A DNA stretch of 64,000 nucleotides from Pantoea endophytica (GTDB taxonomy: Bacteria > Pseudomonadota > Gammaproteobacteria > Enterobacterales > Enterobacteriaceae). Below, piece by piece: positions 1-64,000 of the stretch (the first letter of the stretch is position 1; every line of letters begins with the position of its first letter). Location: positions 186,001 through 250,000 of the forward strand of contig NZ_PJRT01000002.1 in assembly GCF_002858935.1 (NCBI RefSeq), read 5' to 3'. The notes beneath the pieces were generated by a model. It was not told where the DNA came from and searched no databases. It saw nothing but the letters and a program-made list of their open reading frames with translations. The translations under genes were made by a program, and so were the position numbers.

Positions 1-1017
1 CTTCACCACGCGATCCTGACGTCCCGCCAGCTGAAACTGGCCGGACGGCTGCTGCACGATACGATCGTCGAGCGCGCAACCGGCGTCGGTTTCCAGCAAG
101 GCGGAAAATATTCGCCAGCGTCCGGCGTCCTGCTCACGCAAGGTGATCTGCGGGAAACAGTGCCACAGCGCGTTCTCCTCGTGGGCGCAGCGCCAGCCAA
201 TCACGCCGGTTTCGGTGCTGCCATAAATTTCATCAACCGTGCAGCTCAGCGCCTGTTGCGCATGCTGCGCCGCCGTCCACGGCAACGCACCACCGGCGGA
301 CACGATCAGTTCGCAGCGCGGCCCGGCCAATGCAGGATCGAGACGCCGCAGAAACGCTGGGCTGCTGATAAACGCGTAGCGACGATCGGGTGAATGATCG
401 GCCAGCTGTTCACTGTAGAAAATTTGCTGCGCGGCAAAGGGTAAACCCAACGCCATCGGCAGCACGATGCGAAAACTCAGGCCATACAGATGTTGATGGC
501 TGACGGAGGCAATCACATGGCAATCACGTAAGCGTGCGCCCCACAAGCTGGAGAGCCAGCGGGCTTCAAGATCCAGCGCGCGCAGCGATTTCACTACGCG
601 ACGCGGCGTGCCGGTCGAACCAGAGGTGAACAACACCAGCGTGGCGTCGGCGGCGATCGGCGGTAACGCACCGCTCGCCAGCGCGCCGTCCCAGCGCAGC
701 TGCGGCAGCGCGACTGCCAGCGGCATATCGCTGATCACGCCATCCAGGCTGTCGGCCATCTCTTCCAGCTGGGCCGCGCGACAGTGTCCGGGGATCACCG
801 GCGTTTTACCGGCGTGCCACAGCGCCAGCAGCGCGGCGGTAAACGCATAGCTGTTATCAAAGCACAGCGCCCAATATTGGCCGGGCTGGTTTTGCAGCCG
901 ATCGGCCAGCGCCCGTACCTGCTGACGCAAGGTATGCAGCGTATGTTGCTGTTGGCCGTGCCAGGCCACCATGCGATCCGGCGCGCTGAACCAGTCGCGG
1001 AGGCTATGTAAGTTCAT
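1..1017 (-). CDS. apeH: APE-cluster AMP-dependent acyl/aryl ligase, 3' end cut by window edge
   Basis: Reading the minus strand from an ATG at 1017 gives an open frame that runs off the left edge after 339 codons. It contains the AMP-binding P-loop LFTSGSTGTPRRVVKS, an EIYGSTETGVIGW motif and, at the edge, GRQDRVVK, so only the small C-terminal lid domain is missing. The family activates carboxylic acids as adenylates and loads them on a carrier. Beside two ACP genes, the inferred job is to load the aryl starter unit (4-hydroxybenzoate type) for aryl-polyene synthesis. The start overlaps the stop of the upstream membrane gene in an ATGA arrangement, implying translational coupling. The ape letter is inferred from gene order. 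Confidence 0.85.
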   Translation of the reverse strand, partial: MNLHSLRDWFSAPDRMVAWHGQQQHTLHTLRQQVRALADRLQNQPGQYWALCFDNSYAFTAALLALWHAGKTPVIPGHCRAAQLEEMADSLDGVISDMPLAVALPQLRWDGALASGALPPIAADATLVLFTSGSTGTPRRVVKSLRALDLEARWLSSLWGARLRDCHVIASVSHQHLYGLSFRIVLPMALGLPFAAQQIFYSEQLADHSPDRRYAFISSPAFLRRLDPALAGPRCELIVSAGGALPWTAAQHAQQALSCTVDEIYGSTETGVIGWRCAHEENALWHCFPQITLREQDAGRWRIFSALLETDAGCALDDRIVQQPSGQFQLAGRQDRVVK

Positions 1018-1568
1018 GCCTGTTTCCTTATGCGCTGACGCAGCAGCCATTCGCCGCCCATCAGCGTGCCCATCAACAGATAGCTGATGCACCCATTCCA
1101 GAGTGTCCAGAGCGTGACATCATTGAGCAGGCAGGTGAGCAGCGCCACGCTGCCGTTGAAGATGAAAAAGCCGCACCACACTTGCGTCACGCGGCGGGTA
1201 TAACGCACCGCGCGCGGTGGCAGATCCGGTTCGCGCAGCCGTGCCAGCCGTTCCACCAGCGGCATGGGGCTCCACAGCGACGCGCCAAACAGCAGCAGCA
1301 TCGATGCATTGACCACCAGCGGATACCACTGCAGCAGATGTTGCGATCGCAGCAGCAGGCTGGCGAGGCATAACGCGCTGCCCACCAGCGCCAGCAGTAG
1401 CATCACACGCGCCATCGGCCCGGCGGCGCGGCGCAGCGTCCAGACGCGCAGCACAAACAGCAGCGCCAGCAGGCCCGTCACGCCGCGCCACTGTGGCTGG
1501 GTGAGGGTTAACCACACCAGAAACGGCCACGCCAGCAGCGCCGCTCCGTTTAGCAGCCGCAGCAGCAT
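1014..1568 (-). CDS. apeG: APE-cluster inner-membrane protein (COG4648 type)
   Basis: Protein of 184 residues made almost entirely of hydrophobic segments: about five membrane helices, starting with LLNGAALLAWPFLVWLTL and ending in a basic tail RQRIRKQA. It has no catalytic motif that I recognise. Membrane proteins of this type sit between the ACP genes and the AMP-ligase gene in aryl-polyene clusters, and this gene does so here: 4 bases after the second ACP gene and overlapping the ligase gene by 4 bases. A role in assembling or anchoring the polyene machinery at the membrane is inference only. Confidence 0.7.
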   Translation of the reverse strand: MLLRLLNGAALLAWPFLVWLTLTQPQWRGVTGLLALLFVLRVWTLRRAAGPMARVMLLLALVGSALCLASLLLRSQHLLQWYPLVVNASMLLLFGASLWSPMPLVERLARLREPDLPPRAVRYTRRVTQVWCGFFIFNGSVALLTCLLNDVTLWTLWNGCISYLLMGTLMGGEWLLRQRIRKQA

Positions 1569-1572
1569 GCGA

Positions 1573-1827
1573 TCAGGCTTCGTCGCGCATCAGTTGATCG
1601 ACGGCATCCACCACATCCTGCACGGTACGCACCGCGCGGAAGGTTTCCGGTTTGATCTTACGGCCAGTACGCTTTTGCAGATGCACCACCATATCGACCG
1701 CATCGATGCTATCCAGCTCGAGGTCTTCATACAGGCGGGCGTCCGGACGAATATCATCCGGCTCAATTTCAAACAGCGAGGTGAGCAGCGAAGCCACTTC
1801 CTGGTAAATTTCGTTTTTGTTCATCAT
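1573..1827 (-). CDS. apeF: Acyl carrier protein of the aryl-polyene cluster (second ACP)
   Basis: An 84-residue acidic protein with the phosphopantetheine attachment motif LELDSIDAVDM; the Ser of DSI carries the prosthetic group. Type II polyketide systems use such carriers to hold the growing chain. It lies 11 bases after another ACP gene and 4 bases before apeG, in one tight operon. Two adjacent ATG codons occur (1827 and 1824); the GAGAG-like ribosome site fits either. Two ACPs are usual for aryl-polyene clusters, one probably for starter or primary chain handling. Confidence 0.85.
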   Translation of the reverse strand: MMNKNEIYQEVASLLTSLFEIEPDDIRPDARLYEDLELDSIDAVDMVVHLQKRTGRKIKPETFRAVRTVQDVVDAVDQLMRDEA

Positions 1828-1838
1828 GTTGACTGCTC

Positions 1839-2096
1839 TCAGGCTTGCTGTTGTTCAACAAACGCGGCCAGTGTAGCCACGGAAAAAAAGTGCGCGCGCA
1901 ACGTTTCACTCTCGGCGGAGAGCTGTACGCCGAAGCGATTTTTCACCGCCAGTCCCAGCTCCAGCGCATCGATTGAATCGAGGCCCAGCCCCTCGCCAAA
2001 CAGCGGTGCGTCGGTTTCGATGTCGTCAGGGCTGATATCTTCCAGATTCAGCGTGTCGATAATCATCTGTTTGATGTCGTTAATCAGTACTTGCAT
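1839..2096 (-). CDS. apeE: Acyl carrier protein of the aryl-polyene cluster (first ACP)
   Basis: An 85-residue acidic protein with the carrier motif GLGLDSIDALELGLAVK; the Ser is the 4'-phosphopantetheine site. It differs clearly from the neighbouring ACP, so this is not a recent tandem copy. The gene starts 3 bases after the stop of the acyltransferase gene. The role as chain carrier of a type II polyketide synthase is established for the family; which steps this one serves is inference from known ape gene order. Confidence 0.85.
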   Translation of the reverse strand: MQVLINDIKQMIIDTLNLEDISPDDIETDAPLFGEGLGLDSIDALELGLAVKNRFGVQLSAESETLRAHFFSVATLAAFVEQQQA

Positions 2097-2099
2097 AAC

Positions 2100-2897
2100 T
2101 TAGTTGGTCTCTTCAGGCACCAGCGCCTGTTGCAGATGACGCGTCAGACGACGTGCGGCCAGCGGCTGCGAATCCTCTTCGGCCTCACTAAAGGCGTGGC
2201 TGGCAATACGCGATTGTACGCGTACAGTAAAAATCGGTTTAACCAGCGGAATCTGATACCAGCGGCTTTGCTTATCGAGCATGCGCTCGGTGCAGCTGAT
2301 GTGCACCACACGCAAATCGCAGCCCGCGCGCACCGCAATGTTGGCGGCACCGCGCTGCAGCTTCAGCGGCTCGCCATAACGTGTGCGCGTGCCTTCCGGG
2401 AAAATCAGAATGGTATCGCCGCGCGCCAGTCGCTGCTGGCTGTCTGGCAGCAGCGTATCGGCTTCGCTGTTAATCAGGTAATCGGCGGCGCGAATCACGC
2501 CACGGAAGAAAATGTTGTGCTGCAGCTCGGCTTTCACCAGGCAATCCATCTCCGGCAGCACCGAAGCGATCATCACGTAATCGATCAGTGACGGATGGTT
2601 GGCGACGATCAGGCAGCCGCGATCCTGACGCAGCTGTTCTGCGCCGATGATTTGGTAATCGTAAACCCCGACAAAGCGGCAGAAACGCAGGAAGCAGCGG
2701 AAGCTCCAGGCGATGCTGCTGCGGGCGATATGGCGACGGCGCAGGCCATCACGCTGCACCAGTAACAGCAGATTGAACCAAATCAGCGACAGTAGCAGGC
2801 CGCCCACGCTGAACAGCGTAAAGCTGACGGCGGTCATCACCAGCCGCCAGTAATAGTTGAAACCGGGACGCACCTCGGTCAGCGAATTATCCACCAT
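2100..2897 (-). CDS. apeD: Lysophospholipid-type acyltransferase of the aryl-polyene cluster
   Basis: 265 residues. Near the N terminus is a membrane helix (TAVSFTLFSVGGLLLSLIWF). The PlsC-family blocks follow: NHPSLID (HX4D catalytic box, around residue 99) and FPEGTRTR (acceptor-binding box, around residue 170). The family transfers acyl chains from ACP or CoA to glycerol-type acceptors at the inner membrane. In aryl-polyene clusters it is thought to help attach the polyene to its lipid anchor. The start lies inside the end of apeC, overlapping by 11 bases, which suggests coupled translation. Confidence 0.8.
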   Translation of the reverse strand: MVDNSLTEVRPGFNYYWRLVMTAVSFTLFSVGGLLLSLIWFNLLLLVQRDGLRRRHIARSSIAWSFRCFLRFCRFVGVYDYQIIGAEQLRQDRGCLIVANHPSLIDYVMIASVLPEMDCLVKAELQHNIFFRGVIRAADYLINSEADTLLPDSQQRLARGDTILIFPEGTRTRYGEPLKLQRGAANIAVRAGCDLRVVHISCTERMLDKQSRWYQIPLVKPIFTVRVQSRIASHAFSEAEEDSQPLAARRLTRHLQQALVPEETN

Positions 2898-3624
2898 GCA
2901 GACGCTCCCAGTGCCACTGATGGCGCTCGCCGGCCACGCTAAAACGTGGCGTGTTGTGCAGCATCGCCGCCAGAAATTGCAGACTTTGCGGCAGAGGGTT
3001 GTGCAGCTCAGCGGGTTTGCCGGCCTGCGCTTCGCAACGCCACGCCACGCCTGCGCGTAGCAGCAGCGCTACCGCGTACGGCGCATTAAAGCGATCGATT
3101 TCCGGTAGCCACGGACGGTAGTAATCCGGCACCACGCCGTCAAAATCCACCAGCAGCACCTGCGCATAACCCGCCTGATGCAGCGCCGCCACTTCTATCA
3201 ATCCTTGCTGGAAGCTATCAATACCGGCCGAAACCGAGGATGAAACCAGCGGCTGACGCGCGGCGATGGTCAAACTGCCCACCGCTGAGTTGTGAACCGA
3301 CATGGCGAAATCGGTGGGCGACAGCGCTTGCTGTTCCGCCAGCGCGGTGAGGATGCGCAGATTACGCTCCAGTTCACCGTGGCGACTGGTGAAGACGATG
3401 GCGTCCACGCTGTGCCGCGCCAATAACGCCAGCCCGCATTCAACCGCAGCACGGCTGCCGGCGCTGAGACGACGCGCGGTCATCATCGGCAAAAATTGGG
3501 GTTTCGCGATAGGTTGCGTGGCATCTAACGCCGGTGCCTGTTGCGCCCAACGTTGCCACTCTTCTGCGGTGCTGTTGCCCGGCGCGATGGCGTGCCAGTC
3601 AACAAGGGAGTAAGCGAGTTTCAT
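2887..3624 (-). CDS. apeC: Ketosynthase-like chain-length factor of the aryl-polyene cluster
   Basis: 245 residues related to the beta-ketoacyl-synthase-like PF13723 proteins. The central segment SSSVSAGIDSFQQGL stands where true ketosynthases carry their active-site Cys, and no Cys is present there. The protein is also much shorter than a 400-residue ketosynthase. Both points fit a non-catalytic partner (chain-length factor) of the ApeO ketosynthase, whose gene is not in this window. It is the first gene of the operon part seen here. Leader 3625-3730 shows a purine-rich ribosome site (GAAGAAAG) but no promoter I can defend. Confidence 0.7.
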   Translation of the reverse strand: MKLAYSLVDWHAIAPGNSTAEEWQRWAQQAPALDATQPIAKPQFLPMMTARRLSAGSRAAVECGLALLARHSVDAIVFTSRHGELERNLRILTALAEQQALSPTDFAMSVHNSAVGSLTIAARQPLVSSSVSAGIDSFQQGLIEVAALHQAGYAQVLLVDFDGVVPDYYRPWLPEIDRFNAPYAVALLLRAGVAWRCEAQAGKPAELHNPLPQSLQFLAAMLHNTPRFSVAGERHQWHWERLHGG

Positions 3625-3730
3625 ACCTGTATTCTTTCTTCAGCCTCAGGGATGGTCCGGTTTTCGCTGCGCGGCATCCCTTCCTTGCTCTCTATACCCG
3701 TCATCCCATGCGGATGTCGCCGATTAACAA

Positions 3731-3749
3731 GGCGGGCACGTGGCCCGCC
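3731..3749 (-). terminator. Hairpin terminator after the lipoprotein gene
   Basis: Perfect 7-bp inverted repeat GGCGGGC / GCCCGCC with a 5-base loop, about 65 bases past the stop of the minus-strand lipoprotein gene. Only a weak T-rich tail follows, so it may act poorly. It separates that gene from the ape operon. Confidence 0.5.
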
Positions 3750-3813
3750 TGTTTCTATTTCGGCAGCGTTACGGCTAACTTTACAACATTATGTCAGCAA
3801 TCACGCTTCGCGC

Positions 3814-4203
3814 TTATTTAGCGGCTTCGACCGCCAGTCGCGTCTGGATGCCCTGGCTCAGGTTCTGAATCCAGCGGTTATAGTTGCGGTGAATCTGACC
3901 GCTGCCTGCTTTCAGATTCTGGCTGCTGACATACTGAATTTGATAACTGTTCGCGGTGTAGTTCACGCGAATATCCGCGGTATGTCCGCGCTCGGCCAGG
4001 TGACCATTCATCACGCCCGGACCCGCGGGCGTCATCACCCAATGGTTAGCGGCGCCCGCCTGGACGATAGCTTGCTTCATTTGCTCATCCGAGTAGCTCT
4101 GACCCACGGTCTGGCTAACATTCTGGATCGGCGCGGTACGCGGCGCACAGCCGGTTAACAGGACCGCAGTAACTAACAACGCAAAACCGATTTTTTTATT
4201 CAT
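3814..4203 (-). CDS. Small lipoprotein of unknown function
   Basis: 129 residues (start 4203 preferred over 4206 because AAGGAA then lies about 6 bases upstream). A lysine-rich start, a hydrophobic stretch and the lipobox LLTGC give lipidation at Cys20 or so. The mature part, APRTAPIQNVSQTVGQ onward, is polar, with a helical middle and a beta-rich end (DIRVNYTANSYQIQYVSS). I recognise no named family. It sits alone between the ape operon and the efflux operon, with a hairpin behind it. Asp is absent at position +2 after the Cys, so outer-membrane sorting is likely (inference). Confidence 0.75.
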   Translation of the reverse strand: MNKKIGFALLVTAVLLTGCAPRTAPIQNVSQTVGQSYSDEQMKQAIVQAGAANHWVMTPAGPGVMNGHLAERGHTADIRVNYTANSYQIQYVSSQNLKAGSGQIHRNYNRWIQNLSQGIQTRLAVEAAK

Positions 4204-4437
4204 CATTTCCTTTCCTTCCCCTGTCTTTGCATGCCGCTTAAGTGAGCGACCGCGCTGGTAAACTTACCAACACTGTTCCGTTCAGACTGTGTAAAGCGGG
4301 CGGATAATAACATTATTTGTAAAGACAAGTAAAAAGAAGCATGAATGACTTTAGAATCGTTTACTGCCGATTTAAAACCAGACGAAGGCCGTTTTACGGC
4401 GGAATTTCTACCGAAAAATGGCCTTGCGACATGATGT

Positions 4438-5808
4438 TTAACCCTGCCAGCCGCCGCCGAGCGAACGATATAGATCGATTTGCGCTAACAGCAGCGTATT
4501 TTTTACTGACACGATATTCAGCTGAGTGCTGAACAGCGTGCGCTGGGCGTCCAGCTCATCCAGATAAGAGGCGTAACCATTTTGGTAACGGTTGTGGGCA
4601 ATGCGATACGCTTCCGCCACATAACTCTCCTGTTTCTGCAACTCCGCCAGCTGCTCCTCGCTACGGCGAATGGCATCCAGCGCGTTATCCACGTCGGAGA
4701 AGGCGTTACGCACCACTTTTTCATAACCGTACAGCGCCTGATTACGCGTCGCCATCGCCACATCCACCTGAGCAGTCAGCGCTTCGCGATTCAACAGCGG
4801 GGCCAGAATGCTGCCGCCAATGCTCCACAGACGGAACGGATTATCCAGCAGCTGATGCAGTTCGCTGCTTTGCAAGGTTCCGCTGGCGGTGAGATTGAGC
4901 GACGGCAACAGTTTGGCCTGGGTTGACGCCAGTGACGCGTCGGCGGCCAGCAGCTGGCGCTGCGCCTGAACAATATCGGGACGACGATTCAGCAGCTGCG
5001 ACGGCAGCAACGATGGCAAGGTTTGCGGCTTGATGTGGTCGAACTGGCTGCTGCGCGCGATTTGGCGCGGATTCATGCCCACCAGCACGCTAAGCGCGTT
5101 CTCCTGCTGCTCGATCTGATGCTGCAACTGCGGGATCTGCGCTTTGGCGGTTTGATATTCCGAGGCGGCCTGCATCCATTCAAGGCGCGAGGTGTAGCCG
5201 GTTTCAAACTGGCGCTGAGCCAGGTTGAGCGAGTTTTTGCGCGTCGCCAGCGTTGCCTGGGTTACGCGCAGCTGTTCATCCAGCGCACACAAGCTGAGAT
5301 AGCCCGATGCCACCGAACTGGCGACGGTGAGCTCAGCGGCAGAAGCGGCAGCACGCTGCGCATCCAGCGAAGCTTCCGCAGCGCGAATGCTGTTGCTGCG
5401 GCTGCCCCATAAATCCACCTCGTAGTTAGCCTGCAGCAATCCCTGAAATACCGCGTTTTCATACGGCTGACCGGTGGCCGCCGACAGCGCACGCTGATGC
5501 GTAGCCGCCACGCCCGCCGACAGCGTTGGGAAATTATCGCCCTGCGCGGCACGCAACTCGGCACGGTATTGATCCACGCGCGAACGCGCGGTGAGGACAT
5601 CGCTGTTGTGCTGCAGCGCCTGCGTGACGAGGCGATTAAGATTGGCATCGCCAAAATTCTGCCACCATTGCGCCTCCGGCAGCGCATGCGGGCCCACCTG
5701 CTGACGCCAGCTCTCAGGAATCGGCAACGATGAGGGCGCTTTTTCCACTTGCGTTGCACAGCCGCTCACCATCCATGCCACACAGGTGGCTAACAATAAG
5801 CGCCTCAT
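4438..5808 (-). CDS. Outer-membrane efflux lipoprotein (TolC/NodT family)
   Basis: 456 residues. The signal sequence ends in the lipobox VSGC, giving an acylated Cys, as in NodT-type factors (OprM, CusC, MdtP). The two long helical repeats with alternating Ala/Gln/Leu (DVLTARSRVDQYRAEL; LLAADASLASTQAKLL) are typical of the trimeric channel-tunnel. It forms the exit duct of a tripartite pump. The start codon overlaps the stop of the adaptor gene (ATGA). It is third in a MarR-regulated operon with pump and adaptor, so it presumably works with them. The window 4207-4437 behind it shows no gene. Confidence 0.9.
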   Translation of the reverse strand: MRRLLLATCVAWMVSGCATQVEKAPSSLPIPESWRQQVGPHALPEAQWWQNFGDANLNRLVTQALQHNSDVLTARSRVDQYRAELRAAQGDNFPTLSAGVAATHQRALSAATGQPYENAVFQGLLQANYEVDLWGSRSNSIRAAEASLDAQRAAASAAELTVASSVASGYLSLCALDEQLRVTQATLATRKNSLNLAQRQFETGYTSRLEWMQAASEYQTAKAQIPQLQHQIEQQENALSVLVGMNPRQIARSSQFDHIKPQTLPSLLPSQLLNRRPDIVQAQRQLLAADASLASTQAKLLPSLNLTASGTLQSSELHQLLDNPFRLWSIGGSILAPLLNREALTAQVDVAMATRNQALYGYEKVVRNAFSDVDNALDAIRRSEEQLAELQKQESYVAEAYRIAHNRYQNGYASYLDELDAQRTLFSTQLNIVSVKNTLLLAQIDLYRSLGGGWQG

Positions 5809-6896
5809 GGCGCATCCTTGTGCGGCTCTGAGGCGGTATCAATGCTCACTTCCACTGACATGCCCGGACGCAGTGCTTGCAGATCGTCATTCAAAATTTT
5901 GATGCGCACCGGAATGCGCTGGGCAATTTTCACAAAGTTGCCGGTGGCGTTATCCGGCGAGATAGCACTGAATTCGGAACCGGCGGCAGGCGAAATAAAC
6001 TCGACGCGGCCATCGTAGTGCTTACCGTCCAGCGCATCGACGCGGATGTTCACCGGCAAGCCAGGACGCACGCGCGCCAGTTGAGTTTCCTTGAAATTCG
6101 CGATGATCCATTTGTTTTCTGGCACCACCGATGTCAAACGCGTGCCGGCGGTCACATAGCTGCCTTTGCGCACCGACAGCTGACCGAGCTGGCCGCTGTC
6201 TGGCGCGATGATGCGCGTATTCGCCAGGTCGATATTTGCCAACTCCAGCGCCGCCTGCGCACTGGCAACATCGCCTTGCAGTGAGGCGCGATTCACCACC
6301 ACGGTTTGCAGATTCTGTTGTGAAACGGCCACCTGCGCATCCGCCTGACGCAACTGTGCCTGCGCCTGGGCATTCGCTGCGCGCGCGGCGTCGCGCTCAC
6401 GTACCGACAGCGAGCCATCAGCCGCCAGATTTTCAACGCGCTTGAGATCGAGGCTGCTTTTCAGCGCCTGCGCTTTGGCATTTTCCAGCGCCGCTTTATT
6501 GCTGAGAATGTTGGCTTCGGCACTTTTACGCTGCTGCTGGTTATTATTCTGCGCGGCGATTTTCATATCCAGCTGCGCCTGCGCCTGATGCACGCGCTGA
6601 CGATAGATACGATCGTCGATGGTCATCAGCAGTTGGCCTTTGGTCACTGGCTGCAAATCCACCACGTTCACTTCGGTCAGATAGCCATTCACCTGCGGGC
6701 TGATAAAGGTTACCTGGCCACGCACGTAGGCGTTTTCCGTGGACTGAACGGTGCTGGTGAACGGCCACAGCTGCCAGGCATAGAGGATCACCAGCACGCC
6801 GACGATGACAATGCCGCTGCCAGCGGCGATGGAAAGAATGCGTCGGCGGTTGGTGCGCTCGCGCTCCGCCGCCTGAATGTCGTCCTGTTGGCTCAT
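5805..6896 (-). CDS. HlyD/EmrA-type periplasmic adaptor of an MFS pump
   Basis: 363 residues. One N-terminal membrane helix (ILSIAAGSGIVIVGVLVILYA) is followed by a lipoyl half (ENAYVRGQVTFISPQVNG), a long Ala/Gln-rich coiled-coil hairpin (about residues 95-210) and the second lipoyl and beta-barrel part (IIAPDSGQLGQLSVRKG). This is the EmrA layout. The protein would bridge the inner-membrane MFS pump and the outer-membrane factor encoded next to it. Both ends overlap the neighbouring genes by 4 bases, so all three pump parts are probably made in step. Confidence 0.92.
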   Translation of the reverse strand: MSQQDDIQAAERERTNRRRILSIAAGSGIVIVGVLVILYAWQLWPFTSTVQSTENAYVRGQVTFISPQVNGYLTEVNVVDLQPVTKGQLLMTIDDRIYRQRVHQAQAQLDMKIAAQNNNQQQRKSAEANILSNKAALENAKAQALKSSLDLKRVENLAADGSLSVRERDAARAANAQAQAQLRQADAQVAVSQQNLQTVVVNRASLQGDVASAQAALELANIDLANTRIIAPDSGQLGQLSVRKGSYVTAGTRLTSVVPENKWIIANFKETQLARVRPGLPVNIRVDALDGKHYDGRVEFISPAAGSEFSAISPDNATGNFVKIAQRIPVRIKILNDDLQALRPGMSVEVSIDTASEPHKDAP

Positions 6897-8560
6897 GAAT
6901 TCTCCGTCGGGGTTACTGGTTGTGCCGCATTCATTTTAGTCTGACGCCAGTTGATATAGCGTAAGCGCGTCAGGCGATACAGCACCCAGATTAAGGTGAT
7001 GAAAGCCAGCGCGGCGGTAAGAAGATAAGTATCGTTATAGGCCAGCACGTTGGCTTGCAGCGTCGCCACCGTTTGCAACTGGCTGCTGCTTTGCGCGCTG
7101 AGCAGCACGCTATCCGGCAACTGGCTGCTAAACAGCGAGCTGTACTGGCTAAGGCGTTCGGTCACGTTGGGATCCAGCTGCGACAGCTGATCGCCCAGCA
7201 GGCTGGAGTGGTATTTTTCGCGCCACGTCTGGAACGTGCCGAGAATGGCCGCGCCAATAAGGCCGCCTAAGTTCTGGCTCATGCCGAACAGCACCGAGAA
7301 GCTGACCAGGTTTTTCGGTTGCGTCACCACGCCGCCAATCCCCAGCAGCATGGCAGGCCCGAGGAAGAAGGCGCTGCCGAAACCGAGCAGAAACTGGCTA
7401 AAGTAGAGATTGTGGGCACGCGTCAGCGGGTTGGATTGCGCATCCATCAGCGAGGCGACGATCATCACCACCAGCGACACGACAATTGGCCAGCTCAGAT
7501 GCGTAGGTTTGATGGTTAATGCGCTGGCGATCATGCCGCAAATCACCCCGGCAATGATCGCTAACGCCAGACCGCGCATCTGATCGTTGAGTAAGCCGAG
7601 TTGCTGCAGGAAACCGACCGCGCCGGTGTTTTGCTCGGCCAGCAGAATACGCATCATGATCATCACAATGCCCAGCCGCACAATCGTGCCGTTGCTGAGC
7701 CAGCGGGTATTCAGCAACGGATTCTTACGATTGTGCTCGACGACAATCGCCGCCACGATCAACACCAACGCCAGCGCCAATGCCACACCGAGCCACGGCG
7801 TGCTGAACCACCATTCGATGCGGCCCAGCGACAGCACCGCGCACAGCAGCGCCATGCCCGGCGCCATCAACATGAAGGTGAGGAAATCCATCTTTTCAAA
7901 GGCTTTGATGCGGTCGCCGGGCGGCAGTTTCACCACCAGCACGCAGCCCAGCGAGATCATCGCCAGACCGAGTTCAAACAGGTATAAACCGCGCCACTCT
8001 TGCAGCTGCAGCAGTTCGGTGGAGAACAATCGTGCCAGCGGAATCGCCAGCTGCGATGCGGTGATGCCAATCACCAGGGCTTTAAGCCGATGCTTCGCCG
8101 GCCAGGCCTGAATCTGGTAATAGATGCCGAGCGAACTGAGCGCCGCGCCGACCATGCCGTGCGCGGTGCGGACAATGATCGCCGAGCTGAGATCGTTAGC
8201 CAGCAGGTGGAAAAATGCCACGATCACATACAGCACCAGAAACGCTTCGGTGAACAGCCGCAGACCAAACTGCTGGCGGAACTTCACCAGCAGCAGGTTG
8301 ATGGAGATGTTGCCCATCACATATACCGCGGGCAGCCAGGCGATCTCATTGCTGTAGGCGCCGAAGGTGCCTTGCAGATTGGTAAGGTTGGCAGAGACCA
8401 GCGCGTTACTCAGCGCGCCGGTAATCGAAATCAATAAGCCAATGATGCCAAACGCGATGCGCTTCGAAGGCGAATGCAGCGGCGTTGAGGGCGAGCCCGG
8501 CAGCATCGGCTTCTCATGCGGCAGCCATTCGCGCGGAGCATAAGGATTACGTTTTGCCAC
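6893..8560 (-). CDS. MFS drug-efflux transporter, DHA2 (14-TM, EmrB-like)
   Basis: 555 residues from a GTG at 8560, two bases after the TAA of the marR gene. An open frame continues upstream to 8941, but that part only shadows marR. The protein begins VAKRNPYAPREW and has about 14 membrane helices, with the EmrB-like first helix region ALSNALVSANLTNLQG and a substrate-domain loop. DHA2 pumps export hydrophobic drugs using the proton gradient. With the HlyD adaptor and outer-membrane factor downstream it should form a tripartite system. The substrate is unknown. The family is close to the aryl-polyene neighbourhood only by position. Confidence 0.88.
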   Translation of the reverse strand: MAKRNPYAPREWLPHEKPMLPGSPSTPLHSPSKRIAFGIIGLLISITGALSNALVSANLTNLQGTFGAYSNEIAWLPAVYVMGNISINLLLVKFRQQFGLRLFTEAFLVLYVIVAFFHLLANDLSSAIIVRTAHGMVGAALSSLGIYYQIQAWPAKHRLKALVIGITASQLAIPLARLFSTELLQLQEWRGLYLFELGLAMISLGCVLVVKLPPGDRIKAFEKMDFLTFMLMAPGMALLCAVLSLGRIEWWFSTPWLGVALALALVLIVAAIVVEHNRKNPLLNTRWLSNGTIVRLGIVMIMMRILLAEQNTGAVGFLQQLGLLNDQMRGLALAIIAGVICGMIASALTIKPTHLSWPIVVSLVVMIVASLMDAQSNPLTRAHNLYFSQFLLGFGSAFFLGPAMLLGIGGVVTQPKNLVSFSVLFGMSQNLGGLIGAAILGTFQTWREKYHSSLLGDQLSQLDPNVTERLSQYSSLFSSQLPDSVLLSAQSSSQLQTVATLQANVLAYNDTYLLTAALAFITLIWVLYRLTRLRYINWRQTKMNAAQPVTPTENS

Positions 8561-8562
8561 GG

Positions 8563-8994
8563 TTAAACGCTTCCCAGACGCGCGAGCAGCTGTTGCAGCA
8601 CCTGTTCCGTTATCGCCAGCGATGCAGGATCGATATCCGCCAGCAACTGTGCACGTAGCGCATCGGCCTGCGTTTTCACTTCGGCAAAGGCCACGCTGCC
8701 CTGCTCCGTCAGAATCAGCAGGCGTTTGCGGCGATCTTCCGGCGGCTGCACGCGCGCCAATAGCTGCTGCTTCACCAGACGATCCACCAGCGGCACGACG
8801 CTGGCCTCTTCCAGACCAAGCAACTGCGCCAGCGCTTTTTGCGTTGGCGGCTCGGCGGCGGTGGCAACGCTGGCAATTGCCATCCAGCTGCTCATGCTCA
8901 GTCCGCTCTCTTTGAGGCGACGATCGACAGCCAAACGCCACGCGTGCGCGGTGAGATGCAGCAAACGAGAAAAGGGTTGGGGATAGTCGCTCAA
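8563..8994 (-). CDS. MarR-family transcriptional repressor of the efflux operon
   Basis: 143 residues with the MarR winged helix: TQKALAQLLGLEEASVVPLVDRLVKQQLL is the helix-turn-helix and VQPPEDRRKRLLILTEQG the wing with the DxR signature. It starts at TTG 8994; no better start exists before the promoter. First gene of the marR-MFS-adaptor-OMF operon, with a 14-bp palindrome 18 bases upstream of its start, so autorepression relieved by a ligand is the likely mode. The ligand is unknown. Confidence 0.88.
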   Translation of the reverse strand: MSDYPQPFSRLLHLTAHAWRLAVDRRLKESGLSMSSWMAIASVATAAEPPTQKALAQLLGLEEASVVPLVDRLVKQQLLARVQPPEDRRKRLLILTEQGSVAFAEVKTQADALRAQLLADIDPASLAITEQVLQQLLARLGSV

Positions 8995-9011
8995 AACGTA
9001 GTGGCCTAATG

Positions 9012-9025
9012 GTTAGGTATCTAAC
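9012..9025 (-). promoter_or_regulatory. Palindromic operator, probably for the MarR repressor
   Basis: Perfect inverted repeat GTTAG-GTAT-CTAAC lying between the -10 element and the start codon of the marR gene. MarR proteins bind inverted repeats of about this size at their own promoters. A dimer here would block clearing of polymerase. Binding is inferred from position and symmetry. Confidence 0.6.
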
Positions 9026-9039
9026 TAAACGGGAGCGTT

Positions 9040-9069
9040 ATTATAAGGTAAGCCGCTCGCCAATGAAAA
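9040..9069 (-). promoter_or_regulatory. Sigma70 promoter of the marR-efflux operon
   Basis: On the minus strand a perfect TATAAT (9040-9045) lies 18 bases downstream of a TTTTCA -35-like element (9064-9069). The expected start of transcription is near 9032, so the leader is about 40 bases and contains the palindromic operator. Confidence 0.6.
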
Positions 9070-9127
9070 TTTTGCTTACACCTGCAAACGTAGTTGGCAG
9101 GACAAAAAATCTCCAGCTTTCTTTATC

Positions 9128-9139
9128 AGTTGTACAACT
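9128..9139. promoter_or_regulatory. TTGTACAA palindrome (distal site)
   Basis: Perfect 12-bp palindrome AGTTGTACAACT in the otherwise empty, AT-rich stretch between the marR promoter and the ymgB-type gene. The core TTGTACAA recurs 119 bases downstream. MlrA, a MerR-type activator, binds TTGTACA/TGTACAA half-sites at csgD, and its paralogue BluR controls E. coli ymgB. The link is inference. Confidence 0.45.
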
Positions 9140-9246
9140 CACCGAAAATTTGGCGGTTTGGGCTTATTCTTGTATAGCTTTTAGAAAACATTACAAATCA
9201 TAAGTAACTGTTAAATAAGGGCTAGCACAAATTGCTTAAAATCCAG

Positions 9247-9256
9247 CTTGTACAAG
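9247..9256. promoter_or_regulatory. TTGTACAA palindrome overlapping a -35 element
   Basis: Perfect palindrome CTTGTACAAG, itself inside a larger inverted repeat ATCCAGC / GCTGGAT (9241-9247 and 9261-9267). It covers the -35 box of the promoter at 9248-9275, a position suited to a MerR-type regulator or a repressor. Confidence 0.45.
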
Positions 9257-9275
9257 TTGTGCTGGATTGTATAAG
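9248..9275 (+). promoter_or_regulatory. Sigma70 promoter for the leader/sRNA upstream of the ymgB-type gene
   Basis: TTGTAC (9248-9253), a 16-base spacer and TATAAG (9270-9275). Transcription would start near 9282, at the beginning of the structured RNA described next. Confidence 0.5.
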
Positions 9276-9281
9276 TTTACG

Positions 9282-9374
9282 TCCCGTGAGCCAGGAGATG
9301 GCTCCGTAACGAATGATGCACTTTGCGTCGCCTCTGAAAGTGTTGTGGATTTCCACCTTCAGAGGTGTCTTTTT
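9282..9374 (+). ncRNA. Candidate small RNA or attenuated leader
   Basis: About 93 bases between a sigma70 promoter and a terminator-like hairpin. The first stem is GAGCC / GGCTC with loop AGGAGAT, a GGA-in-loop arrangement like CsrA/RsmA sites. A single-stranded stretch follows, then an 8-bp perfect stem CCTCTGAA / TTCAGAGG (9331-9338, 9358-9365) with an inner GTGG/CCAC stem, then TGTCTTTTT. It does not match RprA, McaS, ArcZ, CyaR, Spot 42, RyhB or OmrA as I remember them. It could be a free sRNA or the 5' leader of the gene at 9479. Confidence 0.45.
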
Positions 9375-9478
9375 GCGTTGGTTGATGAGTTGGGTGTTGC
9401 GCGCCTGTCCGCGTGCAAATTTTTTCATCATGGAGCTGAAGGCACATTGCCATCAGGCCGATCTTAAGGGCTTCACAT

Positions 9479-9736
9479 ATGCAAAACGCCGCACACAGTA
9501 GCGCTGCCATCGCTGACTATTTCAAACTGGCCGGTAACAGCGACAGCAGTGAAATGGAAGTTTTCGGGCAGATCATCGCCGAAATCCTGCAAGCCGGTAT
9601 GCCGGTTTCTAATAAAGCGATTATTGCTTCGCTGATTAACCGTCTTGAGATGGAAAGCGATGTGATTCAGCTGGATATTTATCGCCATCTGCTTGAATTG
9701 GTTGTGAATAAAACACCTGACGATCTCGCGGTCTAA
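9479..9736 (+). CDS. YmgB/AriR-family biofilm and acid-resistance regulator
   Basis: 85 residues. The core SSEMEVFGQIIAEILQAGMPVSNKAIIASLINRLEMESDVIQLDIYRHLLELVV matches the small all-helical YmgB (AriR/YcgZ/YmgA) fold that dimerises and acts as a connector in the Rcs/biofilm network rather than as a classical DNA binder. The start is ATG 9479, with AAGGG about 10 bases upstream. Only one family member is present here, whereas E. coli has ycgZ-ymgA-ymgB in a row. The gene is preceded by the promoter, TTGTACAA sites and structured RNA described above. Behind it is a GGATTCCA/TGGAATC inverted repeat without a T-tract. Confidence 0.8.
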   Translation: MQNAAHSSAAIADYFKLAGNSDSSEMEVFGQIIAEILQAGMPVSNKAIIASLINRLEMESDVIQLDIYRHLLELVVNKTPDDLAV

Positions 9737-9888
9737 AGCCGGATTCCAGGGATGGAATCACCCTCACCTGACCCAACGCGCTAGCGTCTCACCTTATTGC
9801 CCGGTAACATCCCTTCTCGGAAAATCCTAACTGGTTACTGCCGTACCGCGACGGTATGCGCACAATAATAAAAGAGCCTGCACAATTT

Positions 9889-11388
9889 ATGAGTCAACCA
9901 ACTGAGCGCACCACTGCGGTGGAGAGCGATATCACTGTGGGGCGCGTTTTACGTTCGCCTGACCTGCTAACCCGCGAGTGTCTGGCCGGCATTATTACCG
10001 CGCTGGCGCTGATCCCGGAAGTTATCTCCTTCTCCGTGATTGCCGGTGTCGATCCTAAAGTCAGCCTTGTTGCCTCGGTGGTGCTGTGCCTGACGCTGTC
10101 GATTCTGGGTGGTCGTCCGGCGATGGTCACCGCAGCGGCCGGTTCGGTGGCGCTGGTGATCGGCCCAATGGTGCATGCGCACGGCGTTGAATACATCCTG
10201 CCGGCGGTGATTATGGGCGGCATTATCCAGATTATCTTTGGGCTCGCTGGGTTGTCGCGCATGATGCGCTATATCCCGCGTTCGGTGATGATCGGCTTCG
10301 TTAACGCCCTCGGCATCCTGATCTTCTTTGCGCAGGTCCCGCACGTTTGGGGACAATCCGAGTTGGTGTGGGTGCTGTTCGCCGTTACGCTCGCCATCGT
10401 GCTGCTGCTACCAAAAGTGCTGAAAAGCGTCCCTTCACCGCTGGTGGCGATTGTGGTGGTGACGGCGGTGGCGTTGCTGCTTGGCTATCGCGTACCGAAC
10501 GTGGGCGATGAAGGGCCAATGACCGCCGGTCTGCCAGGCTTCACGACGCTGCTGGTCCCAATCAATCTGCACACGCTGCAAATCATCTGGCCCACCGCCT
10601 TGAGCATCGCCTTTGTGGGTTTGATGGAATCATTGCTGACCGCCAAACTGGTGGATGACATCACCGATACGCCTTCCGCTAAACGCCGCGAATCCTGGGC
10701 GCTGGGCGTCGGCAATATTCTTGCGGGCTTCTATGGCGGCATCGCCGGTTGCGCGATGATTGGCCAAACCATCGTTAACGTCGAGCTGGGCAAAGCACGT
10801 ACGCGTGTTTCGACGGTCGCGGCGGGTATCGTGCTGCTGTTATTAGTGACCGGACTGAGCCAGATTATGGCGCAGATCCCGATGGTAGTACTGGCGGGCA
10901 TTATGATGGTGGTAGCGGTGAAAACCGTGAACTGGCACAGCCTTCAGCCGGCAACGCTGAAACGCATGCCGTGGTCGGAAACCTTTGTAATGGTGCTGAC
11001 GGTGGCGGTCACCGTGTGGACCGGTAACCTGGCGATTGGCGTGCTGGTTGGTGTGATTCTGGCGATGATGCTGTTCGCACGCCGCATCGCTCACGTCATT
11101 CACGCTGAACGCCAGCTGAGCGAGGATGGCCAACAGGTCAATTACACCGTGCGCGGCCCGCTGTTCTTTGGTAGCAGCAATGATTTGTTTGAACACTTCA
11201 ATTACGGCCACGATCCAAAAACTGTCACCATCGATTTGACGCATGCGCAGATTTGGGACGCTTCCAGCGTGGCGGCCCTTGATGCTATCGAATATCGCTA
11301 TCAGCGCCATGGAGCGAACGTCACCTTTATCGGGCTGGATAACCGCAGCAGCGATTTCCGCGAGCGGCTGAGTGGCAATCTGGGATAG
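9889..11388 (+). CDS. SulP-family anion transporter with C-terminal STAS domain
   Basis: 499 residues from ATG 9889 (an in-frame ATG at 9856 exists, but AAAGAG sits before 9889 and the N terminus before it is not family-like). The SulP membrane part starts at LTRECLAGIITALALIPEVISFSVIAG and continues through about residue 385. The STAS domain at the end has the DASSVAALD motif around the serine equivalent to the phosphorylated Ser of anti-sigma antagonists. The family carries sulfate, bicarbonate or dicarboxylates; the substrate cannot be told here. It is a single gene with its own terminator. Confidence 0.88.
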   Translation: MSQPTERTTAVESDITVGRVLRSPDLLTRECLAGIITALALIPEVISFSVIAGVDPKVSLVASVVLCLTLSILGGRPAMVTAAAGSVALVIGPMVHAHGVEYILPAVIMGGIIQIIFGLAGLSRMMRYIPRSVMIGFVNALGILIFFAQVPHVWGQSELVWVLFAVTLAIVLLLPKVLKSVPSPLVAIVVVTAVALLLGYRVPNVGDEGPMTAGLPGFTTLLVPINLHTLQIIWPTALSIAFVGLMESLLTAKLVDDITDTPSAKRRESWALGVGNILAGFYGGIAGCAMIGQTIVNVELGKARTRVSTVAAGIVLLLLVTGLSQIMAQIPMVVLAGIMMVVAVKTVNWHSLQPATLKRMPWSETFVMVLTVAVTVWTGNLAIGVLVGVILAMMLFARRIAHVIHAERQLSEDGQQVNYTVRGPLFFGSSNDLFEHFNYGHDPKTVTIDLTHAQIWDASSVAALDAIEYRYQRHGANVTFIGLDNRSSDFRERLSGNLG

Positions 11389-11410
11389 AAATATTAGGAT
11401 TGAGACGAAA

Positions 11411-11434
11411 AACGCCGGAAATCCGGCGTTTTTT
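11411..11434 (+). terminator. Rho-independent terminator of the SulP gene
   Basis: AACGCCGG-AAAT-CCGGCGTT stem of 8 bp followed by TTTT, 22 bases past the stop codon. Confidence 0.9.
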
Positions 11435-11553
11435 ATGGTTACTGCCGCGCTTCGCTTGCGAAATTTGCTGTCACTGACTTTGCTTAGCTCATGGTCAATC
11501 CTTTGATCTCTTTGGGATTGGTTACTCAATCGCTTAATTATAAGGAGCAGCAG

Positions 11554-11724
11554 ATGAACGTTTTAGCAAAAGCAGCATTGGTGACGTTAACCTTGGTATC
11601 GCTGGCGGGTTGTATGCACAAGAGTGATGCGGTCGGCAACGATGGGCGCCCACATGCGCCAAGTAACCAACCGGTGCCGGGTGCCAGCGAAGGTGCAGGT
11701 CCGGTGGGACAACCGCAATCGTAA
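11554..11724 (+). CDS. Tiny lipoprotein of unknown function
   Basis: 56 residues from ATG 11554, with TAAGGAG 7 bases upstream; an in-frame upstream extension to 11491 is not signal-like. The signal peptide MNVLAKAALVTLTLVSLAGC ends in the lipobox LAGC. The mature part is only about 36 residues, rich in Gly, Pro, Asn and Ser (RPHAPSNQPVPGASEGAGPV), and looks disordered. The family is not recognised. It has its own terminator and lies next to the tRNA operon, transcribed towards it. Confidence 0.75.
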   Translation: MNVLAKAALVTLTLVSLAGCMHKSDAVGNDGRPHAPSNQPVPGASEGAGPVGQPQS

Positions 11725-11731
11725 TGACTTG

Positions 11732-11753
11732 CCCGGCTTAGCCGGGTTTTTTA
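11732..11753 (+). terminator. Terminator of the tiny lipoprotein gene
   Basis: CCCGGC-TTA-GCCGGG stem followed by TTTTTTA, eight bases past the stop codon. Confidence 0.88.
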
Positions 11754-11784
11754 TTGGCGATGAGGTAAGGACAAAAACAAAAAA

Positions 11785-11800
11785 ACCGCCCTTGGGCGGT
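11785..11800 (-). terminator. Terminator of the tRNA operon
   Basis: On the minus strand a CCGCC/GGCGG stem with loop CAAG is followed by seven Ts and a further T-rich run, 52 bases past the tRNA-Leu gene. Confidence 0.88.
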
Positions 11801-11852
11801 TACGACATTACTGCTTATTGCTTTATTTTATTCGTTTTATCGACTGCAAATA

Positions 11853-11938
11853 TGGTGCCCGGGGCGGGACTTGAACCCGCACAGCCATAAGCCGAGGGAT
11901 TTTAAATCCCTTGTGTCTACCGATTTCACCACCCGGGC
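11853..11938 (-). tRNA. leuZ: tRNA-Leu (anticodon UAA)
   Basis: 86 bases with encoded CCA. Acceptor stem GCCCGGG/CCCGGGC, a long variable arm, T-loop GGTTCAAGTCCC and anticodon loop TTTAAAA reading UUA/UUG. Last gene of the glyW-cysT-leuZ operon, as in E. coli. Confidence 0.97.
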
Positions 11939-11949
11939 AGGGTATAAAT

Positions 11950-12023
11950 TGGAGGCGCGTCCCGGAGTCGAACCGAGGTAGACGGATTTGCAATCCGTTG
12001 CATGGCCACTCTGCCAACGCGCC
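11950..12023 (-). tRNA. cysT: tRNA-Cys (anticodon GCA)
   Basis: 74 bases with encoded CCA. Acceptor GGCGCGT/ACGCGCC, anticodon stem-loop ACGGATTGCAAATCCGT, T-loop GGTTCGACTCC. Middle gene of the three-tRNA operon. Confidence 0.97.
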
Positions 12024-12065
12024 TTTAATCTGATATGTAATTCGTTGAATACGAACCACTAAATT

Positions 12066-12141
<76 letters not shown>

Positions 12142-12147
12142 ATAATC

Positions 12148-12260
12148 TTCGTCTTTCAATTTGTTGCTGCGTTAGCTTCCTTAACTCACACAGGTCACTT
12201 ACTGAAGTAAGCTCTCTATGATTCGTTCAGTTGCTGCCTTGCTACAAATTGAAATACTCG
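12148..12260 (-). repeat. ERIC-like intergenic repeat in the tRNA operon leader
   Basis: The minus strand contains AGCTTACTTCAGTAAGTGAC, then TGTGTGAGTTAAGGAAGC and AACGCAGCAACAAATTGAAA. These match the core and right end of enterobacterial ERIC elements. The outer ends form an inverted repeat sharing TTTCAATTTGT. It lies between the tRNA promoter and glyW, so it is transcribed and removed during tRNA processing. Confidence 0.75.
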
Positions 12261-12333
12261 ATTCTGTATTTCTTCATCGAACTTGCTGATTTTGTTCAGC
12301 TTCTTGCAGGCTTGCTGCCGTTCGATGCGATGC

Positions 12334-12361
12334 ATTCTACTTATCTGACGCAGTGAGTCAA
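12334..12361 (-). promoter_or_regulatory. Sigma70 promoter of the glyW-cysT-leuZ operon
   Basis: On the minus strand TTGACT (12356-12361), a 16-base spacer and TAGAAT (12334-12339). Transcription should start near 12327, giving a leader of about 185 bases that includes the ERIC element. Confidence 0.7.
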
Positions 12362-12411
12362 CAGAATTATCCACACACTGCGTCCGTTTGCTGCTTTTTA
12401 AATCGCATCGA

Positions 12412-12960
12412 TCAGCTATCGAGCAAATCGCCGCGCGCTGCGCTTAAATACTGGAACATTGACCAGAACGTCAGCACGGCTGCGATGTACAGTGCGACCA
12501 CACCCACGCCAACCACCGTGGCTTCTGGACGCCACAGCAGGGCAAACAGCGAGAACATCTGCGCGGTGGTTTTCACCTTGCCGATCCACGACACTGCCAC
12601 GCTGCTGCGTTTGCCGATCTCCGCCATCCACTCACGCAGCGCAGAGATAATGATTTCACGCGCGATCATCGTTGCCGCAGGCAGCGTAATCCACCACGCG
12701 TGGAAATGCTCCGCCACCAGCACCAGCGCAATCGCCACCAGCACTTTATCCGCAACCGGATCGAGGAACGCGCCAAAACGCGTGGTCTGCTTCCAGCGAC
12801 GCGCTAAAAAACCATCAAACCAGTCAGTAACCGCAGCAATCACAAAGATCAGTGCAGTAGCAAAGGGAGCCCATTGAAATGGCAGATAAAACGCCAGGAC
12901 AAAAAAGGGAATAAGTACGACTCGAAACAGGGTAAGACACGTCGGAATGTTAAATTGCAT
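12412..12960 (-). CDS. pgsA: CDP-diacylglycerol-glycerol-3-phosphate 3-phosphatidyltransferase
   Basis: 182 residues, the family length, from ATG 12960 (a longer open frame to 13026 adds no family sequence). It makes phosphatidylglycerol phosphate, the committed step to PG and cardiolipin, in the inner membrane. The CDP-alcohol phosphotransferase motif D-x2-DG-x2-AR-x8-G-x3-D-x3-D is intact in [10 protein letters not shown] and [10 protein letters not shown]. Several membrane helices flank it. It lies downstream of uvrC as in E. coli, 68 bases away. Confidence 0.96.
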
Positions 12961-13028
12961 ATGCCAGTAACTGTCTGGTGTGAGTAGGGTTTCATGTATG
13001 TTGCTACATTGCCCCCCCTCTTTCAACG

Positions 13029-14861
13029 TTAGTGTTTCAGTGAGTAGTAGATTTTTTCCGCCAGCGCGGTGGAAATTCCCGGCACTTTGGCAATCTCTTC
13101 GACGCTGGCATTCATCAACGGTTGCAGGCCCCCCATATACTTGAGCAGCTGCTGGCGCCTTTTGGGCCCCACGCCTTCAATACTTTCCAACGCACTGGTG
13201 TTCTTCACTTTGGCGCGTTTTTTCCGGTGACCTGAAATCGCATGATTGTGAGAGTCATCACGAATATGCTGAATCACATGCAGCGCAGGCGAGTCCGGCG
13301 GTAAGGAAACGCCCTCACCTTCCGCTTCAAAGAACAGCGTTTCCAGCCCGGCTTTACGATCGCTACCCTTCGCCACGCCGAGTAAAATCGGACGATCTTT
13401 ATCCCAGGGTACATTCAACTCGGCGAAAACCTGTTTCGCCTGCGCTAACTGACCTTTACCGCCGTCGATGATGATCACGTCGGGGATTTTGTCCTCTTCC
13501 AGCGCTTTGCCGTAACGACGGCGCAGCACCTGATTCATCGCCGCGTAATCATCGCCCGGCGTGATGCCCTCAATGTTGTAGCGTCGGTAATCCGAACGCA
13601 GCGGACCATCACGGTTGAACACCACGCACGACGCAATGGTCTGCTCGCCCATGGTGTGGCTGATGTCGAAGCACTCCATGCGATGAATGGTGTCGAGCTC
13701 AAGGAACGTCGCCAGCGCCGCCAGACGCTGCTGAATGGTCGAATGCTGCGACAGCTTGGTAGTCAGTGCCGTTGCCGCATTGGTGCGCGCCAGTTTCAGG
13801 TAGCGTGCACGGTCACCACGCGGCTTACTTTGAATGTTCACTTTACGTCCCGCCAGCGCGCTCAGCGATTCCGCCAGCAGCTCACGTTCCGGTAGTGTAA
13901 AGTCCAGCAGAATTTCCGCCGGCAAAGTGCGCGCTTCACTGCCTTGCAGATAGAACTGCCCGACAAAGGTTTGTACCACTTCGGTCAGTTCGGTATCGGC
14001 AGGTACTTTCGGGAAGTAGCTGCGGCTGCCGAGCACTTTGCCCTGACGGATAAACAGCACGTGCAAGCAAGCCATGCCAGCATCAAAGGCCACGCCCATC
14101 ACATCCAGGTCTTCACCCTGATTGGAGACAAATTGCCGCTCGGTTACGCGTCTTACCGCTTGAATCTGGTCGCGTAAAATCCCGGCCTCTTCAAAACGCA
14201 GTTCCTCACTGGCATTTTCCATGCGCTTGACCAGCTGATTAATCACCTGATCATCTTTCCCCGCGAGGAACAAACGCACGTAATCGGTTTGCTGCGCATA
14301 CTCCTCTTCGCTAACCAAGCCGGAAACGCAGGGTCCAAGGCAGCGGCCAATTTGATACTGCAAACACGGGCGCGAGCGGTTGCGATACACGCTGTTTTCA
14401 CACTGGCGAATCGGGAATACCTTCTGCAGCAGCGCGAGGGTTTCACGTACCGCATAGCCGTTCGGAAACGGGCCAAAGTATTCGCCTTTGGCGTGCTTCG
14501 CGCCACGGTGCATCGCCAGACGCGGATGGCTATCGCCACTGAGGAAAATGTAAGGATAGGATTTGTCATCGCGCAGCAGCACGTTATAGCGCGGCTGGTA
14601 GAGCTTGATGTAGTTATGCTCCAGCAGCAGCGCTTCCGTTTCGGTGTGCGTCACGGTGACGTCGATGTTCTGAATGTTGCTGACCAGAACTTCAGTTTTG
14701 CGACTGCCCACCTGCGTACGGAAGTAGCTGGTCAGGCGCTTTTTGAGGTCTTTGGCTTTACCAACATAGATCACCGTGCCGGTCGCATCGTACATACGGT
14801 AGACGCCGGGTTGGCTGGTCACGGTGCTGAGAAAGGCTTTGGAATCGAAAACGTCACTCAC
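13029..14861 (-). CDS. uvrC: Excinuclease ABC subunit C
   Basis: 610 residues, same as E. coli. The N-terminal GIY-YIG nuclease ([20 protein letters not shown], residues about 19-45) makes the 3' incision. The UVR motif (around residues 205-240) binds UvrB. The RNase H-like C-terminal nuclease includes [10 protein letters not shown] and the 5' incision residues, and tandem HhH motifs end the protein ([26 protein letters not shown]). It acts in nucleotide excision repair. It overlaps the end of uvrY by 8 bases, so the two are cotranscribed, as known for E. coli. Confidence 0.97.
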
Positions 14862-15513
14862 TACTGATTAATGGCTCCGCATTGAACAAGCCATGTCGAA
14901 TGGCCAAATGCGTTAACTCGACGTCGCCACTGATATTCAACTTGCTGAACATGCGATAGCGGTAACTGTTAACGGTTTTAGGGCTGAGACTGAGTTGTTC
15001 GGAAATTTCCGTCACTTTCTGCCCGCGTGTGATCATCAGCATAATCTGCAATTCCCTTTCCGACAAACAGCTGAAGGGGGATTCGGCTTTTTGCGGTTCG
15101 ATCTGGCTGAGTGCCATTTGCTGGGCAATATCCGAAGCGATATAGCGTTGCCCTGAATGCACCGAGCGAATCGCACTCACCACTTCCTGCGGCGCGGCGC
15201 CTTTACTGAGATAACCCGCTGCGCCCGCCTGCATCACCTTCGCCGGCAGTGGATTTTCAGTATGAATGGTGAGCATGATGATGCGGATATCCGGGTTAAA
15301 GCGCACAATTTTGCGTGTCGCTTCCAGGCCGCCAATACCGGGCATGTTCATGTCCATCAGCACTACGTCAACCGGATTGCTGCGGCACCATTTCACGGCG
15401 TCTTCACCGCACGCCGCTTCACCCGCAATAACGAGGCCTTTCATATCTTCCAGAATGCGGCGAATACCGGCGCGTACCAGTTCATGGTCATCAACAAGAA
15501 GCAGGCTGATCAA
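14854..15513 (-). CDS. uvrY: Two-component response regulator UvrY (GacA type)
   Basis: 219 residues from TTG 15513, the same unusual start codon as in E. coli. The receiver domain has the acidic pocket DDH, phospho-acceptor D54 in LMDMNMPG and the switch Lys in YLSKGAAP. The LuxR-type HTH at the C terminus is [43 protein letters not shown]. Partner of the BarA kinase; phosphorylated UvrY switches on the csrB/csrC sRNAs that titrate CsrA. First gene of uvrY-uvrC-pgsA. Confidence 0.96.
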
Positions 15514-15943
15514 CGGGACGTACTCCGCAGGTTAAGAAAGGGAAATATATTTCAGAACGGTCATCTTACCGGTTTTCAGGTGGAAAAAACATCTACAGTC
15601 ACAGATAAATCTCAAATGAACTGATGCAAATCAATAACATTTCTTTGATCCAGCTTTTACTGCAAAGGGCAATGAGATGCAAAATGAGATAAGTTAAATT
15701 GTTATTAATATCATTAAGTTATAATTTATAGCTCGATTTTATTGTCGCATTCCGATCGCCTGGTAAATAACAGCTAAACGCCAATTCTGGTTGCTGACAA
15801 ATAGCGCAATGCGCAATTAAAAAGCGGTCTGACTTTTACCGCTTCGCTTCATTAAAATTCATCTGAAAACCCTATGATATACTCTCTTTCTTACGCACAG
15901 GAAGAATGTGTCAACATTGAGTAATACCCCCAAGGAGTCAATT
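15514..15943. other. Intergenic region with divergent uvrY and yecF promoters
   Basis: 430 AT-rich bases without a credible gene. A good extended -10 (TGATATACT, about 15877-15885) precedes yecF. A hairpin AAGCGGT / ACCGCTT (near 15820-15845) lies upstream of it. No clear promoter for uvrY could be fixed by eye. Confidence 0.5.
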
Positions 15944-16171
15944 ATGAGTGATGAAGATTTCGCAACTTCACGAGACACGCAGGCGCTGGCCGACGAAGTC
16001 GCCTGTCTGAAAATGATGGTGACGCTGATTCTGAAAGGAATGGGTCAAGCCGATGCCGGTAAGGTGATCATCAACATGGAGCGTTATGTGCAAGCTTCGT
16101 TAGGCGATAAGCCGCAGGCGGAAGTGTTTAATAATACAATTCGTCAGATCAAAACCGCTTACCGTCAATAA
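15944..16171 (+). CDS. yecF: YecF family protein (DUF2594)
   Basis: 75 residues from ATG 15944 with CAAGGAG 7 bases upstream; an upstream in-frame ATG at 15908 lacks such a site. Small acidic helical protein, DTQALADEVACLKMMVTLILKGMGQADAGKVIINMERYV, matching E. coli YecF in sequence, size and position between uvrY and sdiA. Function unknown. It is followed by a strong hairpin shared with the converging luxI gene. Confidence 0.9.
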   Translation: MSDEDFATSRDTQALADEVACLKMMVTLILKGMGQADAGKVIINMERYVQASLGDKPQAEVFNNTIRQIKTAYRQ

Positions 16172-16179
16172 GCGATGTG

Positions 16180-16206
16180 CCCCGCGCGAAATGCGCGGGG
16201 TATTTA
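16180..16206 (+). terminator. Terminator between converging yecF and luxI
   Basis: CCCCGCGC-GAAAT-GCGCGGGG, 8-bp perfect stem followed by TATTTA on the plus strand. It ends at the luxI stop and is likely mainly for yecF. Confidence 0.75.
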
Positions 16207-16818
16207 GCTGTGTGATTGCCAGTTTACTGAAACACCCAGCGACGGCAGCACCTCTTCCGGGCTAAAGCGTCGTGTACCCCGATATTTCTCCGCCAGCGCC
16301 GGTTGATCAACCGGAATGCGAATGGCAAACAGATTGTCTTCAGATTGGATCAAGCCCGGTGAGAGCGGCTCGTAGACTACCTGATGCTGTTCGAACATCT
16401 TCTCAAGCATTGGCGTCGCCGAACTGATCAAATACTCCATGCCGCTCAGTTCTGCTAATTGCACCGAGTGCCACAAAATACTCAGCGGTAGCTCCGCGTC
16501 CACCTCAAGGCGCGCCGAGAAGCGCGACATTTCCCATACCTTTTCCTGATCGAAAGGCAGAATAAAACCTTCCGGCACCTCAGGTTCATGCCACGGCAAC
16601 AGACGTGCGCAGCCGCAAATACCCTGACGAGCGTTCCAGGCAATCAACCAGGTGACATCCGAACGATCAAAACGATCGTACTCTTGCCCTGGCGTACTCA
16701 ATCGCGGTGGAATCGACCACCCTTCGCCGCGCGCAAACACGCTATAGCGATACGTTCCCAGTTCTGCCAACAGTGAGGACGGCATATCCTTAAGCTGTGT
16801 TTGAATTACTTTCATCAT
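16204..16818 (-). CDS. phzI: LuxI-family acyl-homoserine-lactone synthase (PhzI type)
   Basis: About 204 residues from ATG 16818 (16815 is equally possible; AGAGG lies just upstream). All LuxI hallmarks are present in order: YRYSVFARGEGW (Arg, Phe, Trp), GQEYDRFDR, GCARLLPW and WEMSRFS (Glu, Arg). The enzyme joins an acyl chain from acyl-ACP to S-adenosylmethionine to make an AHL signal. It is not close to EsaI. It follows sdiA on the same strand, after a 20-bp palindrome, which fits the ExpI/PhzI group proposed as the ancestral partner of SdiA. The acyl chain made cannot be told. Confidence 0.88.
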   Translation of the reverse strand: MMKVIQTQLKDMPSSLLAELGTYRYSVFARGEGWSIPPRLSTPGQEYDRFDRSDVTWLIAWNARQGICGCARLLPWHEPEVPEGFILPFDQEKVWEMSRFSARLEVDAELPLSILWHSVQLAELSGMEYLISSATPMLEKMFEQHQVVYEPLSPGLIQSEDNLFAIRIPVDQPALAEKYRGTRRFSPEEVLPSLGVSVNWQSHS

Positions 16819-16907
16819 GCGCCTCTGACATCCCCATGTATGCAATGATTTCTTTGAGCCAGCCTGGCAACGTTGCGCGCAGGGTAGACAACTGACACGG
16901 GAGAAGG

Positions 16908-16927
16908 AACTACTAAAATTAGTAGTT
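16908..16927 (-). promoter_or_regulatory. Lux-box-like palindrome upstream of luxI
   Basis: 20-bp perfect inverted repeat: AACTACTA, spacer AAAT, TAGTAGTT. Its length matches a lux box. It lies about 90-110 bases before the luxI start and just after the sdiA stop, where autoinduction by SdiA/AHL would act. It is not followed by a T-tract on the minus strand, so a terminator role for sdiA is less likely. Confidence 0.55.
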
Positions 16928-16936
16928 GCTTTTTCG

Positions 16937-17659
16937 CTATATCAGGCCAACCGCAGCGGCATAACAGGCAATCTGCGTTTTATTGGAAACATTAAAACGC
17001 TTTTGCATATTCTTTTGGTGAAAATTCACCGTATGTTCAGATATGGCTAAAATAAGTGAAATTTCCGCCGACGTTTTTCCTTCCGCCGTCCATTTCAGGA
17101 TTTCTAATTCACGCTGACTAAAATCGTTAGATAAAACGACCATAGAATCGTCATTCAAACGCTCCAACACGCGCAAACTCAGTTCCGCCAGAAGATGCAG
17201 TTTCACCTCAAGCTCTATGCGCAAGTGTTGGGTCTTACTGTGAAGTGTCGATGCAATAGATAATATACCAATGGTACGATTTGGTGCCATTGCTGAGCAG
17301 GAAAAGCCGCTCATTAATCCCGCAGCGTTGGCTTCTGCCCACAAATTACCCGCACCGGTAAATAAATCGCGCGTCCATTCAACACCCCGTCCCGGCCGCT
17401 GACAGAGTAATAGCACCGGATCGACCTTATAATAGTTCTCGCTTTCGTAGCGTTTTACCCAGCCTTCCGGGTATGTACTGAACAAAAACAAGCGCGGCCG
17501 GGTAAAGGGCACCGGATGCTGAACCAAAAAAGCGAAGTAATCGAAACCCAGCTTTTCAATCTGCTGTTGCAACAGGGATTTCAATTGCGTCACTTGCGTT
17601 AGCGCCAGAAATTCATTTTCCATTTCGCCTCGCCAGACGAAATAATTATCGGTCGTCAT
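16937..17659 (-). CDS. sdiA: Quorum-sensing LuxR-type regulator SdiA
   Basis: 240 residues, equal to E. coli SdiA. The autoinducer-binding domain shares the signature HPVPFTRPRLFLFSTYPEGW and YKVDPVLL (conserved Tyr, Trp and Asp of the ligand pocket). The C-terminal HTH is FSQRELEILKWTAEGKTSAEISLILAISEHTVNFHQKNMQKRF. In E. coli SdiA senses AHLs made by others because no luxI is present; here a luxI gene follows 118 bases downstream. Position next to yecF-uvrY confirms orthology. Confidence 0.95.
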   Translation of the reverse strand: MTTDNYFVWRGEMENEFLALTQVTQLKSLLQQQIEKLGFDYFAFLVQHPVPFTRPRLFLFSTYPEGWVKRYESENYYKVDPVLLLCQRPGRGVEWTRDLFTGAGNLWAEANAAGLMSGFSCSAMAPNRTIGILSIASTLHSKTQHLRIELEVKLHLLAELSLRVLERLNDDSMVVLSNDFSQRELEILKWTAEGKTSAEISLILAISEHTVNFHQKNMQKRFNVSNKTQIACYAAAVGLI

Positions 17660-18212
17660 TATTGCCTTAGCGCTGTTTCACGCTTTTACATTCTGAAATT
17701 AGTTCGTGTTAACGCAAAAAATAAATTAGCCAGACAAAAAATATTGATTGAAAAAGGAGCAAATTTGCCAGCAGCTAGCATAACTCTTCTACTGTCAATG
17801 CGTTAACGTAATGGAGATGTGTAAGTTCACGTTAATTGTTAACAGGTTGACAACTTTAATTCCTCAGCAGATTAGAATAGGATTTTTCTGAAGTAGTTTC
17901 AATCATCCAGTTGATTGAAAATGATCGTTAGATTGATAAATTTTTAGCATCGTCATTAACTAAAATTATTGATGCAAAAAGCAGATTGTTTTGCTGTGAA
18001 AGGGGTTTGTACGGTGAATGAGTTTTGACTTAATGTTAATCCCACCTATTTCTGCGGTTAAGATAATACATTAAGTAATGATGTGATTTCTCTCACGCTG
18101 ATTAACGGCTACGCTTAATGCTAGCGGAGTGAAAAGATGCATTGGAAGACAGTGCTGCAGTAAGGCTCAGGCGCATTGTCGCATGTAGGTGGGAAACTTA
18201 GCGGAACTGACT
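17660..18212. other. Long AT-rich divergent intergenic region (sdiA / DUF4396 gene)
   Basis: 553 bases with no credible gene. It holds the sdiA promoter side, several AT-rich inverted repeats (e.g. TTGTTAACAGGTTGACAA near 17837) and a CRP-like site at 18082-18097. No repeat element or RNA recognised. Confidence 0.5.
18082..18097. promoter_or_regulatory. CRP/FNR-like site
   Basis: TGTGA-TTTCTC-TCACG, nearly the CRP consensus TGTGA-N6-TCACA, centred about 123 bases before the DUF4396 gene. Functional use is inferred. Confidence 0.5.
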
Positions 18213-18887
18213 ATGTTGAACCAGTTTGCATTACCTTTCCTTGTTCTGGGCGTCTGCACTGCCCTGATGATTTTAAAAGATCTTTTTCGCCATCCACATC
18301 CGGTGGCGGTGATGAATATCATTTGGCCATTTACCGGTTTGTATATGCCTTTTATTGGCTGGATCGTCTGGTGGTACTTAGGCCGTAAACCATCACAACA
18401 GCAAAAACTTGCGCTGTTGGTTCCACAAAAAATACGCAGTAACGCCAGCTGGCAAACTATATTTATTTCCACGTCATTATCCGCAGCGGCTTGTATATTT
18501 GGCGATATAATGACAATCCCGATAGTCACTTTACTAAAACACTTTGCCATTAATCCGACGATAGGGATGCAGGCGCTTATTTGCGTTATCGCTTCATTGT
18601 TTATGGGATTACTTTTTCAATTTCTGGCGATTCGCCAACGTGAAAAACATTCATTTGGCAGCGCATTATTATTGGCGTTAAAAACCGAAATTTTCCCCCT
18701 GCTGATTTTTCAATTAGGTATTTTTATCTTTATGGCGTTGGCCCTAAAGTTTGTGCTGAACGAGCAGGTCAACCCGCTGGTGGCGGCATTCTGGTTTATG
18801 CTGCAACTGGCCATAATGATTGGCTTTATTTTCTCCTGGCCGGCTAATCATTTCCTGATAAAACGTGGGCTTAATCCCGCGGTGTAG
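18213..18887 (+). CDS. DUF4396-type multi-pass membrane protein
   Basis: 224 residues from ATG 18213 (GTG 18189 in frame is less likely, as the extra residues are not hydrophobic). The N terminus LFRHPHPVAVMNIIWPFTGLYMPFIGW matches the start of DUF4396 proteins. About six membrane segments, among them the helix after FGDIMTIPIV. Function unknown; it may be a small-molecule or metal-related membrane protein, but no motif proves it. Its stop codon abuts that of the converging extensin-like gene (TAGCTA). Confidence 0.7.
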   Translation: MLNQFALPFLVLGVCTALMILKDLFRHPHPVAVMNIIWPFTGLYMPFIGWIVWWYLGRKPSQQQKLALLVPQKIRSNASWQTIFISTSLSAAACIFGDIMTIPIVTLLKHFAINPTIGMQALICVIASLFMGLLFQFLAIRQREKHSFGSALLLALKTEIFPLLIFQLGIFIFMALALKFVLNEQVNPLVAAFWFMLQLAIMIGFIFSWPANHFLIKRGLNPAV

Positions 18888-19586
18888 CTAACGGCAGTAA
18901 CCCGAACCGCGCATGCCAAGATGAAAATGGCTGGCATGCGCGGCGTTATAATCGGGCCCCAGCGCATTACCGAACGTCGCACAGCCGTTACGCCACAGCG
19001 CATGCAGTCCAGCCGCCGCATCCTCTGGCTGTTGCCAGTTTTTTCCTACCTGCAACCAACGCCCATTTGCCAGCTGAAATCCGGTAATATCCCAGGCATC
19101 GGCGCTGGCGTGCTCACTCAAACGCCCTTCCTGACGATGATAAATATTGCGACAGGCGTAGCTGCCAACATGGGCAATGCGTTTCAGCGGACTGTTAAAA
19201 CCGGCCTGACGTAATGCGCTGTCGCTGTTAATCACAAACATGGTGCTGGCCACCGCCATCGGACAGCTGGCGAGAAAACTGCTGCTCAGCGTGACGTCAC
19301 CGTAGCCGCTGATGCGTAGCGGCTGCTCAATAGGGCAATTCCCTTGCATAGGCGGCACGGCACGAAACTGCACCAGCCGCTGTTCACTGGCTTGCCGCAT
19401 CACCGCCAGGCAGGCAGCCGGATCGCCACTCAGCTTTTTTAGCTTGTAACGCGTCATCCAACCGGGCGGATCGGTAACGTTGAGCGGTGTAAAGGGGTTC
19501 CACTGAGGCGGCAGATGCGTTTTCAACCACGGCAAACTAAACCAGCCGCATACAGCCAACAACGCGACGGCGAACAGAGCGCGCAC
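18888..19586 (-). CDS. Extensin-like C-terminal domain protein, membrane-anchored
   Basis: 232 residues from GTG 19586. An N-terminal hydrophobic segment (LFAVALLAVCGWFSLPWL) is a signal anchor. The rest matches the extensin-like domain (PF06904): GYGDVTLSSSFLASCPMA, a Cys pair, SYACRN, and SEHASADAWDITGF with the His and Asp reminiscent of D-Ala-D-Ala peptidase-like zinc sites, ending in SHFHLGMR. Probably a periplasmic cell-wall hydrolase-like protein; the substrate is not known. Confidence 0.78.
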   Translation of the reverse strand: MRALFAVALLAVCGWFSLPWLKTHLPPQWNPFTPLNVTDPPGWMTRYKLKKLSGDPAACLAVMRQASEQRLVQFRAVPPMQGNCPIEQPLRISGYGDVTLSSSFLASCPMAVASTMFVINSDSALRQAGFNSPLKRIAHVGSYACRNIYHRQEGRLSEHASADAWDITGFQLANGRWLQVGKNWQQPEDAAAGLHALWRNGCATFGNALGPDYNAAHASHFHLGMRGSGYCR

Positions 19587-19824
19587 AATGCCTCACTTTT
19601 CCTGATGAAATGAACTAACAAGTGTAGAAGTCATGTGCGCGGAAAGTGACGTAAATCGCTTAATTGTTGAAGATTTACGCAAAATGACTGCGCTTTAAAC
19701 TCTGTAAATAATTACTGACAGAGCAAAGCACGTAAAAGGTCACAAAGGGGGAAAAACCATTACCGAAACGGGTTGGCTTTCCACTATCTTATGCCACTTG
19801 CCTGGACAAAGGCTCATAACGAAT
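19587..19824. other. Divergent intergenic region upstream of cycA
   Basis: Together with the ERIC element and leader this makes a 408-base gene-free stretch. It should contain the promoters of the extensin-like gene and cycA. No convincing -35/-10 pair could be fixed by eye. Confidence 0.4.
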
Positions 19825-19945
19825 GCCCTAAATAATGTGAGCCGCAGAAAGGCGGCAAGTGTGTGAATCATTGGGAGCTTAATTTAGTCAGTTCCTGGGG
19901 TGAACACGCGTAGCCAACGCATCTGCGGCTTGAAGTATGACGGGC
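19825..19945 (+). repeat. ERIC element in the cycA leader
   Basis: About 120 bases. GAGCCGCAGAAAGGCGGCAA on the left, GTGTGAATCATTGGGAGCTT in the middle, CCTGGGGTGAACACG, GCCAACGCATCTGCGGCTTG and AAGTATGACGGG at the right end follow the ERIC consensus (127 bp). The core is diverged, so it is an old copy. It ends about 50 bases before cycA. Confidence 0.8.
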
Positions 19946-19965
19946 AAAACAGCCAATAGAGCTGA

Positions 19966-19973
19966 CACAACAT
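19966..19973 (+). promoter_or_regulatory. Possible GcvB target in the cycA leader
   Basis: CACAACAT lies just upstream of the ribosome site AGGAAAG. GcvB represses E. coli cycA by pairing its GU-rich R1 region with CA-rich sites such as this. The gcvB gene is not in this window. Confidence 0.35.
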
Positions 19974-19994
19974 CTCGACAGGAAAGAAAAATTT

Positions 19995-21386
19995 ATGGTT
20001 GATCAATCAAAAGAGGCGCTCGCTACGGCCGAACAGCCGGATAAACTCCAGCGTAACCTGCATAATCGTCACATTCAGTTAATTGCTATCGGTGGCGCCA
20101 TCGGCACGGGGTTGTTTATGGGCTCGGGTAAAACCATCAGCCTCGCGGGCCCGTCGATCATTTTCGTCTACATGATCATTGGCTTTATGCTGTTCTTCGT
20201 CATGCGCGCCATGGGCGAACTGCTGTTGTCCAACCTCGAATACAAATCCTTTAGCGATTTCGCTGCCGATTTACTCGGTCCGTGGGCGGGCTATTTTACC
20301 GGCTGGACGTACTGGTTCTGTTGGGTGGTGACCGGCATTGCCGACGTGGTGGCCATCAGCGCCTATTTCCAGCTGTGGTTCCCGGACTTCTCCATCTGGA
20401 TGAGCGCCCTGCTGTGCGTCTTTGTCTTCCTGGCTTTGAACATCGCTACGGTGAAGCTGTTTGGTGAGATGGAGTTTTGGTTCGCGATTATCAAAATCGT
20501 CGCCATTGTGGCGCTGATCATCACCGGCATTGTGCTGGTGAGCATGCATTATCCGTCGCCGAACGGTGGCACCGCGTCCCTGAGCAACATCTGGGATCAC
20601 GGCGGCATGTTCCCGAAAGGCTTGAGCGGCTTCTTTGCTGGCTTCCAGATTGCGGTTTTCGCCTTTGTCGGCATTGAGCTGGTCGGCACCGCGGCAGCAG
20701 AAACCAAAGATCCGCACAAAGTTTTGCCGCGTGCAATTAACGCCATTCCGCTGCGCATTATTATGTTTTACGTGCTGGCGCTGATGGTCATCATGGCGGT
20801 GACGCCGTGGAATCAGGTGCTGGCGAATCGCAGCCCGTTCGTTGAGATGTTTGTGCTGATCGGCTTGCCTGCCGCCGCCAGCATCGTCAACTTCGTGGTG
20901 CTGACCTCCGCCGCCTCGTCCGCCAATAGCGGTATCTTCTCCACCAGCCGCATGTTGTTCGGCCTGGCGGAACAAGGCGTAGCGCATAAAGCCTTTGGTC
21001 GCCTCTCGGCGCGTGCGGTGCCAACCACCGGCCTGTTCTTCTCTTGTCTGTGTCTGCTGGCGGGCGTGGCGCTGATCTACCTGATTCCGGATGTGATGAC
21101 GGTGTTCACCATGGTCACTACGGTGTCGGCGATTCTATTTATGTTCGTCTGGACCATCATCCTGTGCAGCTATCTGGCGTATCGTAAGCAGCATCCACAG
21201 CGTCATGCTGAATCGAAGTTCAAAATGCCGCTGGGCAAGTTTATGTGCTGGGTATGCATGGCGTTCTTCGCCTTTGTGCTGGTGCTGCTGACGCTGCAGG
21301 AAGACACCCGTCAGGCGCTAATGGTCACGCCGCTGTGGTTTGTGATGCTGACCATGGGCTGGTTGTTACGTCGTCGTAAAGCCTGA
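19995..21386 (+). CDS. cycA: D-serine/D-alanine/glycine:H+ symporter
   Basis: 463 residues of the APC amino-acid transporter family. Near-identical to E. coli CycA in HIQLIAIGGAIGTGLFMGSG, FDWT-type region WAGYFTGWTYWFCWVVTGIAD and GLSGFFAGFQIAVFAFVGIE. Twelve membrane helices. It imports glycine, D-Ala, D-Ser and D-cycloserine. The C terminus is shorter than in E. coli, ending LLRRRKA. Monocistronic, with a long leader that includes an ERIC element and a CACAACAT site. Confidence 0.93.
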   Translation: MVDQSKEALATAEQPDKLQRNLHNRHIQLIAIGGAIGTGLFMGSGKTISLAGPSIIFVYMIIGFMLFFVMRAMGELLLSNLEYKSFSDFAADLLGPWAGYFTGWTYWFCWVVTGIADVVAISAYFQLWFPDFSIWMSALLCVFVFLALNIATVKLFGEMEFWFAIIKIVAIVALIITGIVLVSMHYPSPNGGTASLSNIWDHGGMFPKGLSGFFAGFQIAVFAFVGIELVGTAAAETKDPHKVLPRAINAIPLRIIMFYVLALMVIMAVTPWNQVLANRSPFVEMFVLIGLPAAASIVNFVVLTSAASSANSGIFSTSRMLFGLAEQGVAHKAFGRLSARAVPTTGLFFSCLCLLAGVALIYLIPDVMTVFTMVTTVSAILFMFVWTIILCSYLAYRKQHPQRHAESKFKMPLGKFMCWVCMAFFAFVLVLLTLQEDTRQALMVTPLWFVMLTMGWLLRRRKA

Positions 21387-21403
21387 TTTATCACGGCTAC
21401 GTT

Positions 21404-21445
21404 AAGGCTGCCTTTTGAAAGAAAGTGCAGCCTTTTTCTTTTTTG
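21404..21445 (+). terminator. Terminator of cycA
   Basis: AAGGCTGC / GCAGCCTT stem with a 15-base loop, followed by TTTTCTTTTTT, 18 bases past the stop. Confidence 0.8.
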
Positions 21446-21487
21446 ACAGAAAGCGCACCTCATCAGCAAACACGCTTCACCACGAAG

Positions 21488-22462
21488 TCACAATCTCTCC
21501 CGCAGCTTATGCCACGCCTCACCCAATGCAGGACGCACCGAAGGTTCACGCTGCGGTGCTAGCTCCGGCGACTGCGGCGATCCCAGATTGAAGGTAAAGG
21601 TGTAATCCGGCTCTTCCCCCATCCGCAAATCGCTGATCAACGTGCGATCGCCCTCCTGCTTCATTGCGTAAAACCCATGACTAAACCACGCTACACGCTC
21701 GGCGTGCCATTGCCCTTTGAACGGCGTAAACAGCGCGGGTTGACGATCGTGCCAGCTTATCTGCAGCGAACGCCCCGGTGACAACAGCGACCAATAGGCT
21801 TCGCCATAACGCTCTGGCGTCATGATCACCGTGCGCCACACCAGCGTATTAAACGCGGTTGGCGTCACCAGTAGTTGCTCCGGTTGCACTGATTGCTGCG
21901 CCAGCGCTTGCTCAATGTGTTGCGTCGCCATGCTCTGTGCCACCATGCTCCAGCCGAGATAAAGCGTACTCACCAATAATCCCGCCTGATTCCAGCGCAA
22001 GCCCACAGCATCGCGTCGCCACAGGGCGACGAGCAGCGCAATTAGCAATGGCAAGGTATACAGCGGATCGATGATATACATGCTGCCAATGGCATAAGGG
22101 AAATCGGTGAGCGGCAGGCCCAGCTGCGTACCGTAAACGGTGGTGAGATCCAGCAGCGGATGCGTCACCAGCGCCAGCCACATCGCCAGCGTCCAGCCGC
22201 GCCAGTGCGCGCGACTGCGTGTCGCACCGGCCACCAGCCAGCCGAGCAGCGGTGCAATTAAGGTGAGGATTATCAGCGCATGACTTTCGGTACGATGCAG
22301 CGTCATATTGCGGATGGCATCGCCGTGATCGATAAACACGTCGAGATCCGGCAAGGTGCCCGCCACCGCGCCCACCAGCGCCGCTTGCCACAGCGGGACG
22401 CGCTTGCCCATCACCGCAACGGTGACCGCCGCGCCTAACGTCAGTTGTGATAACGAATCCAT
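21488..22462 (-). CDS. Membrane-bound metal-dependent hydrolase (YdjM/PF04307 type)
   Basis: 324 residues. An N-terminal membrane part carries the family's metal-site motifs GTLPDLDVFID, HRTESHAL and THPLLDLTTVYG. About four helices are followed by a soluble C-terminal half with TFTFNL. Enzymatic activity in the family is predicted, with no defined substrate that I know of. Its start is 24 bases after the rutR stop with AAGGAGAG before the ATG, so it may be cotranscribed with rutR. Confidence 0.8.
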   Translation of the reverse strand: MDSLSQLTLGAAVTVAVMGKRVPLWQAALVGAVAGTLPDLDVFIDHGDAIRNMTLHRTESHALIILTLIAPLLGWLVAGATRSRAHWRGWTLAMWLALVTHPLLDLTTVYGTQLGLPLTDFPYAIGSMYIIDPLYTLPLLIALLVALWRRDAVGLRWNQAGLLVSTLYLGWSMVAQSMATQHIEQALAQQSVQPEQLLVTPTAFNTLVWRTVIMTPERYGEAYWSLLSPGRSLQISWHDRQPALFTPFKGQWHAERVAWFSHGFYAMKQEGDRTLISDLRMGEEPDYTFTFNLGSPQSPELAPQREPSVRPALGEAWHKLRERL

Positions 22463-22485
22463 GCACTCTCCTTGAAAACGCGGGA

Positions 22486-23121
22486 TCAGCGCACGCGGAT
22501 CCCTTCAATTATCATGCGCTGCACGTTTTCCAGCGTCTGTTCAAAAAACGCCGCATCGTTCAACGTCTGGCCGGTAATCGCTTCCACCTGTGAGGCGAAA
22601 TCCGCATAGTGCTGCGTAGTCGCCCATAGCAGGAAAAACAGGTGCTGCGGCTGCACACCCGCCAACCGACCTTCGGCGATCCACTGTTCGATAATCGCCG
22701 CTTTCTCATCCACCAGCGCTTTTAAATCACCGGCCAGTTCACCTTTCAGCAGCGGCGCGCCCTGCAACATCTCAAGGCAGAACAATCGCGAAGCTTGCGG
22801 ATGATCACGCGAGACTTCCAGCTTAAGGCGAATGTATTGACGTATCGCGGTCAGCGGATCGTGATCGTGCTGCAGCGCGCGCAGCGGCGCCAGCCACACA
22901 TAAAGAATCTCTTTTAAAACAGCCACATACAGCACTTCTTTCGACGGATAGTAATACAGCAAATTGGTTTTGGAGACGTCGGCGCGCTCCGCCACTTTAT
23001 CCAGGCTGGTGCCGTGAATACCGTATTGCGAGAAGAAGGTTAACGCCGCTTCCAGAATGGCTGCCCGCTTTGCGGCGACCGCTCGCGAACGGCGTCCCGG
23101 TTTTTTTTCATCGCTTTTCAC
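22486..23121 (-). CDS. rutR: TetR-family regulator of pyrimidine use RutR
   Basis: 211 residues from GTG 23121 with GAGG 8 bases upstream; the open frame to 23244 is longer than any RutR. HTH: GIHGTSLDKVAERADVSKTNLLYYYPSKE. The ligand domain keeps RLFCLEMLQGAPLL and WATTQHYADF of E. coli RutR. It binds uracil or thymine and then releases DNA; it represses rut and affects carAB and gcl. It is divergent from rutA with a RutR-like box between them. Confidence 0.95.
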   Translation of the reverse strand: MKSDEKKPGRRSRAVAAKRAAILEAALTFFSQYGIHGTSLDKVAERADVSKTNLLYYYPSKEVLYVAVLKEILYVWLAPLRALQHDHDPLTAIRQYIRLKLEVSRDHPQASRLFCLEMLQGAPLLKGELAGDLKALVDEKAAIIEQWIAEGRLAGVQPQHLFFLLWATTQHYADFASQVEAITGQTLNDAAFFEQTLENVQRMIIEGIRVR

Positions 23122-23236
23122 ACTGTTACCTCTTCCGTCCTGCGTCAACGCATCATAACAAAGGCCTTCTTTCCTGCCTAATCGCCCGCCTGCACCTTTT
23201 TTGACCATGCGGCGCATGAAAAACGTGCAAAACGTT

Positions 23237-23252
23237 TTGACCAAACGGTCTG
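23237..23252. promoter_or_regulatory. RutR operator-like site
   Basis: TTGACCA-AA-CGGTCTG compared with the RutR consensus TTGACCA-N2-TGGTCAA: one perfect half and GGTC in the other. A second half-site, TTGACCAT, begins at 23201. It lies in the 307-base rutR-rutA spacer. Confidence 0.65.
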
Positions 23253-23324
23253 AAATGGACCAATTACTCCAGTTTAGAACAGGCGATACTTTTAACGCAT
23301 TGTTATTTATCTCTTTTAAAAATG

Positions 23325-23340
23325 TGGCACAGCCTTTGCA
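23325..23340 (+). promoter_or_regulatory. Sigma54 promoter of the rut operon
   Basis: TGGCACAGCCTTTGCA fits the -24/-12 consensus TGGCAC-R-N4-TTGCW exactly. Transcription should start near 23352, about 77 bases before rutA. E. coli rut is under NtrC control during nitrogen limitation. I see no convincing full NtrC dimer site nearby, only a TGCACC half-site near 23191. Confidence 0.85.
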
Positions 23341-23428
23341 ATTTTGTGATGGAGCGCCGCCCGCAGGATGCGTGCAGGAAGCAGCGCAGCGCGTGAAGCA
23401 GTCCCCGTCTAATGCAGAGAGGTTTCAC

Positions 23429-24520
23429 ATGAAAATTGGCGTTTTTATCCCGATTGGTAATAACGGCTGGCTGATCTCCACCCATGCGCCGCAGTACAAA
23501 CCGACTTTTGAACTGAACAAAGAGATCGTGCTGAAAGCAGAGCATTATCATTTCGACTTTGCCCTTTCGATGATCAAACTGCGCGGCTTCGGCGGCAAAA
23601 CCGAGTTTTGGGATCACAACCTCGAATCCTTCACGCTGATGGCGGGACTCGCGGCGGTGACCTCACGCATTGAGATCTACGCCACCGCCGCCACGCTAAC
23701 CTTACCGCCCGCGATTGTGGCGCGTATGGCCTCCACCATTGATTCCATCTCCAATGGCCGCTTCGGCGTCAACCTCGTCACCGGCTGGCAGAAACCCGAG
23801 TACGAGCAGATGGGCTTGTGGCCGGGCGATGCTTACTTCTCCAGCCGCTACCAATATCTGACCGAATACGTCACCGTGCTGCGCGATTTGTGGGGCACCG
23901 GCCAGAGCGACTTTAAAGGCGAGTTCTTTACCATGAACGATTGCCGCGTCAGCCCGCAGCCGCAGAAACCGATGAAAGTGATCTGCGCCGGCCAGAGCGA
24001 TGCGGGCATGGCGTTCTCGGCGCAGCACGCCGATTACAACTTCTGCTTCGGCAAAGGCGTCAACACGCCAACTGCCTTCGCGCCAACCGCCGCGCGTATG
24101 AAGCAAGCTGCCGATAAAGCGGGCCGCGACGTCGGTTCCTATGTGCTGTTTATGATCATTGCCGCCGAGAGCGACGAAGCCGCACGCGCCAAATGGGAGC
24201 ACTACAAAGCCGGTGCCGATGAAGAGGCGCTCGCCTGGCTCACCACGCAAAGTCAGCAGGACACCAAATCTGGCAGCGACACCAACGTGCGCCAGATGGC
24301 CGATCCGACCTCCGCCGTCAACATCAATATGGGCACGCTGGTGGGTTCTTACGCCAATGTGGCACGAATGTTGGATGAGGTTGCATTAGTCGATGGCACG
24401 CAAGGCGTGTTGCTCACCTTCGACGACTTCCTGCAAGGCATCGAAGATTTCGGTGAACGTATTCAGCCCTTAATGCAGTGTCGCCACGATTTAATCGCAT
24501 CCCAGCAGGAGGTTGCCTGA
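23429..24520 (+). CDS. rutA: Pyrimidine monooxygenase RutA
   Basis: 363 residues from ATG 23429 (GAGAGG 8 bases upstream); the open frame starting at 23201 covers promoter sequence. Luciferase-like flavin monooxygenase that opens the uracil ring between N3 and C4 using FMNH2 and O2, giving ureidoacrylate peracid. Matches E. coli closely: [50 protein letters not shown]. Reduced flavin comes from RutF, encoded in the same operon. First gene behind the sigma54 promoter. Confidence 0.97.
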
Positions 24521-25230
24521 TGAGTACCGTTGTTTGCGCCCATACCTCAAGTTTACCGAACGTCACCTTGCCGGCGCGCCCGGAAGCCATCGCGCTGCCG
24601 CCCGCGCAAAGTGCGCTGATTGTGGTGGATATGCAGAACGCCTACGCCACGCAAGGCGGCTATCTCGATCTGGCGGGCTTTGATGTCTCCGCTACCAAGC
24701 CGGTGATTGCCAAAATCCATCAGGCGGTCACCGCAGCGCGGGCCGCCGGGATGCAGATCATCTGGTTCCAGAACGGTTGGGACGACCAATACGTTGAAGC
24801 CGGTGATGCCGGATCGCCTAACTTCCACAAATCTAATGCGCTGAAAACCATGCGCAAGCGCCCGGAGTTACAGGGCACGCTGCTGTCGAAAGGCGGCTGG
24901 GATTATGCGCTGGTCGATGAACTGGTGCCGCAGGCCGGCGATATCGTATTGCCGAAACCGCGCTACAGCGGCTTCTTCAACACCTCGCTCGACAGCATGC
25001 TGCGCAGCCGTGGCATCCGCCATCTGGTGTTTACCGGCATCGCCACCAACATCTGCGTGGAATCGACGCTGCGTGACGGCTTCTTCCTGGAATATTTCGG
25101 CGTGGTGCTGGAAGACGCGACCTATCAGGCGGGTCCGGCGTTTGCCCAGCAGGCGGCCATTTTCAATATCGAAACGTTTTTTGGCTGGGTCAGCGATACC
25201 GACACCTTCTGCGAAACGCTGAAAAGCTAA
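24520..25230 (+). CDS. rutB: Ureidoacrylate amidohydrolase RutB
   Basis: 236 residues; the ATG shares its A with the rutA stop (TGATG), with CAGGAGG upstream. Isochorismatase-like cysteine hydrolase with the Asp-Lys-Cys triad in [18 protein letters not shown] and [10 protein letters not shown]. It releases carbamate from ureidoacrylate (peracid), leaving aminoacrylate. Slightly longer at the N terminus than in E. coli. Confidence 0.96.
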
Positions 25231-25272
25231 CGCCTCGATTCACCTGCAAACCGATAAGAAGAGGATTTCGCC

Positions 25273-25668
25273 ATGCCTAAAAGTGTGATTATTCCGCCCG
25301 GCACCGGTATGCCCATAGCGCCATTCGTGCCCGGCACCTTAGCTGACGGCGTCGTCTACGTCTCCGGCACCTTGCCGTTCGATGCCAACAACAACGTGGT
25401 GCACGTCGGTGATGCCGCCGCGCAAACGCGTCACGTGCTGGAGACCATTAAAAAGGTGATCGAAACTGCCGGCGGCACCATGGAAGACGTGACCTTCAAC
25501 TCGATTTTTCTCACCGACTGGAGCAACTACGCAGCGATTAACCAGATCTACGCCGAATACTTCCCCGGAGATAAACCGGCGCGCTTCTGCATTCAGTGCG
25601 GCTTAGTGAAACCGGATGCGCTGATCGAAATCGCCAGCGTTGCGCATATCGGCAAACAGGAGGCGTGA
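25273..25668 (+). CDS. rutC: Aminoacrylate peracid reductase/deaminase RutC (RidA family)
   Basis: 131 residues, RidA/YjgF fold: [43 protein letters not shown] and the Arg-containing [19 protein letters not shown] that anchors carboxylates. It acts on the 3-aminoacrylate intermediate; the exact step is debated. RBS AAGAGG before ATG 25273. It ends in an overlapping TGATG with rutD. Confidence 0.95.
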
Positions 25669-26471
25669 TGCATCTGGAGATCCAGGGTTTAACCACTGAA
25701 GATGCGCCGACGCTGGTGCTCGCTTCCGGTTTAGGCGGCGTCGCCGGTTTCTGGCAACCGCAGCTGGCGGCGCTGACGCCGCATTATCGCGTGGTGACGT
25801 ACGATCAGCGCGGTACTGGCCGCAGCGCCGATACGCTGCCGGACGGCTACAGCATGACGATGATGGCGGCGGAACTGGCAGAAACGCTGGAACAGCACGG
25901 CATTCAACATTACGACATTATCGGCCATGCGCTGGGCGGCTTAATCGGCCTGCAGCTGGCGCTGGACTTCCCGCAGCGCGTGGGCCGCGTGGTAGTGATC
26001 AACGGCTGGCTTTCGCTGGATGCGCACACGCAGCGCTGCTTCCAGGTGCGTCAGGATCTGCTGATGAACGTCGGCGTCGAAGCCTTTGTGCGTGCGCAGC
26101 CGCTGTTCCTCTATCCCGCGGAATGGCTGGCGCGCAATCAGGAGCGCATTAACGCTGAAGATGCGCACCATGTCGCCCATTTTCAGGGCATGGAAAACCT
26201 GCTGCGTCGCTTGCATGCATTGAAAAGCGCGGATTTCCGCGCACATGTGGGGCGCATCTCCCAGCCGGTGTTGGCGATCTGCAGCCAGGACGATCTGCTG
26301 GTGCCGTGGAGCTGCTCACCGCAGCTGGCGCAGGCGCTGCCCAACGGCAGCCTGATTGAGATGGCCTGGGGCGGACACGCGATGAGCGTCACCGATGCCG
26401 ACAACTTTAATGCGCTGCTGCTGCGCTGGCTGGCCGATACGGCTGCGCCTGCCCAGCGAGCGGCCAGCTAA
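25668..26471 (+). CDS. rutD: Putative aminoacrylate hydrolase RutD
   Basis: 267 residues, alpha/beta-hydrolase fold: LASGLGGVAGFWQPQLAAL, YDQRGTGRS and nucleophile-elbow region IIGHALGGLIGLQLALDFP. The usual G-x-S-x-G Ser is Ala (GHALG), as I also recall from E. coli RutD, so the mechanism is not a classical serine hydrolase. The Asp and His at QDDLLVPW and WGGHAMSV are kept. It speeds conversion of aminoacrylate to malonic semialdehyde and ammonia. Start overlaps the rutC stop. Confidence 0.95.
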   Translation: MHLEIQGLTTEDAPTLVLASGLGGVAGFWQPQLAALTPHYRVVTYDQRGTGRSADTLPDGYSMTMMAAELAETLEQHGIQHYDIIGHALGGLIGLQLALDFPQRVGRVVVINGWLSLDAHTQRCFQVRQDLLMNVGVEAFVRAQPLFLYPAEWLARNQERINAEDAHHVAHFQGMENLLRRLHALKSADFRAHVGRISQPVLAICSQDDLLVPWSCSPQLAQALPNGSLIEMAWGGHAMSVTDADNFNALLLRWLADTAAPAQRAAS

Positions 26472-26486
26472 TCACAGGAGCCGCCA

Positions 26487-27008
26487 ATGAGCGTGCATGA
26501 ACTGCCAGTTTTACCCGGTGTAGAACGCGATGCGTTTCGTAACGCGATGGCGTGCTTAGGCGCGGCGGTGAATATCATCACCACCGACGGTCCCGCTGGA
26601 CGCGCCGGATTTACCGCCTCGGCGGTGTGCAGCGTTACTGATACGCCGCCTACGCTGCTGGTTTGTCTTAATCGCTCAGCGTCGGTGTGGCCGATTTTTC
26701 GCGACAACGGTTATCTCTGCGTTAACACCCTGGCCGCCGGGCATGAAGATCTCTCGACGCTATTTGGCGGCAAAACGCCGATGGCAGAACGCTTTGCCGC
26801 CGCTGACTGGCACACGCTGGCCAGCGGTTCACCGCTGTTAGACGGCGCGCTGGTGTCGTTTGACTGCAAAGTGGCACAAGTGGTCAGCGTGGGCACGCAC
26901 GACATTCTGTTTTGCGAAGTGCAGGCGCTGGTACGCAATGATGAAACGCACGGTCTGGCATGGTTTGACCGTGGCTATCATCACCTTTTACGGCAGGACG
27001 CCCGCTAA
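26487..27008 (+). CDS. rutF: FMN reductase RutF
   Basis: 173 residues, flavin-reductase-like split barrel: [56 protein letters not shown]. It supplies FMNH2 to RutA using NADH. It begins 15 bases after rutD, in the place where E. coli has rutE, so rutE is missing here. RBS AGGAG 8 bases before ATG 26487. Confidence 0.95.
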
Positions 27009-27053
27009 CGCCGCCTTGTGCGGCCCGCTTTCACTGACACCCTGGAGATGACG

Positions 27054-28379
27054 ATGGCGAGTTCCTGGTTCCCCCGCTGGCAGCAAAAGTCAGCCATGAC
27101 CGATGATGGGCTGATTGCGCCGGACGAAACGCTGCCGTTTGCGCAGACGGTCGTGCTTGGCCTGCAGCATGCTGTAGCAATGTTTGGCGCAACGGTGCTG
27201 ATGCCGTTGCTGATGGGACTGGACCCCAATCTGGCGATTCTGGTTTCGGGCATCGGTACGCTGCTGTTCTTCCTGGTCACCGGCGGGCGCGTACCCAGTT
27301 ATCTCGGATCCAGCGCGGCGTTTGTCGGCGTAATCATCGCGGTAACCGGCTTTAACGGTCAGGGACTCAACCCCAACCTGGCGCTGGCGCTGGGCGGCGT
27401 GATTGCCTGCGGCGCGCTCTATACGCTGATTGGCCTGATCGTGATGAAGGTCGGCACCGGCTGGATCGAGCGTCTGATGCCGCCGGTGGTCACGGGCGCG
27501 GTGGTGATGGCGATTGGTCTGAACCTGGCGCCAATTGCGGTGCACGGTGTATCCGGCTCGATGTTTGACAGCTGGATGGCAGTGATGACGGTGCTGTGCA
27601 TTGGTCTGGTGGCGGTATTCACGCGCGGGATGATCCAGCGCCTGCTGATTCTGGTCGGCCTGATTGTCGCGTGGGCCATCTATGCACTGCTAACCAACGT
27701 GATGGGCTTCGGCAAACCGGTGGATTTCAGCGGCCTTGCCAACGCACCGTGGTTTGGCCTGCCGCACACCACCGCACCGATCTTTGATATGCAGGCCATC
27801 GTGATGATCGCGCCTGTGGCGATCATTCTGGTGGCGGAAAACCTCGGGCACATTAAAGCCGTGGCGGGCATGACCGGGCGCAATCTCGATCCCTGGATGG
27901 GCCGCGCCTTTGTCGGTGACGGTCTGGCAACCCTGCTGTCGGGCTCAATCGGCGGCAGCGGTGTCACCACCTACGCGGAAAATATCGGTGTGATGGCGGT
28001 GACCAAAGTCTATTCAACGCTGGCCTTTGTGGCCGCCGCGGCGATCGCTTTGGTGCTTGGCTTCTCACCGAAATTTGGCGCGCTAATCCACACCATTCCC
28101 GGTCCGGTGATTGGTGGCGCCTCGATTGTAGTATTTGGTTTGATTGCGGTGGCAGGCGCACGCATTTGGGTGCAGAACCATGTGGATTTCAATCAGAATG
28201 GCAATTTGATCATGGTGGCGACCACGCTGGTGCTGGGCGCCGGTGATTTTGCCCTGAAGATTGGCAGCTTCACCCTTGGCGGCATCGGCACCGCCACCTT
28301 TGGTGCCATCATCCTGAACGCGATTTTACAACGTCGCGGCGCCGCGCTGGCGAACGAGGCGGCACGGCAACACCCTTAA
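27054..28379 (+). CDS. rutG: Uracil/xanthine permease RutG (NAT/NCS2 family)
   Basis: 441 residues from ATG 27054 (CTGGAG about 6 bases upstream; ATG 27048 abuts that site). NCS2 fold of 14 helices: LPFAQTVVLGLQHAVAMFGATVLMP, RVPSYLGSSAAFVG and the NAT signature region VAENLGHIKAVAGMTGRNLDP. Imports uracil (and probably thymine) with protons. Last gene of rutABCDFG. Its stop overlaps that of the converging DMT gene by 4 bases, without a terminator. Confidence 0.94.
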   Translation: MASSWFPRWQQKSAMTDDGLIAPDETLPFAQTVVLGLQHAVAMFGATVLMPLLMGLDPNLAILVSGIGTLLFFLVTGGRVPSYLGSSAAFVGVIIAVTGFNGQGLNPNLALALGGVIACGALYTLIGLIVMKVGTGWIERLMPPVVTGAVVMAIGLNLAPIAVHGVSGSMFDSWMAVMTVLCIGLVAVFTRGMIQRLLILVGLIVAWAIYALLTNVMGFGKPVDFSGLANAPWFGLPHTTAPIFDMQAIVMIAPVAIILVAENLGHIKAVAGMTGRNLDPWMGRAFVGDGLATLLSGSIGGSGVTTYAENIGVMAVTKVYSTLAFVAAAAIALVLGFSPKFGALIHTIPGPVIGGASIVVFGLIAVAGARIWVQNHVDFNQNGNLIMVATTLVLGAGDFALKIGSFTLGGIGTATFGAIILNAILQRRGAALANEAARQHP

Positions 28380-29290
28380 GGCTCGAGCGGTGCCTGATCG
28401 GGCACCGCTTTCTTGCGGCGTATACGCAGTTCGCTGACGATTACCCCACAAACAATCAAGGCCGCGCCCAGCAGCGCAGCAGCAGGTAGACGCTCGCCCG
28501 CCAAACGCCCTACCACGCCCGCCCACACCGGTTCACCGGCGTAAATCACCGTGGCACGCGTCGGTGAAACGCTGCGTTGCGCCCAGTTCATCGTCACCTG
28601 AATCAAGGCGCTGGCCGCGCCCAGACCCAACGCGCTCAGCAGCAACGGCGTTGACATGGCAGGAACCGATTCGCCATTCGGGATCATCAGAACAAAGGCG
28701 CAGGCCGATGCCACCATCAGCTGAATCAGCGTGACGCGGCGCACATCGACCTGTCCGGCATAACGGCTGATCAGGATGATCTCCGCCGCGATTGCCAGCG
28801 TGCTCAGTAAGGTGGCGATTTCACCGGCATTCAGCGTCAAACTGCCATCCTGCGGACCCGCCACCAGCACTAAACCGGTAAACGCCAGCAAAATGCCCAG
28901 CCACGCCATCAATCCCGGCGGACGGCGCAGGAATAACCATTGCAGCAGCGGCACCACCGGCACGTAGAGCGCGGTGATAAACGCCGACTGACTGCTGGAA
29001 ATGGTTTGCATGCCCCAGGTTTGCAGACCGTAGCCGCCGGCAATCGACAGGCCAATCAGCGCCCCGGCTTTGATTTCCAGCCAGGTAACTTGCTTGAGAT
29101 AACGACGGAAGAAAAAGGCCAGCAGCAGCGATGCCGTAGCAAAACGTAATCCCACAAAAAAGAACGGACCGGAATGGGCCATCGCCCGGTGTACCACCAA
29201 AAAAGTGCCACCCCAAACCATGGTAATAAATATGAGCACCAACTCCTGACGCGAAATACGCAGGCTGAGACGAGAAGAAGAAGCGGACAT
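28376..29290 (-). CDS. DMT-superfamily (EamA) exporter
   Basis: 304 residues with ten membrane helices in two EamA repeats: first QELVLIFITMVWGGTFLVVHRAMAHSGP with FVGLRFATASLLL, second AGEIATLLSTLAIAAEIILISRYA ending in RATVIYAGEPVWAGVVGRL. Such proteins export amino acids, nucleobases or drugs. The substrate is not deducible; converging on rutG is not evidence of a shared pathway. Basic tail RIRRKKAVPDQAP. Confidence 0.85.
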   Translation of the reverse strand: MSASSSRLSLRISRQELVLIFITMVWGGTFLVVHRAMAHSGPFFFVGLRFATASLLLAFFFRRYLKQVTWLEIKAGALIGLSIAGGYGLQTWGMQTISSSQSAFITALYVPVVPLLQWLFLRRPPGLMAWLGILLAFTGLVLVAGPQDGSLTLNAGEIATLLSTLAIAAEIILISRYAGQVDVRRVTLIQLMVASACAFVLMIPNGESVPAMSTPLLLSALGLGAASALIQVTMNWAQRSVSPTRATVIYAGEPVWAGVVGRLAGERLPAAALLGAALIVCGVIVSELRIRRKKAVPDQAPLEP

Positions 29291-29399
29291 AACGCACCAG
29301 AATAATCAGTTGGCGGTCAGTTTGCTCAGAGAGCGGGGAAATTGCAATGCCTGTCACCGCCGGGCGAACCCGGCGGCCGGGGATTAACGGTCAGTCGCG

Positions 29400-29564
29400 C
29401 TATTTCTTGCCGCGGCTGCGTCCCCCTTTTTCACCGGCTACAGACGCGCGCTGTGGGTCGTTTCTAAAATTACCCCCGCTGTTTTTGCCGCCTTTGCGAC
29501 CCGCTTCTGCGGCCCTTTCACGGTCCTCTGCGAAATTGCCTGATCCTCCACGATGTTCGGCCAT
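29400..29564 (-). CDS. YciG-type KGG stress-induced small protein
   Basis: 54 residues from ATG 29564 (GGAGGAA upstream; a second ATG at 29567). The sequence MAEHRGGSGNFAEDRERAAE with two KGG repeats (GRKGGKNSGGNF, GEKGGRSRGKK) is the E. coli YciG / Con-10 family pattern: very hydrophilic, Gly and Lys/Arg rich, probably disordered. The family is induced by stress and in stationary phase under RpoS. E. coli YciG affects swarming motility. Here it lies beside the likewise stationary-phase gene wrbA. The 297 bases between yciG and wrbA hold the divergent promoters. Confidence 0.88.
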   Translation of the reverse strand: MAEHRGGSGNFAEDRERAAEAGRKGGKNSGGNFRNDPQRASVAGEKGGRSRGKK

Positions 29565-29861
29565 CATTTCCTCCACGGATTGAGCATCCAGATTAGGGGC
29601 TTGTCACGATGCTGCCGTGAAAAGCCTGGCGGCGGATATTCCGCACACCTGATTAAATAATAGACAACGCAGCGGTGAGATCGGCCTGATATTCACAATT
29701 TGAAACAGATAATTCACTCATTTCACTGCGAAAAAGCAAATTTACCGCCGCGTTACAAGCAGTTAGCCGACACTTATTGGCACCTGCTTAACCTCTGTAC
29801 AGCAGCCTGCGCAGGCTCTTCTATACTTTTGGTTACTCACCACCCTCGCAGGATGAAAACC

Positions 29862-30461
29862 ATGGCAAAGATTTTGGTGCTCTATTATTCGATGTACGGA
29901 CATATTGAAACCATGGCGCAAGCCGTGGCCGACGGTGCAAAGAGCGTGAGCGGCGCGGAAGTTACAATATTGCGCGTGCCGGAAAGCATGGATGCCGAGC
30001 GTTTCGCCCAGGTTGGCGGCAAAGTGGATCAGGCTGCGCCTGAAGCGAAACCGGAAGATTTGCCGCAGTATGATGCCATCATCGTTGGCACACCCACACG
30101 CTTCGGCAACATGGCGGGGCAGATGCGTAACTTCTGGGATCGCACTGGCGGCTTGTGGGCTTCGGGCGCGCTGTACGGCAAAATCGCCAGCGTCTTTGCT
30201 TCCACCGGTACCGGCGGCGGCCAGGAGCAAACCATCACTTCCGTCTGGACCACCCTCGCCCATCACGGCATGGTGATTGTTCCCATCGGTTATGGCACTA
30301 AAGAACTCTTCGACATCTCCCACGTACGCGGCGGAACGCCCTACGGCGCCACCACCCTGGCGGGCGGAGATGGATCACGTCAACCTTCGGCGGAAGAACT
30401 GGATATTGCCCGTTTTCAGGGCCAACACGTCGCCGGACTGGCGGTAAAGCTACAGGGATAA
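29862..30461 (+). CDS. wrbA: NAD(P)H:quinone oxidoreductase WrbA
   Basis: 199 residues from ATG 29862 (GCAGGAT about 9 bases upstream). Flavodoxin-like: FMN phosphate loop [45 protein letters not shown] and the tail [17 protein letters not shown]. Tetrameric enzyme reducing quinones by two electrons, protecting against oxidative stress; RpoS-controlled in E. coli. Followed 21 bases later by yccJ, as in E. coli. Confidence 0.96.
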
Positions 30462-30482
30462 AATCCACAACAGGAGACCTTC

Positions 30483-30713
30483 ATGACAACAGAACAGTCG
30501 AAAGAGCATCACGTAGGCGAATGGGCATCACTGCGCCACACTTCACGCGAAATCGCTGAAGCCATTTTTGAGGTAGCCAACTACGACGAACGTTTAGCCG
30601 AGCAGATCTGGAGCCAGCAAGGCAGCGATGAAGTGCTGATTCGCGCCTTCAAAAAGACCGACCAGGATGTTCTGACCTGGGACGATAAAACGGTCGAGCG
30701 CAAAAACGTTTGA
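30483..30713 (+). CDS. yccJ: YccJ family protein
   Basis: 76 residues, highly like E. coli Ycc[36 protein letters not shown], ending VERKNV. Small acidic helical protein of unknown function, cotranscribed with wrbA. AGGAGA 7 bases before ATG 30483. A hairpin follows. Confidence 0.94.
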
Positions 30714-30719
30714 ATTGCA

Positions 30720-30741
30720 GGCGGGCATTGTCCCGCCTTTG
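30720..30741 (+). terminator. Terminator of wrbA-yccJ
   Basis: GGCGGG-CATTGT-CCCGCC stem followed by TTTGTT, directly after the yccJ stop. Confidence 0.75.
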
Positions 30742-30769
30742 TTACCTTTACATCACCAAGGAGCCTTGT

Positions 30770-32143
30770 ATGTCAGCCTATCAAAGTATCAATCCAGCCA
30801 ATAACCAACTGCTAAAAGCGTGGAACGAGCACGATGATGCCTATGCACAACAGGCGCTGGAAACCGCAGATGCGCTTTATCATTCCGCGTGGAGTAAAGG
30901 CGATATTCAACCGCGTCTGCAGGTGCTACACCGTTTAGCCGATTTGATTGACCAACGGGCCGAAGAGCTGGCGACCATCGCCAGTAAAGAGATGGGCAAA
31001 CTGATTGGCCAGAGCCGTGGTGAAGTAAAAATCTGTTCGCAGATCGCCCGCTACTACGCTGAACATGCCGCGACATTTTTACAGCCGCAACCCTACGCCA
31101 GCGATGTGGGCGATGCCTGGCTTGAGTACCATCCGATTGGCGTGATCGTCGCGGTCGAGCCGTGGAACTTCCCTTACTATCAGCTGATGCGCGTGCTGGC
31201 GCCAAACCTGGCGCTCGGCAATCCGGTGCTGGCGAAACACGCCAATATCGTGCCGCACTGCGCCGATGTGTTTGAAAAGCTGGTAGAAGAAGCCGGTGCG
31301 CCAAAAGGCGCATGGACCAACCTGTTTATCTCCACCGATCAAGTCGCGGATTTGATTGCCGATCCGCGCGTGCAAGGCGTGGCGCTGACGGGTTCCGAAC
31401 GCGCCGGTAGTGCCGTGGCGGAACAGGCCGGTAAACACTTGAAGAAATCGACGCTGGAGCTGGGCGGTAACGATGTGTTTGTGGTGCTGGACGATGCCGA
31501 TATCGATGAAGCGGTACGTCAGGGTGCGCAAGCTCGCCTCAGTAACTGCGGCCAGGTCTGTACCGCCGCCAAGCGCTTTATTTTGCATGAGAAAATTGCC
31601 GATACGTTTATGGCCAAATTTAGCGCGGCTCTGCAATCGGCCACGCCGGGCGATCCGCTTGATGAGAAAACCACGCTTGGTCCGCTCTCTTCAAAAGATG
31701 CGCGCGATCGTTTAGTGAAGCAGGTTGAGGAAGCGGTGCAAAATGGCGCGCGCGTGGAGTTTGGTGGACGCGCCATTGATGGCGTCGGCTGCTATTACCA
31801 GCCAACGGTGCTCACTGGTCTGACGCCAGACAATCCTGCTTACTATCAGGAGTTCTTTGGCCCGGTAGCACAGGTGTATGTGGTGGCGGACGATCGTGCC
31901 GCTGTGGCACTGGCGAATGATTCAAATTACGGCCTGGGCGGTTCAGTCTGGACTAAAGACATTGCGCGCGGCCGTAAGATGGCATCGCAGATTGAAACCG
32001 GCATGGTGTTTATCAATTCGCAGAGCGATACCTCCGCAGAGCTGCCGTTTGGTGGCGTGAAACGTTCCGGATACGGACGTGAGTTGTCGGATCTGGGGAT
32101 TAAAGAGTTCGCCAACCAAAAACTGGTGGTCGTCGCCGGTTAA
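30770..32143 (+). CDS. NAD(P)-dependent aldehyde dehydrogenase, succinate-semialdehyde type
   Basis: 457 residues from ATG 30770 with CAAGGAG upstream; the frame open from 30710 is leader. Class features: EPWNFPYYQLMRVLAP (NAD site), LTGSERAGSAVA, LELGGNDVFVVLDD (general base Glu), NCGQVCTAAKRF (catalytic Cys), EFFGPVAQVYVV, ELPFGGVKRSGYGREL. Closest to the Sad/YneI-type succinate-semialdehyde dehydrogenases by length and motifs; substrate specificity is not proven. In E. coli this place between yccJ and agp has no such gene. Confidence 0.85.
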   Translation: MSAYQSINPANNQLLKAWNEHDDAYAQQALETADALYHSAWSKGDIQPRLQVLHRLADLIDQRAEELATIASKEMGKLIGQSRGEVKICSQIARYYAEHAATFLQPQPYASDVGDAWLEYHPIGVIVAVEPWNFPYYQLMRVLAPNLALGNPVLAKHANIVPHCADVFEKLVEEAGAPKGAWTNLFISTDQVADLIADPRVQGVALTGSERAGSAVAEQAGKHLKKSTLELGGNDVFVVLDDADIDEAVRQGAQARLSNCGQVCTAAKRFILHEKIADTFMAKFSAALQSATPGDPLDEKTTLGPLSSKDARDRLVKQVEEAVQNGARVEFGGRAIDGVGCYYQPTVLTGLTPDNPAYYQEFFGPVAQVYVVADDRAAVALANDSNYGLGGSVWTKDIARGRKMASQIETGMVFINSQSDTSAELPFGGVKRSGYGRELSDLGIKEFANQKLVVVAG

Positions 32144-32152
32144 CAGGCACAA

Positions 32153-32176
32153 AAAACCCCGCCGCGGCGGGGTTTT
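32153..32176. terminator. Bidirectional terminator between aldehyde dehydrogenase and agp
   Basis: Perfect palindrome of about 24 bases (AAAACCCCGC-CGCG-GCGGGGTTTT) with A-tract on one side and T-tract on the other, serving both converging genes. Confidence 0.92.
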
Positions 32177-32191
32177 CTTTGAGCAGCAAAC

Positions 32192-33808
32192 TCAGTTACT
32201 GGTCGCTGCTTTGGCCGGTTCTTCTGATTTGGCTGGCGTAGCATCGGCTTGCGCTTTCTGTGCTGCTGCCGCATCAGCCTTGGCTTTCTCATCCGCTGCT
32301 TTCTGGGCAGTGGCTTTCTCCGCTTTGGCTTTTTCGTCTGCCGCTTTCTGCGCGGCCGCTTTATCCGCCTTCACTTTCTCTTCAGCCGCTTTCGCGTCTG
32401 CAGCCTTCTGTGCTGCGGCTTTATCCGCTGCTGCTTTGTCTGCGGCTGCTTTATCCGCAGCAGTCTGATCGGCTTTCTGCTTAGCGTCATCTGCGGCTGG
32501 TGCTGCGGCCGCAGGTGCTGGCTGTTCTGCCGCAGCCGGTGCCGCAGCAGGCTGCAGTGGCGTACCTTGCAGAGCACCGTTCAATGCGCCGATGAATTGA
32601 TCCCAACTGCAGTAGCCGTTGGCATCCGTTTCACAGCCCGCCAGTTGCAGCGTGACGCGCTTCGGTGGATTTTTCAGGCTCAGCACATCGGCATCGCGCA
32701 GCTGATCGGCCGTTTGATAGACGTACTCAATTTTCAGCAGATCTTTGTTGTTCTTCACATCGTGCCAGCGTTCGAATACTACCTGGCCGCCAATCGGCGT
32801 TTTCTCATCGTTGCCCGGCAGTTCATAAGGCTTAACCTGCAGCGCGCTGAGTAAGGAGGCGATGTTGGAATCATGACCAACCATCAGCGTCACTTTTGGC
32901 GCGTTGGCTTTATCCTGATCGACTAACTGGCTGCGGATGTAATCCACCAGCGGTGCGGCCACTTCGCGCGCCACTTCAGGAGAGGCGAACAGCGCATCCT
33001 GATAACCGTTTTTGATCGACGCCAGCTCTTTCCACTGTTCAGGCGTTTTGATCTGGCCCCAGGCAACCTGATCGGCCGGGAAACCTTCGTAATATTGCAG
33101 CGTAAACGCATCCACCAGCGAGTTGCCGATTTTCAGCGGACCGCTTACGTTCGGCTCTTTACCGTTATCCGCGCTGAAAGTGTTATCGCCGCTGCTCAAA
33201 TCACACTGCTTTTTGCCGTTACAGGCCGGGGCAGATTTGTAATCGACGATTTTTTCCAGATGCTGGAAGGCAGGCTTCAGTGCCAGCTTTTCATTGGCGG
33301 CGGTCATAGCAGCCAAGGCTTTCTTGTTGAATTCATCGCTGCCGTCGGTAACGACCGGATTGAAGATCGGATCCATGGTGCCCATCGCATCCTGATGCGT
33401 GACCGCGATATCACAGCCAGGGAAGGCGCCAGTGATAAAGTACTGCGCGGTCGCCACGGTGCGCTGCAGGCTGTTGGCGTAGACAAAGATGTTGCTGCTG
33501 TCCGGGCAAGTCCCGTTCTGGACTAAGCCCTGCTGTGCCAGCCACTGACGGGTATAATTCCCCATGTAGACTTCCAGCACGCCACCTTTGGTGGTGAGCT
33601 CACCGCCCGCGACATCCCACTGCGGCCAGCTCTTTTTGGTGGATTGTTCCAGTACGCTGCCGTTGTTGGCGAGCGGCGCACGCAGGTTATGACGGCTTAA
33701 CATCAGCACCTGCTGGAGTTGCATATCTCCATCCGCAGCATAGGCGGACATGCCCATCGGGAGCGCAGCGATGACTGACAACGCGCAAAGACTCAGTTTC
33801 TTGATCAT
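32192..33808 (-). CDS. agp: Periplasmic glucose-1-phosphatase with an Ala/Lys-rich C-terminal tail
   Basis: 538 residues from ATG 33808 (a longer frame to 33829 precedes the signal peptide). The signal peptide ends at AYA. Histidine acid phosphatase: [16 protein letters not shown] holds the catalytic His (RHxxRxP) and [13 protein letters not shown] the HD proton donor. Up to about residue 415 it tracks E. coli Agp (413 residues). The last 123 residues are an extra tail, first Ala/Pro rich and then repeats of [20 protein letters not shown] type, like the TolA stalk. It hydrolyses glucose-1-phosphate, and perhaps phytate, in the periplasm. Confidence 0.93.
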
Positions 33809-34036
33809 TGTGCCTATTCCATAATTCATCAGTGAAACACTCTGGCTTTCAAACGATTAGCCCGCCAAAGAGCGAATTACCGCACAGTGTAACTCAGCTT
33901 GCATCGGAAAATCGCCAGATGTTTGCAAAAAACCGTGCATGGAATATAGCAGTTAACGCGCGTGGCGTCGGGGAACGGCAGCAGATGGAAAAGCAACGCG
34001 ATGTTTTTCGGAATTTGTGAACGCAGAAAAGCAAAA

Positions 34037-34056
34037 AGCCCGCATTTCTGCGGGCT
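34037..34056 (-). terminator. Terminator of the tRNA-Ser pair
   Basis: Minus strand AGCCCGCA-GAAA-TGCGGGCT with TTTT tract, ten bases past the second tRNA-Ser gene. Confidence 0.88.
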
Positions 34057-34065
34057 TCTTTAATA

Positions 34066-34153
34066 TGGCGGAGGAACAGAGATTCGAACTCTGGGATGGT
34101 TTCCCATCGACGGTTTTCAAGACCGTTGCCTTAAGCCACTCGGCCATCCCTCC
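34066..34153 (-). tRNA. serT: tRNA-Ser (anticodon UGA), downstream copy
   Basis: 88 bases with CCA. Acceptor GGAGGGA / TTCCTCC, anticodon loop CTTGAAA, long variable arm GATGGGAAACCATC. It reads UCN codons. Paired with a near-identical gene 36 bases upstream. Confidence 0.97.
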
Positions 34154-34189
34154 GGGGATTTTTTTGTTGCGTCACTCTGCAAGAGTGAA

Positions 34190-34277
34190 TGGCGGAGGAG
34201 GAGAGATTCGAACTCTCGGATGGTTTCCCATCGACGGTTTTCAAGACCGTTGCCTTAAGCCACTCGGCCACCCCTCC
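34190..34277 (-). tRNA. serT: tRNA-Ser (anticodon UGA), upstream copy
   Basis: 88 bases with CCA. Acceptor GGAGGGG / CTCCTCC and the same anticodon loop. It differs from its neighbour at four bases that form two compensated pairs (acceptor pair 7-66 and one T-stem pair). Confidence 0.97.
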
Positions 34278-34289
34278 GCAATGAGGCGC

Positions 34290-34318
34290 ACTATAAACAT
34301 CCCCCATAACGATGTAAA
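34290..34318 (-). promoter_or_regulatory. Sigma70 promoter of the tRNA-Ser operon
   Basis: Minus strand TTTACA (34313-34318), 17-base spacer, TATAGT (34290-34295), then a G+C-rich GCGCC discriminator typical of stringently controlled stable-RNA promoters, just before the first tRNA. Confidence 0.85.
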
Positions 34319-34499
34319 GCCTGCAATGAATCGTTCGGCTGAAAAACAGCCAAATTCTATTTTTTCGGCGTCTATTTCGCCATTCTGCTCAGCGAAACAG
34401 CAATTTATCGCGTAAAGATGGGTAAAACGCCTTTTCTGTCTTTCAGGCGCTGCGTATCCTCGTGCCATATTTGGTGTTTCTCTCTTTAAGGAGCGCATG

Positions 34500-35153
34500 A
34501 TGGAAAGAATTTTTAGCTCGTCGCAGCAATCGTTAGTCAGCACCCACAAGGTGCTGCGCAATACTTATCTGTTACTTGGCTTTACGCTGGCCTTCTCGGC
34601 CGTCACCGCCACACTCAGCACCGTGTTTGCCTTGCCTTCACCGGGCCTGATTCTGATGCTGGTCGGCTTTTATGGCTTGATGTTCCTGACGCATAAACTG
34701 GCTAACAGCCCGGCAGGTATTCTGGCGGCCTTCGCTTTCACCGGCTTCCTCGGTTACTGCCTTGGTCCAATCCTGAGCTCGTTCCTCACTGCAGGCATGG
34801 GTGATGTGATCGCTATGGCGCTGGGCGGCACCGCGCTGGTGTTCTTCGGTTGCTCGGCCTACGTATTGACCACACGCCGCGATATGTCATTCCTGAGTGG
34901 CATGATGATGGCCGGCTTTGTCGTGCTGCTGGTGGCGGTGGTTGCTAATATCTTCCTGCAACTGCCTGCGCTGCATCTGGCGATTAGCGCCCTGTTCATC
35001 CTGTTCTCTGCGGGTGCCATCCTGTGGGAAACCAGCAACATCATTCACGGTGGTGAAACCAACTATATTCGCGCCACCGTAAGCCTGTATGTTTCGCTGT
35101 ATAACATTTTTGTTAGCCTGTTGAGCCTGCTGGGCTTCGCTAACCGCGATTAA
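34500..35153 (+). CDS. yccA: Modulator of FtsH protease YccA (Bax inhibitor-1 family)
   Basis: 217 residues from ATG 34500 (AAGGAG 6-7 bases upstream; ATG 34497 also possible). Seven membrane helices. The BI-1 signature is kept: [33 protein letters not shown] and [16 protein letters not shown]. It interacts with and is degraded by FtsH and protects SecY in E. coli. A strong terminator follows. Confidence 0.96.
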
Positions 35154-35171
35154 GCTGCCGCAAGAGTTATC

Positions 35172-35195
35172 AAACCCCGCTTCGGCGGGGTTTTT
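35172..35195 (+). terminator. Terminator of yccA
   Basis: AAACCCCGC-TTCG-GCGGGGTTT with a further TT, tetraloop hairpin 18 bases past the stop. Confidence 0.92.
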
Positions 35196-35251
35196 GCTTT
35201 TTATGGCCGGGCGAATTTACAATGTGTCGATTAACGCCATGAGGAATGACT

Positions 35252-35578
35252 GTGAATTTTGCTGGTAAAGAGATTGCCACCGATGCGGAAGGCTATCTGA
35301 AAAATAGCGCGGACTGGAGCGAACCGCTGGCTGCTGCCATCGCGGAGCAAGAAGCGATCGTGATGAGTGACGCGCATTGGGAAGTAGTGCACTTTGTGCG
35401 CAACTTTTACCAGGAATTTAATACCTCGCCGGCGGTGCGCATGCTGGTGAAAGCTATGGCGCAAAAGTATGGCGAGGAGAAAGGCAACAGCCGCTATCTG
35501 TTCCGTCTGTTCCCGGAAGGCCCGGCGAAGCAGGCGACCAAAATTGCCGGATTGCCAAAACCGGCGAAATGCTTGTAA
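35252..35578 (+). CDS. tusE: Sulfur relay protein TusE
   Basis: 108 residues from GTG 35252, chosen because GAGGA (35241-35245) lies 6 bases before it but abuts the in-frame ATG at 35246. DsrC-family fold with [28 protein letters not shown] and the conserved penultimate Cys in PAKCL, which takes persulfide sulfur from TusBCD and hands it to MnmA for 2-thiouridine synthesis in tRNA. Converges on acyP with no gap. Confidence 0.93.
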
Positions 35579-35857
35579 TCAGCCGGTGGTGAATCGGGTC
35601 GGCATCTCCCTGGGCTGATGCGGCTCCACCAGCACTTTATCTACCCGCGCGCTACGCGGCCCACCCGCTTTGAGCCAACTGATCAATGCATCGACCTGCT
35701 GCGCCTCACCGGACGCCAGCACTTCAACGCTGCCGTCCGCCAGATTGTGCGCATAACCGTTAAGATTCAACTCTCTGGCCTGCGCTTGGGTGTGGTAGCG
35801 AAACCCCACGCCCTGCACGATGCCGTGCACCCAAATTTTGCAGCATGTGGTAGCCAT
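35579..35857 (-). CDS. acyP: Acylphosphatase
   Basis: 92 residues from ATG 35857 (GGGAGAAC upstream), the E. coli YccX length. Signature [13 protein letters not shown] with the catalytic Arg, and [17 protein letters not shown] with the catalytic Asn. Hydrolyses carboxyl-phosphate bonds such as acetyl or carbamoyl phosphate in the cytoplasm. Divergent from rlmI. Confidence 0.95.
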
Positions 35858-35942
35858 TGCGTTCTCCCATCGTCTTGCGTTGCAATTTGCCGCCATCCGC
35901 CGGAAAATGGCGCCTCATTTTTTCAGGTAAGCATAGCAAACT

Positions 35943-37133
35943 ATGACCGTTCGATTGATTCTCACAAAGGGACGTGAAAAATCCCTGCTCCGCCGCCATC
36001 CGTGGGTGTTCTCTGGTGCCGTTGCACGTATGGAAGGTAAAGCCCAGTCTGGTGAAACCATTGATATCTGTGACAGCAATGGCAAATGGCTGGCTCGCGC
36101 CGCGTATTCTCCGCAATCACAAATTCGCGCACGCGTCTGGAGTTGGCAACAGGATGAGTCAATCGACATCACCTTCTTCGTGCGCCGCTTTGAGCAAGCC
36201 CAGCTGTGGCGTGACTGGCTGGCGAAACGTGATGGGCTGGACAGCTATCGCCTGATTGCCGGTGAGTCTGATGGCATGCCGGGCGTAACCATCGATCGCT
36301 TCGGCAACTTCCTGGTGATGCAGCTGTTGTCTGCGGGTGCCGAGTATCAGCGTCCGGCCATCGTCTCCGCCTTACAGCAGTGTTTCCCGGATTGCGCTAT
36401 TTACGATCGCTCAGATGTGGCAGTGCGTAAAAAAGAGGGACTGGAGCTGGCGCAAGGGCCGGTTTCGGGTGAACTGCCGCCACCGCTGCTGCCGATTACT
36501 GAACACGGTATGAAGCTGCTGGTGGATATTCAGGGCGGTCATAAAACCGGCTATTACCTTGATCAGCGTGACAGCCGTTTTGCCACGCGTGGCTACTCAG
36601 ATAATGCACGCGTGCTGAACTGCTTCTCTTACACCGGTGGTTTTGCGGTTTCTGCCTTGATGGGCGGCTGTCGTGAAGTGATTAGCGTTGATACTTCGCA
36701 AGACGCACTCGACGTGGCGAAACAGAACGTTGAACTCAATGGTCTGGATGTGTCGCGTGCCCAGTTTGTGCGTGACGATGTGTTCAAACTGCTGCGTCGT
36801 TATCGCGACAGCGGCGAAAAGTTCGACCTGATCGTCATGGATCCGCCGAAATTCGTAGAGAACAAGAACCAGTTGATGGGCGCGTGTCGCGGCTATAAAG
36901 ATATCAATATGCTGGCCATTCAGCTGTTGAATCCCGGTGGCGTATTGCTGACCTTCTCCTGTTCTGGCCTGATGCCAACCGATTTGTTCCAGAAAATCAT
37001 CGCTGATGCCGCCGTTGATGCCGGTCGTGATGTACAATTTATAGAGCAGTTCCGTCAGGCAGCCGACCATCCAGTGATCGCCAGCTATCCTGAAGGGCTT
37101 TATCTGAAAGGTTTTGCCTGCCGCGTGCTGTGA
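35943..37133 (+). CDS. rlmI: 23S rRNA m5C1962 methyltransferase RlmI
   Basis: 396 residues, same as E. coli. N-terminal PUA domain ([21 protein letters not shown]), a linker, then the SAM-dependent domain: [18 protein letters not shown] (motif I), [37 protein letters not shown] (DPPK). It methylates C1962 of 23S rRNA. The stop is followed at once by the sigma32 promoter of hspQ. Confidence 0.96.
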
Positions 37134-37161
37134 CTTGAAAACGCTGTCCCTGCCTCCATAT
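37134..37161 (+). promoter_or_regulatory. Sigma32 heat-shock promoter of hspQ
   Basis: CTTGAAA (37134-37140), 13-base spacer, CTCCATAT (37154-37161), against the consensus CTTGAAA-N11-16-CCCCATNT. It begins on the base after the rlmI stop codon. E. coli hspQ is a known heat-shock gene. Confidence 0.8.
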
Positions 37162-37192
37162 TGGTTACAGGGCAGTCTTTTGGGAGGTCACA

Positions 37193-37510
37193 ATGATTAC
37201 GACTAAATTTGGAATTGGACAGCAGGTCCGACATCGTCTCTCCGGGGTGCTCGGCGTTATCGTGGATGTCGATCCGGAGTTTTCGCTTGATGAGCCAGAA
37301 GTTGATGATGTCGCTGCCAGCGAAACGCTGCGCGCCGCGCCCTGGTATCATGTGGTGATGGAAGATGAAGAAGGCGATCAGGTGCATACCTATGTCGCTG
37401 AAGTTCAGCTGGCGGGGGAAACCTCCTTCGAACATCCCGAACAACCTTCAATGGATGAGCTGGCCGCGTCAATTCGGCAACAGCTGCAGGCACCCAGCCT
37501 GAGACATTAA
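37193..37510 (+). CDS. hspQ: Heat-shock protein HspQ
   Basis: 105 residues, YccV/hemimethylated-DNA-binding fold: [55 protein letters not shown]. In E. coli it affects DnaA stability and tunes Lon specificity. GGGAGG 7 bases before the ATG. Own heat-shock promoter and terminator. Confidence 0.96.
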
Positions 37511-37512
37511 TC

Positions 37513-37543
37513 AAACGGCGACTCCGGTCGCCGTTTCTGTTTT
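37513..37543. terminator. Terminator between converging hspQ and yccU
   Basis: AAACGGCGAC-TCCG-GTCGCCGTTT, 10-bp perfect stem, followed by CTGTTTT on the plus strand. Confidence 0.9.
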
Positions 37544-37955
37544 AGTGCCTAATCCCCAGCCGAGGAATTTCAATTTTTGGACAGCGATCCATTATCACGG
37601 TCATACCCGCGTCTTGCGCCAGCACCGCCGCCTGCTCATTAATCACGCCCAGCTGTAACCACAGCGTATCCGCTCCAATAGCGATCGCTTCCTGCGCTAC
37701 GCCCCACGCCGCTTCGGCATTGCGAAACACATCCACCATATCCACTTTTCCGGGTACATCCGCCAGCGTGGCATAGGCGGTTTGGCCAAGAAGTTGCTGT
37801 CCCGCCAATTTAGGACTCACCGGAATCACCTCGTATCCCTGATCGAGCAAATATTTCATCACGCCATAGCTCGGGCGATCGGGGCGGTCGCTGGCGCCTA
37901 CTAACGCGATACGTTTGGTTTTAGTCAGCACATCGCGAATCGTTTGATCATTCAT
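37542..37955 (-). CDS. yccU: CoA-binding domain protein YccU
   Basis: 137 residues with a Rossmann-type CoA-binding fold: IALVGASDRPDRPSYGVMKYLLDQGYEVIPVSP and LGVINEQAAVLAQDAGMTVIMDRCPKIE. Matches E. coli YccU, which is of unknown function. Same place next to hspQ as in E. coli. Confidence 0.94.
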   Translation of the reverse strand: MNDQTIRDVLTKTKRIALVGASDRPDRPSYGVMKYLLDQGYEVIPVSPKLAGQQLLGQTAYATLADVPGKVDMVDVFRNAEAAWGVAQEAIAIGADTLWLQLGVINEQAAVLAQDAGMTVIMDRCPKIEIPRLGIRH

Positions 37956-38132
37956 CTTTTTTCTCCTGGTTCATTCGCTTAAGTGTAGATGGCATTGCGC
38001 ATCAGGCTGCAACTGTTGGGCACCAGAACTTTGCGCAGCAGCACGAATAAATATGTAAAAATGTAAATTTACTGCCATAATGTAATACTTTGCTACACAT
38101 AATCGATTTACCCCCTTCTGCCGGGAGTTGAA

Positions 38133-38759
38133 ATGAAGCTGTCTTTAACTGCTACGGGTTTACTGCTGTTGCTCGTATCAGCCTCATGCCAGGCCATCAC
38201 TCTCAAGCTCGATCCCGAGATCGAACTGCTGGTGCTGGACGGGCGTAAAATTTCTGGTTCGCTGTTGAAAGGCGCAGGCAGCCTTGAGCTGGATCGTGGG
38301 CAGCATCAGTTTCTGTTTCGTGTGGAAAAACCGGGCACTGACGCCGCGCACTTTCATTCCGTGCCGATGATTGTCACTTTCAGCGCCAATGCCCATTCGG
38401 TGGCAATTCGCTTGCCTGCGCTCACTAATCGTCGTGAACGTACCACCTTCGACAAAACCCTCAACTTTCAACTGATTGATGAACGCGGCATAGAAATCAC
38501 CAGCCTGCGCGACCATTTGCCGAAGCCAGGTGATAACGATTTCGAAAAGGCGATGGTGAATTATAATCGTGATGCCCACGCCGCTTCGGTTCCGCGTTTT
38601 GCCTTACATTCGCTGAGCGCCAGCGAGGCGCAGTTGAATCTGGATTACGCCTGGCAAGAAGTTAGCGATCTTCCCTCTTTGCATGGCTGGTTCAAGCGTT
38701 TTGATGCCGCCACACGTCTGCGTTTTATTAGCTGGATGAAAACCTTACGCGCAAGTTGA
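38133..38759 (+). CDS. csgI: Periplasmic curli-assembly inhibitor CsgI (YccT, DUF2057)
   Basis: 208 residues with a signal peptide ending near SCQA. The DUF2057 core ITLKLDPEIELLVLDGRKISGSLLKGAGSLELDRGQHQFLFRVEK is clear. E. coli YccT (CsgI) slows CsgA polymerisation in the periplasm. GGGAG 8 bases before ATG 38133. Monocistronic in appearance; position between yccU and mgsA as in E. coli. Confidence 0.88.
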   Translation: MKLSLTATGLLLLLVSASCQAITLKLDPEIELLVLDGRKISGSLLKGAGSLELDRGQHQFLFRVEKPGTDAAHFHSVPMIVTFSANAHSVAIRLPALTNRRERTTFDKTLNFQLIDERGIEITSLRDHLPKPGDNDFEKAMVNYNRDAHAASVPRFALHSLSASEAQLNLDYAWQEVSDLPSLHGWFKRFDAATRLRFISWMKTLRAS

Positions 38760-38827
38760 TAGTGATGAAACGCCAGGGGTAAACTCCTGCATTAACACAT
38801 AATGCATGAGAAGAAACAGGAAGCCCT

Positions 38828-39289
38828 ATGGAGCAGACCGTTCGTACCCTTCAGGTTCAGAAACATATCGCCCTCGTTGCACACGATCACTGTAAAGCCT
38901 CGCTGCTGGAGTGGGTGCAAACCAACCAAAGCACGCTGCAACAGCATGTGTTGTACGCTACCGGCACCACCGGCAATCTGATTAATCGTCATACCGGATT
39001 GGATGTTAACGCCATGCTAAGCGGCCCGATGGGCGGCGATCAGCAAGTGGGTGCGTTGATTTCGGAAGGTAAAATTGATGTGCTGATTTTCTTCTGGGAT
39101 CCGCTGAATGCGGTGCCGCACGATCCAGATGTCAAAGCGCTGCTGCGCCTCGCCACGGTGTGGAATATCCCGGTGGCCAATAACCGCACCACCGCAGATT
39201 TTATTATCCAGTCACCGAAGTTTGCCCAACAGATTGAGATTCAGATTCCAGACTATCAGCGTTATCTCGCCGAACGCCTGAAACCCTAA
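38828..39289 (+). CDS. mgsA: Methylglyoxal synthase
   Basis: 153 residues. [16 protein letters not shown] and [32 protein letters not shown] carry the phosphate-binding and catalytic Asp/His residues. Converts dihydroxyacetone phosphate to methylglyoxal and phosphate, a bypass relieving sugar-phosphate stress and sensitive to phosphate. Converges on helD with three bases between the stops. Confidence 0.96.
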
Positions 39290-39292
39290 TCA

Positions 39293-41347
39293 TCAGGCCT
39301 TACGGCTTTGTGGCACACCTAATTCGCGCAGGTGCTCGACAAATACCGAAGGCCGATCTTTATCGAACATCAGCCACACCTGCTGGCGCGCACGCGTCAT
39401 CGCCACATACGCCAGCCGTCGCTCCTCTGCATCCGGGAAATCTTCCGGCTGCGGCAGCAAACCCTCTTCCATGATGGATTCCCGCGCTTGTGCCGGGAAA
39501 CCGTCGCGTCCCTGATGCAGCCCCAATACAATAACAAAATCCGCCTGTTGTCCTTTGCTGGCATGGATCGTCATGAAATCCAGCTTTAACTTTGGCCAGC
39601 GCGTTTTAGCTTTATCGAGGATTGCTGGCCGCAAATGGTGGTAACGCGCCAGCAGCAGTACGCGCTCTTCGGGTTTGGCATAACCGCTCAGTTTATCGAA
39701 CAGCGCTTCCAGTTGATCCTGCGGCAGCAAAGTCACCGATTTTTTATTGCCTTTGCTCAAGCTGTTCAGCGGCTTGCGCAGCTGATGCGGGTTCTGTTGT
39801 ACAAAGCGATTGGCTATCTCACCAATACGATCGTTAAAGCGATAGGTGGTATCCAGCACGCAGCGATCGCCATCGCCGAAATAGTGATGGAACGCGGTGG
39901 TCAAACTCATTTCGGCACCGCTAAAGCGATAGATTGCCTGCCAGTCATCGCCCACCGCGTACAGGCTGGTTCGCTTGTTTTGCTGACGCAGCGCCGTTAG
40001 CAGTGCAGCTCGCTGCGGTGAGATGTCCTGAAACTCATCGACCAGAATATGCTTCCACGGGCTGATAAAACGCCCTTTCTCCAGAATGGCAATCGCCTGA
40101 TGAATCAGCCCGGAAAAATCGACCGCGCCCTCCTCTTTCAGCGCGCTTTTCCATGCCTTTAACAGTGGCGCCATCAGTTTGACACGCTTGCTGAAATTAT
40201 CGCGCTGCGCTTCTGCCACATCCGCGATCATTGCCGCCTGCGCGCCGCCGTGCATGCGCATCAAGCCCAGCCAGCGCTCCATGCGCGATACGATGCGCTG
40301 CGCCAGTTTGTCATCTTGCCAAAAGGGACCTTCGGGAATCTCCCACTCCAGCTCATCCTGCAACCACTGACGCCATCCGCTGGCCTGTGCTTTCTTGCTG
40401 TTGCACTGCTCGCGCCAGGTCTCAATCAGCAACTGTCGCCGCGCCTTGCTGTCGCTTTCCAGCTTGCTGATCACCGGTTGTTTGTTACTGCCTTCGCGGA
40501 TGATATGCAGCGCCAATGCATGGAAGGTACGCGCCTGAATCGCGCTCTCACCAAGGCGCGTTTGAATACGGTCATTCATCTCTTCTGCCGCCTGACGACC
40601 AAACGCCAGCAACAGAATTTGATCCGCTTGCGCCAGCTTGCGTTTCAGTAGCCAACCCGCGCGCGCCACCAGCACCGAGGTTTTGCCACTGCCCGCCCCC
40701 GCCAGCACCAGCAGCGCGTCTTCGCCATTCACTACAGCTTCGCATTGCGATGGATTGAGCGGCGTGGTTTCAACTGTGGAAAAGAATTCGTGATAGTCGC
40801 TGAGGATCTCACTGGTCCATTGGCGATTGCGTTGGCGGATCGCCGCTTCACCCTGCTCCAGCCATTGCTGGCAGAATTCCCAGCGCTCACGACAGTTATC
40901 AAACTCGGCAATACGCGCGAGAGGCAACGGCAAGGCAGAAAACTGGCGTGTAATGCTCTCTTTTACCGCGCTCAGCTCACTGCGTTTCAACCAGCGATCC
41001 TGTTGGGTGAAGGCGAGAATTTCCTGCTCCAGCGCGACCAGCACCTCCGCGCTCACCTCGCTCATCTCCTGGCTCCACTGCTGCCAGGCGTGCTGCAAGT
41101 AGTGGAAAAAGCGCTGCGTTTCCTGCCATTCGGTACCATGCAGGCGCACCACTTTCTCATCTGGCAGCAGAAACTCCAGTTCGCCCCATACCATGCCGCG
41201 TTTACAGGCAATGTTGAGCAACTGGTTAAACGGGATCAGATATTCATGGCGATCGCCACTGACTTCCACGCCGGCGGCCAGCAAGCGCACCCGATTATAG
41301 GGATGCTGTGCCAGACGTTTACCCATTGATGTTGCTTTCAGTTCCAT
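39293..41347 (-). CDS. helD: DNA helicase IV
   Basis: 684 residues, same as E. coli HelD. N-terminal extension of about 190 residues, then the UvrD/Rep superfamily 1 motor: Walker A LVLAGAGSGKTSVLVARAGW, motif Ia LLLAFGRQAAEEM, Walker B LVDEFQDISPQRAAL, motif III VGDDWQAIYRFSGAE, motif V TIHASKGQQADFVIVLG, motif VI RLAYVAMTRARQQVW. 3'-5' helicase taking part in recombination and repair. Confidence 0.96.
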   Translation of the reverse strand: MELKATSMGKRLAQHPYNRVRLLAAGVEVSGDRHEYLIPFNQLLNIACKRGMVWGELEFLLPDEKVVRLHGTEWQETQRFFHYLQHAWQQWSQEMSEVSAEVLVALEQEILAFTQQDRWLKRSELSAVKESITRQFSALPLPLARIAEFDNCRERWEFCQQWLEQGEAAIRQRNRQWTSEILSDYHEFFSTVETTPLNPSQCEAVVNGEDALLVLAGAGSGKTSVLVARAGWLLKRKLAQADQILLLAFGRQAAEEMNDRIQTRLGESAIQARTFHALALHIIREGSNKQPVISKLESDSKARRQLLIETWREQCNSKKAQASGWRQWLQDELEWEIPEGPFWQDDKLAQRIVSRMERWLGLMRMHGGAQAAMIADVAEAQRDNFSKRVKLMAPLLKAWKSALKEEGAVDFSGLIHQAIAILEKGRFISPWKHILVDEFQDISPQRAALLTALRQQNKRTSLYAVGDDWQAIYRFSGAEMSLTTAFHHYFGDGDRCVLDTTYRFNDRIGEIANRFVQQNPHQLRKPLNSLSKGNKKSVTLLPQDQLEALFDKLSGYAKPEERVLLLARYHHLRPAILDKAKTRWPKLKLDFMTIHASKGQQADFVIVLGLHQGRDGFPAQARESIMEEGLLPQPEDFPDAEERRLAYVAMTRARQQVWLMFDKDRPSVFVEHLRELGVPQSRKA

Positions 41348-41470
41348 GTCCGCACCGTCATGTGGAATTCGATATCGCGCAGTTTACCTGTCAGACTCTT
41401 GACGCTCCAGCCTTAAAACAGGCTAAACTTGGCGCCACATATTGCGGATTGCAAAAGGAAAAACACGTTT

Positions 41471-41914
41471 ATGCGTACCGTACTTAACATTCTTAATTTC
41501 ATTCTCGGCGGCTTTTTCACCACCCTCAGTTGGTTGTTTGCCACGCTGGTGAGCATCGTGCTGATTTTTACGCTGCCGTTGACGCGCTCCTGCTGGGAAA
41601 TCACCAAACTGTCTCTGCTGCCCTTTGGCAACGAAGCGGTGCATGTCGATGTGCTGCGTCCCGACAGTAAAAGCCATGTGATGAATACCGGCGGTACCTT
41701 CCTTAACATTTTCTGGCTGATACTGTTTGGCTGGTGGTTGTGTCTGGCGCATATCTCGGCCGGTATCGTGCAGTGTCTGACCATCATCGGCATTCCTGTT
41801 GGCATCGCCAACTTCAAAATTGCCGCGATTGCGCTGTGGCCGGTTGGCCGTCGCGTGGTCTCCGTTGAAGAAGCGCAGGCTGCGCGTGAAGCCAATGCGC
41901 GTCGCCGCTACTGA
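41471..41914 (+). CDS. yccF: YccF inner-membrane protein
   Basis: 147 residues from ATG 41471. Two YccF domains: FILGGFFTTLSWLFATLVSIVLIFTLPLTRSCWEI and FLNIFWLILFGWWLCLAHISAGIVQCLTIIGIPVGIANFKIA. Each is a pair of membrane helices with the conserved ITIIGIP-like loop. Function unknown. It is followed 9 bases later by yccS, as in E. coli. Confidence 0.94.
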   Translation: MRTVLNILNFILGGFFTTLSWLFATLVSIVLIFTLPLTRSCWEITKLSLLPFGNEAVHVDVLRPDSKSHVMNTGGTFLNIFWLILFGWWLCLAHISAGIVQCLTIIGIPVGIANFKIAAIALWPVGRRVVSVEEAQAAREANARRRY

Positions 41915-41923
41915 GGCCGTTCA

Positions 41924-44062
41924 ATGATTCATGACGCCTTGCCAGGCTGGCGACGTTATCTATTTAACAGCAGCCTGCGCTACTTGCTGCGCATCTTCTT
42001 TGCCTTAACCGGATGCGCGGCGGTACCGTGGTGGCTGCACCAAATCGAGTGGACCATTCCGCTGACGCTGGGCGTGGTCGCCGCGGCGCTGGCGGATCTC
42101 GACGATCGCTGGATTGGGCGTGTACGCAATCTTTTGATCACCCTGGTGTGTTTCTGTATTGCTTCGGTGTCGGTGGAACTGCTGTTCCCCAATCCGTGGG
42201 CGTTTGCTCTGGGTCTGGCGCTTTCCAGCTGGGGCTTTATTTTGCTCGGTGCGCTGGGACAGCGTTATGCCACCATCGCCTTTGGTGCGCTGCTGATTGC
42301 GGTTTATACCATGCTGGGCATCGGCTTGTTCCCGCAGTGGTGGATGCAGCCAGCGCTGCTGTTGATCGGTGCCCTTTGGTACAACTTGCTGACCTTTGTT
42401 GGTCATTTGATGTTTCCGGTGCGCCCGGTGCAGGAACAGCTGGCAGGCAGTTTTTCCCAGCTGGCGCGCTATCTTGAAGCCAAAGCAAACCTGTTTGATC
42501 CTGACGGCGGCGATCAGGATGACGCTACGCTGGTTGCCACGGCGATGGTCAACAGCCAGTTGGTGGCCCAGCTCAATCTCACTAAAAGCACCATTCAAAG
42601 TCGTTTGCGTGGCGACCGCGGTTCACGCAGCACGCGTCGCAGCCTGCACTACTATTTTGTCGCGCAGGATATCCATGAACGCGCCAGCTCCTCGCATCTG
42701 CAATATCATTTGCTGCGTGATAACTGGCGTTACAACGAAGTGCTGTTCCGTTTCCAGCGCCTGATGAACATGCAAGCGCGCGCGTGTCGACAACTGGCGG
42801 AGACCATTTTGCTGCGTCAGCCGTGGCATCACGACAGCCATTTTGAACGCACCTTTGAACGGCTGGAAACCGCGCTGCAACGCCTTCAACAGAACGAGCC
42901 GCAGGATCCGCACATTCACGCACTGTTCTGGCTGCTGCGTAATCTGCGTGCCATTGATGCGCAACTGGCATCGATTGAGTCAGAGCAGATGCTTGCTGAA
43001 CCGTCCCCGCAGAGCGATCACCATCTGTCACGGGAAGGGCTCAGCGGCTGGGCGGATATCCGCTTACGCCTGAGTCGCCATCTCAGCCCACAATCGGCCC
43101 TGTTCCGCCATGCAGTGCGTATGTCGCTAGTGCTGTGTGTTGGCTACGCCTTTATTCAAATCACCGGCGTCGATCGCGGTTACTGGATCTTGCTGACCAG
43201 CCTGTTCGTCTGCCAGCCCAATTACAACGCCACCCGACGACGCCTCGCCTTGCGTATTGGCGGTACCTTAGCCGGCATCGCCATCGGCCTGCCGGTCTTG
43301 TGGCTGGTGCCCTCGATTGAAGGTCAGCTGGTGCTGATCGTGCTGAGCGGCGTGCTGTTCTTCGCATTCCGCCAGGTTCAATATGCGCAAGCCACGTTGT
43401 TTATCACCTTGCTGGTTCTGCTGTGCTTCAATTTGCTCGGCGAAGGCTTTGAAGTGGCGCTACCGCGCGTGGTGGATACCTTGCTTGGCTGTGGCCTGGC
43501 ATGGCTAGCCGTGGCTTTTGTCTGGCCCGACTGGCGTTTTCGCAAAATCACCGCCGTTGCCGATCGAACATTGGATGCCAACTGCCGCTATCTGGATGCG
43601 ATTATGGAGCAATATCATCAAGGCAAGGACAATCGTCTGGCTTATCGCGTGGCACGTCGCGATGCGCACAACGCCGATGCTGAGCTAGCGTCAGTGGTGT
43701 CAAACATCAGTGGTGAACTTAAGCTACAACAACCGTTACGTGAGAATGCGTTTCGACTGCTGTGTCTGAACCACTCCTTCCTCAGCTATATCTCGGCGCT
43801 GGGAGCGCATCGCGAACAGCTGGCAGATAGTACCTTGCTGACCTTACTGGATGACGCGGTCTGCTTCATAGAAGATGTGCTGCAGATCGATCAGGTTACG
43901 GATACGCAAGCCACAGAGATGCAGCAGGCGCTAATGCAGCGCATGAGCGAGATGAAAAACAGCCCGGATACACGCGCACCATTAGTGATTCAGCAATTGG
44001 GATTGTTGGTCGCGCTGCTGCCCGAAATTGCCCGTCTACGCCGCACCCTCGTCAACGATTAA
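41924..44062 (+). CDS. yccS: YccS/YhfK-family inner-membrane protein
   Basis: 712 residues (E. coli 717). Two blocks of membrane helices (about residues 20-165 and 395-530) separated by a long cytoplasmic helical domain, ending in a C-terminal soluble helical part. FUSC-type (aromatic acid exporter-like) arrangement; VDRGYWILLTSLFVCQPNYNATRRRLALRIGGTLAG is the second-block hallmark. Function not established. The last four bases overlap the stop of sxy on the other strand. Confidence 0.94.
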   Translation: MIHDALPGWRRYLFNSSLRYLLRIFFALTGCAAVPWWLHQIEWTIPLTLGVVAAALADLDDRWIGRVRNLLITLVCFCIASVSVELLFPNPWAFALGLALSSWGFILLGALGQRYATIAFGALLIAVYTMLGIGLFPQWWMQPALLLIGALWYNLLTFVGHLMFPVRPVQEQLAGSFSQLARYLEAKANLFDPDGGDQDDATLVATAMVNSQLVAQLNLTKSTIQSRLRGDRGSRSTRRSLHYYFVAQDIHERASSSHLQYHLLRDNWRYNEVLFRFQRLMNMQARACRQLAETILLRQPWHHDSHFERTFERLETALQRLQQNEPQDPHIHALFWLLRNLRAIDAQLASIESEQMLAEPSPQSDHHLSREGLSGWADIRLRLSRHLSPQSALFRHAVRMSLVLCVGYAFIQITGVDRGYWILLTSLFVCQPNYNATRRRLALRIGGTLAGIAIGLPVLWLVPSIEGQLVLIVLSGVLFFAFRQVQYAQATLFITLLVLLCFNLLGEGFEVALPRVVDTLLGCGLAWLAVAFVWPDWRFRKITAVADRTLDANCRYLDAIMEQYHQGKDNRLAYRVARRDAHNADAELASVVSNISGELKLQQPLRENAFRLLCLNHSFLSYISALGAHREQLADSTLLTLLDDAVCFIEDVLQIDQVTDTQATEMQQALMQRMSEMKNSPDTRAPLVIQQLGLLVALLPEIARLRRTLVND

Positions 44063-44688
44063 GGCTGCTGATGCTCCGCCGCCGCATGCTGGCGGAGCAT
44101 TTTTAGATACCAGGCGTAGAGCTCTTGCCTGATGGCGCTGGGTAACGCCGCCTCATGATGTCCTGATATTGCACCTTCCAGCGCCAACAGCGTTTTTAAC
44201 CCAATGTGCTTATTGACCGCGCGTAGTTTCAGCCAGCTTTGTCGCGATCCTGTTTCACACAGTAACCGCACCGAACTGATCCCCACCTTATGCAGCATCA
44301 GCTCCAGTCGCAGGCTTAAATTCGGCAGATCTTTCAATCGCAGCGAGACAAGTCTGGTAGCCGCTTCCTCCTGTGCGGCGCGCAATGAGCTAGCCGATAA
44401 CTGCAATAATTGTTCGGGGTTTTGCCATAACTGTGTATCTACTTTGAAGTAGCTTAAGGTCACCGGCACGCCACGCTTGCGGTAAATCAGCGGTTCGAGT
44501 GAACGCTGTGCGTTATAGACGTGAAGCGCCTCGCTGGCTCGGAGATAAAGCGCATCTTCATTGATATAAGCAAAAATCACCTTCTCAATAGTCAGCGCAT
44601 ACCCCCCAAATTGCGTACGCGATTCAATTTTACCTAATGCCGCCAACTGCGCTTTCGATTGCTCAACTACCGGGTTATATCTCTTCAT
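44059..44688 (-). CDS. sxy: Competence activator Sxy (TfoX)
   Basis: 209 residues from ATG 44688 (GGGGGC upstream), the E. coli length. TfoX N-domain (ESRTQFGGYALTIEKVIFAYINEDALYLRA) and TfoX C-domain (LKDLPNLSLRLELMLHKVGISSVRLL, LLALEGAISGHHEAALPSAIRQEL). It helps CRP act at CRP-S sites for DNA-uptake genes. Quite diverged from E. coli in the first 100 residues. Divergent from sulA. Confidence 0.93.
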   Translation of the reverse strand: MKRYNPVVEQSKAQLAALGKIESRTQFGGYALTIEKVIFAYINEDALYLRASEALHVYNAQRSLEPLIYRKRGVPVTLSYFKVDTQLWQNPEQLLQLSASSLRAAQEEAATRLVSLRLKDLPNLSLRLELMLHKVGISSVRLLCETGSRQSWLKLRAVNKHIGLKTLLALEGAISGHHEAALPSAIRQELYAWYLKMLRQHAAAEHQQP

Positions 44689-44870
44689 AACGCCCCCTTC
44701 AATGGATTCCATGCGCGGGAAATTTCCTATAAAAGCTCGCAGATTCATCTGGTTAGAAGATAAAAAAAACGATTTAGCTGTTCAATGAATAAAAGCAGGA
44801 GTGCGGGATCTTGTGCAGAAATTGCGAGGCGTTTTCAGAAATTGAGGTTGATCTTTATCCAGGAAGCCAT

Positions 44871-44890
44871 TACTGTACATCCATACAGTT
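44871..44890 (+). promoter_or_regulatory. LexA (SOS) box of sulA
   Basis: TACTGTACATCCATACAGTT has the full CTGT-N8-ACAG core and differs from the E. coli sulA box only at the last base. It lies 21 bases before the start codon. Confidence 0.95.
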
Positions 44891-44910
44891 CATTACTGAG
44901 TGATTAAATT

Positions 44911-45402
44911 ATGCGTACTCATTTCTCTGGCCCTGCTGATCGTTCACATCGTTTCGCTTCACCTGGCTTAGCGCAACCTTCGCTGGGTGGAATCACTGAA
45001 CTGCGCTCCAGCGAACAACCTGAAATGATGCAACTTATGCTGCTTCCGGTACTAAAACAGTTGAGCGAGCAATCGCGCTGGCAGCTGTGGCTCACTCCGG
45101 CTCATAAGCTAAATCGTAGCTGGATGCAGCAGTCGGGATTGCCGTTAGAAAAGAGTATGCATATCACCGAATCTGAGCGTTTTAACACCGTTGAAAGTAT
45201 GGTGAAGGCATTACGTACAGGTAACTACAGCGTCGTGCTTGCCTGGATTCCGTACGAATTGAGTGATGAAGAGCGTTTAGAATTGGAACAAGCAGCGGCG
45301 GAGGGTGAAGCACTCGGTCTGATTTTGCGTCCACAGGGACGTCAATATGCTCATTCCAGACAACCTAATGCGTCAAAAATTCCCTCAGATTTGTTTCATT
45401 AA
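44911..45402 (+). CDS. sulA: SOS cell-division inhibitor SulA
   Basis: 163 residues. FtsZ-binding core ITELRSSEQPEMMQLMLLPVLKQLSEQSRWQLWLTP and GLPLEKSMHITESERFNTVESMVKALRTGNYSVVLAWIP, ending in the Lon-recognised His tail (here DLFH). Made after DNA damage to block FtsZ polymerisation, then degraded by Lon. Directly under a LexA box. Confidence 0.96.
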   Translation: MRTHFSGPADRSHRFASPGLAQPSLGGITELRSSEQPEMMQLMLLPVLKQLSEQSRWQLWLTPAHKLNRSWMQQSGLPLEKSMHITESERFNTVESMVKALRTGNYSVVLAWIPYELSDEERLELEQAAAEGEALGLILRPQGRQYAHSRQPNASKIPSDLFH

Positions 45403-45751
45403 GTAAATCCAGGAATTTTCTCAGCATTTTTTTTGCAAAAGTTGCATCTAAGCTACTGATTCTTTTCCCGCCAGCTATGACAATGGCTTAGACGCTTTTT
45501 TGTTTTCTAAGACCGAAGATTTAGCCATATGTTTTGTTAAAATGTGTGTATAAATCGCTGTTTTTTTGCTGCCCGGCGTCACATCATACTTGTAAGTTTC
45601 CAATCTCGTTGTAGACTTTAGCTCGCCAGGGTGCTCAATAACCTCCGTTTTTTCGGTAGAGTCAAAAGCGAGCGTTTAGACCCGGCGAAGGATTAACACA
45701 AAGAGCAACCTTTTTGCTCATTGCCTATTTGGATGATAACGAGGCGCAAAA
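45403..45751 (+). promoter_or_regulatory. ompA promoter and long 5' leader
   Basis: 349 bases. The 3' part reproduces the E. coli ompA leader end TGGATGATAACGAGGCGCAA (45730-45749), where MicA sRNA pairs over the ribosome site. A GAGCAA/TTGCTC hairpin (about 45704-45720) lies upstream, consistent with the stabilising stem-loops of the ompA leader. No separate gene is seen. Confidence 0.7.
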
Positions 45752-46822
45752 ATGAAAAAGACAGCTATCGCAATTGCAGTGGCACTGGCTGGCTTCGCTA
45801 CCGTAGCGCAGGCCGCACCTAAAGATAACACCTGGTACACCGGTGCTAAACTGGGCTGGTCTCAGTATCACGATACTGGTTACTACGGTAACGGTTATGA
45901 GAACAACAACGGTCCAACTCATGAATCTCAGCTAGGTGCTGGTGCATTCCTGGGTTATCAGGCGAACCCGTACCTGGGCTTCGAGCTGGGCTACGACTGG
46001 TTGGGCCGTATGCCTAACAAAGGTACCGTGACCAATGGCGCATTCAAAGCACAAGGCGTTCAGCTGGCTGCTAAACTGAGCTACCCAATTACCGAAGACT
46101 TCGATGTCTACACCCGTCTGGGTGGTATGGTATGGCGTGCTGACTCTACTCAGACCAACCCAACTACTGGCCGCATCAGCGACCACGACACCGGCGTTTC
46201 TCCGCTGGCTGCTGTTGGTGTTGAATACGCACTGACCAAAAACTGGGCAACTCGCCTGGACTACCAGTGGGTTAACAACATCGGTGACGCAGGTACCGTT
46301 GGTGCACGTCCAGACAACAGCATGCTGAGCGTAGGCGTTTCTTACCGTTTCGGTCAGGATGAAGATGCAGCGCCAGTTGTAGCTCCGGCTCCAGCTCCAG
46401 CGCCAGTTGTTGAAACCAAGCGTTTCACCCTGAAGTCTGACGTTCTGTTCACCTTCAACAAATCTACTCTGAAGCCAGAAGGTCAGCAGGCTCTTGATCA
46501 GCTGTACAGCCAGCTGAGCTCAATGGATCCGAAAGACGGCTCTGTTGTAGTACTGGGCTTCACCGATCGCATCGGTTCAGAGCAGTACAACCAGAAACTG
46601 TCTGAGAAGCGCGCGCAATCTGTAGTTGATTACCTGGTATCTAAAGGTATCCCTTCTAACAAGATCTCTGCACGCGGTATGGGCGAATCCAACCCAGTTA
46701 CTGGCAACACCTGTGACAGCGTGAAAGGCCGCAATGCCCTGATCGACTGCCTGGCGCCAGATCGTCGCGTTGAAATCGACGTGAAAGGTATCAAAGACGT
46801 TGTAACTCAGCCACAGGCTTAA
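45752..46822 (+). CDS. ompA: Outer-membrane protein OmpA
   Basis: 356 residues. A 21-residue signal peptide ends AQA. The eight-stranded beta-barrel spans about residues 22-195, followed by a Pro/Ala hinge ([16 protein letters not shown]). The peptidoglycan-binding OmpA domain is [21 protein letters not shown] with two Cys near the end. Codon use is strongly biased to the preferred set, as expected of a very abundant protein. Loop 1 ([21 protein letters not shown]) differs from E. coli, as surface loops do. Confidence 0.98.
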
Positions 46823-46839
46823 GTTATCACGCAGTAAAA

Positions 46840-46865
46840 AACCCCGCTAAGGCGGGGTTTTTTTT
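46840..46865 (+). terminator. Terminator of ompA
   Basis: AACCCCGC-TAAG-GCGGGGTT followed by an eight-T run. Confidence 0.95.
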
Positions 46866-46896
46866 ATGGCTGAATGTAATGAGAACGAAAAGGATT

Positions 46897-47364
46897 CTAC
46901 TCTTTTTCCGAGCCACCATTTCCGAGGATCGCCTGCAGATCTTGCTTCAGCGTAGACATCTGGCTGGCGTACTTCTCTTTGCGTTCAGCATCTTCAATTA
47001 ACTGAACTATGGTTTCTGACAGCGTATTACTGCGACGCTGCGCCAATCCTGCCAGACGCTGCCACACCAGATATTCCAGATCGATCGATTTCTTACGCGT
47101 GTGCTGATGCTCAGCATTAAAGTGACGTTTACGACGTGCACGTATTGTCTGCTTGAGACGATTCTCCAAATCTGGATGAATGTGCTGGGCGATCCACTCG
47201 TTAACCTCAACCGGGCTGTTTTCCATCGACAACAACGTATCGACCGCAGCTTGCGCCGCACTAAGCTCAAGATGACGGGTGATCAGTTCACCCTCCCGAT
47301 GCTTTTTCACCAGGTATTTCCACTTCCATCCACTTTCAAGATTTTCGAGTTGCTGGTATTTCAT
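46897..47364 (-). CDS. matP: Macrodomain Ter protein MatP
   Basis: 155 residues from ATG 47364 (the frame open to 47436 lacks family sequence). N-terminal four-helix part ([24 protein letters not shown]), central ribbon-helix-helix ([37 protein letters not shown]) and C-terminal coiled coil. Binds matS sites in the terminus region and bridges to ZapB. No obvious matS site was noticed in this window. Confidence 0.96.
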
Positions 47365-47534
47365 CGGAATCTCATCGTGATCACGTAACAAACTAAGAAT
47401 AACAGCTTTTTTCCTGGATGCAGCAAGGAAAAACATGTTGCAGCCGTCACAATCCGGGCCGGAACTCCGCCGTGATTAACCAGGTTGATTCCTGTATAAT
47501 CGCGCTTTTCCTAAATCAGACTAATGCGAATATT

Positions 47535-49280
47535 TTGACCAGCACTCAAATTACGTGGCAAGCCCTGCAGCCGGATAGCGACCGCTACCAATCCATTTTC
47601 TCGAACGTCTCACTGGAAGATTGCGATAGTCTTGCCGCGGTTCAGCCGCGTCTGCTGAATGCGCTGGCGCATTTGCATCATCAAACCCTGGGTTTTCCGC
47701 TGCTGCTGTTACGCAGTCAGGAAAACAGCGATTACCTGGCCTGCATCGCCGATGCGGCGCAACGTTTCCAGCCGGATGATATTTCTCTTTACGGTGGCGA
47801 CTATCATGTGATGGGTGATACCGTCAGTCTTCTACCGCCAACCGATATCAATCGCCCCTTCACCAGCCAGGGCGGCGTGCATTTCGCCGACTGGATTGAA
47901 GCTGAACAGTTGTTCGGTTGCGTACGTCAATATAAAGACCGTGTGCAGCCTGAACCGGGCTTACTGCATCGCGCCAATGGCGGTACGTTGATTCTTGCGG
48001 TCAACACTTTACTGGCACAGCCGCTGCTGTGGCTGCGTTTGCGTAAGTGTATTGAGCAAGGTCGCTTCGATTGGTATTCACAGGATGAGCGTCAACCATT
48101 GCCCGTCGCCATTCCCCCGCTACCGTTGCAACTGCGTCTGGTACTGTGTGGCGACCGTGATGCACTGGCCGCCTTCCAGGAAATGGACGTCGAAGTTCAT
48201 GAGATGGCGCTGTATAGCGAATTCGAAGAGAGCTTACAAATTCTCGACGAAGATGACATGACGTCATGGTGCCAGTGGACGCTAACGCAAGCCGAACAAG
48301 CCGGATTAGCGCAGCCTGAAGCCGATTTCTGGCCATTGTTGATCACCGAAGCAGCACGCATGACCGGTGATCAAGACACGTTGCCGCTTTGCCCGCGCTG
48401 GCTGCGTCGCCAGCTGCAAGAAGCGGCGCTGCATGGCGACAGCATCAATGGCGAAGCGTTGAAAGAAGCGCTGGAAGCGCGCCAATGGCGTGAAGGCTTC
48501 CTCGCCGATCGCATGCGTGATGAAATCCTGCTTAATCAGATCATGATTGAAACCGAAGGCGAAGTGGTTGGGCAAATTAACGGCCTTTCGGTGGTTGAGT
48601 TCCCAGGCCATCCGCGTCCGTGGGGAGAACCTTCGCGCATTACCTGTGTGGTACACCCGGGCGATGGCGAGTTCACCGATGTGGAGCGCAAAGCCGAATT
48701 AGGTGGCAACATTCATGCGAAAGGCATGATGATTATGCAAGCCTACCTGATTGCCGAGCTGGAACTAGAGCAACAGCTGCCCTTCTCCGCTTCACTGGTA
48801 TTTGAACAATCCTATTCCGAAGTGGATGGCGACAGCGCCTCGCTGGCCGAACTCTGTGCGTTAATCAGTGCGCTGGCTAATCAGCCGGTTAACCAGCAGA
48901 TTGCGGTGACCGGCTCAGTTGATCAGTTTGGTAACGTGCAGCCCGTCGGCGGCCTGAACGAAAAAATTGAAGGCTTCTTCCAAATCTGTCATTCACGTGA
49001 ATTGACCGGCAAGCAAGGTGTCATTTTCCCTGCCAGTAACGCGCGCCATCTCAGTCTGAATCAGGATGTTGTGGAAGCGGTTAAGGCCGGACAATTCCAT
49101 CTTTGGGCCATTGAGAGCGTAGATGAAGCGTTGCCGCTGCTGACCGGCATTGCCTGGCAGAGTGAAAGCGGCGAATCTCTGCTTAGCACCATTCAGGAAC
49201 GTATTACCCAGCTGAACCAGCAGGAAGCTCGCCTGCGTCCGTGGCCACTACGTTGGCTCAACTGGTTCAACCACAGCTGA
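47535..49280 (+). CDS. ycbZ: Lon-like protease homologue YcbZ
   Basis: 581 residues if started at TTG 47535, which aligns with the E. coli N terminus (TSTQITWQALQPDSDRYQ vs MTITKLAWRDL); the frame stays open back to 47418. It has an ATPase-like middle without a full Walker A, then the Lon-type protease domain with GGNIHAKGMMIMQAYLIAE, the catalytic Ser in SYSEVDGDSASLAELCALISAL and Lys in VGGLNEKIEGFF. Substrates are not known; the partner gene matP is divergent. Confidence 0.92.
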   Translation: MTSTQITWQALQPDSDRYQSIFSNVSLEDCDSLAAVQPRLLNALAHLHHQTLGFPLLLLRSQENSDYLACIADAAQRFQPDDISLYGGDYHVMGDTVSLLPPTDINRPFTSQGGVHFADWIEAEQLFGCVRQYKDRVQPEPGLLHRANGGTLILAVNTLLAQPLLWLRLRKCIEQGRFDWYSQDERQPLPVAIPPLPLQLRLVLCGDRDALAAFQEMDVEVHEMALYSEFEESLQILDEDDMTSWCQWTLTQAEQAGLAQPEADFWPLLITEAARMTGDQDTLPLCPRWLRRQLQEAALHGDSINGEALKEALEARQWREGFLADRMRDEILLNQIMIETEGEVVGQINGLSVVEFPGHPRPWGEPSRITCVVHPGDGEFTDVERKAELGGNIHAKGMMIMQAYLIAELELEQQLPFSASLVFEQSYSEVDGDSASLAELCALISALANQPVNQQIAVTGSVDQFGNVQPVGGLNEKIEGFFQICHSRELTGKQGVIFPASNARHLSLNQDVVEAVKAGQFHLWAIESVDEALPLLTGIAWQSESGESLLSTIQERITQLNQQEARLRPWPLRWLNWFNHS

Positions 49281-49291
49281 TAACATTGCTC

Positions 49292-49309
49292 AGCGTACAA
49301 CTGTTCGCT
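49292..49309 (+). promoter_or_regulatory. FabR operator-like site upstream of fabA
   Basis: AGCGTACA-AC-TGTTCGCT is an 18-bp near-palindrome (one mismatch) resembling the FabR sites at fabA and fabB of E. coli. It lies 38 bases before the fabA start, in promoter position. Confidence 0.65.
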
Positions 49310-49347
49310 AATATTCGGGCTTCACTAAAAGAAGGCATATTGAGAAC

Positions 49348-49866
49348 ATGGTAGATAAACGCGAATCCTATAGTAAAGAAGACCTGATTGCCTCGGGTCG
49401 CGGCGAACTGTTTGGCGAAAATGGACCGCCGCTTCCATCCAACAACATGTTGATGATGGACCGCGTGGTCAAAATGACCGAAGACGGCGGTAAATTCGAT
49501 AAAGGTTTCGTCGAAGCCGAACTGGATATCCGCCCTGACCTGTGGTTCTTTGACTGCCACTTCATTGGCGATCCGGTAATGCCGGGTTGCCTCGGCCTCG
49601 ATGCGATGTGGCAGCTGGTAGGTTTCTACCTCGGCTGGCTGGGCGCAGAAGGTAAAGGCCGCGCGTTGGGCGTGGGTGAAGTGAAGTTCACTGGACAAGT
49701 CCTGCCTACCGCCAAAAAAGTGACCTATAAAATTCACTTCAAACGTGTGATTAACCGTAAACTGGTGATGGGCGTGGCAGATGGCGAAGTCTTCGTTGAC
49801 GGGAACCTGATTTACTCTGCGACCGATTTGAAAGTGGGTCTGTTCAAAGACACATCAGCTTTCTAA
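49348..49866 (+). CDS. fabA: 3-hydroxydecanoyl-ACP dehydratase/isomerase FabA
   Basis: 172 residues, the E. coli length. Hot-dog fold with the catalytic His in [25 protein letters not shown] (His about 71) and Asp/Glu in the same segment. Introduces the double bond of unsaturated fatty acids at the C10 stage. It has a FabR-like site and a strong terminator. Confidence 0.97.
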
Positions 49867-49879
49867 TCCTTCCAAATGA

Positions 49880-49908
49880 AAACCTCCGCACGCAGCGGAG
49901 GTTTCTTC
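49880..49908 (+). terminator. Terminator of fabA
   Basis: AAACCTCCGC-ACGCA-GCGGAGGTTT, 10-bp stem, then CTT. It also faces the end of the converging rmf. Confidence 0.88.
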
Positions 49909-49932
49909 CATAATGTTAGACATCCAGCAGTG

Positions 49933-50100
49933 CTAGGCCACCGCTGACCTGTCCTCCATGGCTTGACGCCAACCTCCCAACCAGTGAGACCGTGCATCGA
50001 TCAATTGATAAGGGCATATCTCTTTTGAGCGGCCCGTAATACCGGCTTGGTAGCCTCGTGAATGTGCTCGTTCCAGGCGGTCTCTCTTCTGTCTCTTCAT
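49933..50100 (-). CDS. rmf: Ribosome modulation factor
   Basis: 55 residues from ATG 50100 (GAGG 5 bases upstream). MKRQKRDRLERAHSRGYQAG and CPYQLIDARSHWLGGWRQAM are the RMF signature, very basic. In stationary phase it dimerises 70S ribosomes into 100S particles. A shadow frame covers it on the same strand but is not real. Upstream, 50101-50368 holds the rmf promoter region and the pqiC terminator. Confidence 0.96.
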   Translation of the reverse strand: MKRQKRDRLERAHSRGYQAGITGRSKEICPYQLIDARSHWLGGWRQAMEDRSAVA

Positions 50101-50295
50101 GCCTCGTTTCCCTCATTTCAGGTCTGGTGGAATCTGGGTGGAAAGAAAGAGTGGCGATATAATGTTCAACCACAGTAATGTTCTAACCCGATGCCGAAGA
50201 AAGGTCAATGCGCAAAATTCACGCCAATGTCATGTTTTGACGTTAAAGTGCCATGTAGAATTGTCAGTTGATTGTCTATCTGGCTGATTAGGCAA

Positions 50296-50346
50296 TAAAA
50301 AAAGCCCCTGATTTGACTGCGATCACACTACAGTAAATCAAGGACT
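50296..50346 (-). terminator. Terminator of the pqiABC operon
   Basis: On the minus strand an imperfect 14-15-bp stem (AGTCCTTGATTTACTG with CAGTCAAATCAGGGGCT, two mismatches and one bulge) is followed by seven Ts, 23 bases past the pqiC stop. Confidence 0.75.
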
Positions 50347-50368
50347 TAGCATAAGCATCGAACAAATC

Positions 50369-50935
50369 TTAATTTAGCGAAACGACACTATTTGCGATTT
50401 GTTGTGCGGTTTGCTGCCAGCCGAGAGCCAGAGTACGTACCAGCGCATCATAGCCATCTTCGGTTTGCGGCAGCGTCAGATTAAAGCCATGTTTGATTAG
50501 GCGTCCTTGATGCTGCAGTAACCATTCGCCACTCACCACCACTTGTCCATCGTAGCGTCCCTGGAAACCGGTAACGTTTACCGACAGCGTATCGTGCGTG
50601 TCGCCCAGCGGCGCACCGGCAACCAGGCGGCCAGGTAGCGCTTTACTGAGATTACTGATCAACGTTTGCTGCAACTGTTGATCGAGCGGACTGGCCCACA
50701 GGTTATTGGCTGCAATCACGTACTTCACATCGCTGGTCTGATAGACCAAGCCGTTGCCCGCCATGTAATCCGGTACAGTTACTTGCTCAACCCAAATCAT
50801 CGGTTGGCCAGTGCCCGCGGCACTTTCAACGCGCGCCACATTGCTGCCCGCAGGCAGCTGATAATAGGTATTTTCAATGGTGCTGCTGCAGCCTGCCAGC
50901 AGCAACAGCGCCCCGATAATTAGCCCTTTTTTCAC
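50369..50935 (-). CDS. pqiC: Intermembrane-transport lipoprotein PqiC
   Basis: 188 residues; signal with lipobox LLAGC. ABC-type auxiliary (PqiC/YmbA) domain: YYQLPAGS, MIWVEQVTVPDYMAGNGLVYQTSDVKYVIAANNLWASPL. Outer-membrane lipoprotein forming an octameric ring that receives the PqiB tunnel. Overlaps the pqiB stop by 4 bases (ATGA). Confidence 0.95.
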   Translation of the reverse strand: MKKGLIIGALLLLAGCSSTIENTYYQLPAGSNVARVESAAGTGQPMIWVEQVTVPDYMAGNGLVYQTSDVKYVIAANNLWASPLDQQLQQTLISNLSKALPGRLVAGAPLGDTHDTLSVNVTGFQGRYDGQVVVSGEWLLQHQGRLIKHGFNLTLPQTEDGYDALVRTLALGWQQTAQQIANSVVSLN

Positions 50936-52575
50936 TGTTTCGCCCTCTTTGGCTGTGGATCCTGGCCCGGCTTGGCCTCAAACACCAGCGCGTTACTTTT
51001 GCTGTTCAGCGTTTTCAGCACCGGCTGCAGTTCTCGCAGTACCTGATCAAGCCGCTGCATATCGCCCACCAGCTTGCTGTAAGCCGGTGAACCTGGCTGC
51101 AGCCCTTTCATGCTGCGGTTCAGTTCGCGCAAGGTTTGCTGCATGTCTGAAGGCAGGGTTTTCATCGCCGGATTCGCCGTGACCTGATTAAGGTTATCCA
51201 GCGTTTTCTGCAACCGCTGCAGGGTGCGCTGGCTCTCTTTCAAGGTACCTGTGGCTTCATTCAGTACTGGATTAAGTGGCAAGCCGTTGATCTTATCCAG
51301 CGCCGCCATCAGTTTCTGCTGAATCTGCGCCAGGCCGCCGCTGACGGTTGGAATCACTTCCAGGCCAGCCACCTGATTCGGGCCTTGATACGCCGGTGCG
51401 TTATCGTAGAAATCGAGGTCGATAAATAGCGCGCCAGACAGCAGGTTGCCGGTTTTCAGCGTCGCACGCAGACCGCGTTTTTTGCCATCCTGCAGATGCT
51501 GCTCAAGATTGAAATCTCCGCCCAGGCGATTAACAAACCGATCCGGCTCAATGCGAATCAGCACCGGCACACGATAATCCGTATTCAGCGCCTGATTCAC
51601 GCCCGGAATCATATAAGGCACTTGTGACACCGTACCCAAACGAATGCCGCGGAACTCAACCGGTGCGCCAACCTGCAAGCCGCGAATTGAATCGGTGAAG
51701 AACAGCAGGAAATCGGTATGAGCACTGTAGAGCGAATCCTGGATGCTGCGCTGATCGTCGTACAGATGGTATTCCGCCTTGTTCTCCGCCGCCCGGCCCA
51801 GCTCAGCGCCGTCCGGCACATCAAAGCTGACGCCGCCGCTGAATAGCGTAGTGAGCGATCCCATCTCTACGCGCATGCCTGATGCAGACATATCGACGGC
51901 AATGCCGCTGTCTTTCCAGAAACGCACGTTGGTGGTGATCAGGCGATCGTAAGGCGCCGAGATAAACAGCTGATAAGTCATCATGCGTTTATCGGTATCA
52001 AAGTTGCTGGTTTCCACTGAACCTACGCGATAACCGCGGAACAGCACCGGATCGCCCGCATTAAGCTGACCGGCTTTTTTACTGTCGAGCGTTATGCGAA
52101 TGCCTTTGGCATCCGGCGGCGCCAGCGGCGGTGCATCCAGCAGTTGATAACGTTCCGGCTTATCGCCCTTCGCGCCCGGCTGCAGCTCGATATAGGCACC
52201 GGAAAGCAGCGTGCCCAATCCGGTAATGCCTTCGCGACCAATTTGCGGTTTCACCACCCAAAATGCGCTGTCGCCCTGTAGCAACTTTTCCATGCCCGAA
52301 TTAAGGCGCGCTTTAATCTCTACATGGTGCAAATCGTCGGTCAGAACCGCGCTTTCCACCACACCGACGTTGACGCTGCGGCTCTTAATGGTGGTTTTAC
52401 CGGCTTCGATGCCTTCCGCATTTTCGGTAATCAGCGTCACTTCCGGGCCCTGATGGCTGAAGTGATAAAAAAGAATCCATCCGCCGATTAACAGCGTGAC
52501 AATAGGTACAATCCAGACCGGCGACCAGCGTTTAATCTGGTCGACCTTAGCAGTCCCGTGATGGTTGTCCGTCAA
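50932..52575 (-). CDS. pqiB: Intermembrane-transport protein PqiB (MCE protein)
   Basis: 547 residues from TTG 52575, which has AAGGAG 8 bases upstream and yields the family N terminus (DQIKRWSPVWIVPIVTLLIGGWILFYHFSHQGPEVTLIT); the frame is open to 52632. One N-terminal helix, three MCE domains (about residues 40-375) and a long C-terminal helix that builds the periplasm-spanning needle, ending KRAKQ. Lies within the last 29 bases of pqiA, so translation is probably coupled. Confidence 0.95.
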   Translation of the reverse strand: MTDNHHGTAKVDQIKRWSPVWIVPIVTLLIGGWILFYHFSHQGPEVTLITENAEGIEAGKTTIKSRSVNVGVVESAVLTDDLHHVEIKARLNSGMEKLLQGDSAFWVVKPQIGREGITGLGTLLSGAYIELQPGAKGDKPERYQLLDAPPLAPPDAKGIRITLDSKKAGQLNAGDPVLFRGYRVGSVETSNFDTDKRMMTYQLFISAPYDRLITTNVRFWKDSGIAVDMSASGMRVEMGSLTTLFSGGVSFDVPDGAELGRAAENKAEYHLYDDQRSIQDSLYSAHTDFLLFFTDSIRGLQVGAPVEFRGIRLGTVSQVPYMIPGVNQALNTDYRVPVLIRIEPDRFVNRLGGDFNLEQHLQDGKKRGLRATLKTGNLLSGALFIDLDFYDNAPAYQGPNQVAGLEVIPTVSGGLAQIQQKLMAALDKINGLPLNPVLNEATGTLKESQRTLQRLQKTLDNLNQVTANPAMKTLPSDMQQTLRELNRSMKGLQPGSPAYSKLVGDMQRLDQVLRELQPVLKTLNSKSNALVFEAKPGQDPQPKRAKQ

Positions 52576-53830
52576 GACGCGGCTCCTTACGTTCAGTTTC
52601 TCGTTGTCGATCCCACAGCAGGCGCGGATCAAAGGTCATTGCGGCAAACATGGTGAGGATGACCACCATGGCAAACAGCAGCGCGCCCGGCGCAGGATAC
52701 ACACTCATCAGCCGACCCATCCGCACCAGCGCAGAGAGAACGGCGATTACAAACACATCAATCATTGACCAACGGCCAACGAATTCAACCACCTCATAAA
52801 CCACGTGCATCTTTTCATCATCGCGCCCACCGCGTCCGCTGCCGTGCCAGCACAGCCAGGCAATCGCCAGCATTTTCAGCGAAGGCACCATGATACTGGC
52901 GATGAAGATCACCAGCGCCACCGGCCACGAACCGTCGCTCCATAGCAAAATTACTCCGGCCATAATGTTCGAAGGATATTGCGAACCGAGCGTTTCGGTC
53001 ACCATGATCGGCATGATATTTGAGGGAATGTAGAGCATCACCGAGGTGATCAGCAGCGCCAGCGTCCATTGCAGACTGTGCTTGCGGCGCGCATGCGCCT
53101 TCACACCACAACGCGGGCACGCCAGTTGGTCAGCGGGCAGAATCGCGGTACAACACGGGCAGCTACGCAAACCTTGCTTCAGGCCGCTAACACCGGCCAG
53201 CGGCGTTTTCGGCAGCGGCGGTAAAGGATTGATGCGGCGCCACACCCAACGGCGATCAACACATTGAAAAGCGCGCAATTGCAACACGCAGAACAGACAC
53301 CACGGCCAAAAACTGCTGCCGAGGCCAATCTCACCATACGCCATCAGCTTAACGAAACTGACCAGCACGCCAGCCATAAAAATTTCCGCCATGCCCCAGC
53401 TACGCAGCTGAAACAGCACGCGCGCCAACCCAAGCCGCAGGTTGTGCGGCATGCGGACGTTATTGACCAGCAGAATAATGGTGATCATGCAGAAGGCAGG
53501 AATGCCCTGCACAAACAGCAGAAACAGCGTTGCCAGGCTGCGGTAATCTTCGCGATCCATCACCTGGGGGATTTCCAGCAGCGATATCTGGCTGCTCAAT
53601 CCCGCGACGTGCATATTGATGAAAGGAAACAGATTGGCCAGCACCAGCATAAACAGCGCCGAAAAGGCGTAGCCGGTCGGACGTCGACGCGGCTCCTGCC
53701 AGTTGGCTTGCAGCGTGGTGTGACAACGCGGGCAACGCGCACGGCTGCCAACCGGTACAGCGGGCAGCTTTACTGTTAAATCACACTGTGGACAAAGACT
53801 CCACTGATGCGCTTGATCCGCTGCACACAT
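52547..53830 (-). CDS. pqiA: Intermembrane-transport protein PqiA
   Basis: 427 residues with two rubredoxin-like Cys pairs per half (CPQC ... CPRC at residues 13-38; CPCC ... CPRC around 222-240), each before a four-helix membrane block. The C terminus is Arg/Glu rich. Works with PqiB/PqiC in lipid traffic across the envelope; the operon responds to paraquat through SoxRS in E. coli. It follows uup by 15 bases, AAGGAG before the ATG. Confidence 0.95.
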   Translation of the reverse strand: MCAADQAHQWSLCPQCDLTVKLPAVPVGSRARCPRCHTTLQANWQEPRRRPTGYAFSALFMLVLANLFPFINMHVAGLSSQISLLEIPQVMDREDYRSLATLFLLFVQGIPAFCMITIILLVNNVRMPHNLRLGLARVLFQLRSWGMAEIFMAGVLVSFVKLMAYGEIGLGSSFWPWCLFCVLQLRAFQCVDRRWVWRRINPLPPLPKTPLAGVSGLKQGLRSCPCCTAILPADQLACPRCGVKAHARRKHSLQWTLALLITSVMLYIPSNIMPIMVTETLGSQYPSNIMAGVILLWSDGSWPVALVIFIASIMVPSLKMLAIAWLCWHGSGRGGRDDEKMHVVYEVVEFVGRWSMIDVFVIAVLSALVRMGRLMSVYPAPGALLFAMVVILTMFAAMTFDPRLLWDRQRETERKEPRLDGQPSRDC

Positions 53831-53845
53831 GCTGACTCCTTCCGA

Positions 53846-55756
53846 TTACGCGCCGTTTTTCAGTGCTTCCAGCTCTTCCCAGCGTTCGAACGCCACTTCC
53901 AGCTCCTGCTCGGTTTGCGCTAACGCATCCAGAACCGGCTGGGTTTTATCGTGTGGCTGGCTGAAGAAATCTGGATGACTCATTTTAGCCTGCAACTCAC
54001 CGATGCGGGTTTCCAGCTGCTCCAGTTTTTGTGGCAGCTGTTCCAGCTCACGTGCCAGGTTATAGCTTAGCTTGTTGGCCGGACGTTTGGCGGAGTCACT
54101 TTTCTCAGCGGTTTTCACCGGTGTAGCCGGTTTAGCCTGCGAGGCTTTGCCCTGCTTATAGGCTGCGCGCTGCTGCTGAGCATCGTGATAGCCACCGACA
54201 AAGGTGCCGATTTCGCCGTTGCCTTCAAAGATCCAGCACTCGGTCACGGTGTTGTCGACGAATTGACGGTCGTGGCTCACCAGCATCACGGTGCCCTGAT
54301 AACCATCCACCAGCTCTTCCAGCAATTCCAGCGTTTCGACGTCGAGGTCGTTGGTCGGTTCATCGAGAATCAGCAGGTTGCTTGGCTTGAGGAACAGACG
54401 CGCCAGCAGCAGGCGGTTACGCTCACCGCCGGACAAGGCGCGCACCGGCGTCATGGCGCGTTTCGGATGGAACAGGAAGTCCTGCAGATAACCGAGCACG
54501 TGGCGCGGTTTGCCGTTAACCATCACTTCCTGTTTACCTTCAGCGAGGTTATCCATCACGGTACGATCCGGATCCAGCTCAGCGCGGTGCTGATCGAAGT
54601 AAGCGATTTCCAGCTTGGTACCGCAATGCACGCGGCCGCTGTCGGCTTTCAGCTGATCCAGCATCAAACGCAGCAAGGTGGTTTTACCGCAACCGTTAGG
54701 GCCAATCAGGGCGATTTTGTCGCCGCGCTGCACCTGAGTAGAGAAGTCTTTCACCAGGGTTTTGCCACCCACGCTGTAATTGACATCTTCCATCTCAAAC
54801 ACGATTTTGCCTGAACGTGCCGCTTCGCCGACTTGCATATTGGCTTTGCCCATCACTTCACGACGTGCAGAGCGCTCGTTACGCAGCGCTTTCAGGGCAC
54901 GTACACGGCCTTCGTTACGCGTGCGGCGCGCTTTGATGCCCTGACGGATCCACACTTCTTCCTGCGCCAGCTTGCGGTCAAACTCGGCGTTCTGCATCTC
55001 TTCGACACGCAGCGCTTCTTCTTTGCCGGTCAGGAACACATCGTAGTTGCCCGGCCAGGAAACCAGCTTGCCGCGATCAAGATCGACAATGCGCGTCGCC
55101 ATGTTGCGAATAAACGAACGGTCATGCGAAATGAAGATGATGCTGCCGGTGAATGTCTTGAGGAACGTTTCCAGCCAATCAATGGTCTCGATATCAAGGT
55201 GGTTGGTCGGTTCGTCGAGCATCAGTACGCGCGGGTTGCTCACCAGCGCGCGGCCCAACGCCGCTTTACGCAGCCAGCCGCCAGATAGCGAAGACAACTC
55301 GGTATCCGCATCCAGACCAATCTGTTGCAGCACGTCGTTGATGCGGCTATCCAGCTGCCACAGATTCTGATGGTCAAGGATGGTTTGCAAACGGCCCATC
55401 TCGTTCAGGTTCTTCTCGCTCGGATCTTCCATCACCAGATGGGAAATCGCGTGATAAGCCTTGAGATGCTCCGCCTGCTCGGCCACGCCTTCGGCAACGA
55501 AGTCATAAACAGAACCGGTAATGTTGCGTGGCGGATCCTGTTGCAGACGCGCCACCACCAAATCCTGCTCATAAATGATGCGGCCGTCATCCAGCGGCTG
55601 TTCGCCGTTGATGATTTTCATCAGCGTCGATTTACCGGCGCCGTTACGGCCAACCAGACAGACGCGTTCGCCTTCTTCGATATGCAGTTCGGTGTTATCC
55701 AACAGCGGCGCATCGCTGAACGAGAGGTAAGCGCCATGGATACTGATCAGTGACAT
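53846..55756 (-). CDS. uup: ABC-F ATPase Uup
   Basis: 636 residues. Two ABC domains: Walker A GRNGAGKST and GPNGCGKTT, signatures LSGGWLRKAALGRAL and LSGGERNRLLLARLF, with an interdomain linker (about residues 240-300) and a C-terminal coiled coil of about 80 residues (ELEQLPQKLEQLETRIGELQ) that binds DNA. Uup affects transposon excision and ribosome function. Six bases after rlmKL in the same direction. Confidence 0.96.
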   Translation of the reverse strand: MSLISIHGAYLSFSDAPLLDNTELHIEEGERVCLVGRNGAGKSTLMKIINGEQPLDDGRIIYEQDLVVARLQQDPPRNITGSVYDFVAEGVAEQAEHLKAYHAISHLVMEDPSEKNLNEMGRLQTILDHQNLWQLDSRINDVLQQIGLDADTELSSLSGGWLRKAALGRALVSNPRVLMLDEPTNHLDIETIDWLETFLKTFTGSIIFISHDRSFIRNMATRIVDLDRGKLVSWPGNYDVFLTGKEEALRVEEMQNAEFDRKLAQEEVWIRQGIKARRTRNEGRVRALKALRNERSARREVMGKANMQVGEAARSGKIVFEMEDVNYSVGGKTLVKDFSTQVQRGDKIALIGPNGCGKTTLLRLMLDQLKADSGRVHCGTKLEIAYFDQHRAELDPDRTVMDNLAEGKQEVMVNGKPRHVLGYLQDFLFHPKRAMTPVRALSGGERNRLLLARLFLKPSNLLILDEPTNDLDVETLELLEELVDGYQGTVMLVSHDRQFVDNTVTECWIFEGNGEIGTFVGGYHDAQQQRAAYKQGKASQAKPATPVKTAEKSDSAKRPANKLSYNLARELEQLPQKLEQLETRIGELQAKMSHPDFFSQPHDKTQPVLDALAQTEQELEVAFERWEELEALKNGA

Positions 55757-55761
55757 AAAAC

Positions 55762-57879
55762 TTATTCCTTACCGGCGTGGCTAACCAGCCAGCAGTTGTG
55801 AATTTGACGGTTGCGCGCGAAATCCTGCGACAGCGTTTTTTGGGTAATTTCCTGCGCCTGCAGACCCAGACGTTCTAAGCCGTCGAGATCCATTTTGAAG
55901 CCGCGCTTGTTGTTGGAGAACATAATGGTGCCACCGCGACGCAGCAAACGTTTCAGGTTCTGCATCAGCATCATGTGATCGCGCTGCACGTCGAAATCGT
56001 CTTCCATGCGCTTAGAGTTAGAGAACGTCGGCGGATCGATAAAGATCAAATCGAACTGTTCGTCACTCTCACGCAACCAGCTCAGGCAATCGGCGTGCAT
56101 CAGGCGATGATTACGGCCGGTTAAACCGTTAAGGCGCAGGTTGCGCTCGGCCCACTCCAGATAAGTACGCGACATATCCACGGTGGTGGTGGTTTTCGCG
56201 CCACCTAAACCGGCGTGTACGCTGGCGGTACCGGTGTACGCAAACAGATTGAGGAAATCTTTGCCTGCGCTCATTTTGCCCAGCATCTGGCGCGCGATAC
56301 GGTGATCGAGGAACAAACCAGTATCCAGATAATCGGTGAGATTCACCAGCAGGCGCGCATCAAATTCCTGCACTTCGAAGAAATCGCCCTTCTCACCCAG
56401 CTTTTGATACTGGCTTTTGCCTTTCTGGCGTTCGCGGGTCTTCATTACCAGACGATTCGCCGGGATCTCCAGCACGCTCAGCGTAGCGCTGATCACATCG
56501 AACAGACGCTGACGCGCTTTGTTGGCGTCCACGGTTTTCGGCGGCGCATACTCCTGAATCACCACCCAATCAGCGTAACGATCGACCGCTACGTTGTACT
56601 CAGGCAGATCGGCGTCATACAGACGATAACAATCGATATTCGACTGACGCGCCCATTTATCCAGCTTCTTCAGGTTCTTGCGCAGACGGTTAGCAAAATC
56701 TTCCGCGATCTGCGCGCCGCCTTCTGCACTGGTTGCAGCCAGCTGATAGTTTTTCTGCACGCACTCCAGCGGGCCGTTTTTGGCTTTAAACTGACGATCG
56801 GCACGCAGTTGCAAGCAGCTCAGCAGCTCTGGCGAGGCGCTGAACAGCGACAGATTCCAGCCGCCGAAGTTCTGCTTCATGATGCGGCCCAACTGGCTGT
56901 GCAGCGCAATCAGCGCCGGTTCGCTTTCCAGACGCTCACCGTACGGCGGATTGCTCAATACCGTGCCGGTAATCTCTTTGCCCGCCAGCGGATTCTTCAG
57001 CTTAATCACATCCTGCTGCGCAAAGGTGAACAGCTCGAACACGCCTGCACGACGGGCGTTGGCGCGCGCTGATTCCAGCACGCGACTGTCATTATCGTAG
57101 CCAAAGAAACGGGCGGTCGCAGCGGCGGTACCCACGCGTGCGCGCTCTTTCGCGGCAGCATGAACTTCCTGCCACGCAGCCTGATTGTGTTTCTTCCAGC
57201 GATTGAAGCCCCAATGGGTACGCAGCAGGCCAGGCGCGCGATCGCAGGCAATCAACGCCGCTTCCAGCAGCAGCGTACCGGAACCACACATCGGATCGAC
57301 CAGCGGCGTGCTGCTCTGCCAACCGGAACGCATCACGATGGCTGCCGCTAAGGTTTCTTTTAGCGGCGCTGCGCCGGTTTGCTGGCGATAGCCGCGCTGA
57401 TGCAGTGAATCACCGCTTAGATCCAGCGCGATGCTGACGCGATCTTTGTTGAGCCACGCATTGATGCGGATGCCCGGTTGTTCACGATCAACGTTCGGGC
57501 GCTCCAGATTCTGGCGGGTAAAACTATCGACGATGGCATCTTTAATGCGCAGCGCACCGAACTGGCTATTGCGGATCACCTCGTTGGTGCCGCTAAAATG
57601 GATGGCAAAACTGGTGTTGCTGTCGAACATCTCGGTCCACGGGATACTTTGCGCCCCCACGTAAAGATCGAGATCGCTCCAGACGCCAAATTCTCCCAGC
57701 GGCAGCAAAATGCGCGAAGCCAGACGGCTCCACAGCAGGCTTTGGTACATTACATGGTCGTCGGCCTGGAAGTGGACGCCGCCCTGCACCACCTGCAAAT
57801 CCTGCGCACCCAGCGCGTCTAGCTCACTTTTCAACAGCTCTTCGAGCCCACGCGCCGTACTGGCAAACAGAGAATTCAT
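55762..57879 (-). CDS. rlmKL: Bifunctional 23S rRNA methyltransferase RlmKL
   Basis: 705 residues: THUMP domain (residues about 43-155), an m2G2445 methyltransferase ([26 protein letters not shown]) and a C-terminal m7G2069 methyltransferase ([39 protein letters not shown]). A fused enzyme in gamma-proteobacteria. First gene of rlmKL-uup-pqiABC, divergent from ycbX. Confidence 0.96.
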
Positions 57880-57987
57880 ATCGTCACTTTTTACTCTTGC
57901 TTAAATTGCTGCGCATTATAGCGAATCAGCGTGCTATGTCATAAAGTTAGCTTCTTTAAAACTTATGACCCCTTTTTTGGAGTGGTG

Positions 57988-59097
57988 ATGATTACGCTTT
58001 CACGCCTTTACATCCATCCCGTTAAATCTATGCGCGGTCTGCAACTGTCACATGCGCAGGTGCTGGAAAGCGGTCTGGGCTTTGATCGCATCTTTATGGT
58101 GACCGAACGGGACGGCACGTTCGTGACCGCCCGCCAGTTTCCGGAAATGGTGCGCTTTACCCCGGCGCTGCTGCCGGACGGGCTGTTTCTGCAGGCACCG
58201 GATGGTTCGCAGGCGCTGATCCGCTTCGCTGATTTCACCGCTGAGCAGTCACCCACCGAAGTCTGGGGCAACCATTTCACCGCGTGCGTTGCACCTGACG
58301 CGATCAACAACTGGTTAAGCACCTTCTTCCCGCGTCCGGTGCAGCTGCGCTGGACCGGCGTGCAACCGACGCGCCGCGTGAAGCGTTTTGATCATGTGCC
58401 ACTGAGTTTCGCCGACGGTTTTCCTTACCTGTTAGTGAATATGGCCTCGTTGCAGGATCTGCAACAGCGCTGTCCGGCCAGCGTGCGCGTTGAGCAGTTC
58501 CGTCCCAATCTGGTGGTGAGCGGCGCGGCTGCCTGGGAAGAAGATAGCTGGAAACGCCTGCAAATTGGCGAGATCACCTTTGAGATGCCGAAACCGTGCA
58601 GCCGCTGCGTGTTTACCACCGTCGGTACCGAAAGCGGCCGTAAACATCCTGATGGCGAACCGCTCTCGACCTTGCAGAGTTTTCGCAGCGCGCAGGATGG
58701 CAGCGGCGATATCGATTTCGGCCTGAATTTGATCGCCCTTAATAGCGGCATTATTCGCGTCGGCGACGCGGTGACCATTATCGAGAAGCAAACCCCACGC
58801 GCTTACGGTGCGGGCGTCGTGGTCGAAACGCTGGCGCCAGCCGCCAGCAGCCGCAGCGCGGTGACCATCGATTATCAGGGTTCGAGCTTTAGCGGCGACA
58901 ATCAGCAAGTGCTGCTGGAACAGCTGGAAATGCAGGGTTTCCGCATTCCCTACTCGTGCCGCGCCGGGATTTGTGGCAGCTGCAAAGTGACGTTGGTGGC
59001 GGGTGAAGTGAAAGCACTGAAGAAAAGCGCGGTGCGCGCCGATGGTACCATCTTAAGCTGCAGCTGTATTCCGGCAGGCGATATCGAACTGGCGTAA
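57988..59097 (+). CDS. ycbX: YcbX: MOSC-domain protein with 2Fe-2S ferredoxin domain
   Basis: 369 residues from ATG 57988, the E. coli length; the frame back to 57931 is not conserved. MOSC N-domain ([16 protein letters not shown]), MOSC domain with the molybdenum-cofactor Cys ([14 protein letters not shown]), and a plant-type ferredoxin end with [13 protein letters not shown] and CSC. Detoxifies N-hydroxylated base analogues such as HAP. The terminator lies in the 3' end of zapC. Confidence 0.95.
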
Positions 59098-59102
59098 GCC
59101 GA

Positions 59103-59645
59103 TTACACCGCCCGCGCAAAGTGGGCGGTTTGTTCCTGCTGCTGCGGACGCAGACGATCGTTCATGATCTTAATCGCATCACCCAACTGCATACCTTTAC
59201 CCGCCACGGTTAGCGCGTTTTGCGCTAATAAGCACAGCGCGGCATTTTCACCGCTTTCAACCACAAACAGTTGCGCCTGTTCGCCGCTATCAGCCAGCGT
59301 CACCGCCACCATATCGCCCGCAGCGGGCTGCCAGCTGTGCGCGTGATTGGTGAAGTGCCAGCTTTTTGGCATCAGGGGTTTGAGAAAACGACTGGCCACC
59401 AGCGCGTTTAACACTAACTCCGCACGCTGATCGCCTTTTAATCCACTCTGACGGCAACGTTCTTCAAAGCTAAAATAGAGCGCGGCGTCATCAACGCAAA
59501 AACCGCTGACATTAAATGCATCAGGCGTCAGCATTTTGCGCGAGAAGCGCGAGCGAAATAACATGCCGTCGGCTAAATCCAGCATCATGCGGTCATGATC
59601 AGCGTCGAAATACCAACGCCAGTTGTCATCAGGTTTGATTTTCAT
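59103..59645 (-). CDS. zapC: Cell-division protein ZapC
   Basis: 180 residues like E. coli Zap[39 protein letters not shown] and [28 protein letters not shown]. Binds FtsZ and promotes lateral bundling of protofilaments at the Z ring. In the expected place between ycbX and pyrD. Confidence 0.94.
59107..59133 (+). terminator. Terminator of ycbX, inside the 3' end of zapC
   Basis: ACCGCCC / GGGCGGT stem with a 9-base loop followed by TTGTT; the stem also encodes the last codons of the converging zapC. Confidence 0.65.
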
Positions 59646-59793
59646 GATCTGCCCTGTGGTTTATCGCTGCGCTAAACGGCGCTTAATTAAAAAAATAAAT
59701 CTGAGAAAAAGCTGAAAAATGCATCAGCAGGACAAAATATAAACGAGCCGAAGGGATAAATAAACCCCTCGGCGCAGTAAAGTGGGAAATGTC

Positions 59794-60804
59794 TTAGAGG
59801 TGGGTTACGATATCTTTAATTAAGCTTGGGCCTTTATAAATAAATCCAGAGTATATCTGCACTAATGTTGCGCCCGCGGTAATTTTCTCACGCGCAGAAA
59901 CCAGCGAATCAATACCACCGACGCCGATAATGGGTAAGCGGCCCTGCAGCTCTTGCGCCAGGCGGCGAATCACTTCGGTGCTGCGTGACTGCACCGGACG
60001 ACCACTTAATCCGCCCATTTCTTCGGCATATTTAAGGCCGGTCACCAGCGAACGATCAAGCGTGGTATTGGTGGCAATCACACCATCAATATTGTGACGC
60101 ACCAAACTGTCGGCAACCTGGATCAATTCTTCTTCAGTCAGATCCGGCGCGATCTTTACCGCCACCGGCACATATTTAAGGTGCCTTGCCTGGAGTTCTT
60201 GCTGTTTTAATTTGATGGCAGAAAGAAGATCGTCCAGCGCTTCGCCATATTGCAGCGTGCGTAATCCTGGCGTGTTGGGTGACGAAATATTGATGGCGAT
60301 ATAACCGGCGTGGGCATATACCTTTTCCATGCAGATCAGATAATCGTCTTTGCCTTTCTCGACCGGCGTATCTTTATTTTTGCCAATATTGATGCCGAGA
60401 ATGCCCTTAAAGCGCGACTTTTTAACGTTGGCAATCAGATGATCAACGCCGAGATTATTAAACCCCATGCGGTTAATAATCCCTTCGGCAGGCACCAAGC
60501 GGAACATACGCGGTTTATCATTTCCCGGTTGCGCCAGCGGCGTTACCGTTCCCACTTCGACAAAACCAAAGCCCATCGCGCCGAAGGCATCAATGCACTC
60601 GGCATTCTTATCGAGACCGGCCGCTAAGCCGAGCGCGTTCGGGAAGGTTAATCCCATGCAGGTTACCGGACGTGATGGCAGCGACTGGCGAACCAGCCCT
60701 TCCAGCGGGGTGCCGCTAATAAAACGCAGTTGTTGAAAGGTGAGTTCGTGCGCACGCTCAGGATCAAGCTTAAACAGCGCTGGCCGGACGATAGGATATA
60801 ACAT
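59794..60804 (-). CDS. pyrD: Dihydroorotate dehydrogenase (quinone), class 2
   Basis: 336 residues, the E. coli length. Short amphipathic N-terminal helices for membrane binding, then the FMN TIM barrel: [55 protein letters not shown] with the catalytic Ser, and [33 protein letters not shown]. Oxidises dihydroorotate and passes electrons to ubiquinone in UMP synthesis. GAGGAGAG before the ATG. Confidence 0.97.
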
Positions 60805-60923
60805 GCACTCTCCTCAATGACGGAAACCAGGGAAGTCGGGGTGCACGGGAAAATGTGCGCCAGAATGGTAAGGTGCGCTGGCGCAAAAGTAAATTGTTCT
60901 ACTGCATCACAATTTGATCGTTA

Positions 60924-61931
60924 TCAGCGTCGTGCAGAATAGCGGCCAAGCTGTTCGCGACACACCTGCAAGCCACTGTAAATCGTCGGACAATACCACA
61001 TCAGCTTCAGACGCGCGCTATGTTGCAATACATTGCGCACCAGCTGATTCACCTGCGGTTGCCAATCCGTTGGGATCACCATGTGATTTTTGCGCATCTG
61101 CGCCAGGCAGCTGTGCATCACCGTTTGGTAATAGCTATCCAGCAACGCTGCATCCACCGGCAGTTGCCGATCGCGCAGGAACTGTTCGCTGCTTTCACGC
61201 GCAATAAAGTAATTTTTCACATAGGAAAAATCGCGCGTGCTTTGCGACAGCGACGTCAGCATAAAGCGTTTGTAGTAGTAGCTTTGGCTGGTGCAATAAA
61301 TGTTACGCGCCTGCAGATAGAGCGCAAACATGTAAGGCGCATCTTCATGGTTTTGAATCGGCAGAAACTGCAGCGCCAGTTGATCAATCAAGCGACGCGA
61401 AATGATGCTGCTCCACACGACGCGATGCGCCGACTGATGCTGCATCAGCGTACGTAAACTGGTGCTGCCGCCGGGCAGTAATCCACTGACATGACGCTGG
61501 TGAATGGTTTGATAGTGGCGCTGCGCGGCAGGCACATCAAAAAACATTTTCGCGCCAAAGCAGAACAGATCGATATCTTCATGGCGCGCCTGCACGCGAC
61601 GGAAGTCGGCGAACAAATCGGTGGAGACAAAATCATCCGCATCCATGAAGTAAACAAAATCACCGGTTGCGACAGAGAGCCCTTTCATACGCGCGGCGCT
61701 GACGCCGCCGCGCTCACCGCTCAGCAGGATCACCTGCGGATGCTGGGCCGCAAACGCCGTGAGCCAGGCTACGCTGCTGTCACTGGAACCATCGTCGATA
61801 ACAATGATCTGTTCCGGCGGCGATGACTGACGCAGCAATGAACCCATCGCTTCTGGCAGCCAGGGCGCGCAATTCCAGTTCGGTATGATGACCGAAACCG
61901 AAGGGATACGGTGAGATGACATCATGCTCAT
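60924..61931 (-). CDS. Family 2 glycosyltransferase (GT-A)
   Basis: 335 residues. N-terminal GT2 fold: VSVIIPNWNCAPWLPEAMGSLLRQS, IIVIDDGSSDSS, SAARMKGLSVATGDFVYFMDADDF (DxD as DAD). The C-terminal half is helical with no recognised domain. Adds a sugar to a lipid-linked glycan in the cytoplasm; donor and acceptor are unknown. Its ATG overlaps the flippase stop (ATGA). Lies between pyrD and a Wzx-type flippase, so part of a small polysaccharide set. Confidence 0.88.
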   Translation of the reverse strand: MSMMSSHRIPSVSVIIPNWNCAPWLPEAMGSLLRQSSPPEQIIVIDDGSSDSSVAWLTAFAAQHPQVILLSGERGGVSAARMKGLSVATGDFVYFMDADDFVSTDLFADFRRVQARHEDIDLFCFGAKMFFDVPAAQRHYQTIHQRHVSGLLPGGSTSLRTLMQHQSAHRVVWSSIISRRLIDQLALQFLPIQNHEDAPYMFALYLQARNIYCTSQSYYYKRFMLTSLSQSTRDFSYVKNYFIARESSEQFLRDRQLPVDAALLDSYYQTVMHSCLAQMRKNHMVIPTDWQPQVNQLVRNVLQHSARLKLMWYCPTIYSGLQVCREQLGRYSARR

Positions 61932-63445
61932 CCTCTTTCCTCAACGTTAAACAACGGAATTCTAAGACGCTTCAACACCACGCTGTGCAGCAGACAGCAG
62001 ACGCCGAGATTGAACGCGCCAATCAAGCCAAGCCACAGCAGGTTGAGCCAGCGATTTTGGTTCCACTCGATCGGCAGCAAGGTGCTCAGCCAGGCGACAG
62101 CCGCAGAAACCGCCCAAATCAGCATCACGTCGCGGGTTAACCAGGTGAAATGAATGCCCGGCGCAAAGCGGCGATGCACCAGCCACGCCCAGCCCACCAG
62201 ATAGAAGATGTTCTGGCCCAGCCACAGCCAACCGGTGCCGAGTGCGCCGTAGTGAATGGCACACCAGATGTTGAGCGGCACCAGCAGCACGGCAAAGCAG
62301 GTGAAGCCTTTCATGTGCAGCTTGAGGTTGCCGTTGATGTATTGCAGGTGATAGAGCAAACCGCAGATGGCCTGAATGCCACTGCCTAATGCGTACAGGC
62401 TAAGGACAAATGACATCTCATCAACAATCTGACTTTTCTGCGTCCACGCCCACAGCAGCGGGCCGGCGTAACAGGCGATGGTGATACTGAGCGGCGCCAT
62501 AAAGATCGCCACCGCCTGCGTGGTGTAGCGGTAAAGTTTCAAGGACTCCGCATCGCCCTCTTTGCGGGTTTTCATGCCGGTCATGCGTGGCACGATGGCC
62601 TGCATGATCGGGCTACTCAGCAGCAGAATGCCGGTCGCGGCGGTCGCCACCACGGTAAACGAACCGTATTCACTTAGCGGCAGCGTCTTGGAGAGCACCA
62701 GTCGGTCGATTTGCGAAATAAAGGTCCACACCGCACTGGAAAATGCCGCGCTGAGCGCAAAACGAATAAAAGGTTTCAGCACCTCTTTCAGATCGCCGCG
62801 CTTCTCTTTGCGCGCCGCTTTGGGGATCAGCTGACAGGATTTGTAGATACAGCAGGCCGCTTCGGCAATCGACACCAGCAACTGCCAGACAAAGAACGCC
62901 AATACCGCATTAGAGAAGAATTGAATCACCAGCACCGCGCCAAAGGTGCGCAAGGTGGTGATAATCAGGTTGACGCCGTTCAGCCACACCTGATGTTCGA
63001 AGCCCACAATCACGCTGCGATACGGACTGGTGCGCCAGCGTATCGCCGCAGTGACCACCATAATCGCCACGGCAATCACCACATCGCCCGCCGGAAGATG
63101 ACGCGCATCCAGCCAGTGCGTGGCAATCCATGGCGTCGCCAACCAACCCAACACCACCAGCACAATCGTGGAGAACAAGAAGAATTTGGTCAGCGTGGCA
63201 AACAGCGCCGGGAACCAGACAAATTCCGCCTGATTAGCACGATAGCGCGCCGCTTCCCGCATCAAGGTGGTCGAAACACCGGCATCGAGTAATTGCAGCC
63301 AGGTTAATAAGATCGAAAAGAAGCCCACTAAACCGTAGGCTTCCATACCTAAGTGTTGAATATAAAGTGGTACAACCAAAATACCTGACAGCGTCAGATA
63401 GATTTGACCAACATAGTTGGCAATCGCGTTACGTTTTATAGACAT
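61928..63445 (-). CDS. Wzx-type polysaccharide flippase (MOP superfamily)
   Basis: 505 residues, 12-14 membrane helices, beginning NAIANYVGQIYLTLSGILVVPLYIQHLGMEAYGLVGFF, the usual start of polysaccharide-biosynthesis flippases (PF01943/PF13440). It would turn undecaprenyl-PP-linked oligosaccharide across the inner membrane. Between two glycosyltransferase genes on the same strand. Which polymer is served (exopolysaccharide, O-antigen) cannot be told. Confidence 0.9.
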   Translation of the reverse strand: MSIKRNAIANYVGQIYLTLSGILVVPLYIQHLGMEAYGLVGFFSILLTWLQLLDAGVSTTLMREAARYRANQAEFVWFPALFATLTKFFLFSTIVLVVLGWLATPWIATHWLDARHLPAGDVVIAVAIMVVTAAIRWRTSPYRSVIVGFEHQVWLNGVNLIITTLRTFGAVLVIQFFSNAVLAFFVWQLLVSIAEAACCIYKSCQLIPKAARKEKRGDLKEVLKPFIRFALSAAFSSAVWTFISQIDRLVLSKTLPLSEYGSFTVVATAATGILLLSSPIMQAIVPRMTGMKTRKEGDAESLKLYRYTTQAVAIFMAPLSITIACYAGPLLWAWTQKSQIVDEMSFVLSLYALGSGIQAICGLLYHLQYINGNLKLHMKGFTCFAVLLVPLNIWCAIHYGALGTGWLWLGQNIFYLVGWAWLVHRRFAPGIHFTWLTRDVMLIWAVSAAVAWLSTLLPIEWNQNRWLNLLWLGLIGAFNLGVCCLLHSVVLKRLRIPLFNVEERG

Positions 63446-63542
63446 AGGTGTTTTGGCATCTGGGGATTATCTCAGTGGCCTTAAGCGTGACATAAAAGTA
63501 TTCACGCGCACACCGGAGTTATTCTTAAAATTAACGTTGGTG

Positions 63543-64000
63543 CTAAGCGCCCAGCTTTTTTCTCATTTTCATCATGGAGAAATAGATGTCAGGTTGTTTC
63601 AACATGAGTTTTTCCATTGCACCTTTGGCCGGGAAGTTTTCCGCAAAGTAGGTTAATGCATGGCGGGTATTATCTGAGAATTTATCGGCACCACTTAACT
63701 CGTGCTGGACTAATTGTAATAAGCCGCTGCGTAAATAACTTTCCCGATAGCGGTTTCGCTCCGGAATATAGTGTGACAATCGCGTGAGTTTTTCATAATC
63801 GGTAATAAATTGCTGATAGGTTAAGCGCGGCGAGGCTTCTACCTGAGTCGTCAGCGACGCTTCACTGGCGTAATCGAGCACCCACGCCGTTTGCGTATGC
63901 AGTAATCCGGCCAGCATCACATCCTGAATACGCGTCAGCGGCCCACCCGCGCGGGCCAGCCCAGCACGCAAGATCACCACAAAGCCGCCCTGCTGCCACC
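63543..64000 (-). CDS. Probable glycosyltransferase, 5' end beyond the window
   Basis: The frame is open to the right edge (WQQGGFVVILRAGLARAGGP is the first readable part), so the GTG at 63980 is not the true start. About 151 C-terminal residues are visible: helical, charged, with YIPERNRYRESYLRSGLLQLVQHEL, like the C-terminal region of family 2 glycosyltransferases. Assignment rests mainly on context: 97 bases ahead of a flippase and glycosyltransferase on the same strand. Confidence 0.5.
   Translation of the reverse strand, partial: WQQGGFVVILRAGLARAGGPLTRIQDVMLAGLLHTQTAWVLDYASEASLTTQVEASPRLTYQQFITDYEKLTRLSHYIPERNRYRESYLRSGLLQLVQHELSGADKFSDNTRHALTYFAENFPAKGAMEKLMLKQPDIYFSMMKMRKKLGA

Follow-up and report, generated by a model that had tools for sequence, protein, structure and literature searches.

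In Escherichia coli, BluR protects a footprint in the ycgZ promoter that holds repeated GTACA half-sites bound by the regulator (PMC3509220), and the temperature-dependent expression of ycgZ operates mainly through BluR (PMC5491885). The outputs of the BluR/Ymg pathway described in the consulted sections of these E. coli papers are proteins (PMC3509220, PMC5491885). Here, we describe an RNA element that lies ahead of a YmgB/AriR-family gene in Pantoea endophytica, within a stretch of 64,000 nucleotides that is referred to as the window. The element is a member of a multicopy structured RNA family that is absent from Rfam.

A survey of Pantoea ananatis reported 615 sRNAs (PMC6749038). Table 3 of that study contains no entry at the corresponding position, which was estimated roughly from how far the element lies from RprA in four related genomes. 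The complete list is given in the supplement, so earlier detection is possible. Among the matches listed in a literature search, the titles and the opening lines of the abstracts describe no sRNA at ymgB, a result that does not disprove prior publication, and a text search of PMC4070566 returned no occurrence of ymg.

Layout of the element at the ymgB locus

The features of the locus and the places of its promoter box in the source genome are collected in Table 1. The family is built of a covarying hairpin (H1), a linker that reads GTAACGAA almost without exception, a second, small hairpin (H2), and an intrinsic terminator (H3) with a conserved GGATTTC apical loop. The locus thus has the sequence features of an intrinsically terminated sRNA, namely a promoter-like site, a stable fold, and a terminator stem followed by a T-run, and transcription would start near position 9282.

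Table 1. Features of the window, numbered from its first nucleotide, and places of the promoter box in the source genome (contig:position)
Feature	Position	Strand	Basis or remark
Upstream box pair TTGTACA (9130-9136) and TTGTATA (9170-9176)	9130-9176	+	sequence
GCACAAATTGC	9225-9235	+	by eye; visible variants in many ymgB-locus relatives
Promoter/operator box TTGTACA-N13-TGTATAA	9248-9274	+	includes -10 TATAAG (9270-9275)
TTGTAC and TATAAG, 16-nt spacer	9248-9253 and 9270-9275		sequence
RNA element, extent by covariance model R1	9277-9376	+	109.2 bits; copy belongs to the set from which R1 was built
Hairpin H1, GAGCCA/TGGCTC, loop GGAGA	9288-9304	+	two-sided change in 6/6 pairs
H1 segments GAGCC, AGGAGAT, GGCTC	9288-9292, 9293-9299, 9300-9304		sequence
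Single-stranded linker GTAACGAAT, candidate seed	9306-9314	+	AACGAA in 79/88 distinct copies
Hairpin H2, GATGC/GCGTC	9315-9329	+	paired cells 97.4% in alignment A2
Hairpin H3, intrinsic terminator stem, conserved apical loop TGGATTTC	9330-9366	+	paired cells 98.5% in A2
Terminator stem CCTCTGAA with TTCAGAGG, inner GTGG/CCAC between	9331-9338 and 9358-9365		sequence
Terminator T-run TCTTTTT	9368-9374	+	sequence
Second, post-terminator hairpin, loop CTGTCC, then TTTTTT	9396-9419	+	covariation, 30 rows
YmgB/AriR-family gene, 85 aa	9479-9736	+	PF10798, 102.3 bits
tRNA genes, three	11856-12141	-	
UvrY-type regulator gene	14854-15513		Response_reg and GerE
tRNA genes, pair	34069-34277	-	
Box place 1			window element
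Box place 2			RNA copy on contig C24
Box place 3	C27:252724		just after the third RNA copy, ahead of a YmgB gene
Box place 4	C11:17329		precedes a group of three ORFs in which PF10798 matches twice above cut-off
Box place 5	C27:676085		ahead of a YcgZ/YmgB-like ORF, 20.6 bits, just below the PF10798 cut-off of 22.3
Box place 6	C16:22142		a BluR/MlrA-type MerR gene follows after about 55 bp
Box place 7	C25:144547-144573 (L190)		near-match with no evident target; a cold-shock-type small ORF is about 500 bp away
BluR/MlrA-type MerR gene	C16:22226-22951 (L136 1495-2229)		palindromic TTGTACA box just upstream

An earlier sequence-only reading proposed a complete small-RNA unit and/or a terminated leader ahead of a YmgB gene, and the conservation of the stems described below supports it. 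Its TTGTAC-N16-TATAAG pair and its GAGCC/GGCTC stem enclosing AGGAGAT are present as described. The match of the pair to the sigma70 consensus is weak: TTGTAC agrees with TTGACA at 3/6 positions and TATAAG lacks the final T, which is why a promoter scan did not list the pair. The terminator was recognized with its 8-bp stem, inner stem, and TCTTTTT, but the stem is longer than that reading allowed; 13 bp without interruption are present in at least 25 of 31 homologues, and the window copy carries an A-C mismatch within this longer stem. The YmgB-type gene was placed about 100 bases on, and its ATG at 9479 lies 104 nt past the T-run.

By eye, GCACAAATTGC resembles GCACTAATTGC of the E. coli bluF-ycgZ intergenic region. 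The box pair further upstream has similar, more closely spaced counterparts in several relatives, also by eye, and may play a role in the promoter region.

The fold is conserved and covaries

The window RNA gave a folding z of -3.54, and none of 200 dinucleotide shuffles was as stable; with one more base, z was -3.99 and 1/200 shuffles was as stable. Folds of single copies (n = 9) ranged from a z of -0.61, which is not significant and belongs to the phage-type copy at locus L103, to -5.52.

Alignment A2 contains 31 ymgB-locus homologues and was fitted to no model. Standard pairs make up 98.1% of the pair cells of the whole structure. Two-sided changes occur in all six pairs of H1, in one pair of H3, and in none of H2. 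The covariation score and the paired cells were reached by 0/500 shuffle controls and the count of two-sided pairs by 1/500; the number of further pair types was reached by 268/500 shuffles, so this last measure does not discriminate. Alignment A4 is wider and model-fitted, and therefore leans towards the model; in it, two-sided change is found in 23 of 24 pairs (H2, 5/5; H3, 12/13). Ten loci (L031, L033, L034, and L036-L042) were omitted from the alignments as duplicates; two of them, L038 and L041, belong to other genomes, and L038 was omitted by oversight. The sequence-only reading had made its case depend on stem conservation in relatives, and the stems are conserved and covary. Given this covariation, it is nearly certain that the element is a conserved RNA fold.

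The second hairpin, downstream of the terminator, shows two-sided change in 9/9 pairs with 96.1% of cells paired in 30 aligned ymgB-locus copies (A6). Its CTGTCC loop is found in 30/30 rows and a T-run often stands behind it. This hairpin may be a tandem terminator or a structure in the leader of the ymgB mRNA. Should both hairpins stop transcription, expression of ymgB would require read-through or a different start.

The element belongs to a multicopy family

A DNA search of 60 genomes matched 35 of the 36 from the same genus and 0 of the 24 others, for a total of 35, often at two to three places per genome. An alignment was made of 52 distinct copies and, separately, of the 31 ymgB-locus copies, from which covariance model R1 was built. 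R1 scored 21 other Pantoea copies (loci L055-L074) at 61-87 bits. A second model, R2, built from 92 R1 matches, located the element in 59 of 61 genomes of the genus, with 148 copies in all and 0-4 per genome. The two genomes lacking an R2 match are one of 1.4 Mb and one that is 74% complete. The source genome has three copies, in the window and on contigs C24 and C27. Copies are also carried by four large Pantoea plasmids of 744-794 kb (NZ_CP040096.1, NZ_CP121109.1, NZ_CP117200.1, and NC_014838.1). The copy counts given below refer to 90 tabulated copies, or to 88 distinct copies, a subset of at least 148.

Across the bacterial family, R1 found the element in 30/295 genomes and 17/154 genera sampled; across a sample of the order, R2 found it in 4/247 genomes and 2/87 genera, all in the same family. 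Both searches used stricter filters, with which weak matches are lost. Fourteen weak R1 matches, scoring up to 22.7 bits at E values up to 1, were taken for the reverse complement of the terminator or for chance. R1 detected no element in 11 Pectobacterium/Samsonia ymgB loci (L044-L054), and blastn with two queries against a collection of 5,426 genomes gave no E. coli match.

No Rfam 15 family reached its gathering cut-off in the element. The lone match at E values up to 5 was a snoRNA model on the other strand with 18.1 bits against a cut-off of 60, and it was rejected as not credible. In the 31 relative loci, Rfam detected only FourU, elsewhere than in the element. A FourU RNA thermometer precedes an HSP20 gene (PF00011) at L095 1785-1851, and 200 bp separate this thermometer from a distant element copy.

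A shared promoter box points to a BluR/MlrA-type regulator

TTGTACA-N13-TGTATAA is present at the exact spacing with at most two mismatches in 60/90 copies, 49 of them exact. When the spacing was left free over 15-23, the box was found at 63/90 copies compared to 25/1800 mononucleotide-shuffled upstream regions. It is unique in the window within two mismatches, where the mean expected by chance is 0.09. Thirty copies lack the box at the set spacing, including the C27 copy of the source genome, and the box also accompanies copies without an adjacent YmgB gene, for example the C24 copy. Within one mismatch, it occurs at seven places in the source genome (Table 1), whereas the reversed pattern occurs at none.

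The MerR protein encoded on contig C16 has the MlrA domains PF22267 and PF22270. It shares 66% identity with E. coli BluR and 55% with MlrA, and BluR and MlrA share 49% with each other. Its gene lies beside a permease gene in an mlrA-yehW-like arrangement. A single regulator of this type that is closer to BluR and stands in the mlrA-yehW-like order could reflect the state before duplication, together with autoregulation. A GTACA/GTATA half-site pair overlaps the element promoter, and a BluR/MlrA-type regulator is encoded in the same genome. Because the box also stands ahead of YcgZ/YmgB-type genes and of the BluR/MlrA-type MerR gene, we infer an autoregulated BluR/MlrA-type regulon that would include the element promoter. 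The sequence-only reading had drawn attention to uvrY. A UvrY-type gene is in the window, but its presence there is the only link to the element that was found; what the upstream boxes indicate is a MerR regulator of the BluR/MlrA type.

Related copies are found in phages

The distant copies L093 and L125 are near Rz genes, and L103 is flanked by an Rz gene and a gene for a terminase small subunit. In Salmonella phage vB_SosS_Oslo, which the L103 element matches at 81.5%, the element is on the strand opposite the lysis genes. A search pattern derived from the phage-type copies retrieved 27 viral contigs, several of them near-identical, and R2 matched 27/27 at 43-63 bits. Because the linker and H2 are part of the search pattern, independent support comes from H1 and H3 only. 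Of the nine contigs whose surroundings were examined, profile matches established lysis or terminase genes in six (L162, L164, L170, L171, L174, and L182). In L170 and L174, an IraP-like gene that scores 37.6 and 44.5 bits (cut-off, 23.2) is encoded on the same strand, 117 nt downstream of the element.

Inspection by eye found no TTGTACA box in the sequence upstream of 12 phage copies. Phage copies L158, L165, L177, and L179 share an inverted repeat of the TATGGGA...TCCCATA kind just upstream, which is perhaps the operator of another regulator. A viral pattern for the L096/L100 subtype retrieved 0 contigs. The seven IMG/VR contigs retrieved with a third viral pattern (L198-L204) were not counted as phage copies; their copies are of the host type, lie about 310-450 nt from a contig end, and are probably host flank within provirus predictions.

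Gene neighbors and mode of action

In 59/90 copies, a YmgB-type ORF identified with a custom profile starts at most 300 nt downstream on the same strand, and these include all 33 copies most like the window copy. Distances were calculated from the longest ORF, and a negative value denotes an over-long start rather than an overlap. The source genome has eight YmgB-family matches and three RNA copies. Behind a DUF6388 gene lies its C24 copy, whose end is 2 nt away from the stop codon of a convergent iraP (PF10796), with DinI beyond. At this place (L056 2430-2828), the RNA copy is thus set end-to-end with the gene of a sigmaS anti-adaptor.

The sequence-only reading left the choice between a free sRNA and a conditional terminator. 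The copies away from YmgB genes and the phage copies favor the sRNA, and the ymgB locus could do both. Our best explanation, which we hold with somewhat more confidence than doubt, is a self-terminating sRNA that acts in trans and whose terminator is read through at the ymgB locus to give YmgB mRNA. An RNA of about 95 nt would be made from a promoter governed by the BluR/MlrA-type MerR regulator, together with YmgB/YcgZ-type connector proteins, and would end at its own terminator. Its action in trans would depend on two conserved regions, the single-stranded linker and the terminator loop. Ahead of ymgB, the polymerase would sometimes pass both the terminator and the second terminator-like hairpin to produce YmgB mRNA, and through such occasional read-through one promoter would yield an RNA and a protein regulator.

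The main rival is attenuation in cis only. The element would be a conditional terminator of the downstream gene, the short RNA would be waste, and some signal or protein would permit the polymerase to read on into ymgB. The YmgB-type ORF just downstream of 59/90 copies fits this proposal, as do the second covarying hairpin with its invariant CTGTCC loop in the ymgB-locus set and the two phage copies located 117 nt ahead of an IraP-like gene. However, the linker and loop are the same in copies that lack such a gene, the YmgB ORF is upstream of the element in L124, L098, L113, and L114, and the C24 copy runs up against a convergent iraP. We consider a purely cis-acting element unlikely on these grounds.

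Conserved unpaired stretches and candidate targets

Across paralogues and genera, the letters of the linker and the terminator loop are constant and those of the stems vary. The loop motif GATTTC is found in 74/88 distinct copies, close to the frequency of AACGAA in the linker (Table 1). Conserved exposed stretches of this kind are the pattern that would be expected of a trans-acting RNA.

In a search for a long antisense target of the linker, the complement of 14 linker bases, with at most one mismatch, occurred at 27 places in five genomes compared to 5 for a reversed control. Seven of the 27 are the RNA copies themselves, and the 4 others that were inspected lie inside ORFs. GAAATCC, the complement of the terminator loop, is found in 14/59 regions downstream of the element versus 1.2 in mononucleotide shuffles. 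Pairing of the terminator loop with the downstream ymgB mRNA was rejected, as GAAATCC is absent from 45/59 regions and its occurrence elsewhere perhaps reflects codon use in related genes.

The terminator loop is also complementary to GGAAATCC in E. coli RprA. Among 15 element-carrying genomes, GGAAATCC is present in the RprA of four (L140-L143) and missing from that of the other 11, including all five of the window's genus; a role as an RprA sponge is accordingly rejected for this genus only. A more general possibility is a sponge or decoy for another small RNA, with the phage copies mimicking the host copy. The conserved exposed loop, the RprA complement in those four genomes, and the occurrence of phage copies on the opposite strand of the late-gene region are compatible with a decoy, and the 11 RprA genes lacking the complement speak against one. 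We regard this possibility as unlikely, and because a sponge is a special case of trans action, its probability overlaps with that of the best explanation.

The sequence-only reading placed a CsrA-type loop in H1, and this claim did not hold for the family. GGA lies wholly within the H1 loop in only 2/88 distinct copies, one of which is the window copy, and spans the stem end and the loop in seven more; it is therefore no general feature of the family. In the terminator loop, 79/88 distinct copies have a GGA, at a position where McaS carries one as well, and a CsrA-titrating RNA of the McaS type could act through that loop in place of H1. In some other copies the terminator loop has GGG, GAGA, or TTGA and keeps the TTTC that follows, so that a weak Csr reading survives for the terminator loop only. 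With the H1-loop GGA in 2/88 copies, or 9/88 when those spanning the stem end are included, CsrA titration is quite improbable. Repeated mobile DNA of the REP/MITE kind with no RNA function would account for several copies per genome and for those on the four Pantoea plasmids, but it is unlikely given the covariation, and the low copy number of 0-4, the promoter box at a fixed distance, the compensatory pair changes, and the recurrent gene contexts leave it hardly any probability.

Discussion

The trans-acting sRNA with read-through into ymgB, if correct, adds an RNA arm to the BluR/Ymg pathway. The novelty rests on the combination of features, and the cautious alternative is one more bacterial sRNA. 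The covariance models and the promoter box make the expression of the RNA, its regulator, and its targets directly testable.

The Pantoea copies ahead of biofilm-signaling genes, considered together with the phage copies, suggest that biofilm and stress responses may be under a shared layer of control. The position of some phage copies ahead of IraP-like genes suggests that a related RNA serves phages in influencing the stress state of the host. A broader and more tentative proposal, which we think possible but would not yet bet on, is that bacteria and phages share an RNA family that feeds into the connector-protein circuits of the sigmaS/biofilm switch. The host would make its copies together with YmgB proteins from BluR/MlrA-type promoters, and phage copies, some of them ahead of an IraP-like gene, would steer the stationary-phase state of the host.

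Among the closest described systems is the bluR-bluF-ycgZ-ymgABC region of E. coli, which likewise combines a MerR-type regulator and GTACA half-sites with small YcgZ/YmgA/YmgB proteins. The promoter layout of the E. coli bluF-ycgZ intergenic region, with TTGTATAGATT, GCACTAATTGC, and a GTACA pair, is similar by eye. The half-site spacing at the E. coli ycgZ site differs from that of the Pantoea box, the E. coli bluR-ymgC stretch has no match to R1, and the Pantoea regulator, unlike E. coli BluR, is placed in an mlrA-yehW-like gene order. CsrA-binding RNAs of the McaS/CsrB type resemble the element in having a GGA in a hairpin loop, but the element has no conserved GGA in its first loop.

RprA is an sRNA linked to Rcs and biofilm (PMC3465796). 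Its E. coli form also contains AACGAAT. It is a separate gene, matched in 15/15 genomes searched (14 over the cut-off), and the element itself has no match to RF00034. AgvB is a prophage-encoded sRNA of lambdoid phages. The phage copies resemble such prophage sRNAs in being sRNA-sized elements of the late region near lysis or terminase genes, and differ from them in that hosts carry the relatives of the element as a family of genes that has a regulon box of its own.
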